64,000 nt of DNA, taken from the NCBI GenBank assembly GCA_025056215.1, contig JANWWC010000003.1, positions 186,001 through 250,000 of the forward strand. Direction: 5' to 3'. The position numbers and the translations under genes are program-made. Below the pieces are notes generated by a model. That model made no database searches. It was not told the origin of the DNA and worked only from the letters and a program-made list of their open reading frames with translations. The DNA comes from Cytophagales bacterium (GTDB lineage: Bacteria; Bacteroidota; Bacteroidia; Cytophagales; Flammeovirgaceae). Shown here piece by piece: positions 1 through 64,000 of this stretch. Position 1 is the first letter of the stretch. Every line of letters begins with the position of its first letter.

Positions 1-1
1 A

Positions 2-796
2 GCGGTTTTACCTTTTCATCATCAAAGTTTAATCTGCTCCATGATGAGAAATGTGTTAGGAATTTCGTATTCTTACGAAAACACATTTTTTAGTTTTTCT
101 GGTCTGAAAGGGCAAACCAAAGTAGGAAGGGATGGACTTCACTACTTTTCTAAAAGAGTGACATTGGTTTTCTCAGGTTTGGAAAAAAGCTTTATGGATA
201 AGCTTATTGAGCGCTTCTTTTTCTTTCCTGAAATACGACTTGGCGATTTGATTTTAGCACCTGAATATGTAGAACAAGAACATCACGAGCCTCTAGGTAA
301 AGAAGTGCGATACTTGTGTATTTCTCCTTTAGTAGTTTATCATGGAACAAGTATCAGCAAAAATAAGGAGTTTATTCACCCTACTACAGATGTATTTTCA
401 GATTTATTATATGAATCTACCATTTTAAGAATGGAGCGCTCTGGTATTTTCAAACCTTACGAAATAAGCTCTTTATTTAAATTTCAACTCTCTCCAGATA
501 TCCAGTATTTAGAAAGAATACAATTATCAGAAAAAAAATTTGCTCGTATTTATAGTACTATTTATAAGAATGAAATCAAAGAAATTCGAGGCTATACATT
601 TCCGTTCACTCTATATGCAGATCCAATTGTCCAAGAGTTCGTATATTGCAATGGATTTGGAGAATTAACTCAAAATGGTTTTGGTTTGTTAGACTTAGCA
701 GAAAGTTCTTTAGTAAAAAGAGAAATATACTACGGGAAACCAGACGAAGAAACTGACTACTCTTCTCTTGAAGATACACGCTTTAATAAATTATAA
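2..796 (+). CDS. cas6: Cas6-like CRISPR RNA endoribonuclease, 5' end outside window
   Basis: Cas6 cuts CRISPR precursor RNA inside the repeat to make guide RNAs. The frame stays open to the left edge, so the gene starts outside the window; the ATG at 41 is probably internal because the residues before it (a leucine-proline-phenylalanine and a double histidine) look like the usual Cas6 N-terminus. Seen in the sequence: an N-terminal half with a Phe-Ser-Gly-Leu stretch followed by a second such segment, a central Ser-Pro-Leu-Val-Val segment, and near the C-terminus the glycine-rich loop GFGELTQNGFGLLDL (residues 205-219 from the ATG at 41), which is the hallmark of the family. About 32 residues follow the loop, more than usual. 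It converges with the response regulator gene. No other cas gene or repeat array is visible here. The family call rests on motif recognition only. Confidence 0.75.
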   Translation, partial: AVLPFHHQSLICSMMRNVLGISYSYENTFFSFSGLKGQTKVGRDGLHYFSKRVTLVFSGLEKSFMDKLIERFFFFPEIRLGDLILAPEYVEQEHHEPLGKEVRYLCISPLVVYHGTSISKNKEFIHPTTDVFSDLLYESTILRMERSGIFKPYEISSLFKFQLSPDIQYLERIQLSEKKFARIYSTIYKNEIKEIRGYTFPFTLYADPIVQEFVYCNGFGELTQNGFGLLDLAESSLVKREIYYGKPDEETDYSSLEDTRFNKL

Positions 797-832
797 AAAC
801 AGCGCTAATTGGTCGTTAGTACTAAATTTTTT

Positions 833-1630
833 TTACCCTGTAATATTAGAAATTGGTGAGAATGTTTGTGAGTTTTCATTTTCTTCTCGTATTACTAGTT
901 TAAAGCCAAGTCCATGAATGTTGATAATTTCTACGTTCTTATCAGCTGACAAATATCTTCTTGCGCGTGAAATAAATACATCTAAACTTCTTCCTTTGTA
1001 ATAGTCGTCATCCCCCCAAATTTCTTGTAAAATAAGCTCTCTTTTTACGACTGTATTTCTTCGCTTGTAAAGAAAAACAAGCAAATCGCACTCGCGAGCA
1101 GTGAGCTTGCGCTCCGAGTCTCCTAGGCGAAGTCTTTGAAACTGTCTATCTAATAAATATTTTCCTATTCGAATTTGATTAGGAAGTACATCTTCAAGCC
1201 GATTAGGCTCCGAAGCTTGTGGATAATGGTGAGAGACTCTTTTTAAAACTGCCTGAACGCGCAAAGAAAGCTCTTCCTGACTAAAAGGCTTAGTAATATA
1301 ATCGTCAGCTCCCATTTTAAAGGCTCTGATTTTATCTTCAGTCATTGACTTAACGGTGAGAAACAAAATTGGAATTTGTGTATTCCTATTTCTAATTTCT
1401 TGCGCTACCGCAAAACCATCTTTTTGAGGCATAAGAATGTCCAAAATGCACAAGTCAAACTTCTCATGCTGAAAAACATCTAATGCTTGAAGTCCATTCT
1501 GACACCATTCTACATCGTAACCTTGTACTTCCAAATAACGTTTAAGAACTTTGGCAGATACCTTGTCATCATCAACTAAAAGGATGCGCGCTTGTCGTTG
1601 ATTAGGAAGAATTGTTAGTTCCTTTATCAT
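833..1630 (-). CDS. OmpR/RprY-family response regulator
   Basis: Two-component response regulator that would bind DNA when phosphorylated. Residues about 14-130 form a receiver domain with the acidic cluster at 20-22, the phospho-acceptor Asp64 in the string CILDILMP, and the conserved Lys in the segment ITKPF. Residues about 150-250 form a winged-helix DNA-binding domain of the OmpR/PhoB type. No histidine kinase gene lies beside it, so it is an orphan here; its closest relatives in Bacteroidota are RprY-like regulators. The upstream region has a plausible promoter whose -33 element lies inside a perfect inverted repeat, which may be an operator. The ATG at 1630 gives a short 13-residue lead before the receiver fold, which is normal. 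Confidence 0.9.
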   Translation of the reverse strand: MIKELTILPNQRQARILLVDDDKVSAKVLKRYLEVQGYDVEWCQNGLQALDVFQHEKFDLCILDILMPQKDGFAVAQEIRNRNTQIPILFLTVKSMTEDKIRAFKMGADDYITKPFSQEELSLRVQAVLKRVSHHYPQASEPNRLEDVLPNQIRIGKYLLDRQFQRLRLGDSERKLTARECDLLVFLYKRRNTVVKRELILQEIWGDDDYYKGRSLDVFISRARRYLSADKNVEIINIHGLGFKLVIREENENSQTFSPISNITG

Positions 1631-1705
1631 TGTTACACGGTATTTAAAATGTGGAAAAGCAATTCTTTACACTTCGCTGTAAGTTATCAAACGATTGAAA
1701 TAAAA

Positions 1706-1744
1706 CAAAGTTTACAATTGCTAACAATTATTTTCAAATAATTG
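1706..1744 (-). promoter_or_regulatory. Candidate promoter overlapping a 9-bp inverted repeat, upstream of the response regulator
   Basis: On the minus strand a TTTG (1738-1735) is followed after 20 bases by TAAACTTTG (1714-1706), one base longer than the Bacteroidota -7 consensus TAnnTTTG. The TTTG falls inside a perfect inverted repeat, CAATTATTT (1725-1733) and AAATAATTG (1736-1744), separated by two bases. Transcription would start about 70 bases before the regulator's ATG. The repeat could be an operator or simply an AT-rich hairpin. Confidence 0.35.
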
Positions 1745-1831
1745 AAAATTTTTTTGTTGTCTTATAGAATACATGATTTTTTTTAGGAAAATATAAACAT
1801 TTTTAAAAAAACTCAATATTCTTAGACAAAG

Positions 1832-3172
1832 CTATTTTTCAAATTCTGTTATAGAAGCGTTGTAAGCAGGAAAAATGGAGGCTGCGATAGTTACAAAAAT
1901 TGTAGCACAAGCAGTGATAATAAAATCTTGCCATTCCATTTTTACAGGATAGGCACTAATGATAGTAGTTTCAACTCCTAATCCAACAAGCCCAAATTTG
2001 TCTTGGAGCAAACAAAGCAAAAACCCGCCTATCAATCCTACTAAAGCTCCAATCAAAGCAATAATGACGCCTTCCCAAAGAAAAATTTGTAAAATAAATT
2101 GCTTACTTGCTCCCATTGCTTTAAGAAGTACTACATCTCTCTTTTTTTCGATAGCAAGCAAAGCAAGTGAGAAGAAAATATTAAAAGAAGCAATTGCCAT
2201 AACTACAATCAAAGAAACCATCACAAAAAAACGTTCGATGCGAACTGCTCGAATTACATCTGCTTGTTGCTCTTCAGCAGTTGCCACAATAAATTGGTTT
2301 CCTAAAATTTTTTTTAGGTCTTTCTGAACAGATTTTATGCTTTTCTTCCCATCAGTTTTAACTTCTATTGAGGTTCTTCGATTAGTGTATTCAAGGAGTT
2401 CTTGCATTACTTCAATAGGAACAATAATATGATGAAAGTCGTATTTTTGTTCGATTGCAAAGACCCCCCCTACACGGATAGCAAATTTATTAAAAGCCTT
2501 GGTCATATCCATATTAATAAAGTTTCGCAAATGCTTAGGATACCAAAGTTGCAATCCTGTAAAAGCATCACTCAGTAAAATGCCGAGTTGATGCTTAACA
2601 CCTGCTCCGATAATGGCACGCGGCTCATGGTCTTGAAACCAAGTTTGAGCTTTTCCTTCTACAATAGTGGCTTCAATATTGTACTGACGATTAAAATTTT
2701 GAGTCATTCCTTTGGCTGTAACCACCATTTGATAGTCTTTATAGCGAAGTAGTACATTATCTTCGATAACCTCTGTGACCTCTTGTACATGAGAAATTTG
2801 TTTTATTTTAGAAAGTAAAGAATCCGACACTTCAAAAGATTTTCCAAAAGTGGGCGATATCTTAATCTCAGCGTTAAAAGAACGATAAAGTTGTTTTGTA
2901 AAATCTTCTAATCCATTAAAGACAGACAAAATAATTACCAAAGCCGCCGTGCTGATTCCAATTCCAAACATGGAAAGGTTGGAAAGAATCTTAATAAAAT
3001 TCTGTCGAATAAAAGCATCCGTAAATCTGACGTACTGAGAACGAATTTTTTGCTTAGAAAAACTCAATAACGACAAAAGAAGTAACACTCCATTTTTTAG
3101 CAAACTTTCGGCTTGCGTTCGTCGACGGAAACTTACAAAGTAGCGCCAAGCAATGTAAAATGGAGTATTCAA
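1832..3172 (-). CDS. LolC/LolE-like ABC transporter permease (FtsX family)
   Basis: Inner-membrane permease of the lipoprotein-releasing type. Seen: an N-terminal tyrosine-rich segment (YIAWRYF), a first membrane helix around residues 68-88, a periplasmic domain to about residue 310, and three more helices in the last 130 residues with the FtsX-type pattern ending in an Ala-Ser-Ile-Phe-Pro-Ala segment. In LolC/E proteins the RYF segment is followed closely by the first helix; here about 40 extra residues (roughly 19-58) sit between them, partly hydrophobic. No ATPase gene is adjacent; Bacteroidota often keep the LolD-like ATPase elsewhere. It ends 13 bases downstream of argG, so the two may be co-transcribed. 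Lipoprotein release is the family role; the substrate is inferred. Confidence 0.8.
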   Translation of the reverse strand: MNTPFYIAWRYFVSFRRRTQAESLLKNGVLLLLSLLSFSKQKIRSQYVRFTDAFIRQNFIKILSNLSMFGIGISTAALVIILSVFNGLEDFTKQLYRSFNAEIKISPTFGKSFEVSDSLLSKIKQISHVQEVTEVIEDNVLLRYKDYQMVVTAKGMTQNFNRQYNIEATIVEGKAQTWFQDHEPRAIIGAGVKHQLGILLSDAFTGLQLWYPKHLRNFINMDMTKAFNKFAIRVGGVFAIEQKYDFHHIIVPIEVMQELLEYTNRRTSIEVKTDGKKSIKSVQKDLKKILGNQFIVATAEEQQADVIRAVRIERFFVMVSLIVVMAIASFNIFFSLALLAIEKKRDVVLLKAMGASKQFILQIFLWEGVIIALIGALVGLIGGFLLCLLQDKFGLVGLGVETTIISAYPVKMEWQDFIITACATIFVTIAASIFPAYNASITEFEK

Positions 3173-3185
3173 CTGTCGAAAAAAC

Positions 3186-4385
3186 TTATTTTTGAACTAA
3201 ACCATTCACTTGATAAAAAATAGAAGTTTGATTTCCAAGAATTTTAGTAAACCCTTTCACATCTTCACCGCTCCAAGTACGATTCATTTCTCCGTAACTT
3301 CCAAACCGAGACGACATGAGGTCATGCTTTGATTGGCAACCTAACACTTCAAAAAAATACGGAGCTAACTTTACTTTGACGCTCCCACTCACGTAAACCT
3401 GCGTACTCTCCAAAAATACCTCAAAACTTCGCATCACAGGTTCGAGATACTGTCCTTCATGTAACATCATACCGTAAGTATTGGCAATATAATCTTTCCA
3501 ATACATCTGCCACTTGGTAAGGGTGTGCTTTTCTAATAAGTGATGAGCTTTGATAATTATTAGAGGTGCCGCCGCCTCAAAACCTACTCTTCCTTTGATT
3601 CCAATAATAGTATCGCCAACATGAACTCCTCTGCCAATAGCATATTTCTTAGCGACTTGATGAAGTTGGCGAATCATTCGAACAGGTTCATCCCGCAAAT
3701 TGTCGAGACCTACCAATTCTCCTTTTTCGAAATGAAGCGTTATCTGAATCGGATTAGTTTCTTCTAATTGACTAGGATAAGCTTCTTCAGGCAAAATACC
3801 ATCAGAGGTAAGAGTTTCTACTCCTCCGACGCTTGTTCCCCAAAGCCCTTGGTTAATAGAGTACTTTGCTTTTTTCCAATCGGCTTGGATACCCGCTTTT
3901 TTTAAGTATTCTATTTCAGACTCTCGAGAAAGCTTTAAATCTCGTATAGGCGTAATTATCTCAATATCAGGCGCCATAATCTGAAAAACAATATCGAAGC
4001 GCACTTGATCATTGCCTGCTCCTGTGCTGCCGTGCGCAATATATTTTGCGCCTATCTTTCTTGCATATTTCACTACAGCCATCGCTTGAAAAACGCGCTC
4101 TGCACTCACCGAAAGAGGATAAGTATTGTTTCGCAAAACATTTCCATATACCAAATAGCGAATACATTTTTGATAAAACTCTTGCGTTTCATCTAATATA
4201 ATAAAATCAGCACACCCTACATCTTTTGCTCTTCGTTGTATTTGCGCAAGTTCTTCATCAGAAAAACCGCCGGTTTGCACAGTAGCTGCATAAACTTCTA
4301 AGTCTTTTTCTTGTGCTAAATACTTTGCACAAAAAGAGGTATCTAAACCCCCGCTAAACGCTAAAACTACTCTTTCTTTTGCCAT
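3186..4385 (-). CDS. argG: Argininosuccinate synthase
   Basis: Joins citrulline and aspartate using ATP to form argininosuccinate, the penultimate step of arginine synthesis, in the cytoplasm. The N-terminal ATP-pyrophosphatase P-loop AFSGGLDTS starts at residue 9, and the motif HGSTGAGNDQVRF about residue 119 is the substrate-binding signature of the family. The length of 399 residues is normal. No other arginine gene is adjacent, so the pathway is dispersed. The ATG at 4385 places the P-loop at the expected distance from the N-terminus. It probably heads a short minus-strand unit with the downstream permease gene. Confidence 0.96.
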   Translation of the reverse strand: MAKERVVLAFSGGLDTSFCAKYLAQEKDLEVYAATVQTGGFSDEELAQIQRRAKDVGCADFIILDETQEFYQKCIRYLVYGNVLRNNTYPLSVSAERVFQAMAVVKYARKIGAKYIAHGSTGAGNDQVRFDIVFQIMAPDIEIITPIRDLKLSRESEIEYLKKAGIQADWKKAKYSINQGLWGTSVGGVETLTSDGILPEEAYPSQLEETNPIQITLHFEKGELVGLDNLRDEPVRMIRQLHQVAKKYAIGRGVHVGDTIIGIKGRVGFEAAAPLIIIKAHHLLEKHTLTKWQMYWKDYIANTYGMMLHEGQYLEPVMRSFEVFLESTQVYVSGSVKVKLAPYFFEVLGCQSKHDLMSSRFGSYGEMNRTWSGEDVKGFTKILGNQTSIFYQVNGLVQK

Positions 4386-4454
4386 AAATGCTTATATAGT
4401 TGATGTGTAAGCGCAAAAATGATGAATTATAAGCGAAATATCCTACAAAGTGCC

Positions 4455-7400
4455 TTATTTTATCCAGAAACCCCAAAAGGACAAATAACTCGTATTTCCA
4501 TCTTTTTCTAATCGAAAGAAATGAGTATTCTCTATGGCTCGAATCATTTCATATTCTGCAGGCACGATAACATTACCTTCTATATCCAACAGTCCATACA
4601 AACGGCTCACCACTGCTTGAAAACAGTTTTTAAGAGATTTGACATCTTCAAATACGATATCGCTGAGCGGGTTTCCATCAGCATCAATCATTTTCCAATT
4701 TCCTTTTCGTACCAATTCCCAACCTATATCTTTGATGATTTCGCCATCTTTTTCATCTTTTATTTTGCGACGCGGGCCATATTCTTCTTCATACAACTGT
4801 TTTTTGCTTTTTGTAAAAGGAAGACGCACGGTTCTGCCATTTACATCTCGAATGAGTTCCCACATTTCGCCACGCTTAGCAAAAGCAATATTTCCTTGAA
4901 AATCTGTTACTTCATCATGCTTTACGAAATAGGCAGGAATTCCATTAGTTTTGAGATGACATTCGCCTGTAAGCGTTTGGACTGCCACTCTTCCCTTTTT
5001 AAAGACAGATTTTGCTTTGGCTGTAATGGCAAACTGTCCTACTTTTTCACCCTTTGCATTAATAATCAGACTATCGTTTACGATAGCGTATCCATCAGAA
5101 AAATCTCCTGCCGAAAGATATTGAGGCGCAATCACCCATTTGCCAGTTTTGTCGATATAACCCCATTTTCCTTTTAGGTTCACTGCTGCTTTTCCATCCG
5201 AGAAAGAGCGTGCCGCTGCGAACTGCGGCGCAATTATTAATGCTCCTGTTTCTGATAGATAACCGTACTGAGCAATATTTTTTTCTACTAACTTAACAAC
5301 AGCCAACCCTTCTGAAAAAGGTTCAATCTGCGCATAAATAGGCTTTACGACTACTTTTCCTGTAGCGTTCTGCAAGCCATAAAGTTTATCTTTTTGGAAT
5401 ATTTTTAAAGCGGTTTCTATTTGCAGTGTATCAGGTTGTTGGGTAAGAAAATTTCCTTGAGCATCTACATAAAATGTTTTGGGTTGATTTACAAAAACTT
5501 CTATCCAATTTTCAGTAATGCTTGTAAAGCGCATTCCGTCGTACAAAAAAGGAATTATGATTTTTTGCGCCGTATCTATCACGCCGTATTTTCCGTTTTG
5601 GCGCGCAATCATTTTCCCTTCTCGTATCTCACTCAAATACTCATACTGACATGGAACTTGAATTTTACCTCGGTGGGTGATGTAGCCATATTTTCCATTT
5701 TGCATCACGATTGCAAAGCCAGTACTATCCGAATAAATCTTTTCAAATCCTTGAATTTCATCGTATACAATCGGAACAACTACTTTTCCGTTTCGGTCGA
5801 TGTAGCCCAAACGCTTGCCTTCATATACGCGCGCAATACCACGGTGTTTTGTCCAAACTTCTTCAAAGTTAGTTACATTAGTGTACGAAGGAGTTAAGAT
5901 GATTTTTCCTTCATAATCCAAAAATCCTACTTTTCCGTTTTGAATGATGCGCGCAAGTCCTTGTTTGGTCGAATATACTTTTTCAAACCCTATAATGTCT
6001 TCATATACAGGTGGAATTATTTCTGAGCCTTGCCTGTTTACATACCCATATTTTCGGAATTTTTCTTGCTTGATTCCATTTTCTTCGACAATATATTTTT
6101 CATTTGCAATTCTGGCGATGTTTCCTTCAAATTTCCAAAGATAATCTGCTTGAATAACTGTGGGTACAATTTCCTTACCTTTGGTGTCTAATACGCCCCA
6201 TTTTCCTTCTTTGATGCAACGCGCCTCTTTACCTTCAAAAGGATAAATCATTGAATACACAAAAGCTGTTAGAGGCTGATTTTTAACAGAATACAACGCC
6301 CATTTTCCTTCTGCACCTTTTCCTTTTTTGATGCGAAGCGCTCCATCGGCAGTAGGTACATCTATTCCTTGCCATTCAAACGGAATAACAGCATTTCCTT
6401 TTGTATCGAGCAAGCCAAAGTTTCCGTTCTTTTTGGCAGATGCGTATCCATTTGCAAAATCAGAAGCTAACTCATATTCAGCAGGAATTACCAATTGAGC
6501 CGATGTATTGATATAACCATACCGGTTGGCAAGTTGCACCCACGCCAAGCGATAACTAAAATTTCCGACATTTTGGATTTTAACCGCTTTTCCCCCTATA
6601 TTGATTTCTTTGATAATATTTCCTTTTTTATCTATGAGTGCATCATAAAGCGTATCAAGCGTAAGTCGAGCGTACTGACTGGTTGCAAAATCTTCTAATA
6701 CGATTTCTTTAGCATCTGCTTTGAACAAGATTTTTCCACTGGTATCTATTACATAACATTCATCTATTCGCAAAGATACTTTAGCATCTTTTTTTTCAGT
6801 TCTGACACGCTTAGCAGCATAAAGTTGGGACGTAGAATCAAAAACGACATCCCAAAAAGTAAGCGTATCTAACAGATTTCTGCCAATAGCATCGGTAAGT
6901 TTATAGTCGAAGCCTTCTTGAATCCATCTAGGTTTTTTGGCATCAGGGACTGTTTGTAAAATCTTAGAATGCGCTTTAGCGAGTTCAGCTTTTCTTGTTT
7001 GAATTAAATGAGTTTCATTATTAAACTCTTGTTTGGATACCAAATTTCCCGATGAATCTAAATAAAAAATCGTAATTCCTTTGAGCTTATCGCCGCGAAT
7101 AGGCTGTAAAATCCCTTTTTCAGTATTTATAGGATTCTCAAAACTAAACTTCTCGTAAATTGCTTCTGCTAAAACAGTGCCGTTTTTTTGCAAAATGCCT
7201 TGTTTACTGTTTTTAAAGAAATAAGTAATAGGGGCATTTTCAAAGCGGTCTATACGGTCGTATTCATTTGATAAGATTTCCTTTCCGTCCGTGCTTACAA
7301 CTCCAAAACGGTCGTTTCGATATGTTTTTACTAAGGATGGAGTTAATATTTCCAAAGCATCGTACTGAAGAGCAATCAAGACTTTTCCCGTACTATCAAT

Positions 7401-7712
7401 TAATCCACAGCGATCTTGTTGGCACACTGCAAAATATTCTGGTGTTAGTATTTGTATTTTTTCGTAAGTATCAGGAGTAATCACGGCCTTTCCATCTTGA
7501 CGGAAAACTCCCACAAACCCATTTTTACGCGCTAACAAATAACCTTTTGCATTAAAATCGGTCATAGATTGATATTCGTATGGCAAAACAAGCTCTCCTT
7601 TTAAGTTGATAGCTCCCCAAAGATTGTTTTGGCGCTTGGGAAGCAATTGTGCTTTGGTCAGATGCAAAGTCAGAAAGTTGGCAATCACTATAAAGCCCAA
7701 AAACGATTTCAT
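4455..7712 (-). CDS. Large WG-repeat secreted protein
   Basis: A 1085-residue protein with an N-terminal signal peptide (about residues 1-21, ending in an Ala-Gln) followed almost entirely by WG/KWG repeats: at least sixteen copies of a pattern like GKWGYID, then a Gly-Lys, then a hydrophobic-Pro-x-x-Tyr segment, spaced about 45-60 residues. Repeats are clear near residues 30-190, 395-500 and 540-880, and again at the C-terminus. Such repeats are thought to fold as beta propellers or solenoids and mediate binding; no enzymatic motif is seen. There is no lipobox, so periplasm, outer membrane or secretion are all possible. Function unknown. It is separated from argG by 69 bases and may have its own promoter. 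Confidence 0.85.
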   Translation of the reverse strand: MKSFLGFIVIANFLTLHLTKAQLLPKRQNNLWGAINLKGELVLPYEYQSMTDFNAKGYLLARKNGFVGVFRQDGKAVITPDTYEKIQILTPEYFAVCQQDRCGLIDSTGKVLIALQYDALEILTPSLVKTYRNDRFGVVSTDGKEILSNEYDRIDRFENAPITYFFKNSKQGILQKNGTVLAEAIYEKFSFENPINTEKGILQPIRGDKLKGITIFYLDSSGNLVSKQEFNNETHLIQTRKAELAKAHSKILQTVPDAKKPRWIQEGFDYKLTDAIGRNLLDTLTFWDVVFDSTSQLYAAKRVRTEKKDAKVSLRIDECYVIDTSGKILFKADAKEIVLEDFATSQYARLTLDTLYDALIDKKGNIIKEINIGGKAVKIQNVGNFSYRLAWVQLANRYGYINTSAQLVIPAEYELASDFANGYASAKKNGNFGLLDTKGNAVIPFEWQGIDVPTADGALRIKKGKGAEGKWALYSVKNQPLTAFVYSMIYPFEGKEARCIKEGKWGVLDTKGKEIVPTVIQADYLWKFEGNIARIANEKYIVEENGIKQEKFRKYGYVNRQGSEIIPPVYEDIIGFEKVYSTKQGLARIIQNGKVGFLDYEGKIILTPSYTNVTNFEEVWTKHRGIARVYEGKRLGYIDRNGKVVVPIVYDEIQGFEKIYSDSTGFAIVMQNGKYGYITHRGKIQVPCQYEYLSEIREGKMIARQNGKYGVIDTAQKIIIPFLYDGMRFTSITENWIEVFVNQPKTFYVDAQGNFLTQQPDTLQIETALKIFQKDKLYGLQNATGKVVVKPIYAQIEPFSEGLAVVKLVEKNIAQYGYLSETGALIIAPQFAAARSFSDGKAAVNLKGKWGYIDKTGKWVIAPQYLSAGDFSDGYAIVNDSLIINAKGEKVGQFAITAKAKSVFKKGRVAVQTLTGECHLKTNGIPAYFVKHDEVTDFQGNIAFAKRGEMWELIRDVNGRTVRLPFTKSKKQLYEEEYGPRRKIKDEKDGEIIKDIGWELVRKGNWKMIDADGNPLSDIVFEDVKSLKNCFQAVVSRLYGLLDIEGNVIVPAEYEMIRAIENTHFFRLEKDGNTSYLSFWGFWIK

Positions 7713-7974
7713 AAAATTTTTACAGTTTAAACTAATAGCCCCTCCTACTTCCTAACAAACTCAGAATATCTATTGCAAATTAATTGTTAGATGCGCATTT
7801 TTAATTGTAATATTCGCCAGCTTTTTTGATTGAAATCCATGAGGCTCTTAGATTTGGCAGTTTTAGTTTCCACAAATTACTTAATAAGCGCAATGTGGGA
7901 ACCCGGCATTTTTGAAGTCATCCAATGAATATTAGACTCCATTAAGTACCTTGCTAAAAAGTTATCAAAATAAC
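7713..7974. other. Intergenic region without a supported gene
   Basis: 262 bases between two minus-strand genes. I see no RNA gene or strong terminator. A 29-codon plus-strand reading frame (7839-7928) exists but has no supporting features. The part nearest the WG-repeat gene should contain its promoter, but no clear TAnnTTTG element at good spacing was found. Confidence 0.5.
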
Positions 7975-8412
7975 TCATTTAGTAGAGATTCTAAATCCCA
8001 TCAATTTCAATACCCATGCATTCAATAGAATCATAAGTGCCATCCAAATTATGCAAACCACAATTAAAGGAGTAACAAAAGGATTAAAATAAAGATAGGA
8101 ACACAACCCTATAAATAACAACCTTAAGAAAATGTCCCCTATCAAATAAAATTTTGGAAATCGCTTATAAAGTTTTATAATAGTCCATAAAAACCAAAGA
8201 ATCGCTACACCATTAATAAAATAGACTGACTGAATATCTCTATCTTGATAATCAGGGAAAACAGTAAAATATTCGAAAAAAATATCAGCAATTTGAATTG
8301 CGAATAACACTTGCATTGCAATAATAGGAACCGTGAACAGACCCGAAAACACCAACTCTACAGTGTTTAAAATAGCCAACAGATACCGAATATTGGAACG
8401 CTTCATACGCAA
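7975..8412 (-). CDS. Small hydrophobic membrane protein of unknown function
   Basis: A 145-residue protein with probably four membrane helices: about residues 9-35, 66-82, 90-108 and 112-134, with short charged connections and a basic N-terminus. I do not recognise a family. The start ATG at 8412 is followed by a second Met two codons later (MRM), so either could be used. It is flanked by the WG-repeat gene downstream and by the ilvB terminator region upstream, so it is probably transcribed on its own. Confidence 0.65.
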   Translation of the reverse strand: MRMKRSNIRYLLAILNTVELVFSGLFTVPIIAMQVLFAIQIADIFFEYFTVFPDYQDRDIQSVYFINGVAILWFLWTIIKLYKRFPKFYLIGDIFLRLLFIGLCSYLYFNPFVTPLIVVCIIWMALMILLNAWVLKLMGFRISTK

Positions 8413-8483
8413 AAAATGAAATTCAACATTTATTCCTAAATATAAGAGTTGAAGAATAAAATCAATATATTCAGAAGCAGAAA

Positions 8484-8517
8484 AAAATTAAAAAAAGCCT
8501 CTCACAAGTGAGAGGCT
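8484..8517 (-). terminator. Rho-independent terminator of ilvB
   Basis: A perfect 10-bp stem (8496-8505 with 8508-8517, core GCCTCTCAC/GTGAGAGGC) is followed on the minus strand by a run of Ts (complement of the A-run at about 8484-8496). It lies 28 bases beyond the ilvB stop codon. Confidence 0.85.
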
Positions 8518-8544
8518 AGATTTTAAAAAAATTTTTTTGAAAAA

Positions 8545-10281
8545 CTACTCTAAACGAATATCTGCTACTGAAGCACCGGCAGGTACCATAGGAAATACAT
8601 TTTCTTCCTTTTCTACCACTACTTCTAAAAAGTATGGCTTTTCAGAAGCTAACAATCGGTCGAGAGCACTAGAGAGCTCTTCGCGCTCTCGTACTCTTTC
8701 GGCCTGAATAAAAAACCCTTCTACAATCTTAACAAAATCAGGATTGACCATTTCTGTAAACGAGTACCGGTTGTCAAAAAAGAGTTGCTGCCATTGGCGC
8801 ACCATTCCTAAGAAATCGTTATTTAAAACAATCACTTTGACAGCAATGTTGTATTGCATAATAGTTCCGAGCTCCTGGAGTGTCATCTGGAAACCTCCGT
8901 CACCGATGATAGCAATTACTTGCTTTTCTGGGGCAGAAATTTTAGCGCCCATAGCAGCTGGCAAGCAAAAACCCATTGTGCCGGCGCCTCCTGAAGTAAT
9001 GTTTGTATTTTGCTCTTTAAAGCGATAGTAACGAGACGTTACCATTTGGTGTTGCCCTACATCAGTAACAATAACGGCACGTCCATCAGTTTTTTCAGAG
9101 AGCATTTTGATAACCTCTGCCATTTTAATTTTATCGGTAATGGGAGCAAAATCTTTGGCTATTACTTTTTGATACTCAACCTGGTCATATTCTTTAAATT
9201 TCGCATACCACTCTGGATAGGTTTTTTTCTGAAGCAATGGTAAAAGATATGCCAAAGATTCTTTACAATCTCCTAAAACTGGAATATCTGCTTTGACATT
9301 TTTATTGATTTCCGCAGGATCGATTTCAAAATGAATAACTTTAGCTTGTTTAGCATAAGTGTTCAGATCTCCTGTTACGCGATCATCAAAACGCATGCCT
9401 ACCGCAATAAGAACGTCACACTGATTAGTTAGCACATTAGGAGCGTAATTCCCATGCATGCCTAAATACCCGACGTAGTTAGGATGATCGGTAGGAACAG
9501 CGCCAAGGCCCAGTAAAGTACTCGCCGCTGGAATTCCAGATTTCTCTAACACTTGTAATAATTCTTTTTGAGCATTTCCTAGCAAAACGCCATGCCCTAC
9601 TAACATAAGAGGCTGCTTCGCTTGATTGATAAGTTTAGCAGCTTGCTCTACGGCGGCTAAATCTGTTTTGAGTTTAGGCGTATAACTACGAACACTTGTG
9701 CATTTTCGATAATTAAAATTAAGTCTTGCAAATTGTGCATTTTTAGTAATATCGATCAAAACAGGTCCGGGTCTTCCTGTTCGAGCTATGTAAAAAGCTT
9801 TTGCAATGGCTTCAGGAATTTCTTCAGCAGAGGTAATTTGATAATTCCATTTTGTAATAGGCATAGTGATTCCGATCACATCTACTTCTTGGAAAGCATC
9901 TGTTCCAAGAAGGTGACGTGCCACTTGCCCTGTAATACACACCACAGGAGTAGAATCAATCATCGCATCCGCAATCCCTGTAACGAGATTAGTAGCTCCT
10001 GGACCGGAAGTTGCAAGCGCCACGCCTACTTTGTCAGGGCGAACCCGCGCATAACCTTGTGCTGCGTGAATAGCACCTTGTTCATGTCGAACTAAAATAT
10101 GGTTAATTTGATCCCGATAATCGTACAAGGCATCGTATACAGGCATAATGGCGCCACCAGGGTAGCCAAAAATAGTATCCACTCCCTCCGCAAGGAGCGA
10201 TAAAACTACGGCTTCTGCACCTGTAATATTCTCTTTTTTAGTGATGGGAGCGATGCGTTCAGATTTGGTAAGTGCTTCCAT
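8545..10281 (-). CDS. ilvB: Acetolactate synthase large (catalytic) subunit
   Basis: Thiamine-diphosphate enzyme that condenses two pyruvates, or pyruvate and 2-oxobutyrate, in the first common step of valine, leucine and isoleucine synthesis. Seen: an N-terminal pyrimidine-binding domain with FGYPGGAIMP and the catalytic Glu in RHEQGAIHAAQGYAR, a central domain, and a C-terminal domain with the thiamine/metal motif GDGGFQM followed about 25 residues later by the LNN pair. I chose the ATG at 10281; an in-frame ATG at 10302 would add seven residues. The small subunit (ilvN), ilvC and ilvD are not adjacent, unlike many Bacteroidota where these genes cluster. A strong terminator follows the gene. 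Confidence 0.95.
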   Translation of the reverse strand: MEALTKSERIAPITKKENITGAEAVVLSLLAEGVDTIFGYPGGAIMPVYDALYDYRDQINHILVRHEQGAIHAAQGYARVRPDKVGVALATSGPGATNLVTGIADAMIDSTPVVCITGQVARHLLGTDAFQEVDVIGITMPITKWNYQITSAEEIPEAIAKAFYIARTGRPGPVLIDITKNAQFARLNFNYRKCTSVRSYTPKLKTDLAAVEQAAKLINQAKQPLMLVGHGVLLGNAQKELLQVLEKSGIPAASTLLGLGAVPTDHPNYVGYLGMHGNYAPNVLTNQCDVLIAVGMRFDDRVTGDLNTYAKQAKVIHFEIDPAEINKNVKADIPVLGDCKESLAYLLPLLQKKTYPEWYAKFKEYDQVEYQKVIAKDFAPITDKIKMAEVIKMLSEKTDGRAVIVTDVGQHQMVTSRYYRFKEQNTNITSGGAGTMGFCLPAAMGAKISAPEKQVIAIIGDGGFQMTLQELGTIMQYNIAVKVIVLNNDFLGMVRQWQQLFFDNRYSFTEMVNPDFVKIVEGFFIQAERVREREELSSALDRLLASEKPYFLEVVVEKEENVFPMVPAGASVADIRLE

Positions 10282-10530
10282 GTATTTAAAATTTGTAACC
10301 ATTGAAAATTCTAATCAGATTGCATTTAAAAAAATCTTATTTGGTAGAAACCCGAATTTTATTATGAAAACAAAATTTTATTTCGAAAAAAGTGTAATAC
10401 ACAATTTTTATAATAAGTTTTTTAAACAAATTCCATACAAATTTATGAATTAATTTTGTTTTACCAAAAAAATAAAATGTTTATTCTGAATAATTTTTAT
10501 TTTGTTGAATGTATGATTTCGGGAAATACC

Positions 10531-11571
10531 ATGCTGCAAAATGTTCTGAAAATAAGTATTGCTATTTTTTGTTTCAACCAATTATGGGCGCAATCCGTAT
10601 GTTCAGAAGAATTAACCCAAGCACAAAAGTTGTACGACGATGGCATCTTAGCACAAGCACAAGAAAAAATTTTATATTGTCTAAAAAAAAACGGTTTTCA
10701 AACTAACGATGAAAAAACACGCGCCTACCGCCTTCTTACCCTAATAGCGCTTTATACAGACCAGTTAGATGAAGCTGAAAAGTACATGATGGCACTTCTT
10801 TCCACCAACCCCGATTATCGCCTAAATCCTGCAATTGAAGCAAACGAATTTACGAAACTTTATCAAACTTTTCGAACTCATCCTATTCTAACACTCGGAA
10901 TCCAAGCAGGTCCTAACCAAAACTATGTAGTTGTTAGCCAGTCTAAAAGTACAGATAACGACAAGCAGCTCGCTCACTATACTGAGCGCCTCGGTTTTTC
11001 AGGAGGAATTGTCGCTAATTTTCACTTAAAAAAATCTTGGACGATTCACTTAGAACCTTCTTACGTTATTCGGCGGTTTGAGCAAACACAAAGACTTTTT
11101 CAATTTACAGAATTAAAAGTATCTGAAAATCAATCTATTATAGAAATTCCGCTTGCTATTAGTTATGCTTTGGGAGGATATCGCATCCAAGGTTTTATAC
11201 AAGGCGGAATTATTGTTCAACATCTCTTATCTTCTTTTTTAGAGGCGAATAGAAACAATTTTCAAAACATCAGTATCCCTCTTTCAACACAGTTCATCGC
11301 TGCGAAAGAAATGCGCAACCCATTAGGATATGCTGGATTATTGGGCGTAGGATTTCGCTATAAAATTCCTCGTGGCTTTCTTTTTATGAAAAGTCAATTT
11401 CTTTATGGATTTACTAACCAATCGCTCCCTACTCACCGATATACCCACCATGAACTTTTGTTTCAATATGGCTACGTAGATGATGATTTTTATTTGAACC
11501 AAATTTCACTTCAAATAGGCTATCTATATGCATTTTACAAACCTAAAAAGCTCAAAAAATCTCAAGATTAG
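10531..11571 (+). CDS. TPR-like domain plus outer-membrane beta-barrel protein
   Basis: A likely envelope protein. From the chosen ATG at 10531, a signal peptide of about 20 residues ends at the segment LWAQS. Residues about 25-100 are helical, resemble a TPR array (repeated Ala-Gln and Leu-Asp-Glu-Ala patterns), and end in a Asn-Pro-Asp-Tyr turn. From about residue 110 to the end the sequence alternates hydrophobic and polar residues with aromatic ends, as in an 8- to 10-stranded outer-membrane barrel. An upstream ATG at 10456 overlaps a possible -7 box (TAATTTTG, 10451-10458), so it is unlikely to be the true start; 10513 is an alternative. The last 20 bases overlap the convergent PAS gene. 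Specific function unknown. Confidence 0.75.
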   Translation: MLQNVLKISIAIFCFNQLWAQSVCSEELTQAQKLYDDGILAQAQEKILYCLKKNGFQTNDEKTRAYRLLTLIALYTDQLDEAEKYMMALLSTNPDYRLNPAIEANEFTKLYQTFRTHPILTLGIQAGPNQNYVVVSQSKSTDNDKQLAHYTERLGFSGGIVANFHLKKSWTIHLEPSYVIRRFEQTQRLFQFTELKVSENQSIIEIPLAISYALGGYRIQGFIQGGIIVQHLLSSFLEANRNNFQNISIPLSTQFIAAKEMRNPLGYAGLLGVGFRYKIPRGFLFMKSQFLYGFTNQSLPTHRYTHHELLFQYGYVDDDFYLNQISLQIGYLYAFYKPKKLKKSQD

Positions 11572-13684
11572 GTTCTTCATCTCCAAAATCTACCTCATTA
11601 GTTTGTTGAACAATTTTTTTGACCACAAGATCTAACTCTTGTGCTGTTTTAATCAAATGGTTTAAATATAATTCTTTCATTTTCTCTGATTCTTCTCGAT
11701 AATTTTTCAGCAAATCGCACAAACCTAAGATAGTAGCAACTGGTCCGCGCAATTCATGCGATTGTTGCCAAGCAATTTTTCGCAAAATCTGATTTTGTTT
11801 TAAAATAATCGACTGACGTTTTTTTAATTCGCTTACATCTTGAAGTATCGCGATTACAAACTTTTGGTGATTTGTTGTAAAGCAATTCAGACTTGCGTCT
11901 ATCGCAATTTCTTTTCCATCTTTTGTAAGGGCAGCTATAAAGCGACCCATTCGCATAGACTTGGAAGGTTCCTGTTTCATATAATTTTCATAATGCGTGC
12001 GGTGAACAATCCGAAATCTTTCAGGAATTAAAATATCTATTGTTTTTCCTACGATCTCATTTTCCTTATAGCCAAATACCTTTTCAAATTCTTCGTTTAC
12101 ATAATGAATAATAGCACCTTCTCCTACAATAAGTAGAGGATGCGGAATAGCTTCAATTGTTCTTTGTAGTTTAAGCTCACTTTCTTTGAGTTGTTCTTCT
12201 TTTCGTTTGCGCTCCGTAATATCTAAAACGTTATACGCTATACCAATTATATTGTGAAATTCGTCATACACTGGAAACAGAGAAAACTGCCACCAGTCAC
12301 TCTGCCTACCTGACTTTTCAACTACGATTTTTTCGCCTTGAAAAACTCTTTTATAATATTCCTCAAATTCTGCACGATATTCAGGCAAAACAAAATCTAA
12401 GGATTCATCACCTATTTGTATTTCTCTTCCGAAAATTTGTTTTGTAATAATACGCGTCATTTGATTAACATACCGAACCTTAAGTTCTTTATCGACAAAT
12501 CCATTCGCTTCGGTCGTACTTTGGTAAATCGCTTGTAAGATAAATTCTTGCTGTCTCAGTTTGATTTCTGTTAATTTTTTTTCCGTGATATCTTTCAAGT
12601 TGATATTACAACCTAATATTTGTCCTTTGGTATCGTAGACAGGCATATATGTAAGTTCGAACCATAATTTTTTTCCTTCTGTAACTCTCTCAATTTCAAG
12701 TGAAAATTTTTCACCTCCTAAAACAAATGAAAAATATCGATTGAGTAAATCAGTATCCTCTTCTTGAAAATAATCTCGAATGTCAGCTCCGAGAAAAAGT
12801 TCTTTCTTATAATAGCGAAGAAAAACTTCGTACGTAATTTTATTGAAATTCAAAACTTTATAATCAGGACTGACTAACAGGTTAATATCATTTGTGGAAT
12901 CCAAAATAGCTTTTAAACGGTTTTGAGAAATCTCAAGAGCTTGTTGAGCCTTTTTTTGCTGAGTAATATTTCTGAAAAAAACAGTCAATCCCTCCACAGA
13001 AGGATAAGCCACTACACTATACCATTGATCTATGTCAGGGCGATAATCTTCAAAGGTAACCGTAAGCCCTTCTTGCATTGCCTTGCGATACTGAGAAGGA
13101 TATTCAAAATTAGAAGAGTCAGGAAAAACATCCCAAAGACACTTTCCTAACAAATAATCTCTAGAAAATCCCAAAGTTTGTTCTGCTACTTTGTTGATTT
13201 TTGTAAAAACCCAGTTTTTGTCTAGCTGATAAAACCCATCTGTAATTTCTTCGATAATCGTATCCACTTTTTGAGCAAATGATTTGGCTTGGCGGCTTGC
13301 TTTTTCAGTTTCTGTAATATCGTGCCCCAAACAAATGATGCCTATCGGATTTGCTTGTTTATCTTTTAAAACAGAAAATTCCCACGATGTCCAATAAAAA
13401 TCTTGTAAAGTAGTATCGGGTTTTCTCAAAATCACTTTCACAATCTTATCAGGATTAGCAAGGCACTCTTCTACAGCTTTCAAGCAAGTGGCATGATCTT
13501 CTGGGTAAATCGCTATAAAGGCAGGTTGTCCGATAAAATCTTCACAGATAAAAGAGAAACGCTTTCTAAAAACTTCATTCACAAAAATGTAACGCCCTTC
13601 TAAGTCTGTAATGACCAAAGAGTAATCTTCAGAATGAAGCAAATACCAGGGTACATATTTTTCTATTAACTCGTTATTCAACAT
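11552..13684 (-). CDS. Multi-PAS sensor protein with a histidine-kinase dimerisation domain but no ATPase domain
   Basis: Cytoplasmic sensor of 710 residues with no membrane helix. Five PAS domains can be followed (about residues 15-135, 140-245, 250-370, 380-500, 505-630), most ending in the PAC-type string DITE or similar. The C-terminus has a HisKA-like helix pair with the H-box SHELRGPVATILGL (His643). A normal kinase would continue with an ATP-binding domain, but this protein stops about 60 residues later with an acidic tail. The opposite-strand barrel gene occupies the DNA beyond, so this is not a recent frameshift. It lies 9 bases downstream of the nucleotidase-domain lipoprotein gene and is probably co-transcribed with it. 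It could act as a phospho-relay, a kinase partner or a regulator; which is unknown. Confidence 0.88.
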   Translation of the reverse strand: MLNNELIEKYVPWYLLHSEDYSLVITDLEGRYIFVNEVFRKRFSFICEDFIGQPAFIAIYPEDHATCLKAVEECLANPDKIVKVILRKPDTTLQDFYWTSWEFSVLKDKQANPIGIICLGHDITETEKASRQAKSFAQKVDTIIEEITDGFYQLDKNWVFTKINKVAEQTLGFSRDYLLGKCLWDVFPDSSNFEYPSQYRKAMQEGLTVTFEDYRPDIDQWYSVVAYPSVEGLTVFFRNITQQKKAQQALEISQNRLKAILDSTNDINLLVSPDYKVLNFNKITYEVFLRYYKKELFLGADIRDYFQEEDTDLLNRYFSFVLGGEKFSLEIERVTEGKKLWFELTYMPVYDTKGQILGCNINLKDITEKKLTEIKLRQQEFILQAIYQSTTEANGFVDKELKVRYVNQMTRIITKQIFGREIQIGDESLDFVLPEYRAEFEEYYKRVFQGEKIVVEKSGRQSDWWQFSLFPVYDEFHNIIGIAYNVLDITERKRKEEQLKESELKLQRTIEAIPHPLLIVGEGAIIHYVNEEFEKVFGYKENEIVGKTIDILIPERFRIVHRTHYENYMKQEPSKSMRMGRFIAALTKDGKEIAIDASLNCFTTNHQKFVIAILQDVSELKKRQSIILKQNQILRKIAWQQSHELRGPVATILGLCDLLKNYREESEKMKELYLNHLIKTAQELDLVVKKIVQQTNEVDFGDEEPNLEIF

Positions 13685-13693
13685 ATAAAAAAA

Positions 13694-14440
13694 TTATCTA
13701 ACCACAAATCGATTTTCGAGTGAAGCCGTAGCTTGTTTGCCTTCTGCCGAAATTGCTTTAAAATAATCAATAAACATTTCCCTTGCTTTTACATATAAAT
13801 ATTCTCTTCGCAAACTTTTTTGCCAAAACTTCATTTCGTCTCCCCCATCTGCTAAGTAATCTGAAATTACTACTGTATAAACTTTTTCTGGGTCATAAGG
13901 TTTTCCATTGATAAGAGCTTCAGAAAGATTTCCGCTCTCAAAAACGATTTTGGCATTTCCTATGGCTGTATTTTTCCTTTGTAAATGGTATTCGAACAAT
14001 TCATACAAATGTTTACCTTCAATTTCTAAAATTACCATTTCGTTGTCAAAAGGTTGAAATTCGAACATGGTTCCAACAGTCACTTGCCCTCTATAAAGTG
14101 GTATTCTTAAACCTCCCGTAGTAATTACAGACAAATCAGGCTTTTTACCTATGATTTTTTGAGCTTGACTCAAAATCACATCTGCTGCAAAATTTCCGAG
14201 CAATGTTTCGTAAGCACCACTTTTTACTAGAGGCATGTCTGTTTCTATGCATCCTATTACTTCATTCATAGAACTATCTAATAGTTGTTTATAAGAAAAA
14301 AATTGCCTTATCACTGATGAATCAGAAGAAACCTGCTCATCTAATTCAAGAAAAGCACCTTTAATTGACTTAAGCTCCCAAAATTTAGGGGAGCAACTTG
14401 TTAGCATGAGCGCTATTAGAAAATAAAAAAATAGTGGCAT
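13694..14440 (-). CDS. Lipoprotein with a lone 5'-nucleotidase C-terminal domain
   Basis: A 248-residue protein with a short hydrophobic signal and a lipobox whose cysteine is residue 16 (LTSC). The rest matches the C-terminal, substrate-binding domain of UshA-type 5'-nucleotidases: the string LLGNFAADVIL, a Thr-Thr-Gly-Gly-Leu-Arg segment, the FEFQPFDNEMV stretch, and a Ser-Asp-Tyr-Leu-Ala-Asp-Gly-Gly-Asp segment. The metallophosphatase domain that hydrolyses nucleotides is absent. In many Bacteroidota a separate gene for that domain follows directly; here the PAS sensor gene follows instead. It may work with a phosphatase encoded elsewhere or bind nucleotides only. Confidence 0.85.
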   Translation of the reverse strand: MPLFFYFLIALMLTSCSPKFWELKSIKGAFLELDEQVSSDSSVIRQFFSYKQLLDSSMNEVIGCIETDMPLVKSGAYETLLGNFAADVILSQAQKIIGKKPDLSVITTGGLRIPLYRGQVTVGTMFEFQPFDNEMVILEIEGKHLYELFEYHLQRKNTAIGNAKIVFESGNLSEALINGKPYDPEKVYTVVISDYLADGGDEMKFWQKSLRREYLYVKAREMFIDYFKAISAEGKQATASLENRFVVR

Positions 14441-14528
14441 GGAGCGTTATGTAGTTAGTTGTTATGGTAACTAAAAAATAAAGGATTCCAAAAAGGCAAA
14501 ATTTTTTTTATGTAATGTTATGCAATCG

Positions 14529-14559
14529 TTTGAAATAATAAAAAATTAGTATAGATTTG
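14529..14559 (+). promoter_or_regulatory. Bacteroidota-type promoter of the glutamate dehydrogenase gene
   Basis: TTTG at 14529-14532, a 19-base spacer, then TAGATTTG at 14552-14559, an exact match to TTTG-N19-TAnnTTTG. Transcription would begin about 95 bases before the ATG at 14660. Confidence 0.75.
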
Positions 14560-14659
14560 CGTCGCGTTTGAAACTTTAAATTTTTTTGAACGTAGACTAA
14601 AAGCGAATTTTCGCTAAACTTAAACAACACATTCTTTCAACCTTAATTTTCTTTAGTTT

Positions 14660-15934
14660 ATGGCTTATATCGAACCCGCTCCAATTATAGACAAGGAGAA
14701 CCCGTTTGAATCAATGATGTCGCGTTTTAATACAGCGGCAGAACTGCTCGGCTTGGACAACGAAACCTATGAAATTCTCAAAAATCCCGTAAAACAAGTC
14801 ATCGTAAACTTGCATATTACGATGGATAACGGGAAAAAGCAAGTGTTTGAAGGTTATCGCGTCATTCACTCCGATACTTTAGGTCCTGCAAAAGGAGGTA
14901 TTCGTTTTGCAATGGATGTTTCCATCGATGAAGTGAAAGCTCTAGCCGCCTGGATGACCTGGAAATGCGCTGTCGTGGATATTCCTTATGGAGGAGCGAA
15001 AGGAGCTATAAAATGCGACCCTACCAAAATGTCCAAAGGAGAATTAGAACGCCTTGTACGCGCTTATACCCAAGCAATGTATGACGTATTCGGACCTGAT
15101 AAAGACATTCCAGCACCCGACATGGGCACTGGACCGCAAGAAATGGCTTGGCTTATGGACGAATACTCTAAAATGAATGGACGCACAGTCCAAGGGGTCG
15201 TAACAGGTAAACCGCTCGTATTAGGAGGCTCGCTTGGAAGAACGGAAGCCACAGGGCGTGGCGTAATGATAACAGCACTCGAAGCAATGCTGAAACTTAA
15301 GATGAATCCCGCGCATTCGAGCTGTGCCGTACAAGGATTCGGAAACGTAGGAAGCCACGCTGCGATGTTTATGGCAGAACGAGGCTTAAAAGTAAAAGCT
15401 ATTAGCGACGTAACAGGAGCCTATTGGAACGATAAAGGTTTTGATATTGCAGAGGTAATAAAATACCGCGATTCTCACAACAAAACTTTAGACGGCTTCA
15501 AAGGCGGTGATCTCATTACTAATGAAGAACTTCTTACTGCGCCTGTTGATGTTCTCTTGCCTTGTGCAAAAGAAGACGTTATCACAGTCCACAATGCTGA
15601 TAAAATTCAAGCCAAACTCATCGTAGAAGGCGCTAACGGACCTACCTCTTACAAAGCTGATGACATTATTAATTCAAAAGGAATTGTAGTAGTACCCGAT
15701 ATTTTGGCAAATGCAGGAGGGGTTACCGTATCTTACTTTGAGTGGGTACAAAACCGTATGGGCTATAAGTGGGAAGCTGATCGCGTCAATCGCAGAAGTG
15801 ACCGCATTATGAAACAAGCTTTTGAAAATGTGTATAACACAGCTAAAAAATACAACGTTCCAATGCGCATTGCGGCATATATCGTAGCGATTGCCAAAGT
15901 AGCAGATACTTACAAATTGCGAGGCGGATTTTAG
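14660..15934 (+). CDS. gdhA: Glu/Leu/Phe/Val family dehydrogenase, probably glutamate dehydrogenase
   Basis: Oxidative deamination of glutamate to 2-oxoglutarate, or the reverse, linking nitrogen and carbon metabolism. The 424-residue length is typical of the hexameric NAD-type class. Seen: the substrate-binding GPAKGGIRF, the catalytic-lysine region YGGAKGAIKCDP, the PDMGTGPQEMAW segment, and the Rossmann string VQGFGNVGSHAA at about residue 225. Preceded by a strong promoter and followed by a hairpin with a T-run at 15961-16018, so probably monocistronic. The cofactor, NAD or NADP, cannot be settled from the sequence alone. Confidence 0.93.
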   Translation: MAYIEPAPIIDKENPFESMMSRFNTAAELLGLDNETYEILKNPVKQVIVNLHITMDNGKKQVFEGYRVIHSDTLGPAKGGIRFAMDVSIDEVKALAAWMTWKCAVVDIPYGGAKGAIKCDPTKMSKGELERLVRAYTQAMYDVFGPDKDIPAPDMGTGPQEMAWLMDEYSKMNGRTVQGVVTGKPLVLGGSLGRTEATGRGVMITALEAMLKLKMNPAHSSCAVQGFGNVGSHAAMFMAERGLKVKAISDVTGAYWNDKGFDIAEVIKYRDSHNKTLDGFKGGDLITNEELLTAPVDVLLPCAKEDVITVHNADKIQAKLIVEGANGPTSYKADDIINSKGIVVVPDILANAGGVTVSYFEWVQNRMGYKWEADRVNRRSDRIMKQAFENVYNTAKKYNVPMRIAAYIVAIAKVADTYKLRGGF

Positions 15935-15960
15935 CAGCATTTTATTTTGCACCTTATCCT

Positions 15961-16018
15961 ATACGAACTGTAACTTTTCAACGATTTTTGTAGTTGTAAA
16001 GACAGTTCGTATATTTTT
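15961..16018 (+). terminator. Large hairpin with T-run between gdhA and the DCC gene
   Basis: A perfect 11-bp inverted repeat (15961-15971 with 16002-16012, core ATACGAACTGT) encloses a 30-base loop with a smaller CAAC/GTTG pair inside, and is followed by a T-run to 16018. It looks like the gdhA terminator. The T-run ends one base before the ATG at 16020, so the element may also affect expression of the next gene. Confidence 0.6.
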
Positions 16019-16019
16019 T

Positions 16020-16424
16020 ATGAAAACCTTTTCAGAATGCATTATCCTTTTTGATGGCATATGCAATTTGTGCAACAGAAGTGTAAACCTTATCATTACA
16101 TATGACAAAAAAGAAAAATTCCGATTCGCTTCTTTACAATCAGAAATAGGAAAAAAACTAGCTCTTCAGCACGGAATTGATTCCGAAAAATTAGAGAGTA
16201 TTGTGCTGATTACCCCTCAAAAAGTCTACACAAAATCGGCTGCTGCTCTTCAAATTGCGCGACGCATGGATGGTTTGTGGTTTTTGTTATTTCCTCTTTA
16301 CTTTATTCCAAAAACTATCCGCGACTTTTTTTACGATATTGTCGCAAAAAATCGTTACCGCTGGTTCGGGAAGAGTAACTCATGCCGCGTTCCTACTCCC
16401 GAACTATCAAAGCGATTTTTATAA
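16020..16424 (+). CDS. DCC-family thiol-disulfide oxidoreductase-like protein
   Basis: A 134-residue member of the DUF393/DCC family. The N-terminal motif LFDGICNLCNRSV (CxxC at residues 15 and 18) is the family signature, and the C-terminal WFGKSNSCRVPTPE segment is also typical. The fold is thought to be thioredoxin-like, with the CxxC as a possible redox pair, but the physiological substrate is not known. A hydrophobic helix about residues 90-100 may associate with the membrane. The ATG sits immediately after the T-run of the gdhA hairpin. Confidence 0.88.
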   Translation: MKTFSECIILFDGICNLCNRSVNLIITYDKKEKFRFASLQSEIGKKLALQHGIDSEKLESIVLITPQKVYTKSAAALQIARRMDGLWFLLFPLYFIPKTIRDFFYDIVAKNRYRWFGKSNSCRVPTPELSKRFL

Positions 16425-16513
16425 GTTTCACGATTTTTTACATTTAAGCACTCTATATAACTTTTCAAATTACAAAGCATTTTGTATATTGCACATAATA
16501 AAATGAAGCCACT

Positions 16514-17410
16514 ATGAATACGTTCCTAAAAGATTTAGAATATGCTTGGAGCAAACCTAACAATGCCCCTATCAAAATTATTATCATTAATGTAGTAGTA
16601 TTCGTTTTTATCAATTTGATATGGTTGATTTGTCGCTTTGCAGGAAATATGAGCTTTTTTAATCAGACTATCGATTTTTTATCACTGCCTCCCTATTTCT
16701 GGGATTTTCTTTTACAACCATGGGCACTCATTACTTATTTTTTCACACATCAAGACTTTTTTCATTTGGTATTCAATATGTTGGCTCTGTACTGGTTCGG
16801 AATTATTTTAAACGATTTTTTAGGAAGCAGCCGAATTACGGCTTTGTATATTTTAGGAGGCATTGCTGGCGGGATAGCCTATCTCTTGCTTTCTAATACT
16901 ATTCCTTTCTTTGAAAGATCATCAGGTTCGGGTATGATAGGTGCTTCGGGCAGTGTCTATGCAATCGTAGTAGCTGCAGCTACACTTTCTCCTGATTTTC
17001 GCATGAACCTACTACTTTTTGGACCTGTCAAAATAAAATATATTGCGGCAGTCTATGTTTTTCTCTCCATTATCGGAACAGCAGGAGCAAACTCAGGCGG
17101 AAATATTGCTCATCTCGGAGGTGCGCTCCTAGGCTATATGTTTATTAAAAACTTACAACGCGGACGTGACTGGTCTCTTCCTTTCGGCAGATTTCGCAAC
17201 TGGACAAAGAACTGGTTCAAACCCAAGCGTAGTATGAAAGTAACTGTCGGAGGAAAACATGCCTCCTATAAAACAACGTTGCGCTCCCAATCTCTCGAAC
17301 CTACTCAAGAAGTCATCGATGCAATACTAGATAAAATCTCAGTACAAGGCTACGAAAAACTTACTAATGAAGAAAAGCAGATTTTATTTAGAGCAAGCCA
17401 AAAAAAGTAA
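16514..17410 (+). CDS. Rhomboid-family intramembrane serine protease
   Basis: Cleaves membrane-embedded substrates within the bilayer. Seen: six or so membrane helices, the HxxxxHLxxNM segment (His79, His84, Asn88), the catalytic GASG with Ser145, and the catalytic His200 in the string NIAHLGGALLGYMF. A basic cytoplasmic tail of about 85 residues follows, including a conserved C-terminal segment rich in Glu/Lys, as in many Bacteroidota rhomboids. The ROK kinase gene begins 7 bases after its stop, so they are likely co-transcribed. Substrate unknown. Confidence 0.93.
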   Translation: MNTFLKDLEYAWSKPNNAPIKIIIINVVVFVFINLIWLICRFAGNMSFFNQTIDFLSLPPYFWDFLLQPWALITYFFTHQDFFHLVFNMLALYWFGIILNDFLGSSRITALYILGGIAGGIAYLLLSNTIPFFERSSGSGMIGASGSVYAIVVAAATLSPDFRMNLLLFGPVKIKYIAAVYVFLSIIGTAGANSGGNIAHLGGALLGYMFIKNLQRGRDWSLPFGRFRNWTKNWFKPKRSMKVTVGGKHASYKTTLRSQSLEPTQEVIDAILDKISVQGYEKLTNEEKQILFRASQKK

Positions 17411-17417
17411 TTTTCTA

Positions 17418-18326
17418 ATGGAAGTTTTTTTAGGAGTCGATATAGGTGGAACAAATGTAAAATTTGGAGCAGTACGTGAAGATGGAGTATTATTAGCGAA
17501 AGAAAAAATCAAAACATCAGAATTACACGATAAAGGAAGTTTCGTAGTTAATTTTTTTAATGCTCTAGAAAAGAAACTAGCTGAGTTTCCGTATATTCAG
17601 AAAGTAGGCATCGGTGTGCCAGGAACTCTCACCAAAGACCGTAGATTTACGTTAGAATATCCTAATCTTCCAAAACTAAGTTATATTCCTCTTCACGACC
17701 GTCTTTCAGAAGCTTTTCCGCACGTTACTTTCTGTCTTGAAAACGATGCTAATGCAGCTGCAATAGGTGAATTAGTATTTTCTCGGCAAACCTTACCCGA
17801 TAATTTTGTATTGATTACTCTAGGCACAGGAGTAGGGGCAGGCGCAATCATCAACAGAAGAATTTACTTGGGAGGAGATGGAAATGCTTTGGAAATTGGG
17901 CATATCTTGGCTAGCAATGGAAAAACTATCGAACAGAACATCGGCAAAAAAGGAATCGTTGAAATGATGCTTAATGAACTCAAAAAAGATGAAATAAAAA
18001 CAAGTTTAAACAAAAACTCATCTTATAAAGATATAGAAAAGGCACTTCATGAAAAAGATAAATTAGCTATCAAACTATACCGAGAGGTGGGTAAATATGT
18101 TGGAGAAGCAATAATCGCACTAGCACGCATTCTGGACATCAAGAACTTCCTCATCGGTGGTGGCGTAGCTGACAACTGGGAATATGTTTTTCCTTCGATT
18201 ATAGAATCATGTCATCAACATCTATCTCCCTACTACTTGAAAGATTTAAAAATTATACGCGCTACTCTCGGCAACGATGCTGGCATGATGGGCGCAGCTG
18301 CACTAGTAAAACATTTGAATGTATGA
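17418..18326 (+). CDS. ROK-family sugar kinase (glucokinase-like)
   Basis: Probably phosphorylates glucose or a related sugar. Seen: the N-terminal phosphate motif GVDIGGTNVKFGA, the catalytic ENDANAAAIGE, and the GTGVGAGAI loop at about residue 140. The zinc-binding motif usual in ROK proteins (CxCGxxGCxE) is not present; the matching region reads ASNGKTIEQNIGKKGI with no cysteines. I chose the ATG at 17418 because upstream in-frame codons overlap the rhomboid gene and the GVDIGGTN motif sits at the right place. The stop overlaps the next start as ATGA, so translation is probably coupled. Confidence 0.88.
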   Translation: MEVFLGVDIGGTNVKFGAVREDGVLLAKEKIKTSELHDKGSFVVNFFNALEKKLAEFPYIQKVGIGVPGTLTKDRRFTLEYPNLPKLSYIPLHDRLSEAFPHVTFCLENDANAAAIGELVFSRQTLPDNFVLITLGTGVGAGAIINRRIYLGGDGNALEIGHILASNGKTIEQNIGKKGIVEMMLNELKKDEIKTSLNKNSSYKDIEKALHEKDKLAIKLYREVGKYVGEAIIALARILDIKNFLIGGGVADNWEYVFPSIIESCHQHLSPYYLKDLKIIRATLGNDAGMMGAAALVKHLNV

Positions 18327-18916
18327 AAAGCCGAGAACAAATTTTACAAGCTGTTAAGCGGAATAAACCAGCTTTTTCACCTCTTCCCGAGATTCCTTTT
18401 TTCGAATCTCCCTTAGAAGACTTAGCATCTATTTTTGCTAAAACTCTTACCAAAATAGGAGGAGAAGCTTTTTTTACGACATCACAACAAGAAGCTTTTC
18501 AACTTCTTCGCCAATGGACAACAGATTACCCAAACGTAGTTTCTACAGTTTCGTGGGCAATGCTTGGAAATATAAAAATATCTAACATCGAACAACCTCA
18601 TCAACTCGAACAATTAGACTTAGCAATTCTCGAAGGTCAGCTTGGAGTAGCAGAAAATGCCGCTATCTGGATAACAGAGGAAGACGCTTTTCATCGGGCT
18701 GTTCCGTTTATTGCGCAGCACTTAATCTTAGTACTTCATCGCCACAAGATTGTATGGAATATGCACGAAGCATATTCTAAAATACTCATCAATTCTACAG
18801 GTTATGGCGTTTTTATCGCAGGTCCCTCTAAAACTGCCGACATAGAACAATCGTTGGTAGTAGGAGCGCATGGTCCAAGAAGTTTGCGAGTGCTAATTTA
18901 TGAATCATCATCTTAG
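18323..18916 (+). CDS. LUD-domain (LutC/YkgG-like) protein
   Basis: A 197-residue protein of the LUD family, whose members in other bacteria take part in lactate oxidation with LutA and LutB. Seen: the central strings AILEGQLGVAENAAIW and HRHKIVWNMHEA, and the C-terminal GPSKTADIEQSLVVGAHGPRSLRVL, which is the most characteristic segment. LutA and LutB are absent here, so a role in lactate use is not shown. The start overlaps the ROK kinase stop by four bases, and the end overlaps the convergent secreted-protein gene by nine bases. Confidence 0.85.
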   Translation: MKSREQILQAVKRNKPAFSPLPEIPFFESPLEDLASIFAKTLTKIGGEAFFTTSQQEAFQLLRQWTTDYPNVVSTVSWAMLGNIKISNIEQPHQLEQLDLAILEGQLGVAENAAIWITEEDAFHRAVPFIAQHLILVLHRHKIVWNMHEAYSKILINSTGYGVFIAGPSKTADIEQSLVVGAHGPRSLRVLIYESSS

Positions 18917-20608
18917 CACTGTAATCTGCATTTGTTCGCCTTGAGAACTTATGGCTATGTAAACTCCCATCTCGACGGGAAGGTTTTGATGGTTAGTTCC
19001 GTCCCAGAAGCTGGGTGTGATAAGCTCTTTAACTAGAAAGCCGTTCTTATCGAAAATCTGAACTTTCCCTTGATACGGAAAAGGAACAACCGAAGCTTGC
19101 TGATTCAAAGAGGGCGCAAGAATATGATGTACACAACCCAACGGTTCAGAAACTTTTATTTCTTCTGGATATTTTATAAAACACTCATCTTTATAACGCA
19201 TATACAACCAGTAGGAACCTGGTTTAATTTTGGCAAATTGCTTATGAGAAGAAGCAATACTATCTCCTTGAAAAGAATACAGCACAAAATCAACATACTT
19301 CATTGGCTTTCCTAAAAGGTTTACCCATATAGTAGCACTCGAATCGGCACATGAAGTAGGCGACATTTCGATATCAATTCGCTTAGGATTCATTTGCCGC
19401 ACTACTACGTAAACACTATCGCGACCTACACAGCCCGCTTCATCTATAATTACAGCGCGATGATAGCCTGACTGATAAACAACACTTTGATTCGTTTGAC
19501 TCCCTGACTCCCACAAATATTTCCATTGAGGGTGAAATTTAGCATTTAAAATTAAAGAATCGCCACAACTATACAATGTATCTTCGATGTGTAACTTAGG
19601 GAGTGAACGAATTTGAATCGTATCACTTGTTTTCGATAAACAACCTAAACTGTGAATGCGAACTACGTGCACACCTTCTTGGCTTTTTTCAACGTTAATC
19701 ATGCCAGTTTTTTCATCAATATGCAATTTTTCAAATGCCTCGAAGCTACAAGTAATTCCGCGCTTGATAATCGGTTTAATCACCTTACTTTCTTGAGCAC
19801 ACGCTTGATGTATATCAAAAGAAAAAGGAATAGAGTAAGCTCGAAAAGAACGAACTACAGAAGTTTGATTAGGAGTAAAGTATTCGTGGTGAGGCTCCCA
19901 AAAAGCGACTTCTATTTGATCAGTGAAACACATTTTTTGTTTTTTCCAGAGCCAAAATCTGAATTTTTCTCGGCGTTCTAATCCGTTTTTTTGAGCTTCT
20001 GCGCCAAATACTCGAATCACTATACCATTTCTTTGCCATGCGCCGAATCCTGCCACGCGCCGAATCTCCATAGAATCGTAAAAAACTCCGATAAGGTCGC
20101 CTTCTTCTAAAGGCTCGCCATCGAACGTTGGGTTAGATTCTAAAGGAATAGAAACTAACCCAAAAGTGGAGGTAATCAAATATTGCCAACCTACGGGGAG
20201 TTCTGGTTGTTGAAAAGAGACATAAATAGTATCGCTATACCCTGTATAAAAATTATCTGTTAGCACTGCATAAATCTGATGCTTTTCCTGCCTTTGCAGG
20301 GTAGTGATGCACCAAACCGCTCTAGCAATAGAATCAGTTCCGACAGGTGCTCGGCGTGTGATAGGTGTCACCCCAGAAAAAAAGCGAACTGAAAACCTTT
20401 CAGGTTGAAAAGCATGGACTTTTGCACTTAGTTCAAAGGTTGCAGTATGAAAAGGGAGCACCGTAGAACTCGTAAGTAGTTCTATGCGCAAGATAGGTTG
20501 ATCTATATTATTTTGAGCGTTTAAACGAAGCAACGCCCCTGCTGCACTTAGGCTTACTAATACGATATTTTTTAGTTTCTTGAGTATATGTATATGAAAA
20601 GGTTTCAT
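18908..20608 (-). CDS. Secreted protein with a type IX secretion type-B C-terminal domain
   Basis: A 566-residue extracellular protein. It has a signal region (about residues 1-31, ending ALLRLNAQ), an N-terminal part rich in beta strands, a central region with repeated cysteine-bearing segments such as a Gly-Cys-Leu-Ser and a Tyr-Ser-Cys-Gly, and a final 55 residues with the string VQIFDKNGFLVKEL, then FWDGTNHQNLPVEMGVYIA, ending TVLR. This matches the gliding-motility-associated (type B) tail that directs type IX secretion and surface anchoring. It implies the organism has that secretion system, although its genes are not in the window. The ligand or role is unknown. Confidence 0.8.
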   Translation of the reverse strand: MKPFHIHILKKLKNIVLVSLSAAGALLRLNAQNNIDQPILRIELLTSSTVLPFHTATFELSAKVHAFQPERFSVRFFSGVTPITRRAPVGTDSIARAVWCITTLQRQEKHQIYAVLTDNFYTGYSDTIYVSFQQPELPVGWQYLITSTFGLVSIPLESNPTFDGEPLEEGDLIGVFYDSMEIRRVAGFGAWQRNGIVIRVFGAEAQKNGLERREKFRFWLWKKQKMCFTDQIEVAFWEPHHEYFTPNQTSVVRSFRAYSIPFSFDIHQACAQESKVIKPIIKRGITCSFEAFEKLHIDEKTGMINVEKSQEGVHVVRIHSLGCLSKTSDTIQIRSLPKLHIEDTLYSCGDSLILNAKFHPQWKYLWESGSQTNQSVVYQSGYHRAVIIDEAGCVGRDSVYVVVRQMNPKRIDIEMSPTSCADSSATIWVNLLGKPMKYVDFVLYSFQGDSIASSHKQFAKIKPGSYWLYMRYKDECFIKYPEEIKVSEPLGCVHHILAPSLNQQASVVPFPYQGKVQIFDKNGFLVKELITPSFWDGTNHQNLPVEMGVYIAISSQGEQMQITVLR

Positions 20609-20622
20609 ATTTTCAAGTTATG

Positions 20623-20630
20623 CAAAGGTA
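20623..20630 (-). promoter_or_regulatory. -7 promoter element of the type IX secreted-protein gene
   Basis: TACCTTTG on the minus strand matches TAnnTTTG exactly, 14 bases before the ATG at 20608. No matching TTTG at the standard distance was found, so the -33 element is weak or absent. The transcript would have a very short leader. Confidence 0.5.
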
Positions 20631-20639
20631 TTCTACAAA

Positions 20640-20672
20640 CAAAAGAGCCGATAAATAAGGTCTATCGGCTCT
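20640..20672 (-). terminator. Hairpin terminator downstream of rseP or of a small RNA
   Basis: A perfect 10-bp stem (20644-20653 with 20663-20672, core GAGCCGATA/TATCGGCTC) with a 9-base loop. On the minus strand it is followed by TTTTGTTTG. It would end transcripts coming from rseP or from the structured region at 20700-20815. Confidence 0.6.
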
Positions 20673-20697
20673 CCACTCTCATTTTTCACACTTAAAA

Positions 20698-20815
20698 CCG
20701 ATTCTTTTTACAGTGAATCGGAACTGCACCACAACATAAAAAAAGACAAGTAAATCTTACTCTCATTTCTCATATTTACTCTTTAGAGAGCATTAACCGC
20801 TTATCTACTTGTACT
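20698..20815 (-). ncRNA. Candidate structured RNA or leader region
   Basis: On the minus strand a stem TACTTGT/ACAAGTA (20806-20812 with 20746-20752) is followed directly by seven Ts, which resembles the end of a short terminated RNA of about 70-80 bases. A second hairpin, CCGATTC/GAATCGG (20698-20704 with 20715-20721), follows. A motif close to ATGAGAAATGAGAGT occurs twice (plus-strand 20759-20777 and 20675-20693), each time a short way before a hairpin. No known RNA family was recognised, so this is a structural candidate only. Confidence 0.3.
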
Positions 20816-20873
20816 ACAAAATTCCGAGGCTAAAGTAACTTTCTTGAGTATTTTTGGAGATAAAATTTTCTTT

Positions 20874-22217
20874 TCAGAACAATTTGTAAATATCATTGCT
20901 AAAGGCAAAAATCATGAGAGCAAGTAAAATAGTCATTCCAATTCCCTGAAGCACTTGCAAAACTTTGGGAGAAGGTGCCTTGCCCGTAATTATTTCATAA
21001 CACAAAATAAGAGCGTGTCCTCCATCAAGTGCAGGAATAGGAATCAAGTTCATGAAAGCTAACACCATAGAAAGCATTCCTAAAATAGTCCAAAATTTTA
21101 TCCAGTTCCAATGTCCTCCAAAAAATTTTGCCATGCCGATAGGTCCTGAAATAGAATTAGAAGCAGAAACTTCTCCACTAAAAATTTTTTGAAACCCTTT
21201 GATTTGCAAAAACATAACACCAAATGCTTCTTTAACTCCTATTGGAATAGCTTCTGCTAACGAATAGAACTTTTTTGTTTCTTGTATTAACAAATGAGGT
21301 CGAAATCCGATAGTTCCATTTGCAGTAACTTTTGAAGAAAGAAATAAAGTATCGGTATTCCGAACAACTCTTAAAGTTACGGTGCCATTTTTGCAGCGCC
21401 CAAGTATTTGTTTGCATTCTTGAAAATAACGAATCGGGAATGTATCTATCGCGATAATTTTATCTTTTTCTTGGAGTCCTGCCATTTCAGCATTACTTTC
21501 AGGAAGTACTTCTCCTACCTCAAAAGGAGCAAGAATATCTAAAAAATTTCCTTTGTTTCCTTGTTGTGCGATAGCATTTGCGAAACCTGGAGGAATTACA
21601 ATATTTTGTCGAACTCCCTGACGCTCTACCGTATAAACAGTACCTGCTTCCATCAAATATTCTGGCTGATAAAGTTCACTAAATACTTCAACGGGTTTGT
21701 TGTTGATAGCAATCACTTTGTCTCCTGTTCGAAATCCAATTTTTTCAGCAAGTTCATATGCATAAATTCCATATTTATTCACTTCTGAAATAGGGACTTC
21801 TGTTTTTCCTACCCAATAAGCAAGTCCAATAAAGACTAAGATTCCTGTAACCATATTCATAATAATTCCTCCCAACATCACAACTAAACGCTGCCAGGCA
21901 GGCTTTGCTCTAAATTCCCAAGGTTGTACAGGATTTTGTAAAAATTCTTTGTCCATACTTTCGTCTATCATTCCTGCAATTTTTACATATCCTCCCAAAG
22001 GAAACCAGCCCAAGCCGTATTCGGTTTCTCCACTTTTGTATTTCCATAAAGCAAAATTGAGTACATTCGAAAAGGGAAAAAGAAAATCAAAAAATAGATA
22101 AAACTTTTCTACTTTAATTTTGAACAAACGTGCTGTAAAGAAATGCCCCCATTCATGCAAGCCTACCAAAATAGTTAGGGCTAGCAAGAGTTGAGCAGTC
22201 ATAATCAATCCTTCCAT
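20874..22217 (-). CDS. rseP: RIP metalloprotease RseP (site-2 protease)
   Basis: Inner-membrane zinc protease that cuts anti-sigma factors and leftover signal peptides. Seen: the zinc-binding LHEWGHF (His21, Glu22, His25) in the first helix, two PDZ-like domains in the middle (about residues 130-315), and the C-terminal catalytic string PIPALDGGHAL. The 447-residue length fits the Bacteroidota form. Start is the ATG at 22217; an in-frame ATG five codons later is also possible. Flanked by an ABC ATPase gene upstream and by a structured intergenic region downstream. Confidence 0.95.
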   Translation of the reverse strand: MEGLIMTAQLLLALTILVGLHEWGHFFTARLFKIKVEKFYLFFDFLFPFSNVLNFALWKYKSGETEYGLGWFPLGGYVKIAGMIDESMDKEFLQNPVQPWEFRAKPAWQRLVVMLGGIIMNMVTGILVFIGLAYWVGKTEVPISEVNKYGIYAYELAEKIGFRTGDKVIAINNKPVEVFSELYQPEYLMEAGTVYTVERQGVRQNIVIPPGFANAIAQQGNKGNFLDILAPFEVGEVLPESNAEMAGLQEKDKIIAIDTFPIRYFQECKQILGRCKNGTVTLRVVRNTDTLFLSSKVTANGTIGFRPHLLIQETKKFYSLAEAIPIGVKEAFGVMFLQIKGFQKIFSGEVSASNSISGPIGMAKFFGGHWNWIKFWTILGMLSMVLAFMNLIPIPALDGGHALILCYEIITGKAPSPKVLQVLQGIGMTILLALMIFAFSNDIYKLF

Positions 22218-22293
22218 GAAATTATTATTTAATCAAATTAGTGCATCAAAATTATTAAAAGATTTGTTCCTTTTTTTAAAATCTTTACCTCAG

Positions 22294-24144
22294 TTATTTT
22301 CCCTTTGGCTTTGCTAACTTTCGTTTGAGAGTAGCTCTTCGAATATCTTCTAAGTCTCCTTTAGGAATAGCGCCGATAAGTTTTTTAGTATACTCCGATT
22401 GGGGATTGGTATAAATATCTTCCGCAAAACTAATTTCTTCAATTTTCCCGTGGTTCATTACCATAATTCTATCAGAAATAAACTTGATAACAGCCAAATC
22501 ATGAGAAATAAAAATGTAAGTAAGGTTATATTTCTCTTTGAGTTGATTGAGCAAATTAAGTACTTGTGCCTGAACGGAAACATCAAGTGAAGCAGTAGAT
22601 TCGTCGCAAATAATAAAGCGAGGTTTCAATGCTAGAGTTCTTGCGATACAAATGCGCTGGCGTTGCCCCCCTGAAAATTCATGAGGGTATCTATAATAAT
22701 GTTGGGCACTCAAATTCACTGTTTCTAGGAGTTCAATAGCCCAATCGCGGCGCGCTTTATCGCTTTCTAGCACGCCATGAACCTTCATAGGTTCAACGAT
22801 AGATTCCCCCACACTCATACGTGGATTCAACGACGCATAAGGATCTTGAAAAATAATTTGCATATCTTTCCGCAGCCTTCGTAGCGCGTTTCCTTTGAGA
22901 TGAAGGGTGTTCGTTCCTTCAAAAAGAATTTCACCCGCAGTAGGCTCTATAAGGCGCAAGATACTGCGTCCCAGCGTTGTTTTTCCACAACCTGATTCTC
23001 CCACAAGTCCTAAAGTTTCTCCTGGATAGATATTAAATGAAACATCATCTACTGCTCTGACGTAATCTTTAGGCTTTCCAAAAAGGTTTTTATCTATTGG
23101 AAAATACGTTTTTAAATTTTTTACTTCCAATAAAGGAGTTTGTGAAATAAGTTGTTTATGTTTTTCCCTTAATTCTTCCTCACTTTGATAGTTGAGCATA
23201 AGAGCCTGTCCTACAGATTTAAAACGCGCTTCGCTTATACCTGTGATATTGCCTTCTTTATCGGTAGTCATGAAATCGGATACTACAGGCAAAGTGCGAA
23301 GCTTTAAATCCAAGCGAGGACGACAAGCTAACAATCCCTTTGTATAAGGATGCTGAGGATTAGAAAAAATATCCCAAGTTGTTCCATTCTCTACAATATT
23401 TCCACGATACATGACCATTACGCGATCGGCAATTTCCGCAATTACTCCTAAGTCATGTGTAATAAAAATAATAGAAGTATCTTTGTCTTGTCGTAGCTCG
23501 TTGAAAAGTTCTAAGATGGTAGCTTGCACAGTTACATCGAGAGCGGTAGTAGGTTCGTCTGCAATCAGAATAGATGGTTTACAAGCTAGTGCCATCGCAA
23601 TCATAACGCGCTGTTTTTGTCCTCCTGAAATCTGATGCGGGTAACTCTTAAAAATTTGAGAAGGGCGCGGCAACTTTACTTTATCAAACAATTGTAGCGT
23701 GCGTTTTTTAGCTTCTTGATAAGATACTCCTTCGTGCAAAATAATCGTCTCTGTTACCTGATTCCCGCAAGTATAGACCGGGTTGAGAGAACTCATAGGA
23801 TCTTGAAATATCATCGCAATTTCCCCTCCGCGAATACGTCTCATGCGGTCGCGCGGCAGTTTGAGTAAATCTACATTTCCATATTCGCGCGAATGAAATA
23901 AGATTTCACCCTGCGTGATACGCCCTGGAGGATTAGGCACTAAATTAAGCAAAGAAAGAGAGGTGACAGACTTTCCAGAACCAGATTCTCCTACAATCCC
24001 AAGAGTCTCTCCTTTCTTAAGGGAAAAGCTAATATCATTAACTGCTCGAACGATGCCTGAATCTGTTGTAAACTCTACACGCAACTGCTTGACCTCTAAA
24101 ATTGAAGGTATCTTTTCGCAACTTTCCGTAGCTTCTTGCACCAT
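22294..24144 (-). CDS. Fused dipeptide/oligopeptide ABC transporter ATPase (DppD-DppF type)
   Basis: Cytoplasmic ATPase with two ABC domains in one chain, as in GsiA and many Bacteroidota peptide importers. The first domain has Walker A GESGSGKS (about residue 54), signature ISGGQKQR and the DEPTTALDV box; the second has GESGCGKTT (about residue 378), signature FSGGQRQR and DESTASLDV. Between them is a linker of about 70 residues containing the peptide-transporter-specific cysteine/proline region (ACRPRL). Permease and binding-protein genes are not adjacent, so the substrate (peptides by family) is inferred. Confidence 0.93.
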
Positions 24145-24214
24145 ATCCTCCTCAGCTTAATAGTCTACCAAATGTAGTAAAAGTTTTTTAAGAGTTTACA
24201 AGATCTATATTATT

Positions 24215-25567
24215 TCAATGAGTTTGAAGAATTTCTTTCAGAACATAGTATTTGAATTGTTCACCTCTATCAATATAATTTTTAAATAAATCGAAACTTG
24301 CACATGCAGGAGAAAGCAACACTACATCTCCTTTTTCGGCAAAATGATATGCTTTGATTACTGCTTCTCTCATACTGGTAGTTTCTACGATGTAAGGAAT
24401 TATTTCGCCAAAAAATTCTTTAAGTTTTGTATTGTCTTTTCCTAAACAAACAAGCGCTTTTACGTGTTTGCGCGCTAATTCTTCAATTTGGCGATAATCA
24501 TTTCCTTTATCTACTCCTCCTGCAATCCAAACAATAGGTTTTTGAAAGCTATCTAATGCGTAAAATGTTGCATCTACATTTGTTCCTTTAGAATCATTAA
24601 TAAATTCTATACCATTCCACTCTGCTACAAACTCTAATCGATGAGGAGCTCCCTTAAAAGAAGGGAGCGAATCCTGAATTACTTGCGGAGAAATTCCAAT
24701 TTGCAAAGCCGCCAAAATGCCGGCGCTCATGTTCATACCGTTGTGTTTTCCTCTCAATGGAAGGTTATCAAAACGAAGCAAAGTATCTTTTGTTTCCAAA
24801 TCTTGCGAAGATTTTAAAAAAGGAATTAACAAATGAGTGTTTTGATAATACGATTCAGAAAACGGCAATGTATGAAAAGGAAACACTTTATTTTTCATTC
24901 GAGATGCAATAATTTCACTATCAGCATTGTATATAAAAGTATCTCCTATGTTCATGTTGCGAATCATGTTAAACTTAGAGGCGACGTAATTTTCCATTTT
25001 ATAATCGTAACGGTCTAAATGGTCTGGCGTGATATTAGTCAGAATTCCTATGTGAGGGCGAAACTTATCTATGTCATCTAACTGAAAACTGCTCACTTCT
25101 AAAACATAGTAATCGTGTTTTTCATGAGCGACAGCCCGAGCAAAACTATTTCCTATATTGCCTGCTAATTTTACAGATAATCCGGCGTTTTTAAGCAAAT
25201 GATATGTAAACATGGTAGTAGTAGTTTTGCCATTAGTACCTGTAATTGCAACAATAAAAGCATTCGTAAATCGAAAACCGAATTCAATTTCTGAAATAAT
25301 AGGAATTTTTTGTGCACGAATTGCCTGAATGACTTCAGCTTTTTCAGGAATTCCAGGGCTTTTTACTACTAAGTCGGCTTCTAAAATTCGATGTAGTGTG
25401 TGTTTTCCTTCTTCAAAAGAAATTTGATGTGCAATGAGTTCTTCTAAAAACGGAGGCTGTATCTTTCCTGCATCCGAAACAAAAACATCAAATCCTTGCT
25501 TTTTTCCTAATAAGGCAGAACCTGTTCCACTTTCACCTGCTCCGAGCACTACTAAACGTTGTTTCAT
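24215..25567 (-). CDS. murD: UDP-N-acetylmuramoyl-L-alanine--D-glutamate ligase
   Basis: Adds D-glutamate to UDP-MurNAc-L-alanine in peptidoglycan synthesis. Seen: N-terminal Rossmann-like VLGAGESGTG, the ATP-binding ITGTNGKTTT at about residue 105, the central NITPDHLDRY, and the C-terminal WIAGGVDKGNDY and LLSPACASFDLFKNYIDRG segments, which are specific to MurD. I chose the ATG at 25567 (450 residues); the reading frame could extend seven residues upstream. Unlike in many bacteria it stands apart from the division and cell-wall cluster: no mur or fts gene is next to it. Confidence 0.96.
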   Translation of the reverse strand: MKQRLVVLGAGESGTGSALLGKKQGFDVFVSDAGKIQPPFLEELIAHQISFEEGKHTLHRILEADLVVKSPGIPEKAEVIQAIRAQKIPIISEIEFGFRFTNAFIVAITGTNGKTTTTMFTYHLLKNAGLSVKLAGNIGNSFARAVAHEKHDYYVLEVSSFQLDDIDKFRPHIGILTNITPDHLDRYDYKMENYVASKFNMIRNMNIGDTFIYNADSEIIASRMKNKVFPFHTLPFSESYYQNTHLLIPFLKSSQDLETKDTLLRFDNLPLRGKHNGMNMSAGILAALQIGISPQVIQDSLPSFKGAPHRLEFVAEWNGIEFINDSKGTNVDATFYALDSFQKPIVWIAGGVDKGNDYRQIEELARKHVKALVCLGKDNTKLKEFFGEIIPYIVETTSMREAVIKAYHFAEKGDVVLLSPACASFDLFKNYIDRGEQFKYYVLKEILQTH

Positions 25568-25656
25568 AATCAAACAAATTTTTAGCAATACTTAAACGTT
25601 TTTAGGGAATTTACAATCAAAGGATTCATCTTTGTAGACAAAATGAATAAAGTTAT

Positions 25657-26934
25657 ATGAAATATCATTTAGGATTATGCATAATACTATGGTTTTATAA
25701 ATCTCTCACAGCTACCTTTACTTTCGGGCAGATTGCTAACTCCCCTTATTCTTCACAAGGATACGGAGAACCTCATTTCACGAATAATGTTCGCGAAGTA
25801 GGCATGAGCGGATTAAGTACTGTGGATGCAAGTCCTTTGTTTATTAATCAGCAAAATCCGGCGTTGCTACAGCACAACAAACTCACGATATTCGATGCAG
25901 GTTTGTTTGTAGAACAGCGGAATTCGACTTGGGCTCATGAAAAATTGTTTCGCTCATACGGAGGAAACTTGATGTATCTTGCTTTAGGATTTCCTGTTTC
26001 TTCTCGCTGGACAACCTCTTTTCAGCTCTCGCCTTTAAGCTATGTCAATTATCAAAACAGAAGAGTCGTTACAATTGATGGTGCTGACTACAGTTCTTCT
26101 CTTCTCGAATCACAAGCAGAAGGCGGTATTTCCCACGTAAGTTGGGCGAACGGTTTCGGGATAGATAAAAAAGGAAAAATCAGCGTAGGAACTTCTTTGG
26201 GTTACGCATTCGGAAACTTAATTTATCAGTCTTATTCGCAAATAATAGACTCTCTTACAGGGTTAGATAACATGCGAGTAGGCATCTATGAAAAACTAAC
26301 TCTCAGAGGACTTGTTTACAAAGGAGGTTTTTTTTTGACTGATACGATCTTCAGAAAAACCTCGCTCAACATAGGTTTTACAGCTACTAATCGCCCTGTT
26401 TTGCATTCATTCTTCCAACGCCAGACAGAACGCTCTACAAACATTTATACTTTTATCGATACACTTGCTTACCAACAAAGCAGTAAGTTTCAGCTTCCTG
26501 AGGAGTATCAATTAGGTTTAGCTTTAGAACGAAAATATTATTATTTAATAGGAACAGAAGTGGGCATAATTCGAGGAGAAAATTTTCTGCACCCTACGCG
26601 TGGAAAAAAGTTGCGAAATGGTTATTTTGTCAACATAGGTGGTGAATATACTCCAAATTTTCAATCTGTAACAAGTTATTTTAAGCGAGTTACTTATCGA
26701 GGCGGATTTCGCTATATACAACATCCTTGGTATTTGAATAACGAATCTATCCAGGAAATCAACTTTTCAGCAGGGATTACTTTTCCTATGCCCAACTTTG
26801 CAAGTTTTAACTTTGCAACAGTAGTGGGGGTAAGAGCTTACCATCTCACTCAAGGAGTAAAAGAAAACTTTTTTAGATTTTGCTTAGGAATTACAATCAA
26901 TGAGCGCTGGTTTGTAAGGAGGCGATTTGATTAA
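25657..26934 (+). CDS. Outer-membrane beta-barrel protein, FadL-superfamily-like
   Basis: A 425-residue protein with a signal peptide of about 25 residues ending near FGQIA. The mature start NSPYSSQGYGE and the segment NNVREVGMSGLSTVDASPLFINQQNPALL match a widespread Bacteroidota barrel family distantly related to FadL-type transporters. The rest shows alternating hydrophobic strands with aromatic belts, and the C-terminus ends in an aromatic strand region. The function is not known; transport of a hydrophobic ligand is only inferred. It diverges from murD with a 67- to 90-base gap. Confidence 0.72.
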   Translation: MKYHLGLCIILWFYKSLTATFTFGQIANSPYSSQGYGEPHFTNNVREVGMSGLSTVDASPLFINQQNPALLQHNKLTIFDAGLFVEQRNSTWAHEKLFRSYGGNLMYLALGFPVSSRWTTSFQLSPLSYVNYQNRRVVTIDGADYSSSLLESQAEGGISHVSWANGFGIDKKGKISVGTSLGYAFGNLIYQSYSQIIDSLTGLDNMRVGIYEKLTLRGLVYKGGFFLTDTIFRKTSLNIGFTATNRPVLHSFFQRQTERSTNIYTFIDTLAYQQSSKFQLPEEYQLGLALERKYYYLIGTEVGIIRGENFLHPTRGKKLRNGYFVNIGGEYTPNFQSVTSYFKRVTYRGGFRYIQHPWYLNNESIQEINFSAGITFPMPNFASFNFATVVGVRAYHLTQGVKENFFRFCLGITINERWFVRRRFD

Positions 26935-27009
26935 ATCAGAAAAACTAATTCTATAGCGCGAACTCTTTAATATTCAATTAAGTTATATTATCAGAATTCT
27001 CATTTAGAT

Positions 27010-27336
27010 ATGATAACAATAACCGAAAAAGCCAAAGCAAAGTTAATAGAACTAAGAGCAGCAGAACATAAAGGCGAAGACTATAATTTGAGAGTAGCTG
27101 TCAAAAGTGGAGGTTGTTCAGGCCTTAAATACGACTTATTGTTTGACAATCAGATAAAGCCAGAAGATCAAGTATTTGAAGATAAGAATATCAAGATTTT
27201 AGTAGATAAAAAAAGTCTGTTGTACTTGGTAGGAACAACTCTCGACTTTTCAGATGGATTAAATGGAAAAGGTTTCCAATTTGTTAATCCGAACGCTTCT
27301 CGCACTTGTGGCTGTGGCGAAAGCTTTGCAGTCTAA
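27010..27336 (+). CDS. HesB/IscA-type iron-sulfur cluster carrier
   Basis: Small carrier that delivers iron-sulfur clusters. The 108-residue protein has the three conserved cysteines: Cys36 in SGGCSGLKY, and Cys100 and Cys102 in the C-terminal TCGCGESF. This arrangement defines A-type carriers (IscA, SufA, ErpA); which one cannot be decided from the sequence. No suf or isc genes are adjacent. pabB starts 11 bases after the stop, so the two are probably transcribed together. Confidence 0.94.
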   Translation: MITITEKAKAKLIELRAAEHKGEDYNLRVAVKSGGCSGLKYDLLFDNQIKPEDQVFEDKNIKILVDKKSLLYLVGTTLDFSDGLNGKGFQFVNPNASRTCGCGESFAV

Positions 27337-27347
27337 AAAACTTTGAT

Positions 27348-28616
27348 ATGTCCATTTTTCCAGCTTCTGCCTCATGGAAGCAAAAAGCTCTCTTATGGGC
27401 AGATGCTTCTTTTCAGTATGTAATTGCTCTTCAGAATAATAGCAGCGTAAAGTATCCGTATGGAGGCTTTCCTTGGGTGTTAGCTTGCGCTAATCATGTA
27501 CCTGAAGAAGAGAGCTTAAAGGTTGTTGAAACCTATTTCAAAGCTCCTTTTTCAGAATTCCCGCTATTTGGCTTTTTAGGATACGACCTTAAAAATCAAT
27601 TAGAGCCTTTTCTCTTTAGTCATCATACTGATAAGATTGGTTTTCCAGATGCATTTTTTTTTATTCCAGAACATCTTATTTATTTCTACGATGAACAAGT
27701 AGAAATTTTTAGCAAAGAACCTTTTCAAGTTTATTCTCAGATAGAAAGTTTATTACTTCCCTTCGAGAATGCTACCACCAAAATTCGTTGGCAGTTTACT
27801 TTTTCAAAAAAAGAGTACATAGACACAGTGCATGCACTGCAAAATCATATTGAAGAAGGAGATATTTATGAAATTAATTTTTGCATTGAACAATTTGCTG
27901 AAGATATCGCACTCTCTCCTGTTCAACTTTTTGAGCGTTTACAAAAAATTTCTTACAACCCTTTCTCGGCTTTTATAAAACATCGAGAAAAATACGCATT
28001 GTGCGCTTCTCCTGAGCGTTTTCTCAAAAAAATTAACCAAGAAATCATTTCTCAACCTATCAAAGGCACCTCCAAACGAAGCCCTGACCCAAACGAAGAT
28101 GAAAGGATGCGATACACCTTGCAAAACAGCGAAAAAGAAAGATCTGAAAATATGATGATAACAGATTTGGTAAGAAATGACTTAGCCCGTATATCTCAAG
28201 TAGGGACAGTAAGAGTCGCAGAAATGTTTGGAGTATATTCTTTTCCGATGGTTCATCAACTCATTTCTACTGTAAAAGCACATCTAAAACCTAATGCAAG
28301 CTTTCTTGAAATTTTAGCTTCTACTTTTCCAATGGGAAGTATGACTGGAGCTCCTAAAATCAAGGCTATGGAACTTATTGAGCAATACGAACGTACAAAA
28401 AGAGGATTATTTTCAGGAAGCATCGGCTACATCTTGCCAAACGGCGATTTCGATTTCAATGTAGTAATTCGTACTCTTTTTTATAATAAAAATCGCCGCA
28501 TTGTATCCATTCAAGCAGGAAGTGCTATTACCTACGATGCTTCTGCCGAACAAGAATACGAAGAGTGCCACTTAAAATTGAGTACCATTTCAAAGGTTTT
28601 TTTAAATTTTAAATAG
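27348..28616 (+). CDS. pabB: Aminodeoxychorismate synthase component I
   Basis: Converts chorismate plus ammonia to aminodeoxychorismate for folate synthesis. The chorismate-binding domain occupies residues about 120-415, with the string EGDIYEINFCIEQ, the lysine-bearing PIKGTSKR motif that marks PabB rather than anthranilate synthase (which has PIAGT), the MVTDLVRND-like MITDLVRND, and the C-terminal FPMGSMTGAPKIKAMELIEQYE and GSIGYI. I chose the ATG at 27348 because codons further upstream overlap the IscA gene. The glutamine-amidotransferase partner and the lyase (pabA, pabC) are not adjacent. Confidence 0.92.
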   Translation: MSIFPASASWKQKALLWADASFQYVIALQNNSSVKYPYGGFPWVLACANHVPEEESLKVVETYFKAPFSEFPLFGFLGYDLKNQLEPFLFSHHTDKIGFPDAFFFIPEHLIYFYDEQVEIFSKEPFQVYSQIESLLLPFENATTKIRWQFTFSKKEYIDTVHALQNHIEEGDIYEINFCIEQFAEDIALSPVQLFERLQKISYNPFSAFIKHREKYALCASPERFLKKINQEIISQPIKGTSKRSPDPNEDERMRYTLQNSEKERSENMMITDLVRNDLARISQVGTVRVAEMFGVYSFPMVHQLISTVKAHLKPNASFLEILASTFPMGSMTGAPKIKAMELIEQYERTKRGLFSGSIGYILPNGDFDFNVVIRTLFYNKNRRIVSIQAGSAITYDASAEQEYEECHLKLSTISKVFLNFK

Positions 28617-28719
28617 TTTTTAACGATTTTTTTCGATAAAAATATTGGCAATGGATTTTATGCTACTATATTCGCCTCTAGTATTCTTTTAATCAGCCAT
28701 CACACTTAAAAGCAGGTAA

Positions 28720-30060
28720 ATGGAATCTTTATTGATTGTTGTTTTTGTTATTGGCTATTTGGCAATTGCTTTCGAACATCAAATCGATGTAAACAAGGCA
28801 GGAACAGCCTTATTTATTGGTTGTTTGTGTTGGCTCATCTATATTGTAAAATCTGGACTTCCGCCAGATGTCGTGGATGAAAAGCTTCTTTCTCACATTG
28901 GAGAAATTGCGCAAATTATCATTTTTTTGCTTGGAGCCATGACTATCGTAGAAATTATCGATGCACACAATGGTTTTTATTCTATCACTAAGCGAATTAC
29001 CACAAAAGATACTAATAAACTATTATGGATTTTAGGCGCGTGTACTTTTTTCCTATCAGCTATTTTAGACAACCTTACTACAACTATCGTGATGATAGCG
29101 CTAATTAAAAAGCTCATTCCTTCTCGGATTCAGCGCTTGTACTTTGCAAGCATGATAGTAATATCAGCTAATGCAGGAGGAGCGTGGTCGCCGATGGGAG
29201 ATGTTACTACCACAATGCTTTGGATTGGCGGACAAATTACTCCTCTAAATATTATCGTGAAGTTATTCATTCCGAGCTTATTGTGCGCTATAGTTCCTAT
29301 TTTAATCATCAGTTTCATTTTAAAAATCGAAACGCCCGATCACAAGGAGGAAGATGAGTATGCTTACCAGGGTGAAAATTCTAATAGTAGTCACTCGCAC
29401 AGTAGCCACCATTCTATCGAAGTAGAACGCTCTCAAAGTCGTTCTGTCCTAGTAGGAGGATTGTTAGCGCTTATACTCGTTCCTGTTTTCAAAACAATCA
29501 CTCATTTGCCTCCTTTCGTAGGTGTGATGATGAACTTAGGTGTGCTTTGGATTTTTGTTGAAATCATTCATCGCAAAGATAAGAGTGAAATCAAGCGAAG
29601 TTTATCAGTGCTTAATGTAATTCGACGCGTAGATGTGCCCAGTGTGTTGTTCTTTCTGGGTATTTTAATGGCTGTCTCTTGCTTACAAGATGCTGGTATT
29701 CTCAAGAAACTCGCAAACGCTTTAGACGATATTGTAGGAAATATTGATATGATTGGCATCATCATGGGAATACTGTCCGCTATCATTGATAATGTCCCTT
29801 TAGTAGCCGCCGCTATGGCAATGTATGATTTAAATACCTTTCCTACTGACCATAATTTCTGGGAACTTCTAGCTTATTGCGCTGGAACAGGAGGAAGTGC
29901 TCTCATTATTGGCTCAGCGGCAGGCGTTGCTGCTATGGGCTTGGAGCACATCGAATTCATGTGGTACCTTCGAAAAGTGAGTTGGATTGCACTTATCGGA
30001 TATTTTGCAGGTATTTTCTATTTTCTCGTTGTTCAGGAGCATATGTTCGGCTTGTTCTGA
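28720..30060 (+). CDS. nhaD: NhaD-type sodium:proton antiporter
   Basis: Inner-membrane antiporter exchanging sodium or lithium for protons, helping pH and salt balance. Seen: about 11-13 membrane helices, the LDNLTTTIVMIAL string (about residue 115), the GGAWSPMGDVTTTMLW string (about residue 153), and the later IDNVPLVAAAMAMY, CAGTGGSALIIGSAAGVAAMG strings, all typical of the ion transporter superfamily NhaD branch. A His/Ser-rich cytoplasmic loop (about residues 213-236, with repeated His and Ser) is unusual. The next gene begins two bases after the stop. Confidence 0.93.
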   Translation: MESLLIVVFVIGYLAIAFEHQIDVNKAGTALFIGCLCWLIYIVKSGLPPDVVDEKLLSHIGEIAQIIIFLLGAMTIVEIIDAHNGFYSITKRITTKDTNKLLWILGACTFFLSAILDNLTTTIVMIALIKKLIPSRIQRLYFASMIVISANAGGAWSPMGDVTTTMLWIGGQITPLNIIVKLFIPSLLCAIVPILIISFILKIETPDHKEEDEYAYQGENSNSSHSHSSHHSIEVERSQSRSVLVGGLLALILVPVFKTITHLPPFVGVMMNLGVLWIFVEIIHRKDKSEIKRSLSVLNVIRRVDVPSVLFFLGILMAVSCLQDAGILKKLANALDDIVGNIDMIGIIMGILSAIIDNVPLVAAAMAMYDLNTFPTDHNFWELLAYCAGTGGSALIIGSAAGVAAMGLEHIEFMWYLRKVSWIALIGYFAGIFYFLVVQEHMFGLF

Positions 30061-30062
30061 CC

Positions 30063-31091
30063 ATGATTGTTGAATACATTAAAGATGCTCTGATAGAAAA
30101 TGGACGTGTTGTAGTACCTGCGTTAGGTACTTTTAAAACAGAATTTCAGCCTGCTCAACTCAGAAATAACGGCAGTCTTCTATTACCTCCTAATGCAAAA
30201 GTAATCTTTACGGACAATATATTTAGCTCAGACTTTGATTCGCTAGGAGATTATATTCATAGCATAGAAAAAAAACGAAATCGCTTAGACATAGAGGAGG
30301 ATATTCAAAATTTCGTAAAAGAAATTCAAGTGCGTCTGCGCGAAAAAGAACAATTTACGATTCCAGACTTCGGCACATTTTCCGTAAACAAAAATGGCAA
30401 GCTTTCTTTTGAGCCTCAAGAAGATACTATCTTTTGGGCAGAAAGTTTTGGATTGCCTAAAATAACTACAGTTCCTCTTTTTCCTATTTCCGACGAAGAG
30501 GAAGAAAACGGAAAAGTTATCATTACAACTGCTCCTATTCAACGCGATGAGAAAAAAATAATTTTATGGATTCTATTCGTTCCCTTTGCAGTTCTTTTAT
30601 TTTTCGGACTATACTTATTATACGATAAAGACGCTTATCAAAAAGTTAAATTGCTCATTCAAGGAGATATTCAGACTATTGAACCTTTGACTCCTCAAGA
30701 GAACTTACCTCCTTTGCCAGAAACATCGTCGGAAGAAAAAGATTTGAATGAATCAATATCCTCCTCCTTTCAAGAAAAAAATGTTTTAGAACCTTCTGAC
30801 ATTCTCAAAGAAAATACGATAGATACTCTAACCAACCGTTCTACAATTACACAGAATTCTTCTTTACCTTCTAACAAAAGATTTTACATCATTGTAGGAA
30901 GTTATACGAGCCTTGCGAAAGCGCGTTCTGCATTAGTAGAATTTCAAAAAAAAGGATATGCTAATGCTCAAATTCTTCAGTCCGATAAAATTAGAATTTC
31001 TTTAGCAGATTATGCCACCAAAACAGAAGCAGAACAAAATCTTCCTATTTACAAAAAAGAAGTGCCAGGCGCATGGATTTTAAATTATTAG
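30063..31091 (+). CDS. HU-like domain plus SPOR domain single-pass membrane protein
   Basis: A 342-residue protein. Residues about 1-125 hold two short repeats of a DNA-binding-HU-like fold (each with a VVPALGTF or TIPDFGTF segment), as in the CCDC81-like family of Bacteroidota. One membrane helix spans residues 166-187, then a Ser/Glu/Pro-rich linker to about 270, and a C-terminal SPOR domain (about 271-342) that binds denuded septal peptidoglycan. The HU-like part is therefore cytoplasmic and the SPOR part periplasmic. I chose the ATG at 30063, two bases after nhaD. A role in division or septal organisation is inferred from the SPOR domain. Confidence 0.88.
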   Translation: MIVEYIKDALIENGRVVVPALGTFKTEFQPAQLRNNGSLLLPPNAKVIFTDNIFSSDFDSLGDYIHSIEKKRNRLDIEEDIQNFVKEIQVRLREKEQFTIPDFGTFSVNKNGKLSFEPQEDTIFWAESFGLPKITTVPLFPISDEEEENGKVIITTAPIQRDEKKIILWILFVPFAVLLFFGLYLLYDKDAYQKVKLLIQGDIQTIEPLTPQENLPPLPETSSEEKDLNESISSSFQEKNVLEPSDILKENTIDTLTNRSTITQNSSLPSNKRFYIIVGSYTSLAKARSALVEFQKKGYANAQILQSDKIRISLADYATKTEAEQNLPIYKKEVPGAWILNY

Positions 31092-31130
31092 CTTTAATAT
31101 TACGTAGCAAAATTTAAATGAATTTCAAGT

Positions 31131-31847
31131 ATGTTATACTTACTTTGTTTTGCCTACATTTTTCTTCAAACCAATCCATCTGAGGAGGAAATTGTAGAAG
31201 GCTTGGCAAGTCCTAAAGTACAAGAATCTATTAATATTATAGATTTATACTTGCAAGGAGGTTGGTTTATGCATGGATTGTTAGCGATGTTGATTATTGC
31301 AGTTTACGTATTCGTAGAACGCTATCGCTATATCACCCGTGCACGAAAAGTACCTACAGAAATGCTTGATAAAGTAAAAATGGCAGTAGAAGCTGGAGAC
31401 ATTAATCGCGCACTCTTAGTGTGTGAAGAATCTCAAACCCCTATGGGACGAATCCTCATTAAAGGAATTCAACATCTCACTCAAGATCGCGAATCTGTAG
31501 AAAAGGCTATCGAAAATGCAGGAAAACTCGAAGTATTCCGATTAGAAAAAAATATGTCTACGCTAGCTACTATTTCAGGTGCAGGACCTATGCTTGGCTT
31601 CTTAGGAACCGTTACAGGGATGATTAGCGCTTTTATGTCCATCGCTCAACAGGAAGGCGCTGTAAGTCCTAAAATGCTCTCAGGAGGAATTTATGAAGCT
31701 ATGCTTACCACTGTAGGAGGGCTCATCGTAGGGATTATTGCCTACATTAGTTACAACTATCTCACTCGGCTCATTAGCGAAGTAGTGTACTATATGGAAC
31801 TTTCAGCTATAGAATTTCTAGATTTCATTTATAAACCTCTTAAATAA
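31131..31847 (+). CDS. exbB: MotA/TolQ/ExbB proton channel family protein
   Basis: Inner-membrane proton channel subunit working with an ExbD/TolR partner. The 238-residue length is normal. Seen: an N-terminal hydrophobic stretch, a first helix around residues 44-62, a cytoplasmic region with a repeated Ala-Gly-Asp-Ile-Asn-Arg segment, and a C-terminal double-helix part with SGAGPMLGFLGTVTGMISAF and TTVGGLIVGIIAYISYNYL, the conserved core of the family. exbD follows six bases later. Whether it energises TonB transport, gliding or another process is not shown because no TonB gene follows. Confidence 0.93.
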   Translation: MLYLLCFAYIFLQTNPSEEEIVEGLASPKVQESINIIDLYLQGGWFMHGLLAMLIIAVYVFVERYRYITRARKVPTEMLDKVKMAVEAGDINRALLVCEESQTPMGRILIKGIQHLTQDRESVEKAIENAGKLEVFRLEKNMSTLATISGAGPMLGFLGTVTGMISAFMSIAQQEGAVSPKMLSGGIYEAMLTTVGGLIVGIIAYISYNYLTRLISEVVYYMELSAIEFLDFIYKPLK

Positions 31848-31852
31848 AAACT

Positions 31853-32245
31853 ATGGACTTAGGTGCTAAACACAAACCAGATCCTAATTTTAATATGTCA
31901 TCGATGACAGATATGATTTTTTTGCTATTAGTCTTCTTTATGCTTACTTCTAATTTCGTAACACCATCAGGACTAAAGATCAACTTGCCTACAAGTCGTG
32001 CATCGGGTAAAGTGATGCCCAAAATCAATGTGGGTCTTACTAAAGACTTGCATTATTATATCAATGAGGTAAAAATTCCTTATAACTTGTTAGAAGAAGA
32101 ACTTGCTGATGCTCTCAAAGTTTCGCCAGATAAAACGGTAGTACTTTCTATTGACGAAAGTGTTCCTACCAAATACACGATAGACTTAGGAGGAATTTGC
32201 GCAAAATTAGGTGCTAAAACTGTTGTTTCTGTAAAACCTAATTAA
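31853..32245 (+). CDS. exbD: ExbD/TolR-family biopolymer transport protein
   Basis: Single-pass partner of the proton channel. The 130-residue protein has a short cytoplasmic start, one membrane helix with the essential acidic residue (Asp20 in the string MSSMTDMIFLLLVFF), and a small periplasmic domain with the segment VVLSIDESVPTKY. It is directly downstream of exbB and 21 bases upstream of an unusual membrane protein gene, so all three are probably co-transcribed. Only one ExbD is present, whereas many Bacteroidota have two in a row followed by TonB. Confidence 0.92.
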   Translation: MDLGAKHKPDPNFNMSSMTDMIFLLLVFFMLTSNFVTPSGLKINLPTSRASGKVMPKINVGLTKDLHYYINEVKIPYNLLEEELADALKVSPDKTVVLSIDESVPTKYTIDLGGICAKLGAKTVVSVKPN

Positions 32246-32266
32246 CTTCAATTTTTTCACTTAAAT

Positions 32267-33454
32267 ATGCATAACATATGGCGCAAAAAATTGAGCTTTT
32301 TTACAGATGAGAACACTACTAAAACAGCATTAGCTATCTTAACCATAGGCGTGTTGCTCGCTATCATACTGCCTGTCGTATTACCTCACTTACACCCATG
32401 GGGATTGGCTAGTCCTAATGAAATTGGTGATGCAATAGGAGGCATTACCAACCCCATCATAGGGCTCATAGGAGTTGTACTTACTTTTTTAGCTTTTTAC
32501 GTACAATACAAAGCAAACGAACGCCAGGTGAGTGATTTAGCTAACCAAAAAAAGCGAATGGAATACCAATATCTACAAGAATCTTTGAACGCTATCAAAA
32601 ATGAAATTCGTTCATTAAGCTATACTAAAAACAACGTTACTTATCAATATTCGGAGGCTATCTGGTATTTTATGCTCGATGCTCTCAATAATCAGGACCA
32701 ACAACAAAGCCAAGACACTTTAGAACCTTTATATTTCCAAATGGCTTATGTGCTAACTCTTTTTGAGCCGCTTATTCACGAAATTAATGCGTCAAACCTA
32801 AGCAAAAAAGAAAAATATCAACTCTTCTCTAATATGGAAGGACTTTTTACGGCGTCTTTAGGTTTTATCTTGCGCGTAAACGATATCGCTGCTAAGCAAA
32901 AAAGAGATAGAAATTTTCACCGGTATGTTCGAAGGTATATTATTATTCCAGCTAAAAAAATCAAAATCGACCTCAAAGAAGTTTTAGAACTTCATAAAGA
33001 ATCCGAAAAAGATATTTTTACTCAACAAGTTCAAAAAATCAAAGGGCATCAGTACATCAAAAGTGCAAGATATATAAACGGACGCGGTATTATTAGTTTC
33101 TTTGAAAGTTATGAAGAATATATAGAAAGCAACCCTCATGCCCCCGTCAGCAAAGAAGCCTACGAACGATATTTTTCAAAAGAAGAACAAATTGATAAAA
33201 TGCTTGTCAACGAGCCTATTCGGCTACTTGCTCGGATGGATTTTTTAGATAGAATCACAATGACTATCAACTTTGAAGGCAAAAAATACACCATAGACGT
33301 AGATCGCGAAGAAGCAGAAGAGTTTTTAGGAATGGATCTAGCAGAATTAAAAGTGGATAAAAACATGTGGCGCGACGAATTCGTTGGGAAGTATGTATAT
33401 GATAAGCAAGCGCGTACTGCTTTTATTGAGAAATTTGGTAAGTTTTTTTCTTAA
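32267..33454 (+). CDS. Two-helix membrane protein resembling putative phage abortive-infection proteins
   Basis: A 395-residue protein with two membrane helices near the N-terminus (about residues 21-41 and 61-78) and a large cytoplasmic, mostly helical domain. The second helix carries the pattern IGDAIGGITNPIIGLIG followed by FLAFYVQ, which is the signature of a family annotated as putative phage abortive infection proteins. A coiled-coil segment follows it. No nuclease or other catalytic motif is visible, and antiviral activity is only a family label. The C-terminal 70 residues are acidic/basic mixed. It is the third gene of the exbB-exbD run. Confidence 0.6.
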   Translation: MHNIWRKKLSFFTDENTTKTALAILTIGVLLAIILPVVLPHLHPWGLASPNEIGDAIGGITNPIIGLIGVVLTFLAFYVQYKANERQVSDLANQKKRMEYQYLQESLNAIKNEIRSLSYTKNNVTYQYSEAIWYFMLDALNNQDQQQSQDTLEPLYFQMAYVLTLFEPLIHEINASNLSKKEKYQLFSNMEGLFTASLGFILRVNDIAAKQKRDRNFHRYVRRYIIIPAKKIKIDLKEVLELHKESEKDIFTQQVQKIKGHQYIKSARYINGRGIISFFESYEEYIESNPHAPVSKEAYERYFSKEEQIDKMLVNEPIRLLARMDFLDRITMTINFEGKKYTIDVDREEAEEFLGMDLAELKVDKNMWRDEFVGKYVYDKQARTAFIEKFGKFFS

Positions 33455-33498
33455 AACGAAATTTTTAAATTCAATATTTTTTATTTGCGCGAAAAACC

Positions 33499-33506
33499 TA
33501 CCTTTG
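33499..33506 (+). promoter_or_regulatory. -7 promoter element upstream of fabH
   Basis: TACCTTTG matches the TAnnTTTG consensus, 42 bases before the fabH ATG. A TTTG occurs only 11 bases upstream, too close to be the partner, so only the -7 part is called. Confidence 0.5.
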
Positions 33507-33548
33507 CGTCGTTGTTTGAAAATATTCGTTAATTAATTTATAACCATA

Positions 33549-34547
33549 ATGACACACAAAATCACTGCAGCCATTACCGCCGTTCATGGATACGTACCTG
33601 ATTACATCCTTACTAACCAAGAACTGGAAAAAATGGTAGACACTTCCGACCAATGGATTACAGAGCGAACTGGCATCAAAGAAAGAAGAATTCTCAAGGG
33701 CGAAAATAAAGGAACTTCTTTTATGGCAGCAGAAGCAGTAAAGGGATTATTAGAAAAATCAGGAACAAATCCTTTAGAAATTGATGCTATTATTTGTGCC
33801 ACTGTAACGCCCGATATGTTATTTCCATGCACAGCTAACTTAGTAGCCGACATGGTAGGTGCTAAAAATGCGATGAGCTTTGATATGTTAGCAGCTTGCT
33901 CGGGATTTATCTACGCTCTAGAAACTGGCGCTAGTTATATTCAATTAGGGAGATACAAAAAAGTGGTAGTCATTGGTGCTGATAAAATGTCTTCTATCGT
34001 AAACTACAAAGATAGAACGAGTTGCATTTTATTTGGCGACGGAGCAGGTGCTGTGCTGCTCGAACCTAATACTGAAGGATTAGGAGTGATAGACGCTATT
34101 CTTAAATCTGACGGGTCAGGAAAAGATTTGTTATACATCAAAGCAGGGGGATCTGCTTGCCCCATTACTGAAGAAAATGTGAATTCTCCTGATAGGTATT
34201 TTTTTCAAGATGGCAAAGCAGTTTTTAAATATGCAGTTACTCGCATGGCAGATGTAGCTGAAGAAATGATGAAGCGTCACCACCTTGTAGGAGAAGATAT
34301 TGCTTATTTAGTACCTCACCAAGCTAATAAGCGCATTATTGACGCTACTGCTGAACGCATGGGGATTGGACCCGAAAAAGTAACAATGAATATCGAACGT
34401 TATGGCAACACCACAGGAGCGACAATCCCTCTATGTTTATGGGATTATGAAAAGAAATTTAAAAAGGGCGATAATCTCATTCTTGCCGCATTTGGAGGGG
34501 GGTTTACTTGGGGTGCAGTTTATCTAAAATGGGCTTATAATAGCTAA
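33549..34547 (+). CDS. fabH: 3-oxoacyl-ACP synthase III
   Basis: Starts fatty-acid chains by condensing acetyl-CoA or a branched acyl-CoA with malonyl-ACP. Seen: the catalytic Cys117 in LAACSGF, the His in VPHQANKRI and the Asn in YGNTTGAT, completing the Cys-His-Asn triad, with the thiolase fold length of 332 residues. No plsX or rpmF gene is adjacent, unlike the common arrangement. It has its own promoter and converges with dnaN. Confidence 0.96.
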   Translation: MTHKITAAITAVHGYVPDYILTNQELEKMVDTSDQWITERTGIKERRILKGENKGTSFMAAEAVKGLLEKSGTNPLEIDAIICATVTPDMLFPCTANLVADMVGAKNAMSFDMLAACSGFIYALETGASYIQLGRYKKVVVIGADKMSSIVNYKDRTSCILFGDGAGAVLLEPNTEGLGVIDAILKSDGSGKDLLYIKAGGSACPITEENVNSPDRYFFQDGKAVFKYAVTRMADVAEEMMKRHHLVGEDIAYLVPHQANKRIIDATAERMGIGPEKVTMNIERYGNTTGATIPLCLWDYEKKFKKGDNLILAAFGGGFTWGAVYLKWAYNS

Positions 34548-34593
34548 TTTATTCAGAAATCAATATTGAAGTTAAAATACCTCTAAAATTGAG

Positions 34594-35712
34594 TTAAGCA
34601 TAATTATGCAACATAATCGGCATAATAAGCATCAAAACATCGTCTTCACTTTTAGAGGGCACTACGATTCCTGCTCGGCTCGGTTCTGAGAGTCGAAATG
34701 TTACACTTGTAGAATGCAAATTATTAAGCATTTCAAGTAAAAATTTGGCATTGAAACCTATTTCGATTTCTGGTCCGTCGTGTTCGCAAAACAAGCGCTC
34801 TATTGCTTCATTCGAAAAGTCTAAGTCTTCTGCGGAAACTTGCATTTCGTTTCCACTAATCTTAAATCGAACCTGATTAGTGGTTTTATTCGCATAAATA
34901 TTCAATCGTTTCAGGCAACCGATAAGCTCTTGCCTGTCAATAGTAATTAAATTATTATTTTTGAGAGGAATCACATTTTCATAATCAGGGAAACGTTCGT
35001 CAATGAGTCGGCATATCATTTTGTAGTTGCCAAAAGAAAACATCGCATTAGAAGCATTAAATTCCATTACTAACACAACGTTTTCGGAAGGAAGTGCGTT
35101 TCTGAGAATCTGCATCGCTTTGCGATGTACAATAAAAGAGGCTTCTACATCTTGGCTAATTCCTTCATAGCGATAACGAATCAAGCGATGACTATCAGAG
35201 GAAACAAAATTTGCTATTCCTTTTTGAAATTTAAATAAAATTCCATTTAAAGCAGGTTTCATTTCGTCTGTACTAGTAGCAAAAAGAGTATAGTTAATTG
35301 CTAATGAAATAAGTTGTGTAGAAACTTCTAAAGACTCTGCTTTATGCAACTCTGGTACTTTTGGAAAGTCAGACGCATTTTCACAAGCAATCTTATAGCG
35401 TCCATTATCAGAAACAATTTCAAGGCTATATGTATTAAAATCTATATGAAACGTAACAGGCTGCTCTGGAAGGTTCTTCAACGTATCAGTAAGCATTTTT
35501 GCAGGGATACAAATACTTCCTTCACCATCGGCGTTAACCGCAAGTTGGGTAATAACCGTGGTTTGCAAATCGGAAGCTGTCACACTTAGCAAGCCATTGC
35601 GTATATCGAAAAGAAAATTTTCTAAAATAGGTACTAAAGGATTACTAGGAATTACTCCTTGGACTGAGCCCAAATGTTTTAACAACGTATTTGTATTTAC
35701 CAAAAATTTCAT
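34594..35712 (-). CDS. dnaN: DNA polymerase III beta subunit (sliding clamp)
   Basis: Ring-shaped clamp that tethers the replicative polymerase to DNA. I chose the ATG at 35712, giving 372 residues and the typical start MKFLVNTNTLLKHL; an open frame extends 29 codons upstream but those residues do not look like the clamp. Three clamp domains follow, with the segments ASDLQTTV, LNGILFKF, SSDSHRL and the C-terminal MLIMPIML. It is not next to dnaA or other replication genes, so this is not evidence of an origin here. Confidence 0.95.
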   Translation of the reverse strand: MKFLVNTNTLLKHLGSVQGVIPSNPLVPILENFLFDIRNGLLSVTASDLQTTVITQLAVNADGEGSICIPAKMLTDTLKNLPEQPVTFHIDFNTYSLEIVSDNGRYKIACENASDFPKVPELHKAESLEVSTQLISLAINYTLFATSTDEMKPALNGILFKFQKGIANFVSSDSHRLIRYRYEGISQDVEASFIVHRKAMQILRNALPSENVVLVMEFNASNAMFSFGNYKMICRLIDERFPDYENVIPLKNNNLITIDRQELIGCLKRLNIYANKTTNQVRFKISGNEMQVSAEDLDFSNEAIERLFCEHDGPEIEIGFNAKFLLEMLNNLHSTSVTFRLSEPSRAGIVVPSKSEDDVLMLIMPIMLHNYA

Positions 35713-35824
35713 ATTAACCGTGAGATTTTCTGCCCAATCTGATTTTTTTCCAAAATAAGCGCAATTGTTTGTATTGTACAAAAATAAATGAAGGTACAAA
35801 ATAAAATTCTTAAAAGAAATAAAA

Positions 35825-36754
35825 TCAATTTTTTATTTGTAAGAAAGCGGCTATTTCCATCATGATTGCAATACCAACATGCAAAACGATTCCTCCTTGA
35901 ATGCTGCGCGTCTCAAAAGATAAAATTCCCAAAATGTATCCTCCAAGTATAGAGCCTATACATTCAGCTAAAGGTTTTTCGAAATGAAGCACCATGTAGC
36001 AAGCAGTCATAGGGAATACAGCATAATCATGGAGCCAGATGGCAAGGGTCCTAACTAAAAATCCTCTAAAAAAAACTTCAAGAGCAATAAAATGCAAAAC
36101 ATAAGTAAGCTCATACAAAGCTGTCGTTATCCATGGACTTATATTTAAGTACTCTTCCGCACTTCCATAGCGGTAACGCGGGTATATCTCTAAAAAATCC
36201 TGTTGAACAGAGGCCCATATTATCAGTGGAATCATTGCTATTAATATTCCAACATACACCTTTAAGTTATCAGAATCTTTTAATCCATATATAGACCGAA
36301 ATTGATGTTTCTCATATAAGTAAGCATATATCAATGGAATACAAGAATAAAACACAATACTTTGCAAGTTATAAGAGATTTGATAAAAAAAATCCCACAG
36401 AGGCAAAGGAACTTTTTGAGGAGGTATTATCCAAAACTGCACTTCAAAGCCAGCATTAGAAGCGAGTGGAAGCAATACTCCCCAACAAGAAAACTTAAAA
36501 AGCTCTTTGAATTTGAATATGCGTTTTGGGAGCTGAAAATACAGCCATAAGCCAGTTGTTGCCCAAAAAGCTAGTCCATATAAAAAAATAGCTTCTAAAA
36601 AAGAAAGATGTTTATCTGAGTTCCACAACTTAGCACCGTAATTTACGTATAACGCTATAACGAGAATCACTATCCAACTGATTCCAAAACGGTTAGGGAA
36701 GTGCAAAGAAAAATACTTTATCAAAATTGCAAATATCCTGCTCATCAGAACCAA
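35825..36754 (-). CDS. CPBP/CAAX-protease-like integral membrane protein
   Basis: A 309-residue protein with about eight membrane helices and a C-terminal CPBP-like region. The first family motif normally reads EExxxR; here it is LEVFFRG, so the first glutamate is a leucine. The second motif has a His in the string YMVLHF, and the third reads GGIVLHVGIAIMM, where the usual asparagine is missing. It may be an inactive or altered member of the glutamic intramembrane protease family. It follows dnaN on the same strand with 112 bases between. Function unknown. Confidence 0.7.
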   Translation of the reverse strand: MVLMSRIFAILIKYFSLHFPNRFGISWIVILVIALYVNYGAKLWNSDKHLSFLEAIFLYGLAFWATTGLWLYFQLPKRIFKFKELFKFSCWGVLLPLASNAGFEVQFWIIPPQKVPLPLWDFFYQISYNLQSIVFYSCIPLIYAYLYEKHQFRSIYGLKDSDNLKVYVGILIAMIPLIIWASVQQDFLEIYPRYRYGSAEEYLNISPWITTALYELTYVLHFIALEVFFRGFLVRTLAIWLHDYAVFPMTACYMVLHFEKPLAECIGSILGGYILGILSFETRSIQGGIVLHVGIAIMMEIAAFLQIKN

Positions 36755-36843
36755 AGTTCCTTAATTTTTCAACTATGCTTCATACGCAAAATATTACAAG
36801 AAGCGTTTTAAAAATAAGTATGGTAAACTAAAATGATGAAAAA

Positions 36844-38472
36844 ATGAATTTCTTGCTTGGCTTTTTAATAGCAATGACCTGCCTCGCTGTAGGAAAGGCG
36901 CAAGACTGGAGAGCATTCTATCAACAAGGAATGAGCGCTTATACTGCCAAAGATTACAAAAATGCTCTTCCTTATTTTCAAAGAGCAGAAGCAGCAGGTA
37001 TTGCAGAATTCGGAGAACTCAATCCTAATTATAGAATGACTCTCTCGCGGCTTGCAGACACATATCTACAATTGGGCGACTTCAAGCAATCTGCTACTAT
37101 CTATTTGAATTTGATTAGAACTCTCAAAACAGCTCGCAATACACAATCCAACGAATATGCAGAAGCATTGGTAGGTTTGGCGCGAGCCTATGTAGCAGGA
37201 AAGGCCTATCCGAAAGCAGCACAATCTTACGATGAAGCCATTGAAGTGTACAGAGGGCGACAAGCCACAAAATCAGTGGATTATTTTGAAGCACTTTATG
37301 AAGCAGGAAAGGTTTATTTGTTAGGACAAAAATACGTAAAAGCGGAGGAATATTTTAGTGAACTTTACAAAAATGCAGGTCCTGTTGTTGGCACAAAATC
37401 AGAGCGGTATTTGCTTATTATCAAAGAGTACGCTGATATATTGTATGCATATCGAAAATTTGCCGATGCGATTGCGCGCTATGACGAATTTCTAAAAATT
37501 GCAACGCCTACTAACATGCTAAAAGAGCTCTATGGAGAAATTTATCAACGCCAGGCTGTTTCGTACTTTTCTATAAGTAAACACAACGAAGGAACTGCAG
37601 CCTACAATAAATATTTGCAATATCAAAGCGCTGCACTTGCTCAAAATCCGACCAAGTATGCTGAGGAACTCTACCGCTCTGTAGAGATGTTCGAACAACT
37701 TCCTAAATACGATGAAGCTGCCAAAATACTTAAACAACTTATCGATCTGAAATCGAAGTCAGCAGATGCTGCTAACGAAGTAGCGATGTTACATTACCGA
37801 TTAGGCGATAATTTATCTAAGCTCAAAAATTTTGCGGAAGCTCAAGCTGCCTACCAGAAAGCTCTTGATATTCTCAAAAAAGCAGGAGCAGAAAACAAAC
37901 CTGAATATGCGCGCGGAATCGACCGCATAGCTCAGTTATGCGTCTTACAAGGAAAATTTGCAGAAGCAGAAGCCAACTTCAAAAAGGCAAACGAGTTACG
38001 ACAAAAAAATTTGGGAGTAGAAAACAGCGAATACACGATGGGACTTGATAATCTGGCTGCATTTTACATCCAACAAAACCGCATTGCCGAAGCAAAAACT
38101 GTTGTCGAAGAAGCAATGAAACTTCGAGAAAAAAAACCAGGTGTGAACCATCCTGAATACGGACATTCTTTAGGACTTTTAGCCCAAATCTACGTTAAAC
38201 AAAATAACTACAAAGACGCAGAACCTCTCCTTGTTCGCAAAAGCGACATCTACAAAGTGTATTATGGAGCAGGAAGCAAAGAATATGGTATTTGCATGAA
38301 AGATATTGCAGATGCCTACAAAGCTCAAAAAAAGTTTAAACCTGCCTTAGGAATTTATCAATTAGCACTCAACCTAGTACCTTCTCCAGATGATAATGCG
38401 AGTATTTTAGCCTCTATCAGAGAAATTGAAGAAGAAATGAAGGGAGGAACAGCCTCAAACAATGCTCCTTAA
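36844..38472 (+). CDS. Secreted or periplasmic TPR protein
   Basis: A 542-residue protein with a signal peptide (about residues 1-20, ending VGKAQ) and then about eleven tetratricopeptide repeats covering most of the chain (for example the segments around residues 23-60, 65-100, 105-140, 310-345, 355-395 and 400-440). The longer repeats near 355-480 are of the kinesin-light-chain type (42-residue spacing with Asn-Leu-Ala patterns). TPRs mediate protein contacts; no catalytic domain is seen. The tail is short and rich in Gly, Thr and Asn. Partner unknown. Confidence 0.85.
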   Translation: MNFLLGFLIAMTCLAVGKAQDWRAFYQQGMSAYTAKDYKNALPYFQRAEAAGIAEFGELNPNYRMTLSRLADTYLQLGDFKQSATIYLNLIRTLKTARNTQSNEYAEALVGLARAYVAGKAYPKAAQSYDEAIEVYRGRQATKSVDYFEALYEAGKVYLLGQKYVKAEEYFSELYKNAGPVVGTKSERYLLIIKEYADILYAYRKFADAIARYDEFLKIATPTNMLKELYGEIYQRQAVSYFSISKHNEGTAAYNKYLQYQSAALAQNPTKYAEELYRSVEMFEQLPKYDEAAKILKQLIDLKSKSADAANEVAMLHYRLGDNLSKLKNFAEAQAAYQKALDILKKAGAENKPEYARGIDRIAQLCVLQGKFAEAEANFKKANELRQKNLGVENSEYTMGLDNLAAFYIQQNRIAEAKTVVEEAMKLREKKPGVNHPEYGHSLGLLAQIYVKQNNYKDAEPLLVRKSDIYKVYYGAGSKEYGICMKDIADAYKAQKKFKPALGIYQLALNLVPSPDDNASILASIREIEEEMKGGTASNNAP

Positions 38473-38545
38473 CATATGTTTTGATTTTTCTCAAAACAAA
38501 AAATGTGATAATTCAGTTATATAGCTGAAAACAAATATTCTGACA

Positions 38546-38719
38546 ATGAAACTAGAAGAAATCGAACTGCGAATCATTCAGTTGAAGAGAAGGCTTGATA
38601 ATCATTCTTCAAAAGTAAACGAACTCATCCAATACGCTCACAAAGAAGAAATGATAAGGAGTGTCATGCAAAAAAGTGATGCTAAAGAATTTCATAAAGT
38701 TAAAATTTATAATTCCTAA
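38546..38719 (+). CDS. Small charged helical protein, 57 residues
   Basis: An ATG at 38546 opens a 57-codon frame ending in TAA. The product is highly charged and predicted mostly helical (starting MKLEEIELRIIQLKRRLDN), like a short coiled coil. It fills much of an otherwise 327-base gap between the TPR gene and the next gene, on the same strand. No known family recognised; it could be a chance frame, but its composition and position favour a real small gene. Confidence 0.45.
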   Translation: MKLEEIELRIIQLKRRLDNHSSKVNELIQYAHKEEMIRSVMQKSDAKEFHKVKIYNS

Positions 38720-38799
38720 CATTGCACTGGACTTTGGAGTGTAGAAAGTTTTTAGATTCTTGTAGTCTTATATTTTGAAAAAAGACTTTCAACGCCTAA

Positions 38800-40368
38800 A
38801 TGCCTCTTCAACGTGTATTTGCTGCTATCAATTCCATTTGCTACATTATTGCCATAAGTGCTGTTTTGTATCAACAGCTTTTTATTGGAGGCTTCGTGTT
38901 AGACGAAACATCTTTTTACCAAATTGCAAAAGAATCAATTCATTTGCCTTGGTACAAGATACTATTTTACTACGAAAATCGCTTGGGGTATGGGAGTGGC
39001 TTTTGGGTATTTACTTCGTATTGCATCAAACTATTATTTCCATTTTTTGAGGAGGATATGAGCGCATTGCGCGCTACAAGAGTCATTTTTGTACTGATGT
39101 ATCTTACGCCCATCTTTTTATTACCAGCGATTATTCCCTTTAAAAATATTATGTTAAGTATAGCGTTGTTGTGCTATCTACCAATGCCTTTTGCATGGTG
39201 GTATGGTAAAATGCTAAGTCCTGAACCTTTGTTGGTAGCCTTTAGCAGCATAAGCGTATATGTGTATTTATATCATCGTCGTTTTATAGCATTTTCCTTG
39301 GTTTTGGGTTTAACAATTTTACAAGCAGGTATCAAGCTCAATACTCTTCCTTTTTTGTGGCTGCCATTGTTCGCTTTTCAACAACGCTGGATAACCCTTA
39401 AGCATCTTATTATCGTTGTGTTTATAATGTTATTTTCTTTTTTCTTGTCAAACCCGCCTTTATTTCTATCGGAAAGCAACTGGGAAATTTATCAGGAAAT
39501 TTTGCAGAAATACACAGGAAGGTGGCAAATATCTTTTGTATTTCAAAATCTCATTACGTGGGTACTAATTAAATTATGGCGTTTAGAAGGTTTTGCTTTT
39601 GACGGAGTTTTAAGTACATATGGCTTGTTTTATTTCTCCTTTCCATTGCCCATTTTGATTGGGCTTTTTTTAGAAAAACAACACAAAGGAATTGACTTCA
39701 AAACATTAGGATTAATACTTGTTGGCATTACCTACACAATCCTTATTTTTTGGAGCGCTTACTACTACCCATGGTATTGGACTCCACTTGCTGCTATGTT
39801 ATGGCTTGTATTTTTCTATCATCTGCGGAGTTATTCCCTTTCTACACTTCCTATTTATTGGAAATGTTGCTTAGCAGGATTGATTCCTTTTAGTCTACTA
39901 CATCTACCAGAAATAAATTACCAATGGTTTATGTCAAAATCACAAGCAGAGGCTATTCGGTATCGAAATGAAGACAAATCATTTTTAGAAGAATATCTTC
40001 AAAACATTTCGCCTGACGATGCTTGTGTGCTGAACTACACACTGCCCTATATTGGAACATATCCACTTCATTATCAGCGCATCAATTGGTCTATTTTGGC
40101 TATTATTAATTATCATATAAGCGATAGCGTTGCACTGGCACCCTGCTCAGAAGTATATTTTGTAGGACATCAATACCTTCTGAAACATCATGTTGCACAC
40201 TCCAAATACAAACACTATCAACAGAACCCAGAAAAATTTGTTATCGGAGAGTTTGAAAGATTATATCCTAGTTTTAAATTAGCTGATGTGCAAAAAAATG
40301 AAAGAATTGCCATTTTTAAGTTTGCGCGCTACTCTGCTGAAGAGCCTAAGTTTAATTCATACGAGTAG
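38800..40368 (+). CDS. Polytopic membrane protein, GT-C glycosyltransferase-like
   Basis: A 522-residue protein with about ten to twelve membrane helices and a C-terminal soluble part of roughly 130 residues. The first outer loop has the acidic pair in FVLDETSFYQ, as in the GT-C and dolichyl-phosphate-mannose transferase families, and the architecture (many helices, then a soluble tail) fits. I could not find other decisive motifs. It may transfer sugars from a lipid carrier to an envelope target. Its last 17 bases overlap the convergent prmC gene. Confidence 0.55.
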   Translation: MPLQRVFAAINSICYIIAISAVLYQQLFIGGFVLDETSFYQIAKESIHLPWYKILFYYENRLGYGSGFWVFTSYCIKLLFPFFEEDMSALRATRVIFVLMYLTPIFLLPAIIPFKNIMLSIALLCYLPMPFAWWYGKMLSPEPLLVAFSSISVYVYLYHRRFIAFSLVLGLTILQAGIKLNTLPFLWLPLFAFQQRWITLKHLIIVVFIMLFSFFLSNPPLFLSESNWEIYQEILQKYTGRWQISFVFQNLITWVLIKLWRLEGFAFDGVLSTYGLFYFSFPLPILIGLFLEKQHKGIDFKTLGLILVGITYTILIFWSAYYYPWYWTPLAAMLWLVFFYHLRSYSLSTLPIYWKCCLAGLIPFSLLHLPEINYQWFMSKSQAEAIRYRNEDKSFLEEYLQNISPDDACVLNYTLPYIGTYPLHYQRINWSILAIINYHISDSVALAPCSEVYFVGHQYLLKHHVAHSKYKHYQQNPEKFVIGEFERLYPSFKLADVQKNERIAIFKFARYSAEEPKFNSYE

Positions 40369-41182
40369 CTTTTAAAAACCGAAACTTTTGCTGCATATCC
40401 TGCCAAACACTTCCTTCAAATCCAGCTTTTTGAAAAAGCTCTTTGACTTGACAAGGAAACCTTTCATTGATTTCGCAGAAAACTTTCCCGCAAGGAACCA
40501 GCAAAATATCAGCTAATTCGGCAATTCGCTCATAAAAAACGAGAGGTTGTTCGTCGGGTACAAATAATGCTTCCGCAGGCTCAAAAAACACATTAGGTCT
40601 TATAAGTCGCTTCTCAGATTCTGTTACATAGGGTGGATTGCTCACTATAATATCCATCGCTGGTAACTTGCTGTAAAAAGTACTAAACACATCTGCATGG
40701 ATAAAATGAACACTCACTTGGTGCAAAAGCGCATTTTTGTGCGCTACCTCTAACGCTTTTTCACTTTTTTCTACTGCGAAAACCTCCGCTTGGGGGAGTA
40801 ATTTGGCGAGCATAATAGCTATACAACCACTACCTGTGCCTATATCTAAAATTTTTAGATTTTCTTTGGATTGATATTCAAGCGCAACAAAGTGTACAAG
40901 TTCTTCTGTTTCTCGTCGTGGAATCAGCACTGAAGTATCTACTTTAAAACGGTATCCATAAAAAAAACTTTCTCCTAAAATATACTGAATAGGCTCATGG
41001 TTCAGCAGTCGCCTAAGGTCTTTTTCAATATTGCAACAAACAGAATCAGACAACTGTTGGGTAATTAGCAATTCTATTCTCGATTTTTGGGTATGGTGTT
41101 CTAACAGTCTAAAAGCGATTTCGCGCGCCTCTTTTTCATCGTACAATTGAGAAATTCGTTGAATATAGCTCGAAAGTATCAT
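40352..41182 (-). CDS. prmC: Peptide chain release factor N5-glutamine methyltransferase
   Basis: Methylates the glutamine of the GGQ motif in release factors RF1 and RF2, in the cytoplasm, using S-adenosylmethionine. Seen: an N-terminal helical domain, the methyltransferase string LDIGTGSGCIAIMLAK at about residue 115, and the catalytic IVSNPPYV at about residue 183. The start overlaps the ruvA stop by four bases, so the two are translated together. The stop overlaps the convergent membrane-protein gene by 17 bases. Confidence 0.95.
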   Translation of the reverse strand: MILSSYIQRISQLYDEKEAREIAFRLLEHHTQKSRIELLITQQLSDSVCCNIEKDLRRLLNHEPIQYILGESFFYGYRFKVDTSVLIPRRETEELVHFVALEYQSKENLKILDIGTGSGCIAIMLAKLLPQAEVFAVEKSEKALEVAHKNALLHQVSVHFIHADVFSTFYSKLPAMDIIVSNPPYVTESEKRLIRPNVFFEPAEALFVPDEQPLVFYERIAELADILLVPCGKVFCEINERFPCQVKELFQKAGFEGSVWQDMQQKFRFLKATRMN

Positions 41183-41790
41183 TTTGTTTTCAGAGCAAGT
41201 CTGATAATTGCTTCAGTAGAAAGGTGTTCTCCCTGTTGTTCTAGAACAGTTTGTATATTTTTCTCAGCAACTGCTTTCGGAACTCCTAAATGCATCAAAG
41301 CTTCTAATGCATCAGCAATATTTTTATTTTTAATCGCCGAAAGTCCTGCTTTAGGAGTTAAAACGACAAATCTTTTTTGAAACTTTTCTTTTAGTTCTAA
41401 AATCACTCTTTCAGCAGTTTTTGCGCCAATCCCTTTGATAGATTTAATTGTTTTTATATCTCCTTTAGCAATTGCTTCAACAATCTCTTCAGAAGATAAA
41501 GAAGATAAAAATGCTAATGCTGTAGAGGGGCCTACGCCCGAAACACTTACGAGTTGCACAAAAATCTCTTTTTCCTGCTCAGATAAAAAACCAAATAACG
41601 ATTGTTCTCCTTCTCTGTTTACATAAAAATGAGTAAACAACAAAATAGAGTTTTCAGAAACAGTAAGTCGACATGATGTACTCAATGGAATGCGAACTTC
41701 AAAAGCAATGCCAGAAGAAGTTTCGATCACTGTAAAAGTCGGCGTAAGATGTACGATCTTTCCCCTTAAATACGCATACATAAAAACCAA
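41179..41790 (-). CDS. ruvA: Holliday junction branch migration protein RuvA
   Basis: Binds four-way DNA junctions and loads RuvB during recombination repair. The 203-residue protein has the N-terminal OB-fold domain (about 1-65), the central helix-hairpin-helix domain with VSGVGPSTALAFLS and IKGIGAKTAERVILELK, and the C-terminal RuvB-contact domain. A TAATTTTG element on the minus strand (41804-41811) may be its -7 box. ruvB and ruvC are not adjacent; prmC follows with overlapping ends. Confidence 0.95.
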   Translation of the reverse strand: MVFMYAYLRGKIVHLTPTFTVIETSSGIAFEVRIPLSTSCRLTVSENSILLFTHFYVNREGEQSLFGFLSEQEKEIFVQLVSVSGVGPSTALAFLSSLSSEEIVEAIAKGDIKTIKSIKGIGAKTAERVILELKEKFQKRFVVLTPKAGLSAIKNKNIADALEALMHLGVPKAVAEKNIQTVLEQQGEHLSTEAIIRLALKTK

Positions 41791-41889
41791 AAAGATATTT
41801 ACACAAAATTACAAATTACTCGCTCATTCTTGAATATTACTTTGAAGAAATAGCCATAAATTCATATGTTTGCTAAAATGTACTGCCTT

Positions 41890-42426
41890 ATGAAAAGCGT
41901 TTATTTCATAAGTATCTTTTTGTTATGGGGATGTAAAAAACCTCCTCTAGGAAAGGTAGTGCCTTTGGATTATCATGAAGACCTAACTCCCTATCGCATT
42001 AAACTTTCAGACCCTTTGCCGTTTTCAAAATCTGATTTACCTTTGATGCTTTCTAGTCCTTTAGCAAATAATGAAATCTCTGTTTCTCCAGAAAATGAAC
42101 GAATAGAGGAAATCTGCCTTCAAATTGCCCAAAAAAACCAAGAACTTATCAAAGACAATTCTTATAGAACATCAGGCTATAAGATTCAAATTTTTTCAGG
42201 AAAACGCGAACAAGCCGAAGAAGTTCTTAAGGAGGCGATGAAAAACTATTCTCATCTAAAACCCGAAATTAGGTATGAACAGCCTAATTTTAAGGTAAAA
42301 ATCGGAAATTTTCTCACTCGCTTGGAGGCACACCAAGTGTATACTATGCTTTCATCAGAATTTCCACAGAGCTTTATTGTAAAAGATGAAATTATTGTTT
42401 ATTTAGAAGATTACAAAAGAGAATAA
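41890..42426 (+). CDS. SPOR-domain lipoprotein
   Basis: A small envelope protein. From the chosen ATG at 41890 the hydrophobic signal MKSVYFISIFLLWGC carries a lipobox cysteine; ATGs at 41866 and 41878 are alternatives. After a polar linker, the last 80 residues form a SPOR-like domain (YKIQIFSGKREQAEEV, then KVKIGNFLTRLEAHQV), which in relatives binds septal peptidoglycan. The next gene starts six bases after its stop. A role in cell-wall or division is inferred. Confidence 0.8.
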   Translation: MKSVYFISIFLLWGCKKPPLGKVVPLDYHEDLTPYRIKLSDPLPFSKSDLPLMLSSPLANNEISVSPENERIEEICLQIAQKNQELIKDNSYRTSGYKIQIFSGKREQAEEVLKEAMKNYSHLKPEIRYEQPNFKVKIGNFLTRLEAHQVYTMLSSEFPQSFIVKDEIIVYLEDYKRE

Positions 42427-42431
42427 CAAAA

Positions 42432-43829
42432 ATGAAATACGTTCTCGACAAGGCATTTGCCGAACAGTACTCTCAAAAATATTCGCAAACGGTGTGCGAT
42501 AAACTATTTGCTACTCAATCTTTCGTGAGAGGAGAGCAACTTAGCGCTATTTCGACAGTTCATCAAGTTAATCAACTTCTCATTAAAGAGATTTTTAGCA
42601 CTTGGCAATCGGAAGCGCAAAGACTTCAAAGTCCCATATTCGATTATCAGGCTCCTGAAGTCCAAAAGGCTTTTCGCGATTTTATGAATTTATTAGCTCA
42701 TCATATCAAAATCAACCGAAACCATTTCGAGCCATTACTTCAAAAAGCAACTTACCAAACATTGCTTTACTTAATAGAACCTCTGGAATTTTTGAGGCAA
42801 TTTGTGAAAAAACATCAATCGTGGGAAAAAGAAATTTTTCCTACTTTGCGCTATCTGAAATTTCATCCTAACCTAATAGAAAAATGGAAGCAAGAAATAA
42901 AAAAAGCGCAATTTCAACGTACACTTTCGCTGGATGAAATCATTGCTATTGCACAAACACTATTAGAACAACAACCTTCCCTTGCTAATACAGATATAGA
43001 GCCTGTAATAGAGGAGTTTTCTGCTGTTCTCCCCATTTCTGCAAAAGCCCTTTTACAGGAAGAAAGTGGTGAAACGATTTTCGATATTGAAAGATTTGAA
43101 AGAGAACTCGGCTTTGCCAATACAGAGCCATCTTCTCCTACCAAAAAGACTACAGAAGAAACTAAACAAATCCTTACTCAAATTCAAAATCAGGTAAAAA
43201 AAGAAATTTTGGAAGAAGAAATTCAATCTCAAAAAAATACTGTAATATCAGAGAGTAATACCAAAGAAATGATTGCGCCTTCTCCGAGCAAAAAAACTCC
43301 TACCCAAGAAGAAATTTATCAGGAATACCTACAAAATATGGAAAAACAAAAAAGAGGAATTTCGGGAGCCTCCCTCCATGCTTTGCAATCTAAAACCGCT
43401 CAACCTATCGAATCGAAACTTGCTTTTTCTGAACCAGAATCTCAAAAGATTTCTTCTGTAGAAAACAAATCAATTCCAGAAACTCCTTCTCCAACTTCTC
43501 CATCTCATACTCCTCTTACATTAGCAGAAAAACTAGCTCAAAATGCCCAACAAAAACAAACTCTTGCAGATAGATTAGTCAATAAAAATTCTAATAAGCA
43601 AGTCTCCATCAAAACAATGCTTACCTTGCACGATAGAATTCGGTTTCAAAACGAGCTCTTTGGTAAAAATATAGTAGAACTCAACGACGCTTTGGAAATG
43701 ATTGACAATTGCAAAGATTACCATACAGCATTAGCTTTAGTAAAAGAAAAATACATGCTCAAATATCACTGGAACTTGAATGCAGAGGTAACTATAGATT
43801 TCTTCAAACTTATCAACAAAAGATTTTAG
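42432..43829 (+). CDS. Unknown protein with helical ends and a long disordered middle
   Basis: A 465-residue cytoplasmic protein with no signal or membrane helix. Residues about 1-190 are helical and include a conserved-looking Lys-Ala-Phe-Arg-Asp-Phe segment; residues about 235-370 are low-complexity and rich in Ser, Thr, Pro, Gln and Glu, suggesting a flexible region; the last 90 residues are ordered again, with the string LHDRIRFQNELFGKN and a pattern of helical repeats. I do not recognise the family, though similar proteins appear to be conserved in Cytophagales. It sits between the SPOR lipoprotein and a glycosyltransferase. Confidence 0.65.
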   Translation: MKYVLDKAFAEQYSQKYSQTVCDKLFATQSFVRGEQLSAISTVHQVNQLLIKEIFSTWQSEAQRLQSPIFDYQAPEVQKAFRDFMNLLAHHIKINRNHFEPLLQKATYQTLLYLIEPLEFLRQFVKKHQSWEKEIFPTLRYLKFHPNLIEKWKQEIKKAQFQRTLSLDEIIAIAQTLLEQQPSLANTDIEPVIEEFSAVLPISAKALLQEESGETIFDIERFERELGFANTEPSSPTKKTTEETKQILTQIQNQVKKEILEEEIQSQKNTVISESNTKEMIAPSPSKKTPTQEEIYQEYLQNMEKQKRGISGASLHALQSKTAQPIESKLAFSEPESQKISSVENKSIPETPSPTSPSHTPLTLAEKLAQNAQQKQTLADRLVNKNSNKQVSIKTMLTLHDRIRFQNELFGKNIVELNDALEMIDNCKDYHTALALVKEKYMLKYHWNLNAEVTIDFFKLINKRF

Positions 43830-43838
43830 TTTGCCGTC

Positions 43839-44621
43839 GTGTCGAAAGTAGGAATTAGTGCAGTTATCATTTGCTTCAACGAGGAGCATAACATTAAGAG
43901 ATGTTTAGATTCTCTTAACGACGTAGCTGATGAAATTATCGTAGTAGATTCCTTTTCTACTGATACAACTCCGCAAATCTGTCAGCAATATCCGAAAGTA
44001 AGGTTCTTTCAAAAGCCATGGGAAAATTATTCTGTTGCTAAAAACTATGGAGATCATTTTGCTCAGTATTCGCATATTTTGTCCTTAGATGCTGATGAGT
44101 GCTTATCATCAGAACTTCGTGAATATTTGCTCGCTCGCAAAACTCAACTTCCCGATGCTATGCGCATATCGCGCCTTACTAATTATTGCGGAAATTGGAT
44201 AAGACATTGCGGTTGGTATCCCGATTACAAAACAAGATTATGGCGAAAAGAATTAGCACATTGGGAAGGAATTGTACATGAATCATTAGTATTTCATACG
44301 CCTGTCTCTATTGAAACTGCTCGCGGCGACATTTTGCATTATAGCTATTATACCATTTCTGACCACCTCAAGCAACTCGATTTGTTTACCGATTTGATGT
44401 CGAAAGCAGCTTTTCAAGAGAATAAGAAGGCTCCTTTTTATAAGATTTTGCTGAGTCCGTTCATAAAGTTTTTAAAATCCTTCCTTTGGCAGAAAGGATT
44501 TTTAGATGGATATTATGGATGGGTAATTTGCGTGATCTCCTCTTTTGCTACATTCATCAAATATGTTAAGCTGCGCGAACTTCATTCCAAATCGCATCCA
44601 AATTCTTTATCATCTTTATAA
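43839..44621 (+). CDS. Family 2 glycosyltransferase
   Basis: Transfers a sugar from a nucleotide donor, probably to lipopolysaccharide or another envelope glycan; the closest known relatives are the WaaE/KdtX-like enzymes. Seen: the donor-binding start ISAVIICFNEEHNIKRCL, DEIIVVDSFSTD, and the metal-binding LSLDADEC. A C-terminal helix pair about residues 200-245 may bind the membrane. The only in-frame start that keeps the beginning of the fold is GTG at 43839. It follows the unknown protein with a 9-base gap. Confidence 0.9.
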   Translation: MSKVGISAVIICFNEEHNIKRCLDSLNDVADEIIVVDSFSTDTTPQICQQYPKVRFFQKPWENYSVAKNYGDHFAQYSHILSLDADECLSSELREYLLARKTQLPDAMRISRLTNYCGNWIRHCGWYPDYKTRLWRKELAHWEGIVHESLVFHTPVSIETARGDILHYSYYTISDHLKQLDLFTDLMSKAAFQENKKAPFYKILLSPFIKFLKSFLWQKGFLDGYYGWVICVISSFATFIKYVKLRELHSKSHPNSLSSL

Positions 44622-44665
44622 ACAATCTTAAAAACAATCTGTTTCTTAGCAAACTAACAAACACT

Positions 44666-45982
44666 ATGAAAACCATTATCGTTTGGTATCGGAATGACTT
44701 GCGCATTCACGATCATGTTCCTTTGTTTAGAGCTTTCCAAAAAACGCGCTACATCGTTCCTGTTTATTGCTTCGACCCTCGCTTATGGGAAAAAACTTCT
44801 TTTGGCTTTCCTAAAACAGGAGGATTTCGCACTCGATTCTTATTAGAATCTGTTGCTGACCTACAAAAAAATATTGCATCTCTCGGTGGCTGTCTAATTG
44901 TACGTTATGGAAAGCCCGAAGAGGTGCTACCTGAAATCGCTCAAAAAACAAATGCCTCCGCTGTATATGCTTCAAAAGAAATTGCTTCAGAAGAAGTGAA
45001 AGTAGAACAAGCCGTAGAAAAAAAGTTGCTACAAAACGGAATACCACTTCAGTTGTTTTGGAACAGTTCTCTTTATCACCCTGAAGATTTGCCATTTCCT
45101 ATTAAAAAAGTACCAGATGTCTTCACAAATTTCCGCAAAGAAGTAGAAAAATTTGCAAAAGTTCCGCCTCCTGTTCCTACCCCAGAAAAAATAGAAACAC
45201 CTCCAACAGATTCTGAAAAAATTACTTATCAACCTTCTTGGAACGTTCCTTTGCTCGAATCAGACGCCCGCACAGCATTTCCTTTTCGAGGAGGAGAAAG
45301 CAGAGCACTCGTGCGTCTACAAGAATATTTTTGGCAAACTGATGCTTTGCGCTATTATAAAGATACGCGCAACGGATTAATTGGACCGAACTATTCTTCG
45401 AAATTTTCTCCCTGGCTTGCGAATGGATGCCTTTCTACTCGGCTAGTCTATCATAAAGTTTTACAATATGAAAAAGAGCGCTTTCAAAACGAATCGACTT
45501 ATTGGCTCATTTTCGAGCTTCTTTGGCGCGACTATTTCCGATGGATTGCCAAAAAGTACGGCAATGCTATTTTTCGAAAGGAGGGCATCAAACAAAAACC
45601 TTTGAACTTACAAGATTCATACGCAACTTTTGAAAAATGGGCTTACGGAAATACTGGAGTTCCTTTCGTTGATGCTAACATGAAAGAGCTTTTACTCACA
45701 GGTTTTATGTCAAACAGAGGCAGACAAAACGTAGCGAGTTTTTTAGTGCACGACCTAAAAGTAAACTGGGTAATGGGAGCAGAGTGGTTTGAATCGTGGC
45801 TCATAGACTATGACGTTTATAGCAATTGGGGAAATTGGAACTATATTGCAGGAGTTGGCAACGACCCGCGCGAGAATCGTTATTTTAATATAGAACGACA
45901 AGCACAAACTTATGACCCTGACGGCAAGTACGTGCGCTTATGGTTATCAGAAAAAAATCAACCTGCCCAACAAGCATATTAG
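44666..45982 (+). CDS. DASH-family cryptochrome/photolyase
   Basis: Flavoprotein that repairs UV-damaged single-stranded or looped DNA and may sense light. The 438-residue length and the N-terminal IVWYRNDLRIHDH string are typical. The FAD domain shows LIFELLWRDYFRW, NANM-like VDANMKELLLTGFMSNRGRQNVASFL, WLIDYDVYSNWGNWNYIAGVGNDPRE, the last being characteristic of the DASH group. It ends four bases before the convergent M61 peptidase stop. Whether it also acts as a light sensor is unknown. Confidence 0.93.
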   Translation: MKTIIVWYRNDLRIHDHVPLFRAFQKTRYIVPVYCFDPRLWEKTSFGFPKTGGFRTRFLLESVADLQKNIASLGGCLIVRYGKPEEVLPEIAQKTNASAVYASKEIASEEVKVEQAVEKKLLQNGIPLQLFWNSSLYHPEDLPFPIKKVPDVFTNFRKEVEKFAKVPPPVPTPEKIETPPTDSEKITYQPSWNVPLLESDARTAFPFRGGESRALVRLQEYFWQTDALRYYKDTRNGLIGPNYSSKFSPWLANGCLSTRLVYHKVLQYEKERFQNESTYWLIFELLWRDYFRWIAKKYGNAIFRKEGIKQKPLNLQDSYATFEKWAYGNTGVPFVDANMKELLLTGFMSNRGRQNVASFLVHDLKVNWVMGAEWFESWLIDYDVYSNWGNWNYIAGVGNDPRENRYFNIERQAQTYDPDGKYVRLWLSEKNQPAQQAY

Positions 45983-45986
45983 TGTG

Positions 45987-47786
45987 CTATTCCGAAGTTT
46001 TTAACCAAACAGACTGTATAAAGTTATCTGAACTATCTTGCAAGGGCTTAATTTGAATAAAAGGACAATTAGCATAATTTCCTGTATTTACAGGGATTTC
46101 TTGCACTCTGTTGTAGCGACTTACCATAATCTGAACTACCTGAGAAGGGAGCAAGTAATTCATGTAATTATCCCAAAATGCCTTAGATTCAATTCGGTGA
46201 CCATTAATGCTCAACAATTCATCTTGCGCACTAATTCCTGCCCGCCATGCAGGAGAAGAGCGCTCTACTTCCTTGACATACAATCTGCAATTTCTTTCCT
46301 CTACCAAAATACCCAAAAACAGTTTCTGAGGTTCATATACTAATTTTAACCCAAAAGGAGCAAAAAATTCTTCGTAAGGGATAGGATTTGTTCCATAGAT
46401 GTAGTTTTGCCAAAAAGAAGTGAGAGATTTGCCCACAAGAAATTCGATTTGCTGCTTAACATCATTTTCTGAGTACGTTTTCCCTTTCTTAAAAAAATGA
46501 TGATACAAACGCGCCATCAACGTATCAAGATTATACTTTCCTTGAGAAGATTTTATGATTTCCATATCCAACAACATGCCAATCACCGAGCCTTTTTGAT
46601 AATAGTTTACTTGGGAATTTCTTGTGTTTTCATTTTTGCGGTAGTATTTAATCCAAGTATCCAAACTTGACTCTGCAAGAGACTGCACAGAATCGCCGGG
46701 CGTACAAACCACTGAATGTATGTTTTTAGCTAACACTTCTTGCAAATAAAAATCCCTGTTAATAATTCCTGCGCGATAGCAAAGTAAGTCATCATAATAA
46801 CTTGTAAAACCTTCTACAATCCAAAGAAGTGATGTGTAACTTTCATTTTCATAATCCACTTTTGCAAGTGCATCAGGGCGCAAACGCTTGGCGTTCCACA
46901 AATGAAAATATTCGTGAGCTATCAGTCCTAAAAAATTTGCGTAAGCTGATGGAGTAGCGCCCGTAAAACTTTCAGTCATTACAGTAGTAGAATTAAGATG
47001 TTCTAATCCACCTCCTAAATTATGTCCACAATGTACAATAAACGTGTAGTTCGGGCAAGGATGCTCTCCGAACACTTTTACAGCTTGAAGAACAATTTTT
47101 TTAGTATCTTCTATCAATTTTTTTATGTCAAAAGCATGCACCCCGTAGATAGCAAACTCGTGCGGAACCCCTAGTACCTCGAATGAAACTACTTCATGAT
47201 TTCCGATTTCTAAAGGGCTGTCTGCTAAAAAATCGTAATTAGGAGCTGTGCGTATCCAAGGATCTTGCGCCTCCATCGGGAGTTGCGTAGAGATTTTATT
47301 CCAGCTTTGATAAGGCTCGATTTTGAGTCGAATAGGCAAATGCTCTAAGCCTTTCACAAACATAAACACATTAGAACCGTTCAAATAAGCGTGTGTCTCA
47401 TCTACGATACTCGTTCTCACTGTCCATTCAAAAGCATATACGCTGTACTTGATACTAATAAATTTTTTCTTTTGCGTATAAACACGCCAAGTATTTTTAT
47501 TGATTTTGCGAATAGGAATAGGCTTATCGTCTGCCGAAGCAAAAACGCGCTCTACATTTTTAGAAAATTCTCGAATCAGGTAAGAGCCAGGTGCCCAAGT
47601 AGGAAGCTTTAAGTCTAATGAGTCTTGTTTTACATCTTTGATCTCGAGCACTACCTCCGCATAATGAGTTTGCGGTTCTGGAAATCGAAGAGTATAAAAT
47701 AAGCTCTGAGCATTTGCGCACAGTCCATATCCAATAAACAGCAGGCTGAAAACAGTTTTTTGGTATATTCCCATTTTTTGAAGCAA
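45987..47786 (-). CDS. M61-family metallopeptidase with PDZ domain
   Basis: A secreted or periplasmic peptidase of 599 residues related to glycyl aminopeptidase. Seen: a signal peptide of about 26 residues, an N-terminal beta-rich domain with the string LPTWAPGSYLIREFSKNV, the zinc-binding HEYFH (His291, Glu292, His295) followed by LWNAKRLRP, and a C-terminal PDZ domain (about residues 490-575) with a Gly-Ile-Ser-Ala-Gln-Asp-Glu-Leu segment. The conserved glutamate (the third zinc ligand) should lie in EGFTSYYDDL about residue 330. Substrate unknown. Confidence 0.9.
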   Translation of the reverse strand: MLQKMGIYQKTVFSLLFIGYGLCANAQSLFYTLRFPEPQTHYAEVVLEIKDVKQDSLDLKLPTWAPGSYLIREFSKNVERVFASADDKPIPIRKINKNTWRVYTQKKKFISIKYSVYAFEWTVRTSIVDETHAYLNGSNVFMFVKGLEHLPIRLKIEPYQSWNKISTQLPMEAQDPWIRTAPNYDFLADSPLEIGNHEVVSFEVLGVPHEFAIYGVHAFDIKKLIEDTKKIVLQAVKVFGEHPCPNYTFIVHCGHNLGGGLEHLNSTTVMTESFTGATPSAYANFLGLIAHEYFHLWNAKRLRPDALAKVDYENESYTSLLWIVEGFTSYYDDLLCYRAGIINRDFYLQEVLAKNIHSVVCTPGDSVQSLAESSLDTWIKYYRKNENTRNSQVNYYQKGSVIGMLLDMEIIKSSQGKYNLDTLMARLYHHFFKKGKTYSENDVKQQIEFLVGKSLTSFWQNYIYGTNPIPYEEFFAPFGLKLVYEPQKLFLGILVEERNCRLYVKEVERSSPAWRAGISAQDELLSINGHRIESKAFWDNYMNYLLPSQVVQIMVSRYNRVQEIPVNTGNYANCPFIQIKPLQDSSDNFIQSVWLKTSE

Positions 47787-47858
47787 GAAAGCAAGAAACT
47801 AAATTGCTGCAATTAATAAACTTTTAAACTTTCTCAAAAAAAGTTGAAATAATTTTAT

Positions 47859-47892
47859 GAAGATTTTGTTTGGCATTCAACAGAAAATCTTC
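47859..47892. repeat. 9-bp inverted repeat next to the TPR-mfd promoter
   Basis: GAAGATTTT (47859-47867) and its complement AAAATCTTC (47884-47892), separated by 16 bases, lie between the divergent M61 gene and the TPR-mfd promoter and end six bases before its -33 element. It could be an operator or a hairpin; no protein that binds it is known. Confidence 0.4.
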
Positions 47893-47898
47893 GTCACT

Positions 47899-47928
47899 TT
47901 TGGTTTTCGGTATGATTTTTTAACTTTG
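47899..47928 (+). promoter_or_regulatory. Promoter of the TPR-mfd pair
   Basis: TTTG at 47899-47902 and TAACTTTG at 47921-47928, with an 18-base spacer, fit the Bacteroidota consensus. Transcription would start a few bases before the ATG at 47948. Confidence 0.65.
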
Positions 47929-47947
47929 CACATCTAATAGTTGATTT

Positions 47948-48631
47948 ATGGCAAATAAGGAAGAAATCAAAATTTTAGAAAGCGCAGAAGCGTTACAAGA
48001 AAAATTAAACAAAACGCAAGCGTTTCTTGAAAATAATAAAAAAATTGTATCAGCAGTACTCGGAGGAATTGTGGGAATTATTGCAACGATAGTCGGCTAT
48101 AACTGGTATGTTCAACAACAAAATGAGGAAGCTGAAAATCAATTATTTCCTGCTATTTTTTATTTAGAAAAAGATTCTCTCAACAAAGCGCTTTATGGCG
48201 ATAATAACACTACTGATGGTTTTGTTGCTATTGCAGAAAATTATAGTTCGACGCGCGCGGGAAATCTGGCGAACTTTTATGCAGGGTTTATATTTCTCAA
48301 AAAAGGCGAGTTTGACAAAGCAATCCAATATTTAAAAGAATTTGACGCAAACGATTTATTAGTACAGGCGCGCGCTTATTGCCTAATCGGAGACGCTTAC
48401 ATGGAAAAAAAAGAATATCAAAACGCCGCTTCTTTTTATGAAAAGGCTGCCTCATACAAACCCACCGAAGAGTTTACTCCTATTTACCTTCTCAAACTTG
48501 GCTTAGCTTACGAAGCACAAAACAACCTAGAAAAAGCTAATCAGGCCTATACTAGAATTATCGAAGAATTTGAAAACTCTCCAGAAGTAGAAAAAGCTAA
48601 AAAATCAAGAGCAAGAAACGGTATGTTTTGA
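47948..48631 (+). CDS. Single-pass TPR membrane protein (YfgM-like)
   Basis: A 227-residue protein with a cytoplasmic start, one membrane helix (about residues 36-57, VSAVLGGIVGIIATIVGYNWYV-like), and a C-terminal domain with several TPR-like helices, including AQARAYCLIGDAYMEKKEY-like and AYEAQNNLEKANQAY segments. It resembles the ancillary TPR proteins found near protein-export or Bam genes in other bacteria, but its partner here is unknown. mfd begins 49 bases downstream, so they may be co-transcribed. Confidence 0.75.
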   Translation: MANKEEIKILESAEALQEKLNKTQAFLENNKKIVSAVLGGIVGIIATIVGYNWYVQQQNEEAENQLFPAIFYLEKDSLNKALYGDNNTTDGFVAIAENYSSTRAGNLANFYAGFIFLKKGEFDKAIQYLKEFDANDLLVQARAYCLIGDAYMEKKEYQNAASFYEKAASYKPTEEFTPIYLLKLGLAYEAQNNLEKANQAYTRIIEEFENSPEVEKAKKSRARNGMF

Positions 48632-48680
48632 AAGAAAGCGAGAAATTCGTCAATCCGAGTAAAAAACTTCAAACTCTCAT

Positions 48681-51600
48681 ATGGAAAATTCTTCTCGCGT
48701 TTCAACTGAAACAGATAAAGTATTTTCGGTAAACGATTTGCTTGCTTTATACCAAGACTCTGCTTACATTCATCTGCTCGCTGAGCATCTTCAGGAGACT
48801 TGTCAAGTGGTTCATTTAGAAGGCTTTCAAGGAAGTTCAGATGCTGTTTGGGCTGTATCTCTTTATCAAAAAATAAAAGGAACTCATCTTTTTATACTCA
48901 ACGACAAAGAAGAAGCAATGTACTTTGCTCAAGACTTAGAGCACTTGCTTCCACATAAAGAAATCTTGTTTTTTCCTACCTCCTACAGAAAGCCTTATCA
49001 ATTCTTAGAAATAGAGAACGCAAATATTTTACAAAGAGCTGAAGTGCTCAATGCGCTTACAAACAAAAACCCAGAGGGTGAATTAATAGTGACTTATCCA
49101 GAGGCCCTACCCGAAAAAGTAATTCGACAAGCTTCTCTAATAAAACACACCTTTGCTCTCAAAGTAGGCGAAAAGATAGATATGGCATTTTTGGAAGAAA
49201 TGCTCATAACTTACGACTTCGAAAGAACGGATTTCGTTGCAGAAGCCGGACAATATGCTATTCGAGGCGGAATCGTAGATGTATTTAGTTTTTCGAATGA
49301 CTTACCCTATCGGATTGAATTCTTTGAAGATAAAATAGAAAGTATTCGCACTTTTGACCCTCTTACGCAACTATCTCTCGAACAAAAAAAATACATTGCC
49401 ATCATTCCTGATGTTCAAACTAAACTTTTGCAAGAAAAAAGAGAGTCTTTTTTATCGTTCATTCCACAAAATAGTATTATTTGGACAAAAGATGCCCATC
49501 ATTTATTCGAAGTACTCACTTATTACTTTCAAAAGGCCAATGATGAGTTCGAACAAATTTTAAAATCATCGGGTGGCGATATTCAGATTATCAAAGAACC
49601 AACAGAGCTATTTGAAACTAGAGCTGAATTCGAAAAAAAATGGAAATCTTTTTCTAGAGTTGAATTCGGAGTAAAATTTTATGATAATCCCACTTTTACT
49701 TTTCAAGTACATACCAAAGCACAACCTTCTTTTGCAAAAGATTTTAAAAAAATTGGAAACACACTCTACGAACACACCTTGAAAGGAACTACTAATATTA
49801 TCGCCTCTGATTCTATGAGACAACTCCATAGAATTAGGTTAATCTTCGACGAAGTATTTCCTTCTGTTCAATATCGCGATTTGAACACCTCTTTGAGAGG
49901 GGGATTCTACGATGAGCAACATCAAGTTTTACTCTATACAGACCATCAGCTTTTTGAGCGCTTTCATCGCTATCAAGAAAAAGCTCAATATACTAAAGCT
50001 AAAGCGCTCACACTCAAAGAGCTTAGAGAACTGAAAGTTGGAGATTATGTAGTGCACATCGACTACGGAATTGCGCGCTTTGGAGGACTGGAACGCAAAA
50101 CTACTCCCGAAGGAAATATGCAAGAAGCAATTCGTCTCATCTTCCGCGACGACGATTTGCTTTATGTAAGCATTCATGCACTACATAAAATTTCTAAATA
50201 CACAGGGCAAGAAGGAAGAATTCCTCCTCTAAGCAAACTCGGAAGTAATGAATGGGAACAAAAGAAGACTAAAACTAAAAAACGACTTAAAGATATTGCG
50301 CGAGAGCTTATCCAACTGTATGCTAAACGAAAAATTACACCAGGGTACGCTTTCAGCAAAGATTCTTATCTACAAGCAGAACTCGAATCTTCTTTTCTCT
50401 ACGAAGATACGCCCGACCAAGCCAAAGCTACTGCCGACGTAAAAGCAGATATGGAAAAGCCTATTCCAATGGACAGGCTTATTTGTGGAGACGTAGGCTT
50501 TGGGAAAACAGAAATCGCCATTCGCGCTGCCTTTAAAGCTGCTCTCGATGGAAAACAAGTAGCAGTATTAGTTCCTACAACCATTCTAGCGCTCCAACAT
50601 TATAAAACCTTCACTGCGAGAATGGAAAAATTTCCGATAACCATAGATTATATTTGCCGTTTCCGAACTCAAAAAGAAATTAATGAAATTTATCAGAAGC
50701 TTTCTGAAGGAAAAATCGACATACTTATCGGTACACATGCCATTCTTAGTAACAAAATCAAATTCAAAGACTTAGGTCTGCTCATCATCGACGAAGAGCA
50801 AAAATTTGGCGTAAGAGCCAAAGAAAAACTCCGCGAAATGCGTGTAAATGTAGATACTCTCACACTGACAGCTACTCCCATTCCGAGAACCTTATACTTT
50901 TCTTTGATAGGCATACGAGACTTATCCGTTATCAATACACCACCGCCTAACCGCCAACCTGTTACTACTCGATTATATAATTATTCCGATGAAATTATCC
51001 GAGATGCCATACGCGCCGAACTACGTCGAGGAGGTCAAGTATTTTATGTATACAACCGCGTTACAGATATAGAGTCAGTCGCTAACAATATCATTAGTCT
51101 CGTACCAGATGCCAAAGTTGCTTACGCTCACGGACAAATGGAAGATGAACGCCTCGAAAAAATTATGGCTAAATTTATTGAAGGTGAATACGACGTATTA
51201 GTTTCTACCAATATTATCGAATCAGGATTAGACATTCCAAATGCGAACACAATTATCATCGATAATGCAAATATGTTCGGCTTGAGCGACTTACACCAAA
51301 TGCGAGGCCGCGTGGGGCGCTCTAACCGAAAAGCCTATTGTTATCTGCTCGTTCGCTCTTTGTATTCTTTGCCACCTGATGCACTCAAACGATTGCGCAC
51401 ACTCGAAGAATTCTCGGAGCTAGGAGATGGTTTCAAAATTGCTATGCGAGACTTAGACCTGCGAGGTGCAGGAGATTTACTCAATTCAGAACAAAGTGGA
51501 TTTATCAACGAATTAGGATTTGATGCTTATAACCAAATCTTACAAGAGGCTGTTCTAGAACTCAAAAAAGAAGAATTTGCAGAACTCTTTGCTGACGAAC

Positions 51601-52070
51601 CCTTACGAGCTTCTTTGGGAGAATGCAACGTAGAAACAGATCTTGAAATTATCATTCCTGAATCTTACGTTGCTAATATTTCAGAACGCCTCAACCTCTA
51701 CATTACTGCCGATAACCTTAAAAACGAAGAAGAGTTAGAAGAATTCGCCAACCAGCTTCGCGACCGCTTCGGACCTATTCCTGAAAGTGTACAAGAGCTT
51801 TTCAAAGTCGTTAGGCTAAGGTGGATTGGAAAACAACTTGGCTTTGAAAAGATTATTTTAAAAAACAATACCATGAAAGCTCAATTAGTTCCTGCCCAAA
51901 ATGAAGAATATTATAAAGGAGAAATTTTTGGAAAGATAGTCAACTACGTTGCTAAACGTCCTCAAAGGTGCAAACTCATTGATGCAAAAGGAAGAGCCAT
52001 TTTCGAAATGACAGATGTCAAGACTGTTGACGGAGCAATGAAAGCACTTAAGAGTATTTTAGAAAGCTGA
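48681..52070 (+). CDS. mfd: Transcription-repair coupling factor
   Basis: ATP-driven translocase that removes RNA polymerase stalled at DNA lesions and recruits UvrA. The 1129-residue length is normal. Seen: an N-terminal UvrB-like region, the RNA-polymerase-interacting CarD-like domain around residues 455-525 with YVVHIDYGIARFGG, the Walker A GDVGFGKTE (about residue 603), the helicase box IIDEEQKFG, the ATPIPRT motif, the RGRVGRS motif, and the C-terminal regulatory domain. The convergent anti-sigma gene ends 16 bases beyond. Confidence 0.97.
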   Translation: MENSSRVSTETDKVFSVNDLLALYQDSAYIHLLAEHLQETCQVVHLEGFQGSSDAVWAVSLYQKIKGTHLFILNDKEEAMYFAQDLEHLLPHKEILFFPTSYRKPYQFLEIENANILQRAEVLNALTNKNPEGELIVTYPEALPEKVIRQASLIKHTFALKVGEKIDMAFLEEMLITYDFERTDFVAEAGQYAIRGGIVDVFSFSNDLPYRIEFFEDKIESIRTFDPLTQLSLEQKKYIAIIPDVQTKLLQEKRESFLSFIPQNSIIWTKDAHHLFEVLTYYFQKANDEFEQILKSSGGDIQIIKEPTELFETRAEFEKKWKSFSRVEFGVKFYDNPTFTFQVHTKAQPSFAKDFKKIGNTLYEHTLKGTTNIIASDSMRQLHRIRLIFDEVFPSVQYRDLNTSLRGGFYDEQHQVLLYTDHQLFERFHRYQEKAQYTKAKALTLKELRELKVGDYVVHIDYGIARFGGLERKTTPEGNMQEAIRLIFRDDDLLYVSIHALHKISKYTGQEGRIPPLSKLGSNEWEQKKTKTKKRLKDIARELIQLYAKRKITPGYAFSKDSYLQAELESSFLYEDTPDQAKATADVKADMEKPIPMDRLICGDVGFGKTEIAIRAAFKAALDGKQVAVLVPTTILALQHYKTFTARMEKFPITIDYICRFRTQKEINEIYQKLSEGKIDILIGTHAILSNKIKFKDLGLLIIDEEQKFGVRAKEKLREMRVNVDTLTLTATPIPRTLYFSLIGIRDLSVINTPPPNRQPVTTRLYNYSDEIIRDAIRAELRRGGQVFYVYNRVTDIESVANNIISLVPDAKVAYAHGQMEDERLEKIMAKFIEGEYDVLVSTNIIESGLDIPNANTIIIDNANMFGLSDLHQMRGRVGRSNRKAYCYLLVRSLYSLPPDALKRLRTLEEFSELGDGFKIAMRDLDLRGAGDLLNSEQSGFINELGFDAYNQILQEAVLELKKEEFAELFADEPLRASLGECNVETDLEIIIPESYVANISERLNLYITADNLKNEEELEEFANQLRDRFGPIPESVQELFKVVRLRWIGKQLGFEKIILKNNTMKAQLVPAQNEEYYKGEIFGKIVNYVAKRPQRCKLIDAKGRAIFEMTDVKTVDGAMKALKSILES

Positions 52071-52086
52071 TTTAGTGTGTTCAATT

Positions 52087-52548
52087 TTAAATAGCTTTTG
52101 TACCGCCAATTTCTTTAATCATTCTGCATACCGAAATTCCTTCACGCTTATCTATTTGAATTTTATCCATAATTTTTTTAACAAGACCTAATCCAATATT
52201 GCCTCGCTTGCGCTCTTTGATAATTTGTTCTATTGTAGGCACTGCGTAATCTACGATGTTAAAAATTTCTCCTTTATCGCGAATTTCAAAAATTAGCTGG
52301 TGAGGAACCTGCCTAGGAGAAACATCTACATAAATCACTAATTCTAAAGATTCATTTGGATTGCAACCATGAGAATGCTCCATTCGATTGCAACACACTT
52401 CGTCAACTGCGAGTATCATCAAGTTGGCGTCTCCTTCCTTAAGATTATACTGAGCCAACACACTTCCGACGAACTCTCGGACTTCTTTCAAGCTATCTAT
52501 ACTACAGTTTACTTTTTTTCTGTAGACTTTGTACGTGTCGTTTTGCAT
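52087..52548 (-). CDS. RsbW-like ATP-binding regulator (anti-sigma-type kinase)
   Basis: A 153-residue histidine-kinase-like ATPase of the RsbW/SpoIIAB group, which in other bacteria binds a sigma factor or other partner and phosphorylates an STAS protein. Seen: the N-box VDEVCCNRMEHSHG, the G1-type segment IRDKGEIFN, and the G2-type GNIGLGLVKKIMD. The start ATG lies within the STAS gene, a 47-base overlap, and the fold requires at least that start. Sigma factor or response phosphatase not seen. Its target is unknown. Confidence 0.85.
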   Translation of the reverse strand: MQNDTYKVYRKKVNCSIDSLKEVREFVGSVLAQYNLKEGDANLMILAVDEVCCNRMEHSHGCNPNESLELVIYVDVSPRQVPHQLIFEIRDKGEIFNIVDYAVPTIEQIIKERKRGNIGLGLVKKIMDKIQIDKREGISVCRMIKEIGGTKAI

Positions 52549-52861
52549 CGTCTTTCGTGTTTAAAATAGGCATAAGCTTATCTAATCCGAGTAGTTTGAA
52601 CACTTTCATCACCTTATCACTTACACCATAGATTGCCAAAAAAAGTTTTCCACTTTCGCAGTCTTCTAAGCGAGAAGTGAAGACACCAATCCCTGGTGAA
52701 GATATATAATTCAGTCCTGAAAAATCTATTAATATCACATTTTTACCTTTTTCTACAGCGCTTGTTAGTTCATCATCAAGTTTTACTGACGATGAAGCAT
52801 CTAAATCTCCACTTACAGTAATAATATAATACTGCTGTTCTTCTGTAATTTGCAATTCCAT
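52502..52861 (-). CDS. STAS-domain anti-sigma-factor antagonist
   Basis: A 119-residue single-domain STAS protein. The phospho-acceptor region reads LNYISSPGIGVF, with Ser55 at the position phosphorylated in SpoIIAA-type proteins; the usual aspartate before it is a serine, and a proline follows. It precedes and overlaps the RsbW-like kinase gene, which is the usual order of antagonist then anti-sigma factor. No PP2C phosphatase or sigma factor is adjacent. Confidence 0.85.
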   Translation of the reverse strand: MELQITEEQQYYIITVSGDLDASSSVKLDDELTSAVEKGKNVILIDFSGLNYISSPGIGVFTSRLEDCESGKLFLAIYGVSDKVMKVFKLLGLDKLMPILNTKDDAKRHVQSLQKKSKL

Positions 52862-52911
52862 AGCTTATATAACGTTTCTTAGTAAAAGTTGTTACGGTTA
52901 TCATCAAAAAT

Positions 52912-53817
52912 CTACTTATTCTCGAAAATAACTTTTCCCACAGTTACGTCAATATTAAAAGTAATCATAGGCACTGAGTTATTTTCTAGTGGTTTATTAA
53001 CGTAGATACCAGTGGTATTTTCTTTGAAATTCTTGGGAAGCTCGATTTTTGATAAAGAGGTATTTTTTATCTTTAACAAAATATTTTCCTGTGTTTCTGG
53101 CAATCGAACTATAAGACTTCCTGCTCCCGCTTTTACATTAATCACAGAAGGATGAAGATTGTCTTTGCTAAAGTCTAGCAGCAATTTGCCTACTCCTAGT
53201 TCTGCATTTACTTCTTTTGCGCGCGCATAATTCAACCGCATAATTTCGATTTCTCCGAATTCCATTCTAATCACTAAAGAATCCATCGAAATAGGATTAG
53301 GTTTTCCTGCTAAATAATTAATTCTGATTTTATTATTTCCAGATTTAATAGCTAAGTGTTTAATAGAAATTTCTGAAAGATTAAAAAAAGACTCTCCTGA
53401 CCCTAAATGAAATAATAAACGGTAAACAGTTTTATCATTAACATAAAGATGCCATATGTTAGGCAATGAACTTTCTGCAAGTTTTTTCAATGCAAAGCCA
53501 CTCTTTTCAAGTACTACAAAATTTACTCGATTTGTTTTAGCAATAAAATCTGTAGTAGTATTAGTAGAATGGTATTTTCCGTAAATTTTCAGCGGATTCG
53601 GATTTTTAGTAGCATTCAGAAAAGTATTTCCATAAGCAATTTGCGCCTGAAAAACAAGACTATCGCTCTTATTCTCTGGGAAATGATAGTTTACTTCGTA
53701 AGCATCTGTTTGAGCATACAAGAAAGTAGTTGGTAAATACAAAAAATACCGAATCAAGTATTTAATTTGGTTCATTCTGTTAAAAAGTTGATGTATGTAA
53801 GCAAACGTTTTTTTCAA
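52912..53817 (-). CDS. Toastrack-like envelope-stress protein
   Basis: A 301-residue protein with a hydrophobic N-terminal part (about residues 15-35) and then a beta-solenoid-like domain of short repeated strands, for example GVGKLLLDFSKDNL and AGAGSLIVRLPETQENILLKI. This matches the toastrack or LiaF-C-like fold, linked in other bacteria to envelope stress and cell-wall antibiotics. It lies between the STAS gene and the divergent floA. Function not shown. Confidence 0.6.
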   Translation of the reverse strand: MKKTFAYIHQLFNRMNQIKYLIRYFLYLPTTFLYAQTDAYEVNYHFPENKSDSLVFQAQIAYGNTFLNATKNPNPLKIYGKYHSTNTTTDFIAKTNRVNFVVLEKSGFALKKLAESSLPNIWHLYVNDKTVYRLLFHLGSGESFFNLSEISIKHLAIKSGNNKIRINYLAGKPNPISMDSLVIRMEFGEIEIMRLNYARAKEVNAELGVGKLLLDFSKDNLHPSVINVKAGAGSLIVRLPETQENILLKIKNTSLSKIELPKNFKENTTGIYVNKPLENNSVPMITFNIDVTVGKVIFENK

Positions 53818-53923
53818 AGAAAAGTTTTTGAATATATTTTGTTAATTCAAGAATAGAATTTTGATGTTTAGAAAAGTCATTATAATTTGAGCTCGCAATA
53901 TAATTTAAATCACAAAATTACCT

Positions 53924-54919
53924 ATGGAACTACTTGTATTAATTCTACTTTTAGTGATTGGCTTCTTCGTATTTTTATATTTTGTACCTGTAAATTTATG
54001 GATAACTGCTATTTTTTCTGGTGTTCGGATTTCTCTTCTTTCACTTATATTTATGCGTGTGCGTCGCGTACCACCTAGTACCATTGTTGAATCATTAATT
54101 ACTGCTACCAAAGCAGGTCTTCGTCTTACTGTGGAAGACTTAGAAACCCATTATTTAGCAGGTGGTCATGTGCCGCTAGTAATCAAAGCTCTTATCTCAG
54201 CCGATAAGGCAAACATACAGCTCTCATTTAAGCAAGCTGCTGCTATTGATCTAGCGGGAAGAGACGTATTCGAAGCAGTGCAAACTTCTGTCAATCCAAG
54301 AGTGATTAACACTCCTTCTGTAGCAGCAGTCGCTCAAGATGGTATTCAACTTATCGCCAAAGCACGCGTTACGGTGAGAGCTAACATCGCTCAATTAGTA
54401 GGAGGAGCAGGAGAAGAAACTATTTTGGCTCGCGTTGGAGAAGGAATTGTCACTTCTATTGGTTCGTCACAGTCTCACAAAGATGTATTAGAAAATCCTG
54501 ATAAAATTTCCAAGCTTGTTCTCTCTAAAGGATTAGATTCTGGGACAGCTTATGAAATTCTCTCCATCGACATTGCAGATATTGATGTAGGCTCTAATAT
54601 TGGTGCGAAATTACAAATAGACCAAGCCAATGCAGATTTAAAAGTCGCAGAAGCTAAAGCCGAGGAGCGTCGCGCCATGGCAGTGGCTGTAGAACAAGAA
54701 ATGAAAGCCAAAGCTCAAGCAGCGCGCGCCAAAGTAATTGAAGCAGAAGCTGAAATTCCGCTGGCTATCGCAGAAGCTTTCCGAAAAGGAAACTTAGGGA
54801 TTATGGACTATTATCGTATGAAAAACATTCAAGCTGATACCGAAATGCGAGAACAAATTGCAGAATCTGGTAAAGCTTCATCTCAATCTACTCAAGCTAA
54901 TCCATCTACAAACGATTAA
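53924..54919 (+). CDS. floA: Flotillin-like protein FloA
   Basis: Membrane-associated scaffold of lipid microdomains. Seen: an N-terminal hydrophobic segment (about residues 1-25, inserting in the inner membrane), the conserved string [20 protein letters not shown], the PHB-like domain in the middle, and a C-terminal Glu/Ala/Lys-rich coiled coil (about residues 245-300). The 331-residue length matches the FloA/YqfA family. An NfeD partner gene, usual in other bacteria, is not adjacent. A terminator follows the stop. Confidence 0.95.
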
Positions 54920-54950
54920 TTTCGGCTTAAAATTTTTTCTGTTATCAAAA

Positions 54951-54985
54951 AGGGAACTCGTTTCAAAATGAGTTCTTTATTTTTA
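54951..54985 (+). terminator. Candidate terminator of floA
   Basis: A stem GAACTC/GAGTTC (54954-54959 with 54970-54975), extended by weaker pairs, with a 10-base loop and a T-rich tail. It begins 31 bases after the floA stop. Confidence 0.5.
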
Positions 54986-55077
54986 TTTAAGAAACGCTAA
55001 AGATTAGTCGAAATTATTTTAATTTTTACAATAAAAAAGAATTTTTATTATTTTTTTTTAATAAAATGAGCGATTCT

Positions 55078-55108
55078 TTTGCAAAAGTTAAAAATTTATC
55101 TAATTTTG
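55078..55108 (+). promoter_or_regulatory. Promoter of the barrel-like protein gene at 55177
   Basis: TTTG at 55078-55081, a 19-base spacer, and TAATTTTG at 55101-55108 match the Bacteroidota consensus. Transcription would begin about 65 bases before the ATG. Confidence 0.7.
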
Positions 55109-55176
55109 TCGCTGTTATTAGACGTCTATAACAAATTGTATTTGTTTTATTTTACCACTAAAACCTATTATCAACT

Positions 55177-55923
55177 ATGAAAAAAGTAATCAAGGGAACA
55201 TTATTATTACTTATGTCGGTCTCTTTTGCGTTTGCTCAAGAGGAAGAAAAAAAGGGAAGTTTCTCTTTATCTATCAATCACGACATGTTTTTTGGTTTGT
55301 ATCCTGTTGCTGCAGGTATGTATCCCCTTGCTGATAACCTGGATTTTACTTACTACGGAATTATGTGGACAGGAATTAGCAACGGTGGAGGTGGATTCGG
55401 AACTTGGAGCGAGTTTGGAGTAGGCGCAAATATCAAATTAGCAGAAGGAAAATTAGGCGTTAATCCGCAAGTAGGAGTACTTTCTGGATCTTTGTTATCA
55501 AAATCTGCGCGCCCGCTCTTCGGAGAAGGTCTGGTTCCTAATCTTACTGTAAACTTAGGAACTGATAAAATTGAGGGGCAATTATACTTTGGTTATTATA
55601 TGCCACTCGGTAAAAGCAACAATCTTGCTCCTAACACAGACCCCAATATATTTACTCATTATTGGACATTTGCTGGCTATAAAGTAAACAACTTTATAAC
55701 AGTAGGCGCGCATTTCGAGCAGCTAAATCATGAACAAGGTGTAAGAGATACAAACAACAACCCTAAAAGATACAATCTCTATACCTGGCTAGGTCCTTAC
55801 GTAGCGTTTTCTTTAAGCAATGGTTCTGTATTCAAAATGACAGCAGGAGCTAATATTTCAAGCGATGAAGACCGTTCTAAGCATGATGGATTTTATAAAA
55901 TGCAATACATAATCAACTTTTAA
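55177..55923 (+). CDS. Outer-membrane protein of unknown function (DUF6733-like)
   Basis: A 248-residue protein with a signal peptide of about 20 residues ending SFAFAQ and an acidic-basic mature start (EEEKKGSF). The rest is beta-strand-rich with aromatic residues (for example DFTYYGIMWTGIS and GQLYFGYYMPLG) and ends in an aromatic-hydrophobic strand, as in outer-membrane barrels. The family may correspond to DUF6733, an assignment made from memory. It has a strong promoter and a strong terminator, so it is monocistronic and possibly abundant. Confidence 0.72.
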   Translation: MKKVIKGTLLLLMSVSFAFAQEEEKKGSFSLSINHDMFFGLYPVAAGMYPLADNLDFTYYGIMWTGISNGGGGFGTWSEFGVGANIKLAEGKLGVNPQVGVLSGSLLSKSARPLFGEGLVPNLTVNLGTDKIEGQLYFGYYMPLGKSNNLAPNTDPNIFTHYWTFAGYKVNNFITVGAHFEQLNHEQGVRDTNNNPKRYNLYTWLGPYVAFSLSNGSVFKMTAGANISSDEDRSKHDGFYKMQYIINF

Positions 55924-55947
55924 TTAAAACAAGAAATCACGTTTGCA

Positions 55948-55978
55948 AAGTCTCACATATTTTTGTGAGACTTTTTTT
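55948..55978 (+). terminator. Rho-independent terminator of the barrel-like gene
   Basis: A perfect 10-bp stem (55948-55957 with 55964-55973, core AAGTCTCACA) with a 6-base loop, followed by seven Ts. It starts 25 bases after the stop of the barrel-like gene and just before the next gene's ATG at 55997. Confidence 0.9.
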
Positions 55979-55996
55979 GCTAATAAAAAAATCATC

Positions 55997-56650
55997 ATGT
56001 CAGTTCGTCTACGTACTTTAGAAACTATTATTTATCAAATCGCTAAGCACACATTTCATCCTATTCCTCAGTTAAGATACGAGATGTTATCTGATTCTTC
56101 AAAAGAAATGCTGCATGAACTCGTAAAAAAATGGGGAGGAAATCCAAGTAGATTGATAAAATTTCAACCTAGACCTTGGCAAATAGAATTAGAAGGAAAC
56201 ATAGCCGTTTGTCTCGATGAAAATATTAGCTTCAACCGTTATCGCCTAGAAACGTTGTATTATCCTTTTTATCAGACTTTTAAAGGTTTTTCCTTATCCA
56301 ACTATCAGCGCTATTGTCGTCAGTTTGAAACGGAATGTGCTAAAACAGCCACGAACACTCCTACCATTTGGAGCACTCAACAAGGTGAGTACTTTTTTGG
56401 ACCTTCTTCTCCCGTAGGAGAGTGGAACGGAAATGGCTCGAATGGCTTAAAAATGCTTGCTTTTACACATTTTTGGGAGGACCTTACTACTACTTGTTTG
56501 CCTGTAAAAGTCATTCGTATTTCAATCTGGGATAACATCATGATTCAAAAACAATTATTTAGCTTAGATAAAATGTTGCTATCACCTACACCCTCCCAAA
56601 GAGAAGCACTTTCTAAAATGCTGAAAAGAAAACTTGAATCTATTACTTAA
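55997..56650 (+). CDS. Unknown soluble protein of 217 residues
   Basis: A soluble protein with no signal peptide. The chosen ATG at 55997 follows the terminator of the upstream gene; a frame start at 55943 would run through the terminator hairpin and is unlikely. Noticeable segments are a Trp/Pro-rich string (RPWQIELEGNIAV), a Tyr-rich stretch (LYYPFYQTFKGF), and WSTQQGEYFFG. I do not recognise the family and cannot infer a function. Not obviously co-transcribed with its neighbours. Confidence 0.65.
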   Translation: MSVRLRTLETIIYQIAKHTFHPIPQLRYEMLSDSSKEMLHELVKKWGGNPSRLIKFQPRPWQIELEGNIAVCLDENISFNRYRLETLYYPFYQTFKGFSLSNYQRYCRQFETECAKTATNTPTIWSTQQGEYFFGPSSPVGEWNGNGSNGLKMLAFTHFWEDLTTTCLPVKVIRISIWDNIMIQKQLFSLDKMLLSPTPSQREALSKMLKRKLESIT

Positions 56651-56771
56651 AATTTGTTCATGATTTCAAAACTTTCTTAAATTGCGTTGTTTAAAACGAT
56701 TTTTTACTATTACAAAATAAAAACTACCTCCATACGTTGATTGATAAATACTCCAAAATCAGCAATAAATC

Positions 56772-59700
56772 ATGAGTGAAGAAATATTAAAAGCACTAAC
56801 GCAACTTTTCGCTATCATTTCAAAACAAGACGAAGGAGTTTCAGAAACGGAACGAGAGTTTGTGATTAGTTACTTTCGTCAGGAGCTAGATTCAGCAACT
56901 CTAGAAGAATACATCAAAATGTACGACCAATTTGCAGGATACGGAGTAGAAGAAAAAGTCGGAGAAGATGAAGAAAAAAAGAAAACTAAAAAATCGGCTG
57001 TAAATGTAAAGGATTCTGTTCGTACTTTGGCTCTCTGTAAAAAAATTAATAAAACGCTTAATCAGCGCCAAAAAGTCATTGTATTGGTGAAACTTCTAGA
57101 AATGCTCGCCTCCGACAACGACTTTTCGGATTCAAAAATGGAAATTATTCATACTGTTTCTGATGTATTTAATATTCTACCCGAGGAATATCGACTTTTA
57201 GAACGCTTTGCCAAAGAAAATGATATTACCAAATTTACAGATGATGAAAACTATTTAATTTTCGATGAAGAACCACCTATTGGTGAAAATGTCAAAGCCA
57301 AATGGATTGACTCAGGATATTTAGACGGAGAAATCATTTTTGTAAGGCTTAAAAGTGTAGGTTTGTATTTTACCAAATACAACGGAAACGATGAAATTCT
57401 TTTAAATAACAAGGTTGTTCGCAAAGGAAGTTTGTTGCAATTTGCACCGGGTTCCATTTTCAAAACTCCCAAAGGCGCTCCTTTGTACTATTCAGATCTT
57501 GTAAGCAAGTTCAATCAAGATGCAAAAGTAACTCCCATTTCATTTAATGTAGAGAATGTAGAATTTCGATTCCCTAATGGAACTATCGGTTTGCGAAACG
57601 TGAATTTGTCCGAAACGCAAGGGAACCTTATCGGTATTATGGGGGCATCTGGAGCTGGCAAAACCACTTTGCTTAACGTATTAGCAGGTCTAGAGAAACC
57701 TTATAAAGGTTCTGTGAAAATCAATGGATTCGATGTTCATAGAGAACCTAAAAAAATCGAGGGCGTGATTGGATACATCGCACAAGATGACTTGCTTATC
57801 GAAGAACTCACTGTCTATCAGAATCTTTATTACAATGCTAAACTATGTTTTAGAGATTTAAGCGAAGAAGAAATCGACAAAAAAGTAAAAGATACCTTAG
57901 CAAGTTTAGGGTTAGACAGGATTTCTGACCTTGTTGTAGGAAATGTACTCAACAAAAAAATTTCAGGTGGACAACGAAAACGCCTCAATATTGCTTTAGA
58001 ACTTATTCGAGAACCTTCTGTATTATTTGTCGATGAACCTACTTCTGGGCTTTCTTCACGCGATTCTGAAAACGTGATTGACCTTCTCAAAGAGCTTGCT
58101 CTTAAGGGAAAATTAATATTCGTCGTGATTCACCAGCCTTCCTCTGATATCTACAAAATGTTTGACAAAATGTGGATTTTGGACACAGGAGGCTACCCAG
58201 TGTTTTATGGAAACCCTGTAGAGGCTGTAATTTACTTCAAAACTGCTGCTCAACAAGTAGGTGCGGAGCGCGGACAGTGTCCCACTTGTGGTAACGTAAA
58301 TCCAGAACAAATTTTTAATATTATTGAAGCAAAAGTAGTAGATGAATACGGAGAGTTCACAAACAAACGAAAAGTAATGCCTCACGAATGGCACAATCTT
58401 TATCAAGAAAAAATCAAAATAGAAAAAAAACCCGACGTAAATGAACTCCCTCCCAAAAATCTGGCGATTCCTAATCGACTTGTTCAAACGATTATTTTTA
58501 CTACCAGAGACTTTTTATCTAAAGTCAGCAATAAACAATATATGGCAATCAACCTTTTGGAAGCCCCTTTGCTCGCTTTATTGCTTTCATGGGTTATTCG
58601 CTATCGAAAAAATGATGAACTAGAATACATTTACCGGCACAACGATAACATTCCAGCTTACATTTTGATTGCTGTCATTATTGCACTCTTCATGGGACTG
58701 ACCGTTTCGGCAGAAGAAATCATCCATGACCGCAAAATTCAAAAACGAGAAACATTTCTCAATCTCAGCCGCTTCAGTTATCTCTCTTCTAAACTCATTA
58801 TCCTCTTCGGACTCTCTGCCATACAATCGCTTAGTTTCGTGCTAATTGGAAACACTATCTTAGATATTGAAGACCTAAACTGGATGTATTGGCTCGTATT
58901 GTTTACTATTTCTTGCCACGCCAATGTTTTAGGACTCAACATATCGTCTGCATTTAATTCTGCAGTTACGGTATACATCATTATTCCGCTCCTTTTAATT
59001 CCGCAAATGATTTTGTCTGGCTTAATTTTTGACTACGATAAACTCAACAATAGTATAAGCGACAGAGGAAAAGTTCCTCTGATTGCTGATTTTATGGCTT
59101 CTCGCTGGGCTTACGAAGCAATGGCAGTAGAGCAATTTCGTGATAATGACTACAATCGAGAACTTTTTGAAACTGAAATCATAGAAAGCGAAAATAGTTA
59201 TAAAGTCACTTATTGGATTCCTAAACTTCAGGATATTATTAATGAGGTACAAGACGCACTTGAAGGAGAACAAACTCCCGAAAAAAAAGAACTGATTGCA
59301 AACAATCTTACAACAATTGCGAATGAAATTCAGTCAGATGACTTTTTCCGAAACATAGCAAAATTTGATGTGAATCAGTTAAAACTCGAGAATTTCAGAC
59401 CAGAAGTTTTAGAGCAAATCGAGGCTCTTCTTTCATCGGATAATGCTGAAGGCTGTTGGAACTACTACAATACCATTTTCACAGGAGCTACTGAAAAAAA
59501 AGATTCTATTTTATACGTTATGCAACAAAAAGTAGAAAAAGAATACAATATGGAATTCACCAAATTCAAAGATCAATTTTATAACGATGAATTAGCTGAC
59601 TTACTAAAGGGAGCCAATAAACCTGAAAAGTGCGTAGTATCAGAAAACCGCATTGTTCAAGTTATTGATCCTGTTTACAATATTCCTGATTCTTACGGAA

Positions 59701-59999
59701 GATTTTTCTTAGATTATCGTACTCACTTCTTCGCACCTAAAAAAATCTTCATGGGTAAGGAATTCGATACACTTACTTTCAATATCATGGCTATTTGGTT
59801 CATGACTTTCATTTTATACATTGCTCTTTATTTCGAGCTGCTAGCGAAAGCAATCAAGGGAATGGAAAAAATAGGTAGGCGCCTGGAAACTGTCAAAACA
59901 ACTGTTAAAATGCCTAAGATCATTCTTCGGAAGAAAAACATTGTAGCAGCTTTTAGAAAATCGAAGGCAAACAAAGCAGAAGAAACTAAAGAAGCCTAA
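56772..59999 (+). CDS. ABCG-type ABC transporter with TerB-like N-terminal domain
   Basis: A 1075-residue half-transporter with ATPase and permease in one chain. Seen: an N-terminal helical TerB-like domain (about 1-150), then a small FHA-like or beta-rich part (about 160-245), the ABC domain with Walker A GASGAGKTT (291-299), signature ISGGQRKR and VLFVDEPTSGLSS, a CxxC segment (GQCPTCGN, about residue 500), and a C-terminal ABC2-type permease with several helices (about 600-775) plus a long soluble insert and a final helix (about 1010-1030). Bacteroidota carry this family widely, but its substrate is not known. Confidence 0.85.
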   Translation: MSEEILKALTQLFAIISKQDEGVSETEREFVISYFRQELDSATLEEYIKMYDQFAGYGVEEKVGEDEEKKKTKKSAVNVKDSVRTLALCKKINKTLNQRQKVIVLVKLLEMLASDNDFSDSKMEIIHTVSDVFNILPEEYRLLERFAKENDITKFTDDENYLIFDEEPPIGENVKAKWIDSGYLDGEIIFVRLKSVGLYFTKYNGNDEILLNNKVVRKGSLLQFAPGSIFKTPKGAPLYYSDLVSKFNQDAKVTPISFNVENVEFRFPNGTIGLRNVNLSETQGNLIGIMGASGAGKTTLLNVLAGLEKPYKGSVKINGFDVHREPKKIEGVIGYIAQDDLLIEELTVYQNLYYNAKLCFRDLSEEEIDKKVKDTLASLGLDRISDLVVGNVLNKKISGGQRKRLNIALELIREPSVLFVDEPTSGLSSRDSENVIDLLKELALKGKLIFVVIHQPSSDIYKMFDKMWILDTGGYPVFYGNPVEAVIYFKTAAQQVGAERGQCPTCGNVNPEQIFNIIEAKVVDEYGEFTNKRKVMPHEWHNLYQEKIKIEKKPDVNELPPKNLAIPNRLVQTIIFTTRDFLSKVSNKQYMAINLLEAPLLALLLSWVIRYRKNDELEYIYRHNDNIPAYILIAVIIALFMGLTVSAEEIIHDRKIQKRETFLNLSRFSYLSSKLIILFGLSAIQSLSFVLIGNTILDIEDLNWMYWLVLFTISCHANVLGLNISSAFNSAVTVYIIIPLLLIPQMILSGLIFDYDKLNNSISDRGKVPLIADFMASRWAYEAMAVEQFRDNDYNRELFETEIIESENSYKVTYWIPKLQDIINEVQDALEGEQTPEKKELIANNLTTIANEIQSDDFFRNIAKFDVNQLKLENFRPEVLEQIEALLSSDNAEGCWNYYNTIFTGATEKKDSILYVMQQKVEKEYNMEFTKFKDQFYNDELADLLKGANKPEKCVVSENRIVQVIDPVYNIPDSYGRFFLDYRTHFFAPKKIFMGKEFDTLTFNIMAIWFMTFILYIALYFELLAKAIKGMEKIGRRLETVKTTVKMPKIILRKKNIVAAFRKSKANKAEETKEA

Positions 60000-60033
60000 A
60001 AAATCGAGCAATCTACTTTAGGTTGCCTTTATA

Positions 60034-60753
60034 TTAAAGAATCTGTTTTAAACTTTCTAAGGTGATTTTGCCTTCGTAAAAAGCTTTGCCGAACACCACG
60101 CCAAAGAGGTGATTTTTTCTAATCTCTAATAAATCATCAATAGAGCGAACACCTCCGCTCGCAATAAGTTTCAAGTGAGGAAATTTTGATAAAATTCGCT
60201 TATAAAGCTGAACGGAAGGTCCTGAGAGCATTCCATCTTTTGCAATATCCGTACAAAGCACGTACTCAATTCCTATTTCTTTATATTCTTCAATCAATTC
60301 ATAAATAGAGCGCTGCGAATTTTCTTGCCAACCATTTATAGCCACTTGTTCGTTTCGTACATCCGCTGCTAAAATAAATTTTTCAGGTCCATATTTCTGT
60401 ACCCATTCTACGAATAAAGGCTTGTTTATAACGGCAATGCTCCCGCAAGTAACCTGATAAGCTCCTGCGTTCCATACGCTTTCTAAATCAGAAGTGGATT
60501 GAATTCCTCCTCCAAAATCTACCAATAAAGAAGTTTTTGATGCAATTTCTTCTAAAATATCTAAATTTACTATTTTCTTTTGTTTTGCTCCTTCTAAATC
60601 TACCAAATGTATGCGTTTAACTCCAATATCTTCAAAAGATTTTGCAATACTTAAAGGCTGACTAGAATAAATTTTTTGGGTAGTATAATCGCCTTTTGTA
60701 AGGCGAACACACTTGCCTTCTATGATATCTATTGCAGGAATCAACAAACTCAT
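60034..60753 (-). CDS. hisA: Phosphoribosylformimino-5-aminoimidazole carboxamide ribotide isomerase
   Basis: Fourth step of histidine synthesis; isomerises ProFAR to PRFAR in a TIM barrel. Seen: the catalytic Asp8 in PAIDIIEGKCVRLTKGDY, the phosphate-binding DFGGGIQ and SGGVRSIDDL loops, and the second catalytic region AADVR with CTDIAKDGMLSGPS. No other his genes are adjacent; it sits 19 bases downstream of secA in the same direction, so it may be transcribed with secA. Confidence 0.96.
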   Translation of the reverse strand: MSLLIPAIDIIEGKCVRLTKGDYTTQKIYSSQPLSIAKSFEDIGVKRIHLVDLEGAKQKKIVNLDILEEIASKTSLLVDFGGGIQSTSDLESVWNAGAYQVTCGSIAVINKPLFVEWVQKYGPEKFILAADVRNEQVAINGWQENSQRSIYELIEEYKEIGIEYVLCTDIAKDGMLSGPSVQLYKRILSKFPHLKLIASGGVRSIDDLLEIRKNHLFGVVFGKAFYEGKITLESLKQIL

Positions 60754-60772
60754 CGAGATTTATATTTTAAAG

Positions 60773-63700
60773 CTAAGTATTGATGATAACACATTTGTTG
60801 TTCAAAATATCATCTTCTACGTTTTTGTATTTTACATCTGTTTTAATAGTACCATCCGCATAGCGCACGGTTACTTTATCATTTCGATTAAAAGTTTTTG
60901 GGGATATAATCGGCTGTCGTTTAGTTGATAAGAGATTCTCGTCTTTCGCTAACTGAGCTATACGGCGCCAATCATCGGGAGATTGCAAAGATGAATCTAT
61001 GTGAGCCTTTTCTGTTTGAATCTTGCGTTCTTCTGCTTTTCGACGCTTTTCGAGTTCGGCACGGCGTGCCAATTCAGCAGCTTGCATTTGACGAATTTCT
61101 TCACCAGAGCGTTGCTCAATACTTATATGAGTAAGAAAACGCAAGGTATCCATGTTGATTTCGCCTAAAAAGCGCTTGAATAGCTCAAATGCTTCAAATT
61201 TATACACCAACAGCGGGTCCTTTTGCTCGAAAACAGCGTTTTGTACTTGTTGTTTGAGATTGTCCATTTCACGAAGATGCTCTTTCCAGTTTTGGTCGAT
61301 CAAAAAGAGAACAATTACTTGCTCCATTCGAGAAATAATAGCTCTCCCTTGACTTTCGTAAGCGTCTTTTAGCGAAACGCCAATATGAAGCGTAATTTTT
61401 CCATTCGTAAATGGAATAATAATTTCTTGAAATTTGTCAGGAGTATTTAAGTACACATCATTTACCACTGGGAGAGCTCGTTCTATTATATTTTTGCAAC
61501 GCTGTTGATAAGTACGGTGTGCTGCTTGAAAAACTTTTTCAGCTAGCACATCCTTTTTCATCTTTGCGAACTCTTCTTCTTTTACAGGAGACTCAATATT
61601 AAAGTTTTGCAACACAGCTAATTTAAAAGTATTAAAATCGGCAGAAGTTTCTATAATGTTATAGGCAACATCAACAAACAAATTCATGATATCTAATGAA
61701 AGCCGCTCTCCATAGAGTGCGTTTCTGCGCCGCTTATAGATGATATTGCGCTGATTGTTCATCACATCGTCGTATTCGAGAAGTCTTTTTCGCATCGCAA
61801 AGTTGTTTTCTTCTACTTTGCGCTGTGCACGCTCAATAGACCTCGTAATAATAGGGTGTTGAATTACTTCTCCTTCTTCCATACCGAGCCTATCCATGAC
61901 TTTGGCAATGCGTTCGGAGCCAAACAGGCGCATAAGATTATCTTCTAAAGAAACGAAAAATTGAGAACTTCCAGGGTCGCCTTGCCGTCCTGAACGCCCA
62001 CGCAACTGCCTATCCACGCGCCTTGATTCATGTCTTTCTGTTCCGATGATTGCCAAGCCTCCCGCTTTTTTGGCATCCGGGTGCAACTTGATATCAGTTC
62101 CGCGCCCAGCCATATTTGTAGCAATTGTGACAGCAGATGGCTGTCCGGCGCGTGCTACAATTTCAGCCTCGCGCGCATGGTGCTTTGCATTTAAGACTTC
62201 ATGCTCTATTTTGAGGCGTTGAAGCATGCGACTCAAAATTTCTGAATTTTCGACCGAGGTAGTTCCTACCAACACGGGCCTTCCTTTTTTAATTAAGTCC
62301 TGAATCTCTTGTACGACAGCATTGTACTTTTCTCTTACAGTTTTATAAACCTTGTCTTGGTGGTCTATTCGTATGCAAGGCTTATTGGTAGGAATTACAA
62401 CCACGTCAAGTTTATAAATATCCCAAAACTCTGTGGCTTCTGTTTCTGCTGTTCCCGTCATACCTGCTAATTTGTGGTACATACGGAAGTAATTTTGAAG
62501 CGTAATAGTTGCATAAGTTTGAGTAGCTTCTTCGATTTTAACGCCTTCTTTAGCTTCAATGGCTTGGTGCAATCCATCTGAATAGCGCCTTCCTTCCATG
62601 ATGCGCCCTGTTTGCTCGTCTACAATTTTTACTTTTCCATCTATAACCACGTATTCTTTATCGCGCTCGAAAAGCATATATGCTTTCAAAAGTTGATGAA
62701 TAGCATGAATGCGATTAGATTTTATAGCGTATTCTTGCAAGATAGCTTCTTTAGCATCTACCTTTTCTTGGTCAGTTTTAGTTTTATCGTTTTCAATCTC
62801 GTTAAGGAGAATGGGAATGTTGGGCAAAATAAAGAAATTTTCGTCTTCTCCTGCCTTCGTAATCATCTTAATGCCCTTTTCTGTAATATCGATTGTATTA
62901 TGGCGTTCATCGATAGTAAAAAGCAAAGGCTCGTCAGCTTTTGGCATCTCGCGAGCATTATCTTGTAAATAAAAGCTTTCTGTTTTTTGCAAAACTGTTT
63001 TGATGCCAGGTTCACTCAAAAACTTAATAAGTGGCTTATATTTAGGCATTCCGCGATATGCGCGAAACAAAGCAAGCCCTCCTTCTTCATCTTTCAAATT
63101 AGCGGTCAGACGCCTTCTAGCTTCGTTGAGAAAACTATTGACAAGCTTTTTTTGTTCTTCTATCAGATGCACTACGCGGCTCTTAAACATCTGATAAAGC
63201 TCTTCATCCCCTTGTTGAACAGGACCAGAAATAATAAGCGGAGTACGCGCATCATCAATCAGAACAGAGTCTACTTCATCTACCATGGCATAATGTAAGC
63301 GACGTTGCACTACTTCTTCTTTGCTTCTTGCCATGTTATCGCGCAGATAGTCAAAACCAAACTCGTTATTAGTTCCATAAGTAATATCAGCAGCATAAGC
63401 CCTACGACGCTCTTCAGAATTTGGCTGGTATTTATCAATACAATCTACTGTAATACAATGAAACTCCATAAGAGGGCCCATCCATTCACAGTCGCGCCGC
63501 GCTAAGTAATCGTTAACAGTTACAATGTGTACACCTTTCCCAGCCAGAGCGTTTAAATAGGCTGGCAAAGTAGCTACAAGAGTCTTTCCTTCGCCAGTAG
63601 CCATTTCTGCAATTTTTCCTTGGTGCAAAACAATACCTCCAATCAGTTGCACATCGTAATGCACCATATCCCATTTAATAGGGTTGCCTGCTGCTATCCA

Positions 63701-64000
63701 TTCATTAAGCCATATTGCTTTTTCCCCTTGAATTTGGACATTGGATTTCTTAGCTGCTATTTGTTTGTCGAACTCTGTAGCTTTTACTTCGAGTTTCCCA
63801 TTTTCTTTGAAACGGCGCGCTGTTTCTTTCACTACTGCGAACGCTTCAGGGAGAACTTGCATCAAAATTTTTTCTAATTCTTTATTTCGTTCTTTCTCCA
63901 AATTGTCGATTGCCTTAAAATGTTTTTCTTTTTCGACGTAGTCCATCTCAAAGTTTTGAGCAACCGCCTGATGATGAGATTGAATTTTGGCATCGATGCT
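60773..64000 (-). CDS. secA: Preprotein translocase ATPase SecA, 5' end outside window
   Basis: Motor that drives proteins through SecYEG. The frame continues to the right edge without a stop, so the true start lies outside; the ATG at 63946 is internal. Seen, in order: the ATPase string EMATGEGKTLVATLPAYLNAL, VDEVDSVLIDDARTPLIISGP, the NAGRGTDIKL-like NMAGRGTDIKLHPDA, LRGRSGRQGDPGSSQFFVSLED, and the helical scaffold. A long insert within the first nucleotide-binding domain (about 120 extra residues) is typical of Bacteroidota. The C-terminus lacks the zinc-binding CxCGSG tail. Tight upstream of hisA. Confidence 0.97.
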   Translation of the reverse strand, partial: SIDAKIQSHHQAVAQNFEMDYVEKEKHFKAIDNLEKERNKELEKILMQVLPEAFAVVKETARRFKENGKLEVKATEFDKQIAAKKSNVQIQGEKAIWLNEWIAAGNPIKWDMVHYDVQLIGGIVLHQGKIAEMATGEGKTLVATLPAYLNALAGKGVHIVTVNDYLARRDCEWMGPLMEFHCITVDCIDKYQPNSEERRRAYAADITYGTNNEFGFDYLRDNMARSKEEVVQRRLHYAMVDEVDSVLIDDARTPLIISGPVQQGDEELYQMFKSRVVHLIEEQKKLVNSFLNEARRRLTANLKDEEGGLALFRAYRGMPKYKPLIKFLSEPGIKTVLQKTESFYLQDNAREMPKADEPLLFTIDERHNTIDITEKGIKMITKAGEDENFFILPNIPILLNEIENDKTKTDQEKVDAKEAILQEYAIKSNRIHAIHQLLKAYMLFERDKEYVVIDGKVKIVDEQTGRIMEGRRYSDGLHQAIEAKEGVKIEEATQTYATITLQNYFRMYHKLAGMTGTAETEATEFWDIYKLDVVVIPTNKPCIRIDHQDKVYKTVREKYNAVVQEIQDLIKKGRPVLVGTTSVENSEILSRMLQRLKIEHEVLNAKHHAREAEIVARAGQPSAVTIATNMAGRGTDIKLHPDAKKAGGLAIIGTERHESRRVDRQLRGRSGRQGDPGSSQFFVSLEDNLMRLFGSERIAKVMDRLGMEEGEVIQHPIITRSIERAQRKVEENNFAMRKRLLEYDDVMNNQRNIIYKRRRNALYGERLSLDIMNLFVDVAYNIIETSADFNTFKLAVLQNFNIESPVKEEEFAKMKKDVLAEKVFQAAHRTYQQRCKNIIERALPVVNDVYLNTPDKFQEIIIPFTNGKITLHIGVSLKDAYESQGRAIISRMEQVIVLFLIDQNWKEHLREMDNLKQQVQNAVFEQKDPLLVYKFEAFELFKRFLGEINMDTLRFLTHISIEQRSGEEIRQMQAAELARRAELEKRRKAEERKIQTEKAHIDSSLQSPDDWRRIAQLAKDENLLSTKRQPIISPKTFNRNDKVTVRYADGTIKTDVKYKNVEDDILNNKCVIINT

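Follow-up and report, generated by a model that had tools for sequence, protein, structure and literature searches.

A solitary Cas6-like gene of Cytophagales outside CRISPR-Cas loci and without the canonical catalytic residues

Does the Cas6-like open reading frame at the left edge of this DNA mark the end of a CRISPR-Cas locus, or does the gene stand alone? The window, the whole 64,000-nucleotide stretch of a Cytophagales contig that was analysed, cuts the frame. An earlier note on the same DNA proposed a CRISPR-Cas locus directly to the left, named a solitary Cas6 as the alternative, and recommended a search of the left-hand sequence for cas genes and repeats and a profile and fold check of the protein.

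The gene and its surroundings

The frame that reaches the window edge is genuine and ends in a stop codon (794-796). The full gene, here named cas6o, spans G000:C11:185963-186796 in the window's genome, starts with GTG and predicts a protein of 277 aa. The window holds the 3′ 95% of it, with 13 codons outside and the GTG start 38 nt to the left. Features are listed by window coordinates.

1..796, + strand: solitary Cas6-like gene cas6o, residues 14-277 and stop codon (start at G000:C11:185963).
71..76, + strand: codons of residues 37 and 38, between which CRISPR-linked Cas6 carries about 13 extra residues with the catalytic 'LH' and Lys (placed by alignment; Y31/H46/K52 in Pfu Cas6, His-Tyr-Lys triad).
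107..115, + strand: invariant K49-G50-Q51 codons in FSGLKGQ, a motif that marks the orthologous family.
533..547, + strand: KKFAR codons, with K191, K192 and R195 invariant, a conserved basic patch.
587..595, + strand: invariant R209-G210-Y211 codons.
653..685, + strand: glycine-rich loop GFGELTQNGFG, with G231, G233, G239 and G241 invariant, a hallmark of RAMP/Cas6 proteins.
833..1630, - strand: OmpR-type response regulator convergent with cas6o, a neighbour in its own genome only and not a conserved partner.

The Cas6-like identity proposed from the window is upheld by both sequence and predicted fold. PF01881 (Cas_Cas6_C) matches the predicted protein at 2.9e-15 with 57.6 bits, above the curated Pfam cut-off of 23, which places it in the Cas6 superfamily, and it also matches all 35 orthologues checked. 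The only other Pfam domain is a weak PF21350, and the N- and C-terminal domains of Cas6b (PF17955/PF17262) are absent from the Pfam search. A PADLOC model for Cas6b (PDLC01782) matches at 6.8e-25, and TIGR01877 matches at 4.5e-14 with 53.4 bits, narrowly below the NCBIfam equivalog cut-off of 58.65. In a search with the single cas6o protein, the closest sequences were 3qjj and 3ufc, both Pyrococcus Cas6-like proteins.

For the Flexithrix dorotheae orthologue, the AF2 model (pLDDT 91.2) has 3qjj as its top PDB match (Z 25.2, rmsd 2.2, 225 aa), and 3qjj also heads the matches (Z 23.4) for a model of the 264 residues encoded within the window (pLDDT 83.6). Both models then match 3ufc, 5yi6 and Pfu Cas6, so that Cas6 structures are the best matches in each case, and nothing was found in a viral fold library at E <= 0.001. 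The models and the invariant glycines together show two RAMP (ferredoxin-like) domains and a C-terminal glycine-rich loop. The note had read this loop correctly, and the tail behind it is indeed longer than usual, at about 33 aa, and unconserved.

The expected locus is not there. The 20 kb to the left of the window hold housekeeping and similar ordinary genes, among them ppiD, atpA, ftsZ, ftsA and murF-alr; neither a cas gene nor a repeat array was found there. To the right lie the response regulator, then an FtsX-type permease and argininosuccinate synthase. A search of the window turned up no CRISPR-type array, as the note had stated of repeats, and Rfam gave no match there. The cas operon with arrays that accompanies canonical Cas6 was missing from the left 20 kb and the window, and 102 orthologous loci have a ychF-type context instead. 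There is thus no CRISPR locus beside cas6o, and it is a solitary gene. The response regulator is convergent with cas6o, as had been described, but it cannot be the right border of a CRISPR locus because no such locus is present.

The window's genome does contain CRISPR elsewhere. The one cas1 found sits in a cas9-cas1-cas2 operon at the end of contig C10, in a type II locus (L099 10600-16427, G000:C10) that is cut by the contig end. The array has at least 9 repeat units of 75 nt, with a repeat containing GTTGTGCAAATATCACAAAACTTTCTTTTGAAAGCAAACCACAAC, and is the only array in the 1.69 of 2.83 Mb (about 60%) of this genome that was scanned. The TTGAAA-triplet array pattern gave noisy results and served as supporting evidence alone. 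Maturation of crRNA in type II systems relies on RNase III and tracrRNA and does not use Cas6. Genome-wide, no RAMP protein, no cas3_core match above cut-off and no second Cas6_C domain were found; cas3_core matches below the cut-off are ordinary helicases and were disregarded.

Orthologues, descent and expression signals

One strong relative, sharing 38-60% identity, is present in 40 of 58 related genomes, and one copy per genome was found in 143 of 291 Cytophagales genomes. Scores of these copies range from 265 to 416 bits. In a draw of 395 genomes from the phylum there is a clean gap between scores of >=380 bits inside the order and <=91 bits elsewhere, the latter including other Cas6. A query with the single protein recovered no related loci, and an alignment query was required. 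In GTDB genomes 378 stretches encode the family, and the best 80 of these belong to named Cytophagales (Flammeovirga, Flexithrix, Algoriphagus, Echinicola, Cyclobacterium, Thermoflexibacter, Sporocytophaga and others) or allied MAGs; two MAGs labelled Thalassobius/Thalassovita among these 80 look mislabelled. In the genomes sampled here, the family is confined to Cytophagales. Whole families (f11 and f13) lack cas6o, implying losses or a later gain.

The usual gene order is DUF3276, AI-2E transporter, ychF, cas6o. Of 102 loci, 75 have ychF ahead of cas6o on the same strand; ychF belongs to a GTPase family and has a 50S-ribosome-binding-GTPase domain. Distances between cas6o sequences follow those of ychF (Mantel r 0.83, p 0.001, n=75) and the median dN/dS over 129 pairs is 0.034, which together indicate vertical descent under constraint. 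About 36 residues are invariant among 27 diverse orthologues. In the tree, the orphan Cas6 split from CRISPR-linked Cas6 with support of 100/99; orphan and CRISPR-linked Cas6 within one genome are 17-22% identical, and the mean identity among orphans is 47%.

Two further loci were noted. An orthologue in Bernardetia sp. Wsw4-3y2 (L240, NZ_CP147018.1, 328852-329664), annotated as CRISPR-associated endoribonuclease Cas6 and lacking cas neighbours, lies on a 602-kb replicon named a plasmid, which may be a second chromosome as it also carries purQ and rimM. A type I locus (L101, G056:C2) includes two adjacent cas6 genes (7177-8004 and 8001-8669), of which one is a canonical gene that has the catalytic LH motif and the other, lacking LH, resembles the solitary family. 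The LH-less gene groups with the solitary family on a very long branch and is a possible hint at its origin.

Initiation is unusual across the family. Among the best 80 of 378 orthologues (L115-L194), 51 start with GTG, 29 with TTG and none with ATG (the L127 start was set by reading, at a GTG one codon upstream of the start given by the script), whereas ychF at the same loci has an ATG start in 74 of 75. In the set of 40 genomes, 33 have a non-ATG start. The start position is fixed by the invariant R-x-R-x-x-F of the first strand, and weak initiation kept across the family hints at translational control. Upstream of cas6o, 51 of 80 loci have a -7 element of the Bacteroidetes type (TAnnTTTG), against 17.7 expected from shuffles; in most cases it is placed 64-85 nt ahead of the start codon, and cas6o thus probably has its own promoter. 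RNAalifold found no structure in the 80 leaders, and a conserved 5′-leader hairpin as a self-target was rejected.

Active site, CRISPR content of carriers and rival readings

Catalysis by Pfu Cas6 involves Tyr31, His46 and Lys52 (PMC3652601), and a second source describes a His-Tyr-Lys catalytic triad for Cas6 (PMC3727216). Most CRISPR-linked Cas6 of Cytophagales keep the catalytic motif, for example ADFLHNSGYSVGQKRFKFFTF. The outlier is the second Cas6 (PF01881) of genome G043 (L238 9305-10342, - strand; G043:C1:1385443), in which LR replaces the LH of CRISPR Cas6; that genome gave no cas1, RAMP or cas3 match above cut-off. In the alignment, about 13 residues including LH are missing from all solitary orthologues compared, which also have no Tyr (SSWIYK) and no Lys before FTFS. 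The His, Tyr and Lys of canonical Pfu-type Cas6 are thus lacking from the aligned orthologues, and the Tyr and Lys positions are unconserved. Common to the solitary orthologues are R2, R4, H20, Q21, K49-G50-Q51, K191, K192, R195, R209-G-Y and the glycine loop. H20 is probably structural, as its counterpart in the alignment to Pfu Cas6 is the His of VPYNHQ.

To judge from these residues, the solitary family has likely lost RNA cleavage. The strongest rival is that cas6o is an atypical but active endoribonuclease that cuts a specific non-CRISPR cellular RNA via its basic residues, as in mRNA or small-RNA processing. The fold, the glycine loop and the invariant basic residues are all retained, and an atypical site could be built from K49, K191, K192, R195 and R209. 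Loss of the triad is also no proof of lost cleavage because His-less active Cas6 exist, with the Sulfolobus enzyme cleaving RNA without a His (PMC3652601). However, none of the three usual triad residues (His, Tyr and Lys) is present, and the closest folds include a P. horikoshii homologue that is called inactive (PMC3727216). An active enzyme is considered rather unlikely.

The CRISPR content of the 40 carriers bears on whether cas6o serves immunity. Class-1 markers, defined as a cas1 of the high-scoring kind, a RAMP, a cas3_core match above cut-off or a locus read directly, are present in 19 of 40. In 18 of these 19 a separate Cas6 was found at or near the class-1 locus, Cas6b (PF17955/PF17262) in seven and a PF01881-type in eleven; in the nineteenth (G047) the loci are cut by contig ends. 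Twelve carriers (G002, G003, G007, G008, G012, G014, G021, G032, G034, G035, G037 and G050) have no cas1, RAMP, cas3_core above cut-off or second PF01881 match, and one of them, G021, is a single-contig assembly of 9.0 Mb. In two more (G001 and G043) the sole marker is a second Cas6. The remaining seven, including the window's genome, have only a low-scoring cas1, and cas9 was confirmed in the window's genome alone.

The second Cas6-like gene of G001 (L100 7992-8807, - strand; G001:C1:2165553) is itself solitary, the surrounding 8 kb or so being free of cas genes, and differs from the first (28% identity). In G005, a class-1 CRISPR locus (L239 8817-18875, G005:C1) has its own Cas6 and array, and PF01867 detected no cas1 in the genome.

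Cas6 is able to act on distant arrays in type III systems, and cas6o might be a trans-acting crRNA factor that serves arrays elsewhere or on passing mobile elements. Besides this general precedent of action at a distance, class-1 markers are somewhat more frequent among carriers (19/40) than among non-carriers (3-4/18), a comparison in which many non-carriers are small or incomplete and kinship is uncontrolled; the difference also counts against a gene independent of CRISPR. Against it stand the other Cas6 owned by nearly every class-1 carrier, the twelve carriers with no class-1 marker, the type II array as the only one in the 1.69 Mb scanned of the window's genome, and the loss of the canonical catalytic residues, which make this role quite improbable. 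Supply in trans to type III loci specifically seemed likely from the eight class-1 carriers in which PF01881 gave no second Cas6, but was rejected because seven of these loci proved to have Cas6b.

A decaying, functionless remnant of a lost CRISPR locus would explain the missing cas neighbours, but is ruled out for practical purposes by the low dN/dS, the invariant residues and the single copy in so many genomes of the order. Equally hard to credit is the edge of a complete CRISPR-Cas locus, which has only the Cas6 homology in its favour and is contradicted by the left 20 kb.

The note's own alternative of a solitary Cas6 was therefore the correct one, and what the window could not reveal is that the gene is an orthologue conserved across the order from which the canonical catalytic residues are gone. 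With a Cas6 fold, orthology, a single copy, long purifying selection and loss of the His/Tyr/Lys set, and with no cas genes around it, occurrence in genomes lacking class-1 markers and a separate Cas6 in class-1 genomes, cas6o is probably a domesticated, CRISPR-independent Cas6 homologue, single-copy across much of Cytophagales, whose product is probably a non-cleaving RNA-binding protein. The protein would hold a specific cellular RNA via the cleft between its two domains, the glycine loop and the conserved basic residues, and the bound RNA would not be cut by the canonical mechanism. Its action on a cellular transcript or small RNA may be that of an RNA-binding protein, a chaperone-like factor or a regulator. 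As a lead only, the adjacency to ychF and the near-universal GTG/TTG start point to a low-dose, translation-linked role. On balance, a fuller account is also favoured, in which a Cas6 captured early in Cytophagales became a housekeeping RNA-binding regulator, uncoupled from immunity, inherited vertically beside ychF, expressed at a low level from a non-AUG start and dedicated to a cellular RNA partner.

Cas proteins are usually presumed to serve CRISPR. If the domesticated reading is correct, cas6o would be a clear example of exaptation, a Cas6 turned into an ordinary RNA-binding protein of the cell at the depth of a bacterial order, and the RNA bound by a CRISPR-free Cas6 would be directly testable in culturable Flammeovirga, Algoriphagus and Echinicola. 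Pipelines label cas6o 'CRISPR-associated endoribonuclease Cas6', which inflates CRISPR counts in Cytophagales.

Comparison with known systems

The fold and the domain are already known. Searches of the open-licence literature for solitary, orphan or domesticated Cas6, for Cas6 in Cytophagales and for YchF with Cas6 found no paper on the family, though an earlier mention elsewhere is possible, and an order-wide, CRISPR-independent, catalytically altered Cas6 was not found described there.

The closest solved folds are PH0350 of Pyrococcus horikoshii (PDB 3qjj/3qjp), which we take to be PhCas6nc, and the Cas6-related 3ufc of P. furiosus (Z 25.2 and 24.9, about 225 aa aligned). The cas6o family shares with PhCas6nc a Cas6 fold without the canonical catalytic residues. 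PhCas6nc is described as an inactive homologue that binds RNA between its two domains (PMC3727216). PH0350 and 3ufc are archaeal and 22-23% identical to the cas6o protein, whereas cas6o is bacterial, order-wide, single-copy and chromosomal, and often found in CRISPR-free genomes.

Canonical Cas6 (Pfu 3i4h/3pkm, and the type I loci of the same order) has the same fold of two RAMP domains (Z 23.8 to 3i4h), PF01881 and the glycine loop, but cas6o lacks the segment of about 13 aa with the catalytic His, the Tyr and the Lys, and lies outside cas operons. The Cas6b found at type III and type I loci of Cytophagales is likewise a Cas6-type RAMP protein and occurs in some of the same genomes, but is a different family inside cas operons that matches both Cas6b domains (PF17955/PF17262); the PADLOC 'Cas6b' label on cas6o comes from PDLC01782 and not from the models matched by the Cas6b loci. 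The Cas6 of Sulfolobus solfataricus (4ill/4ilm/3zfv) resembles cas6o as a Cas6 without the catalytic His, but its fold is more distant (Z about 12), and it is dimeric and acts on CRISPR repeats (PMC3652601).
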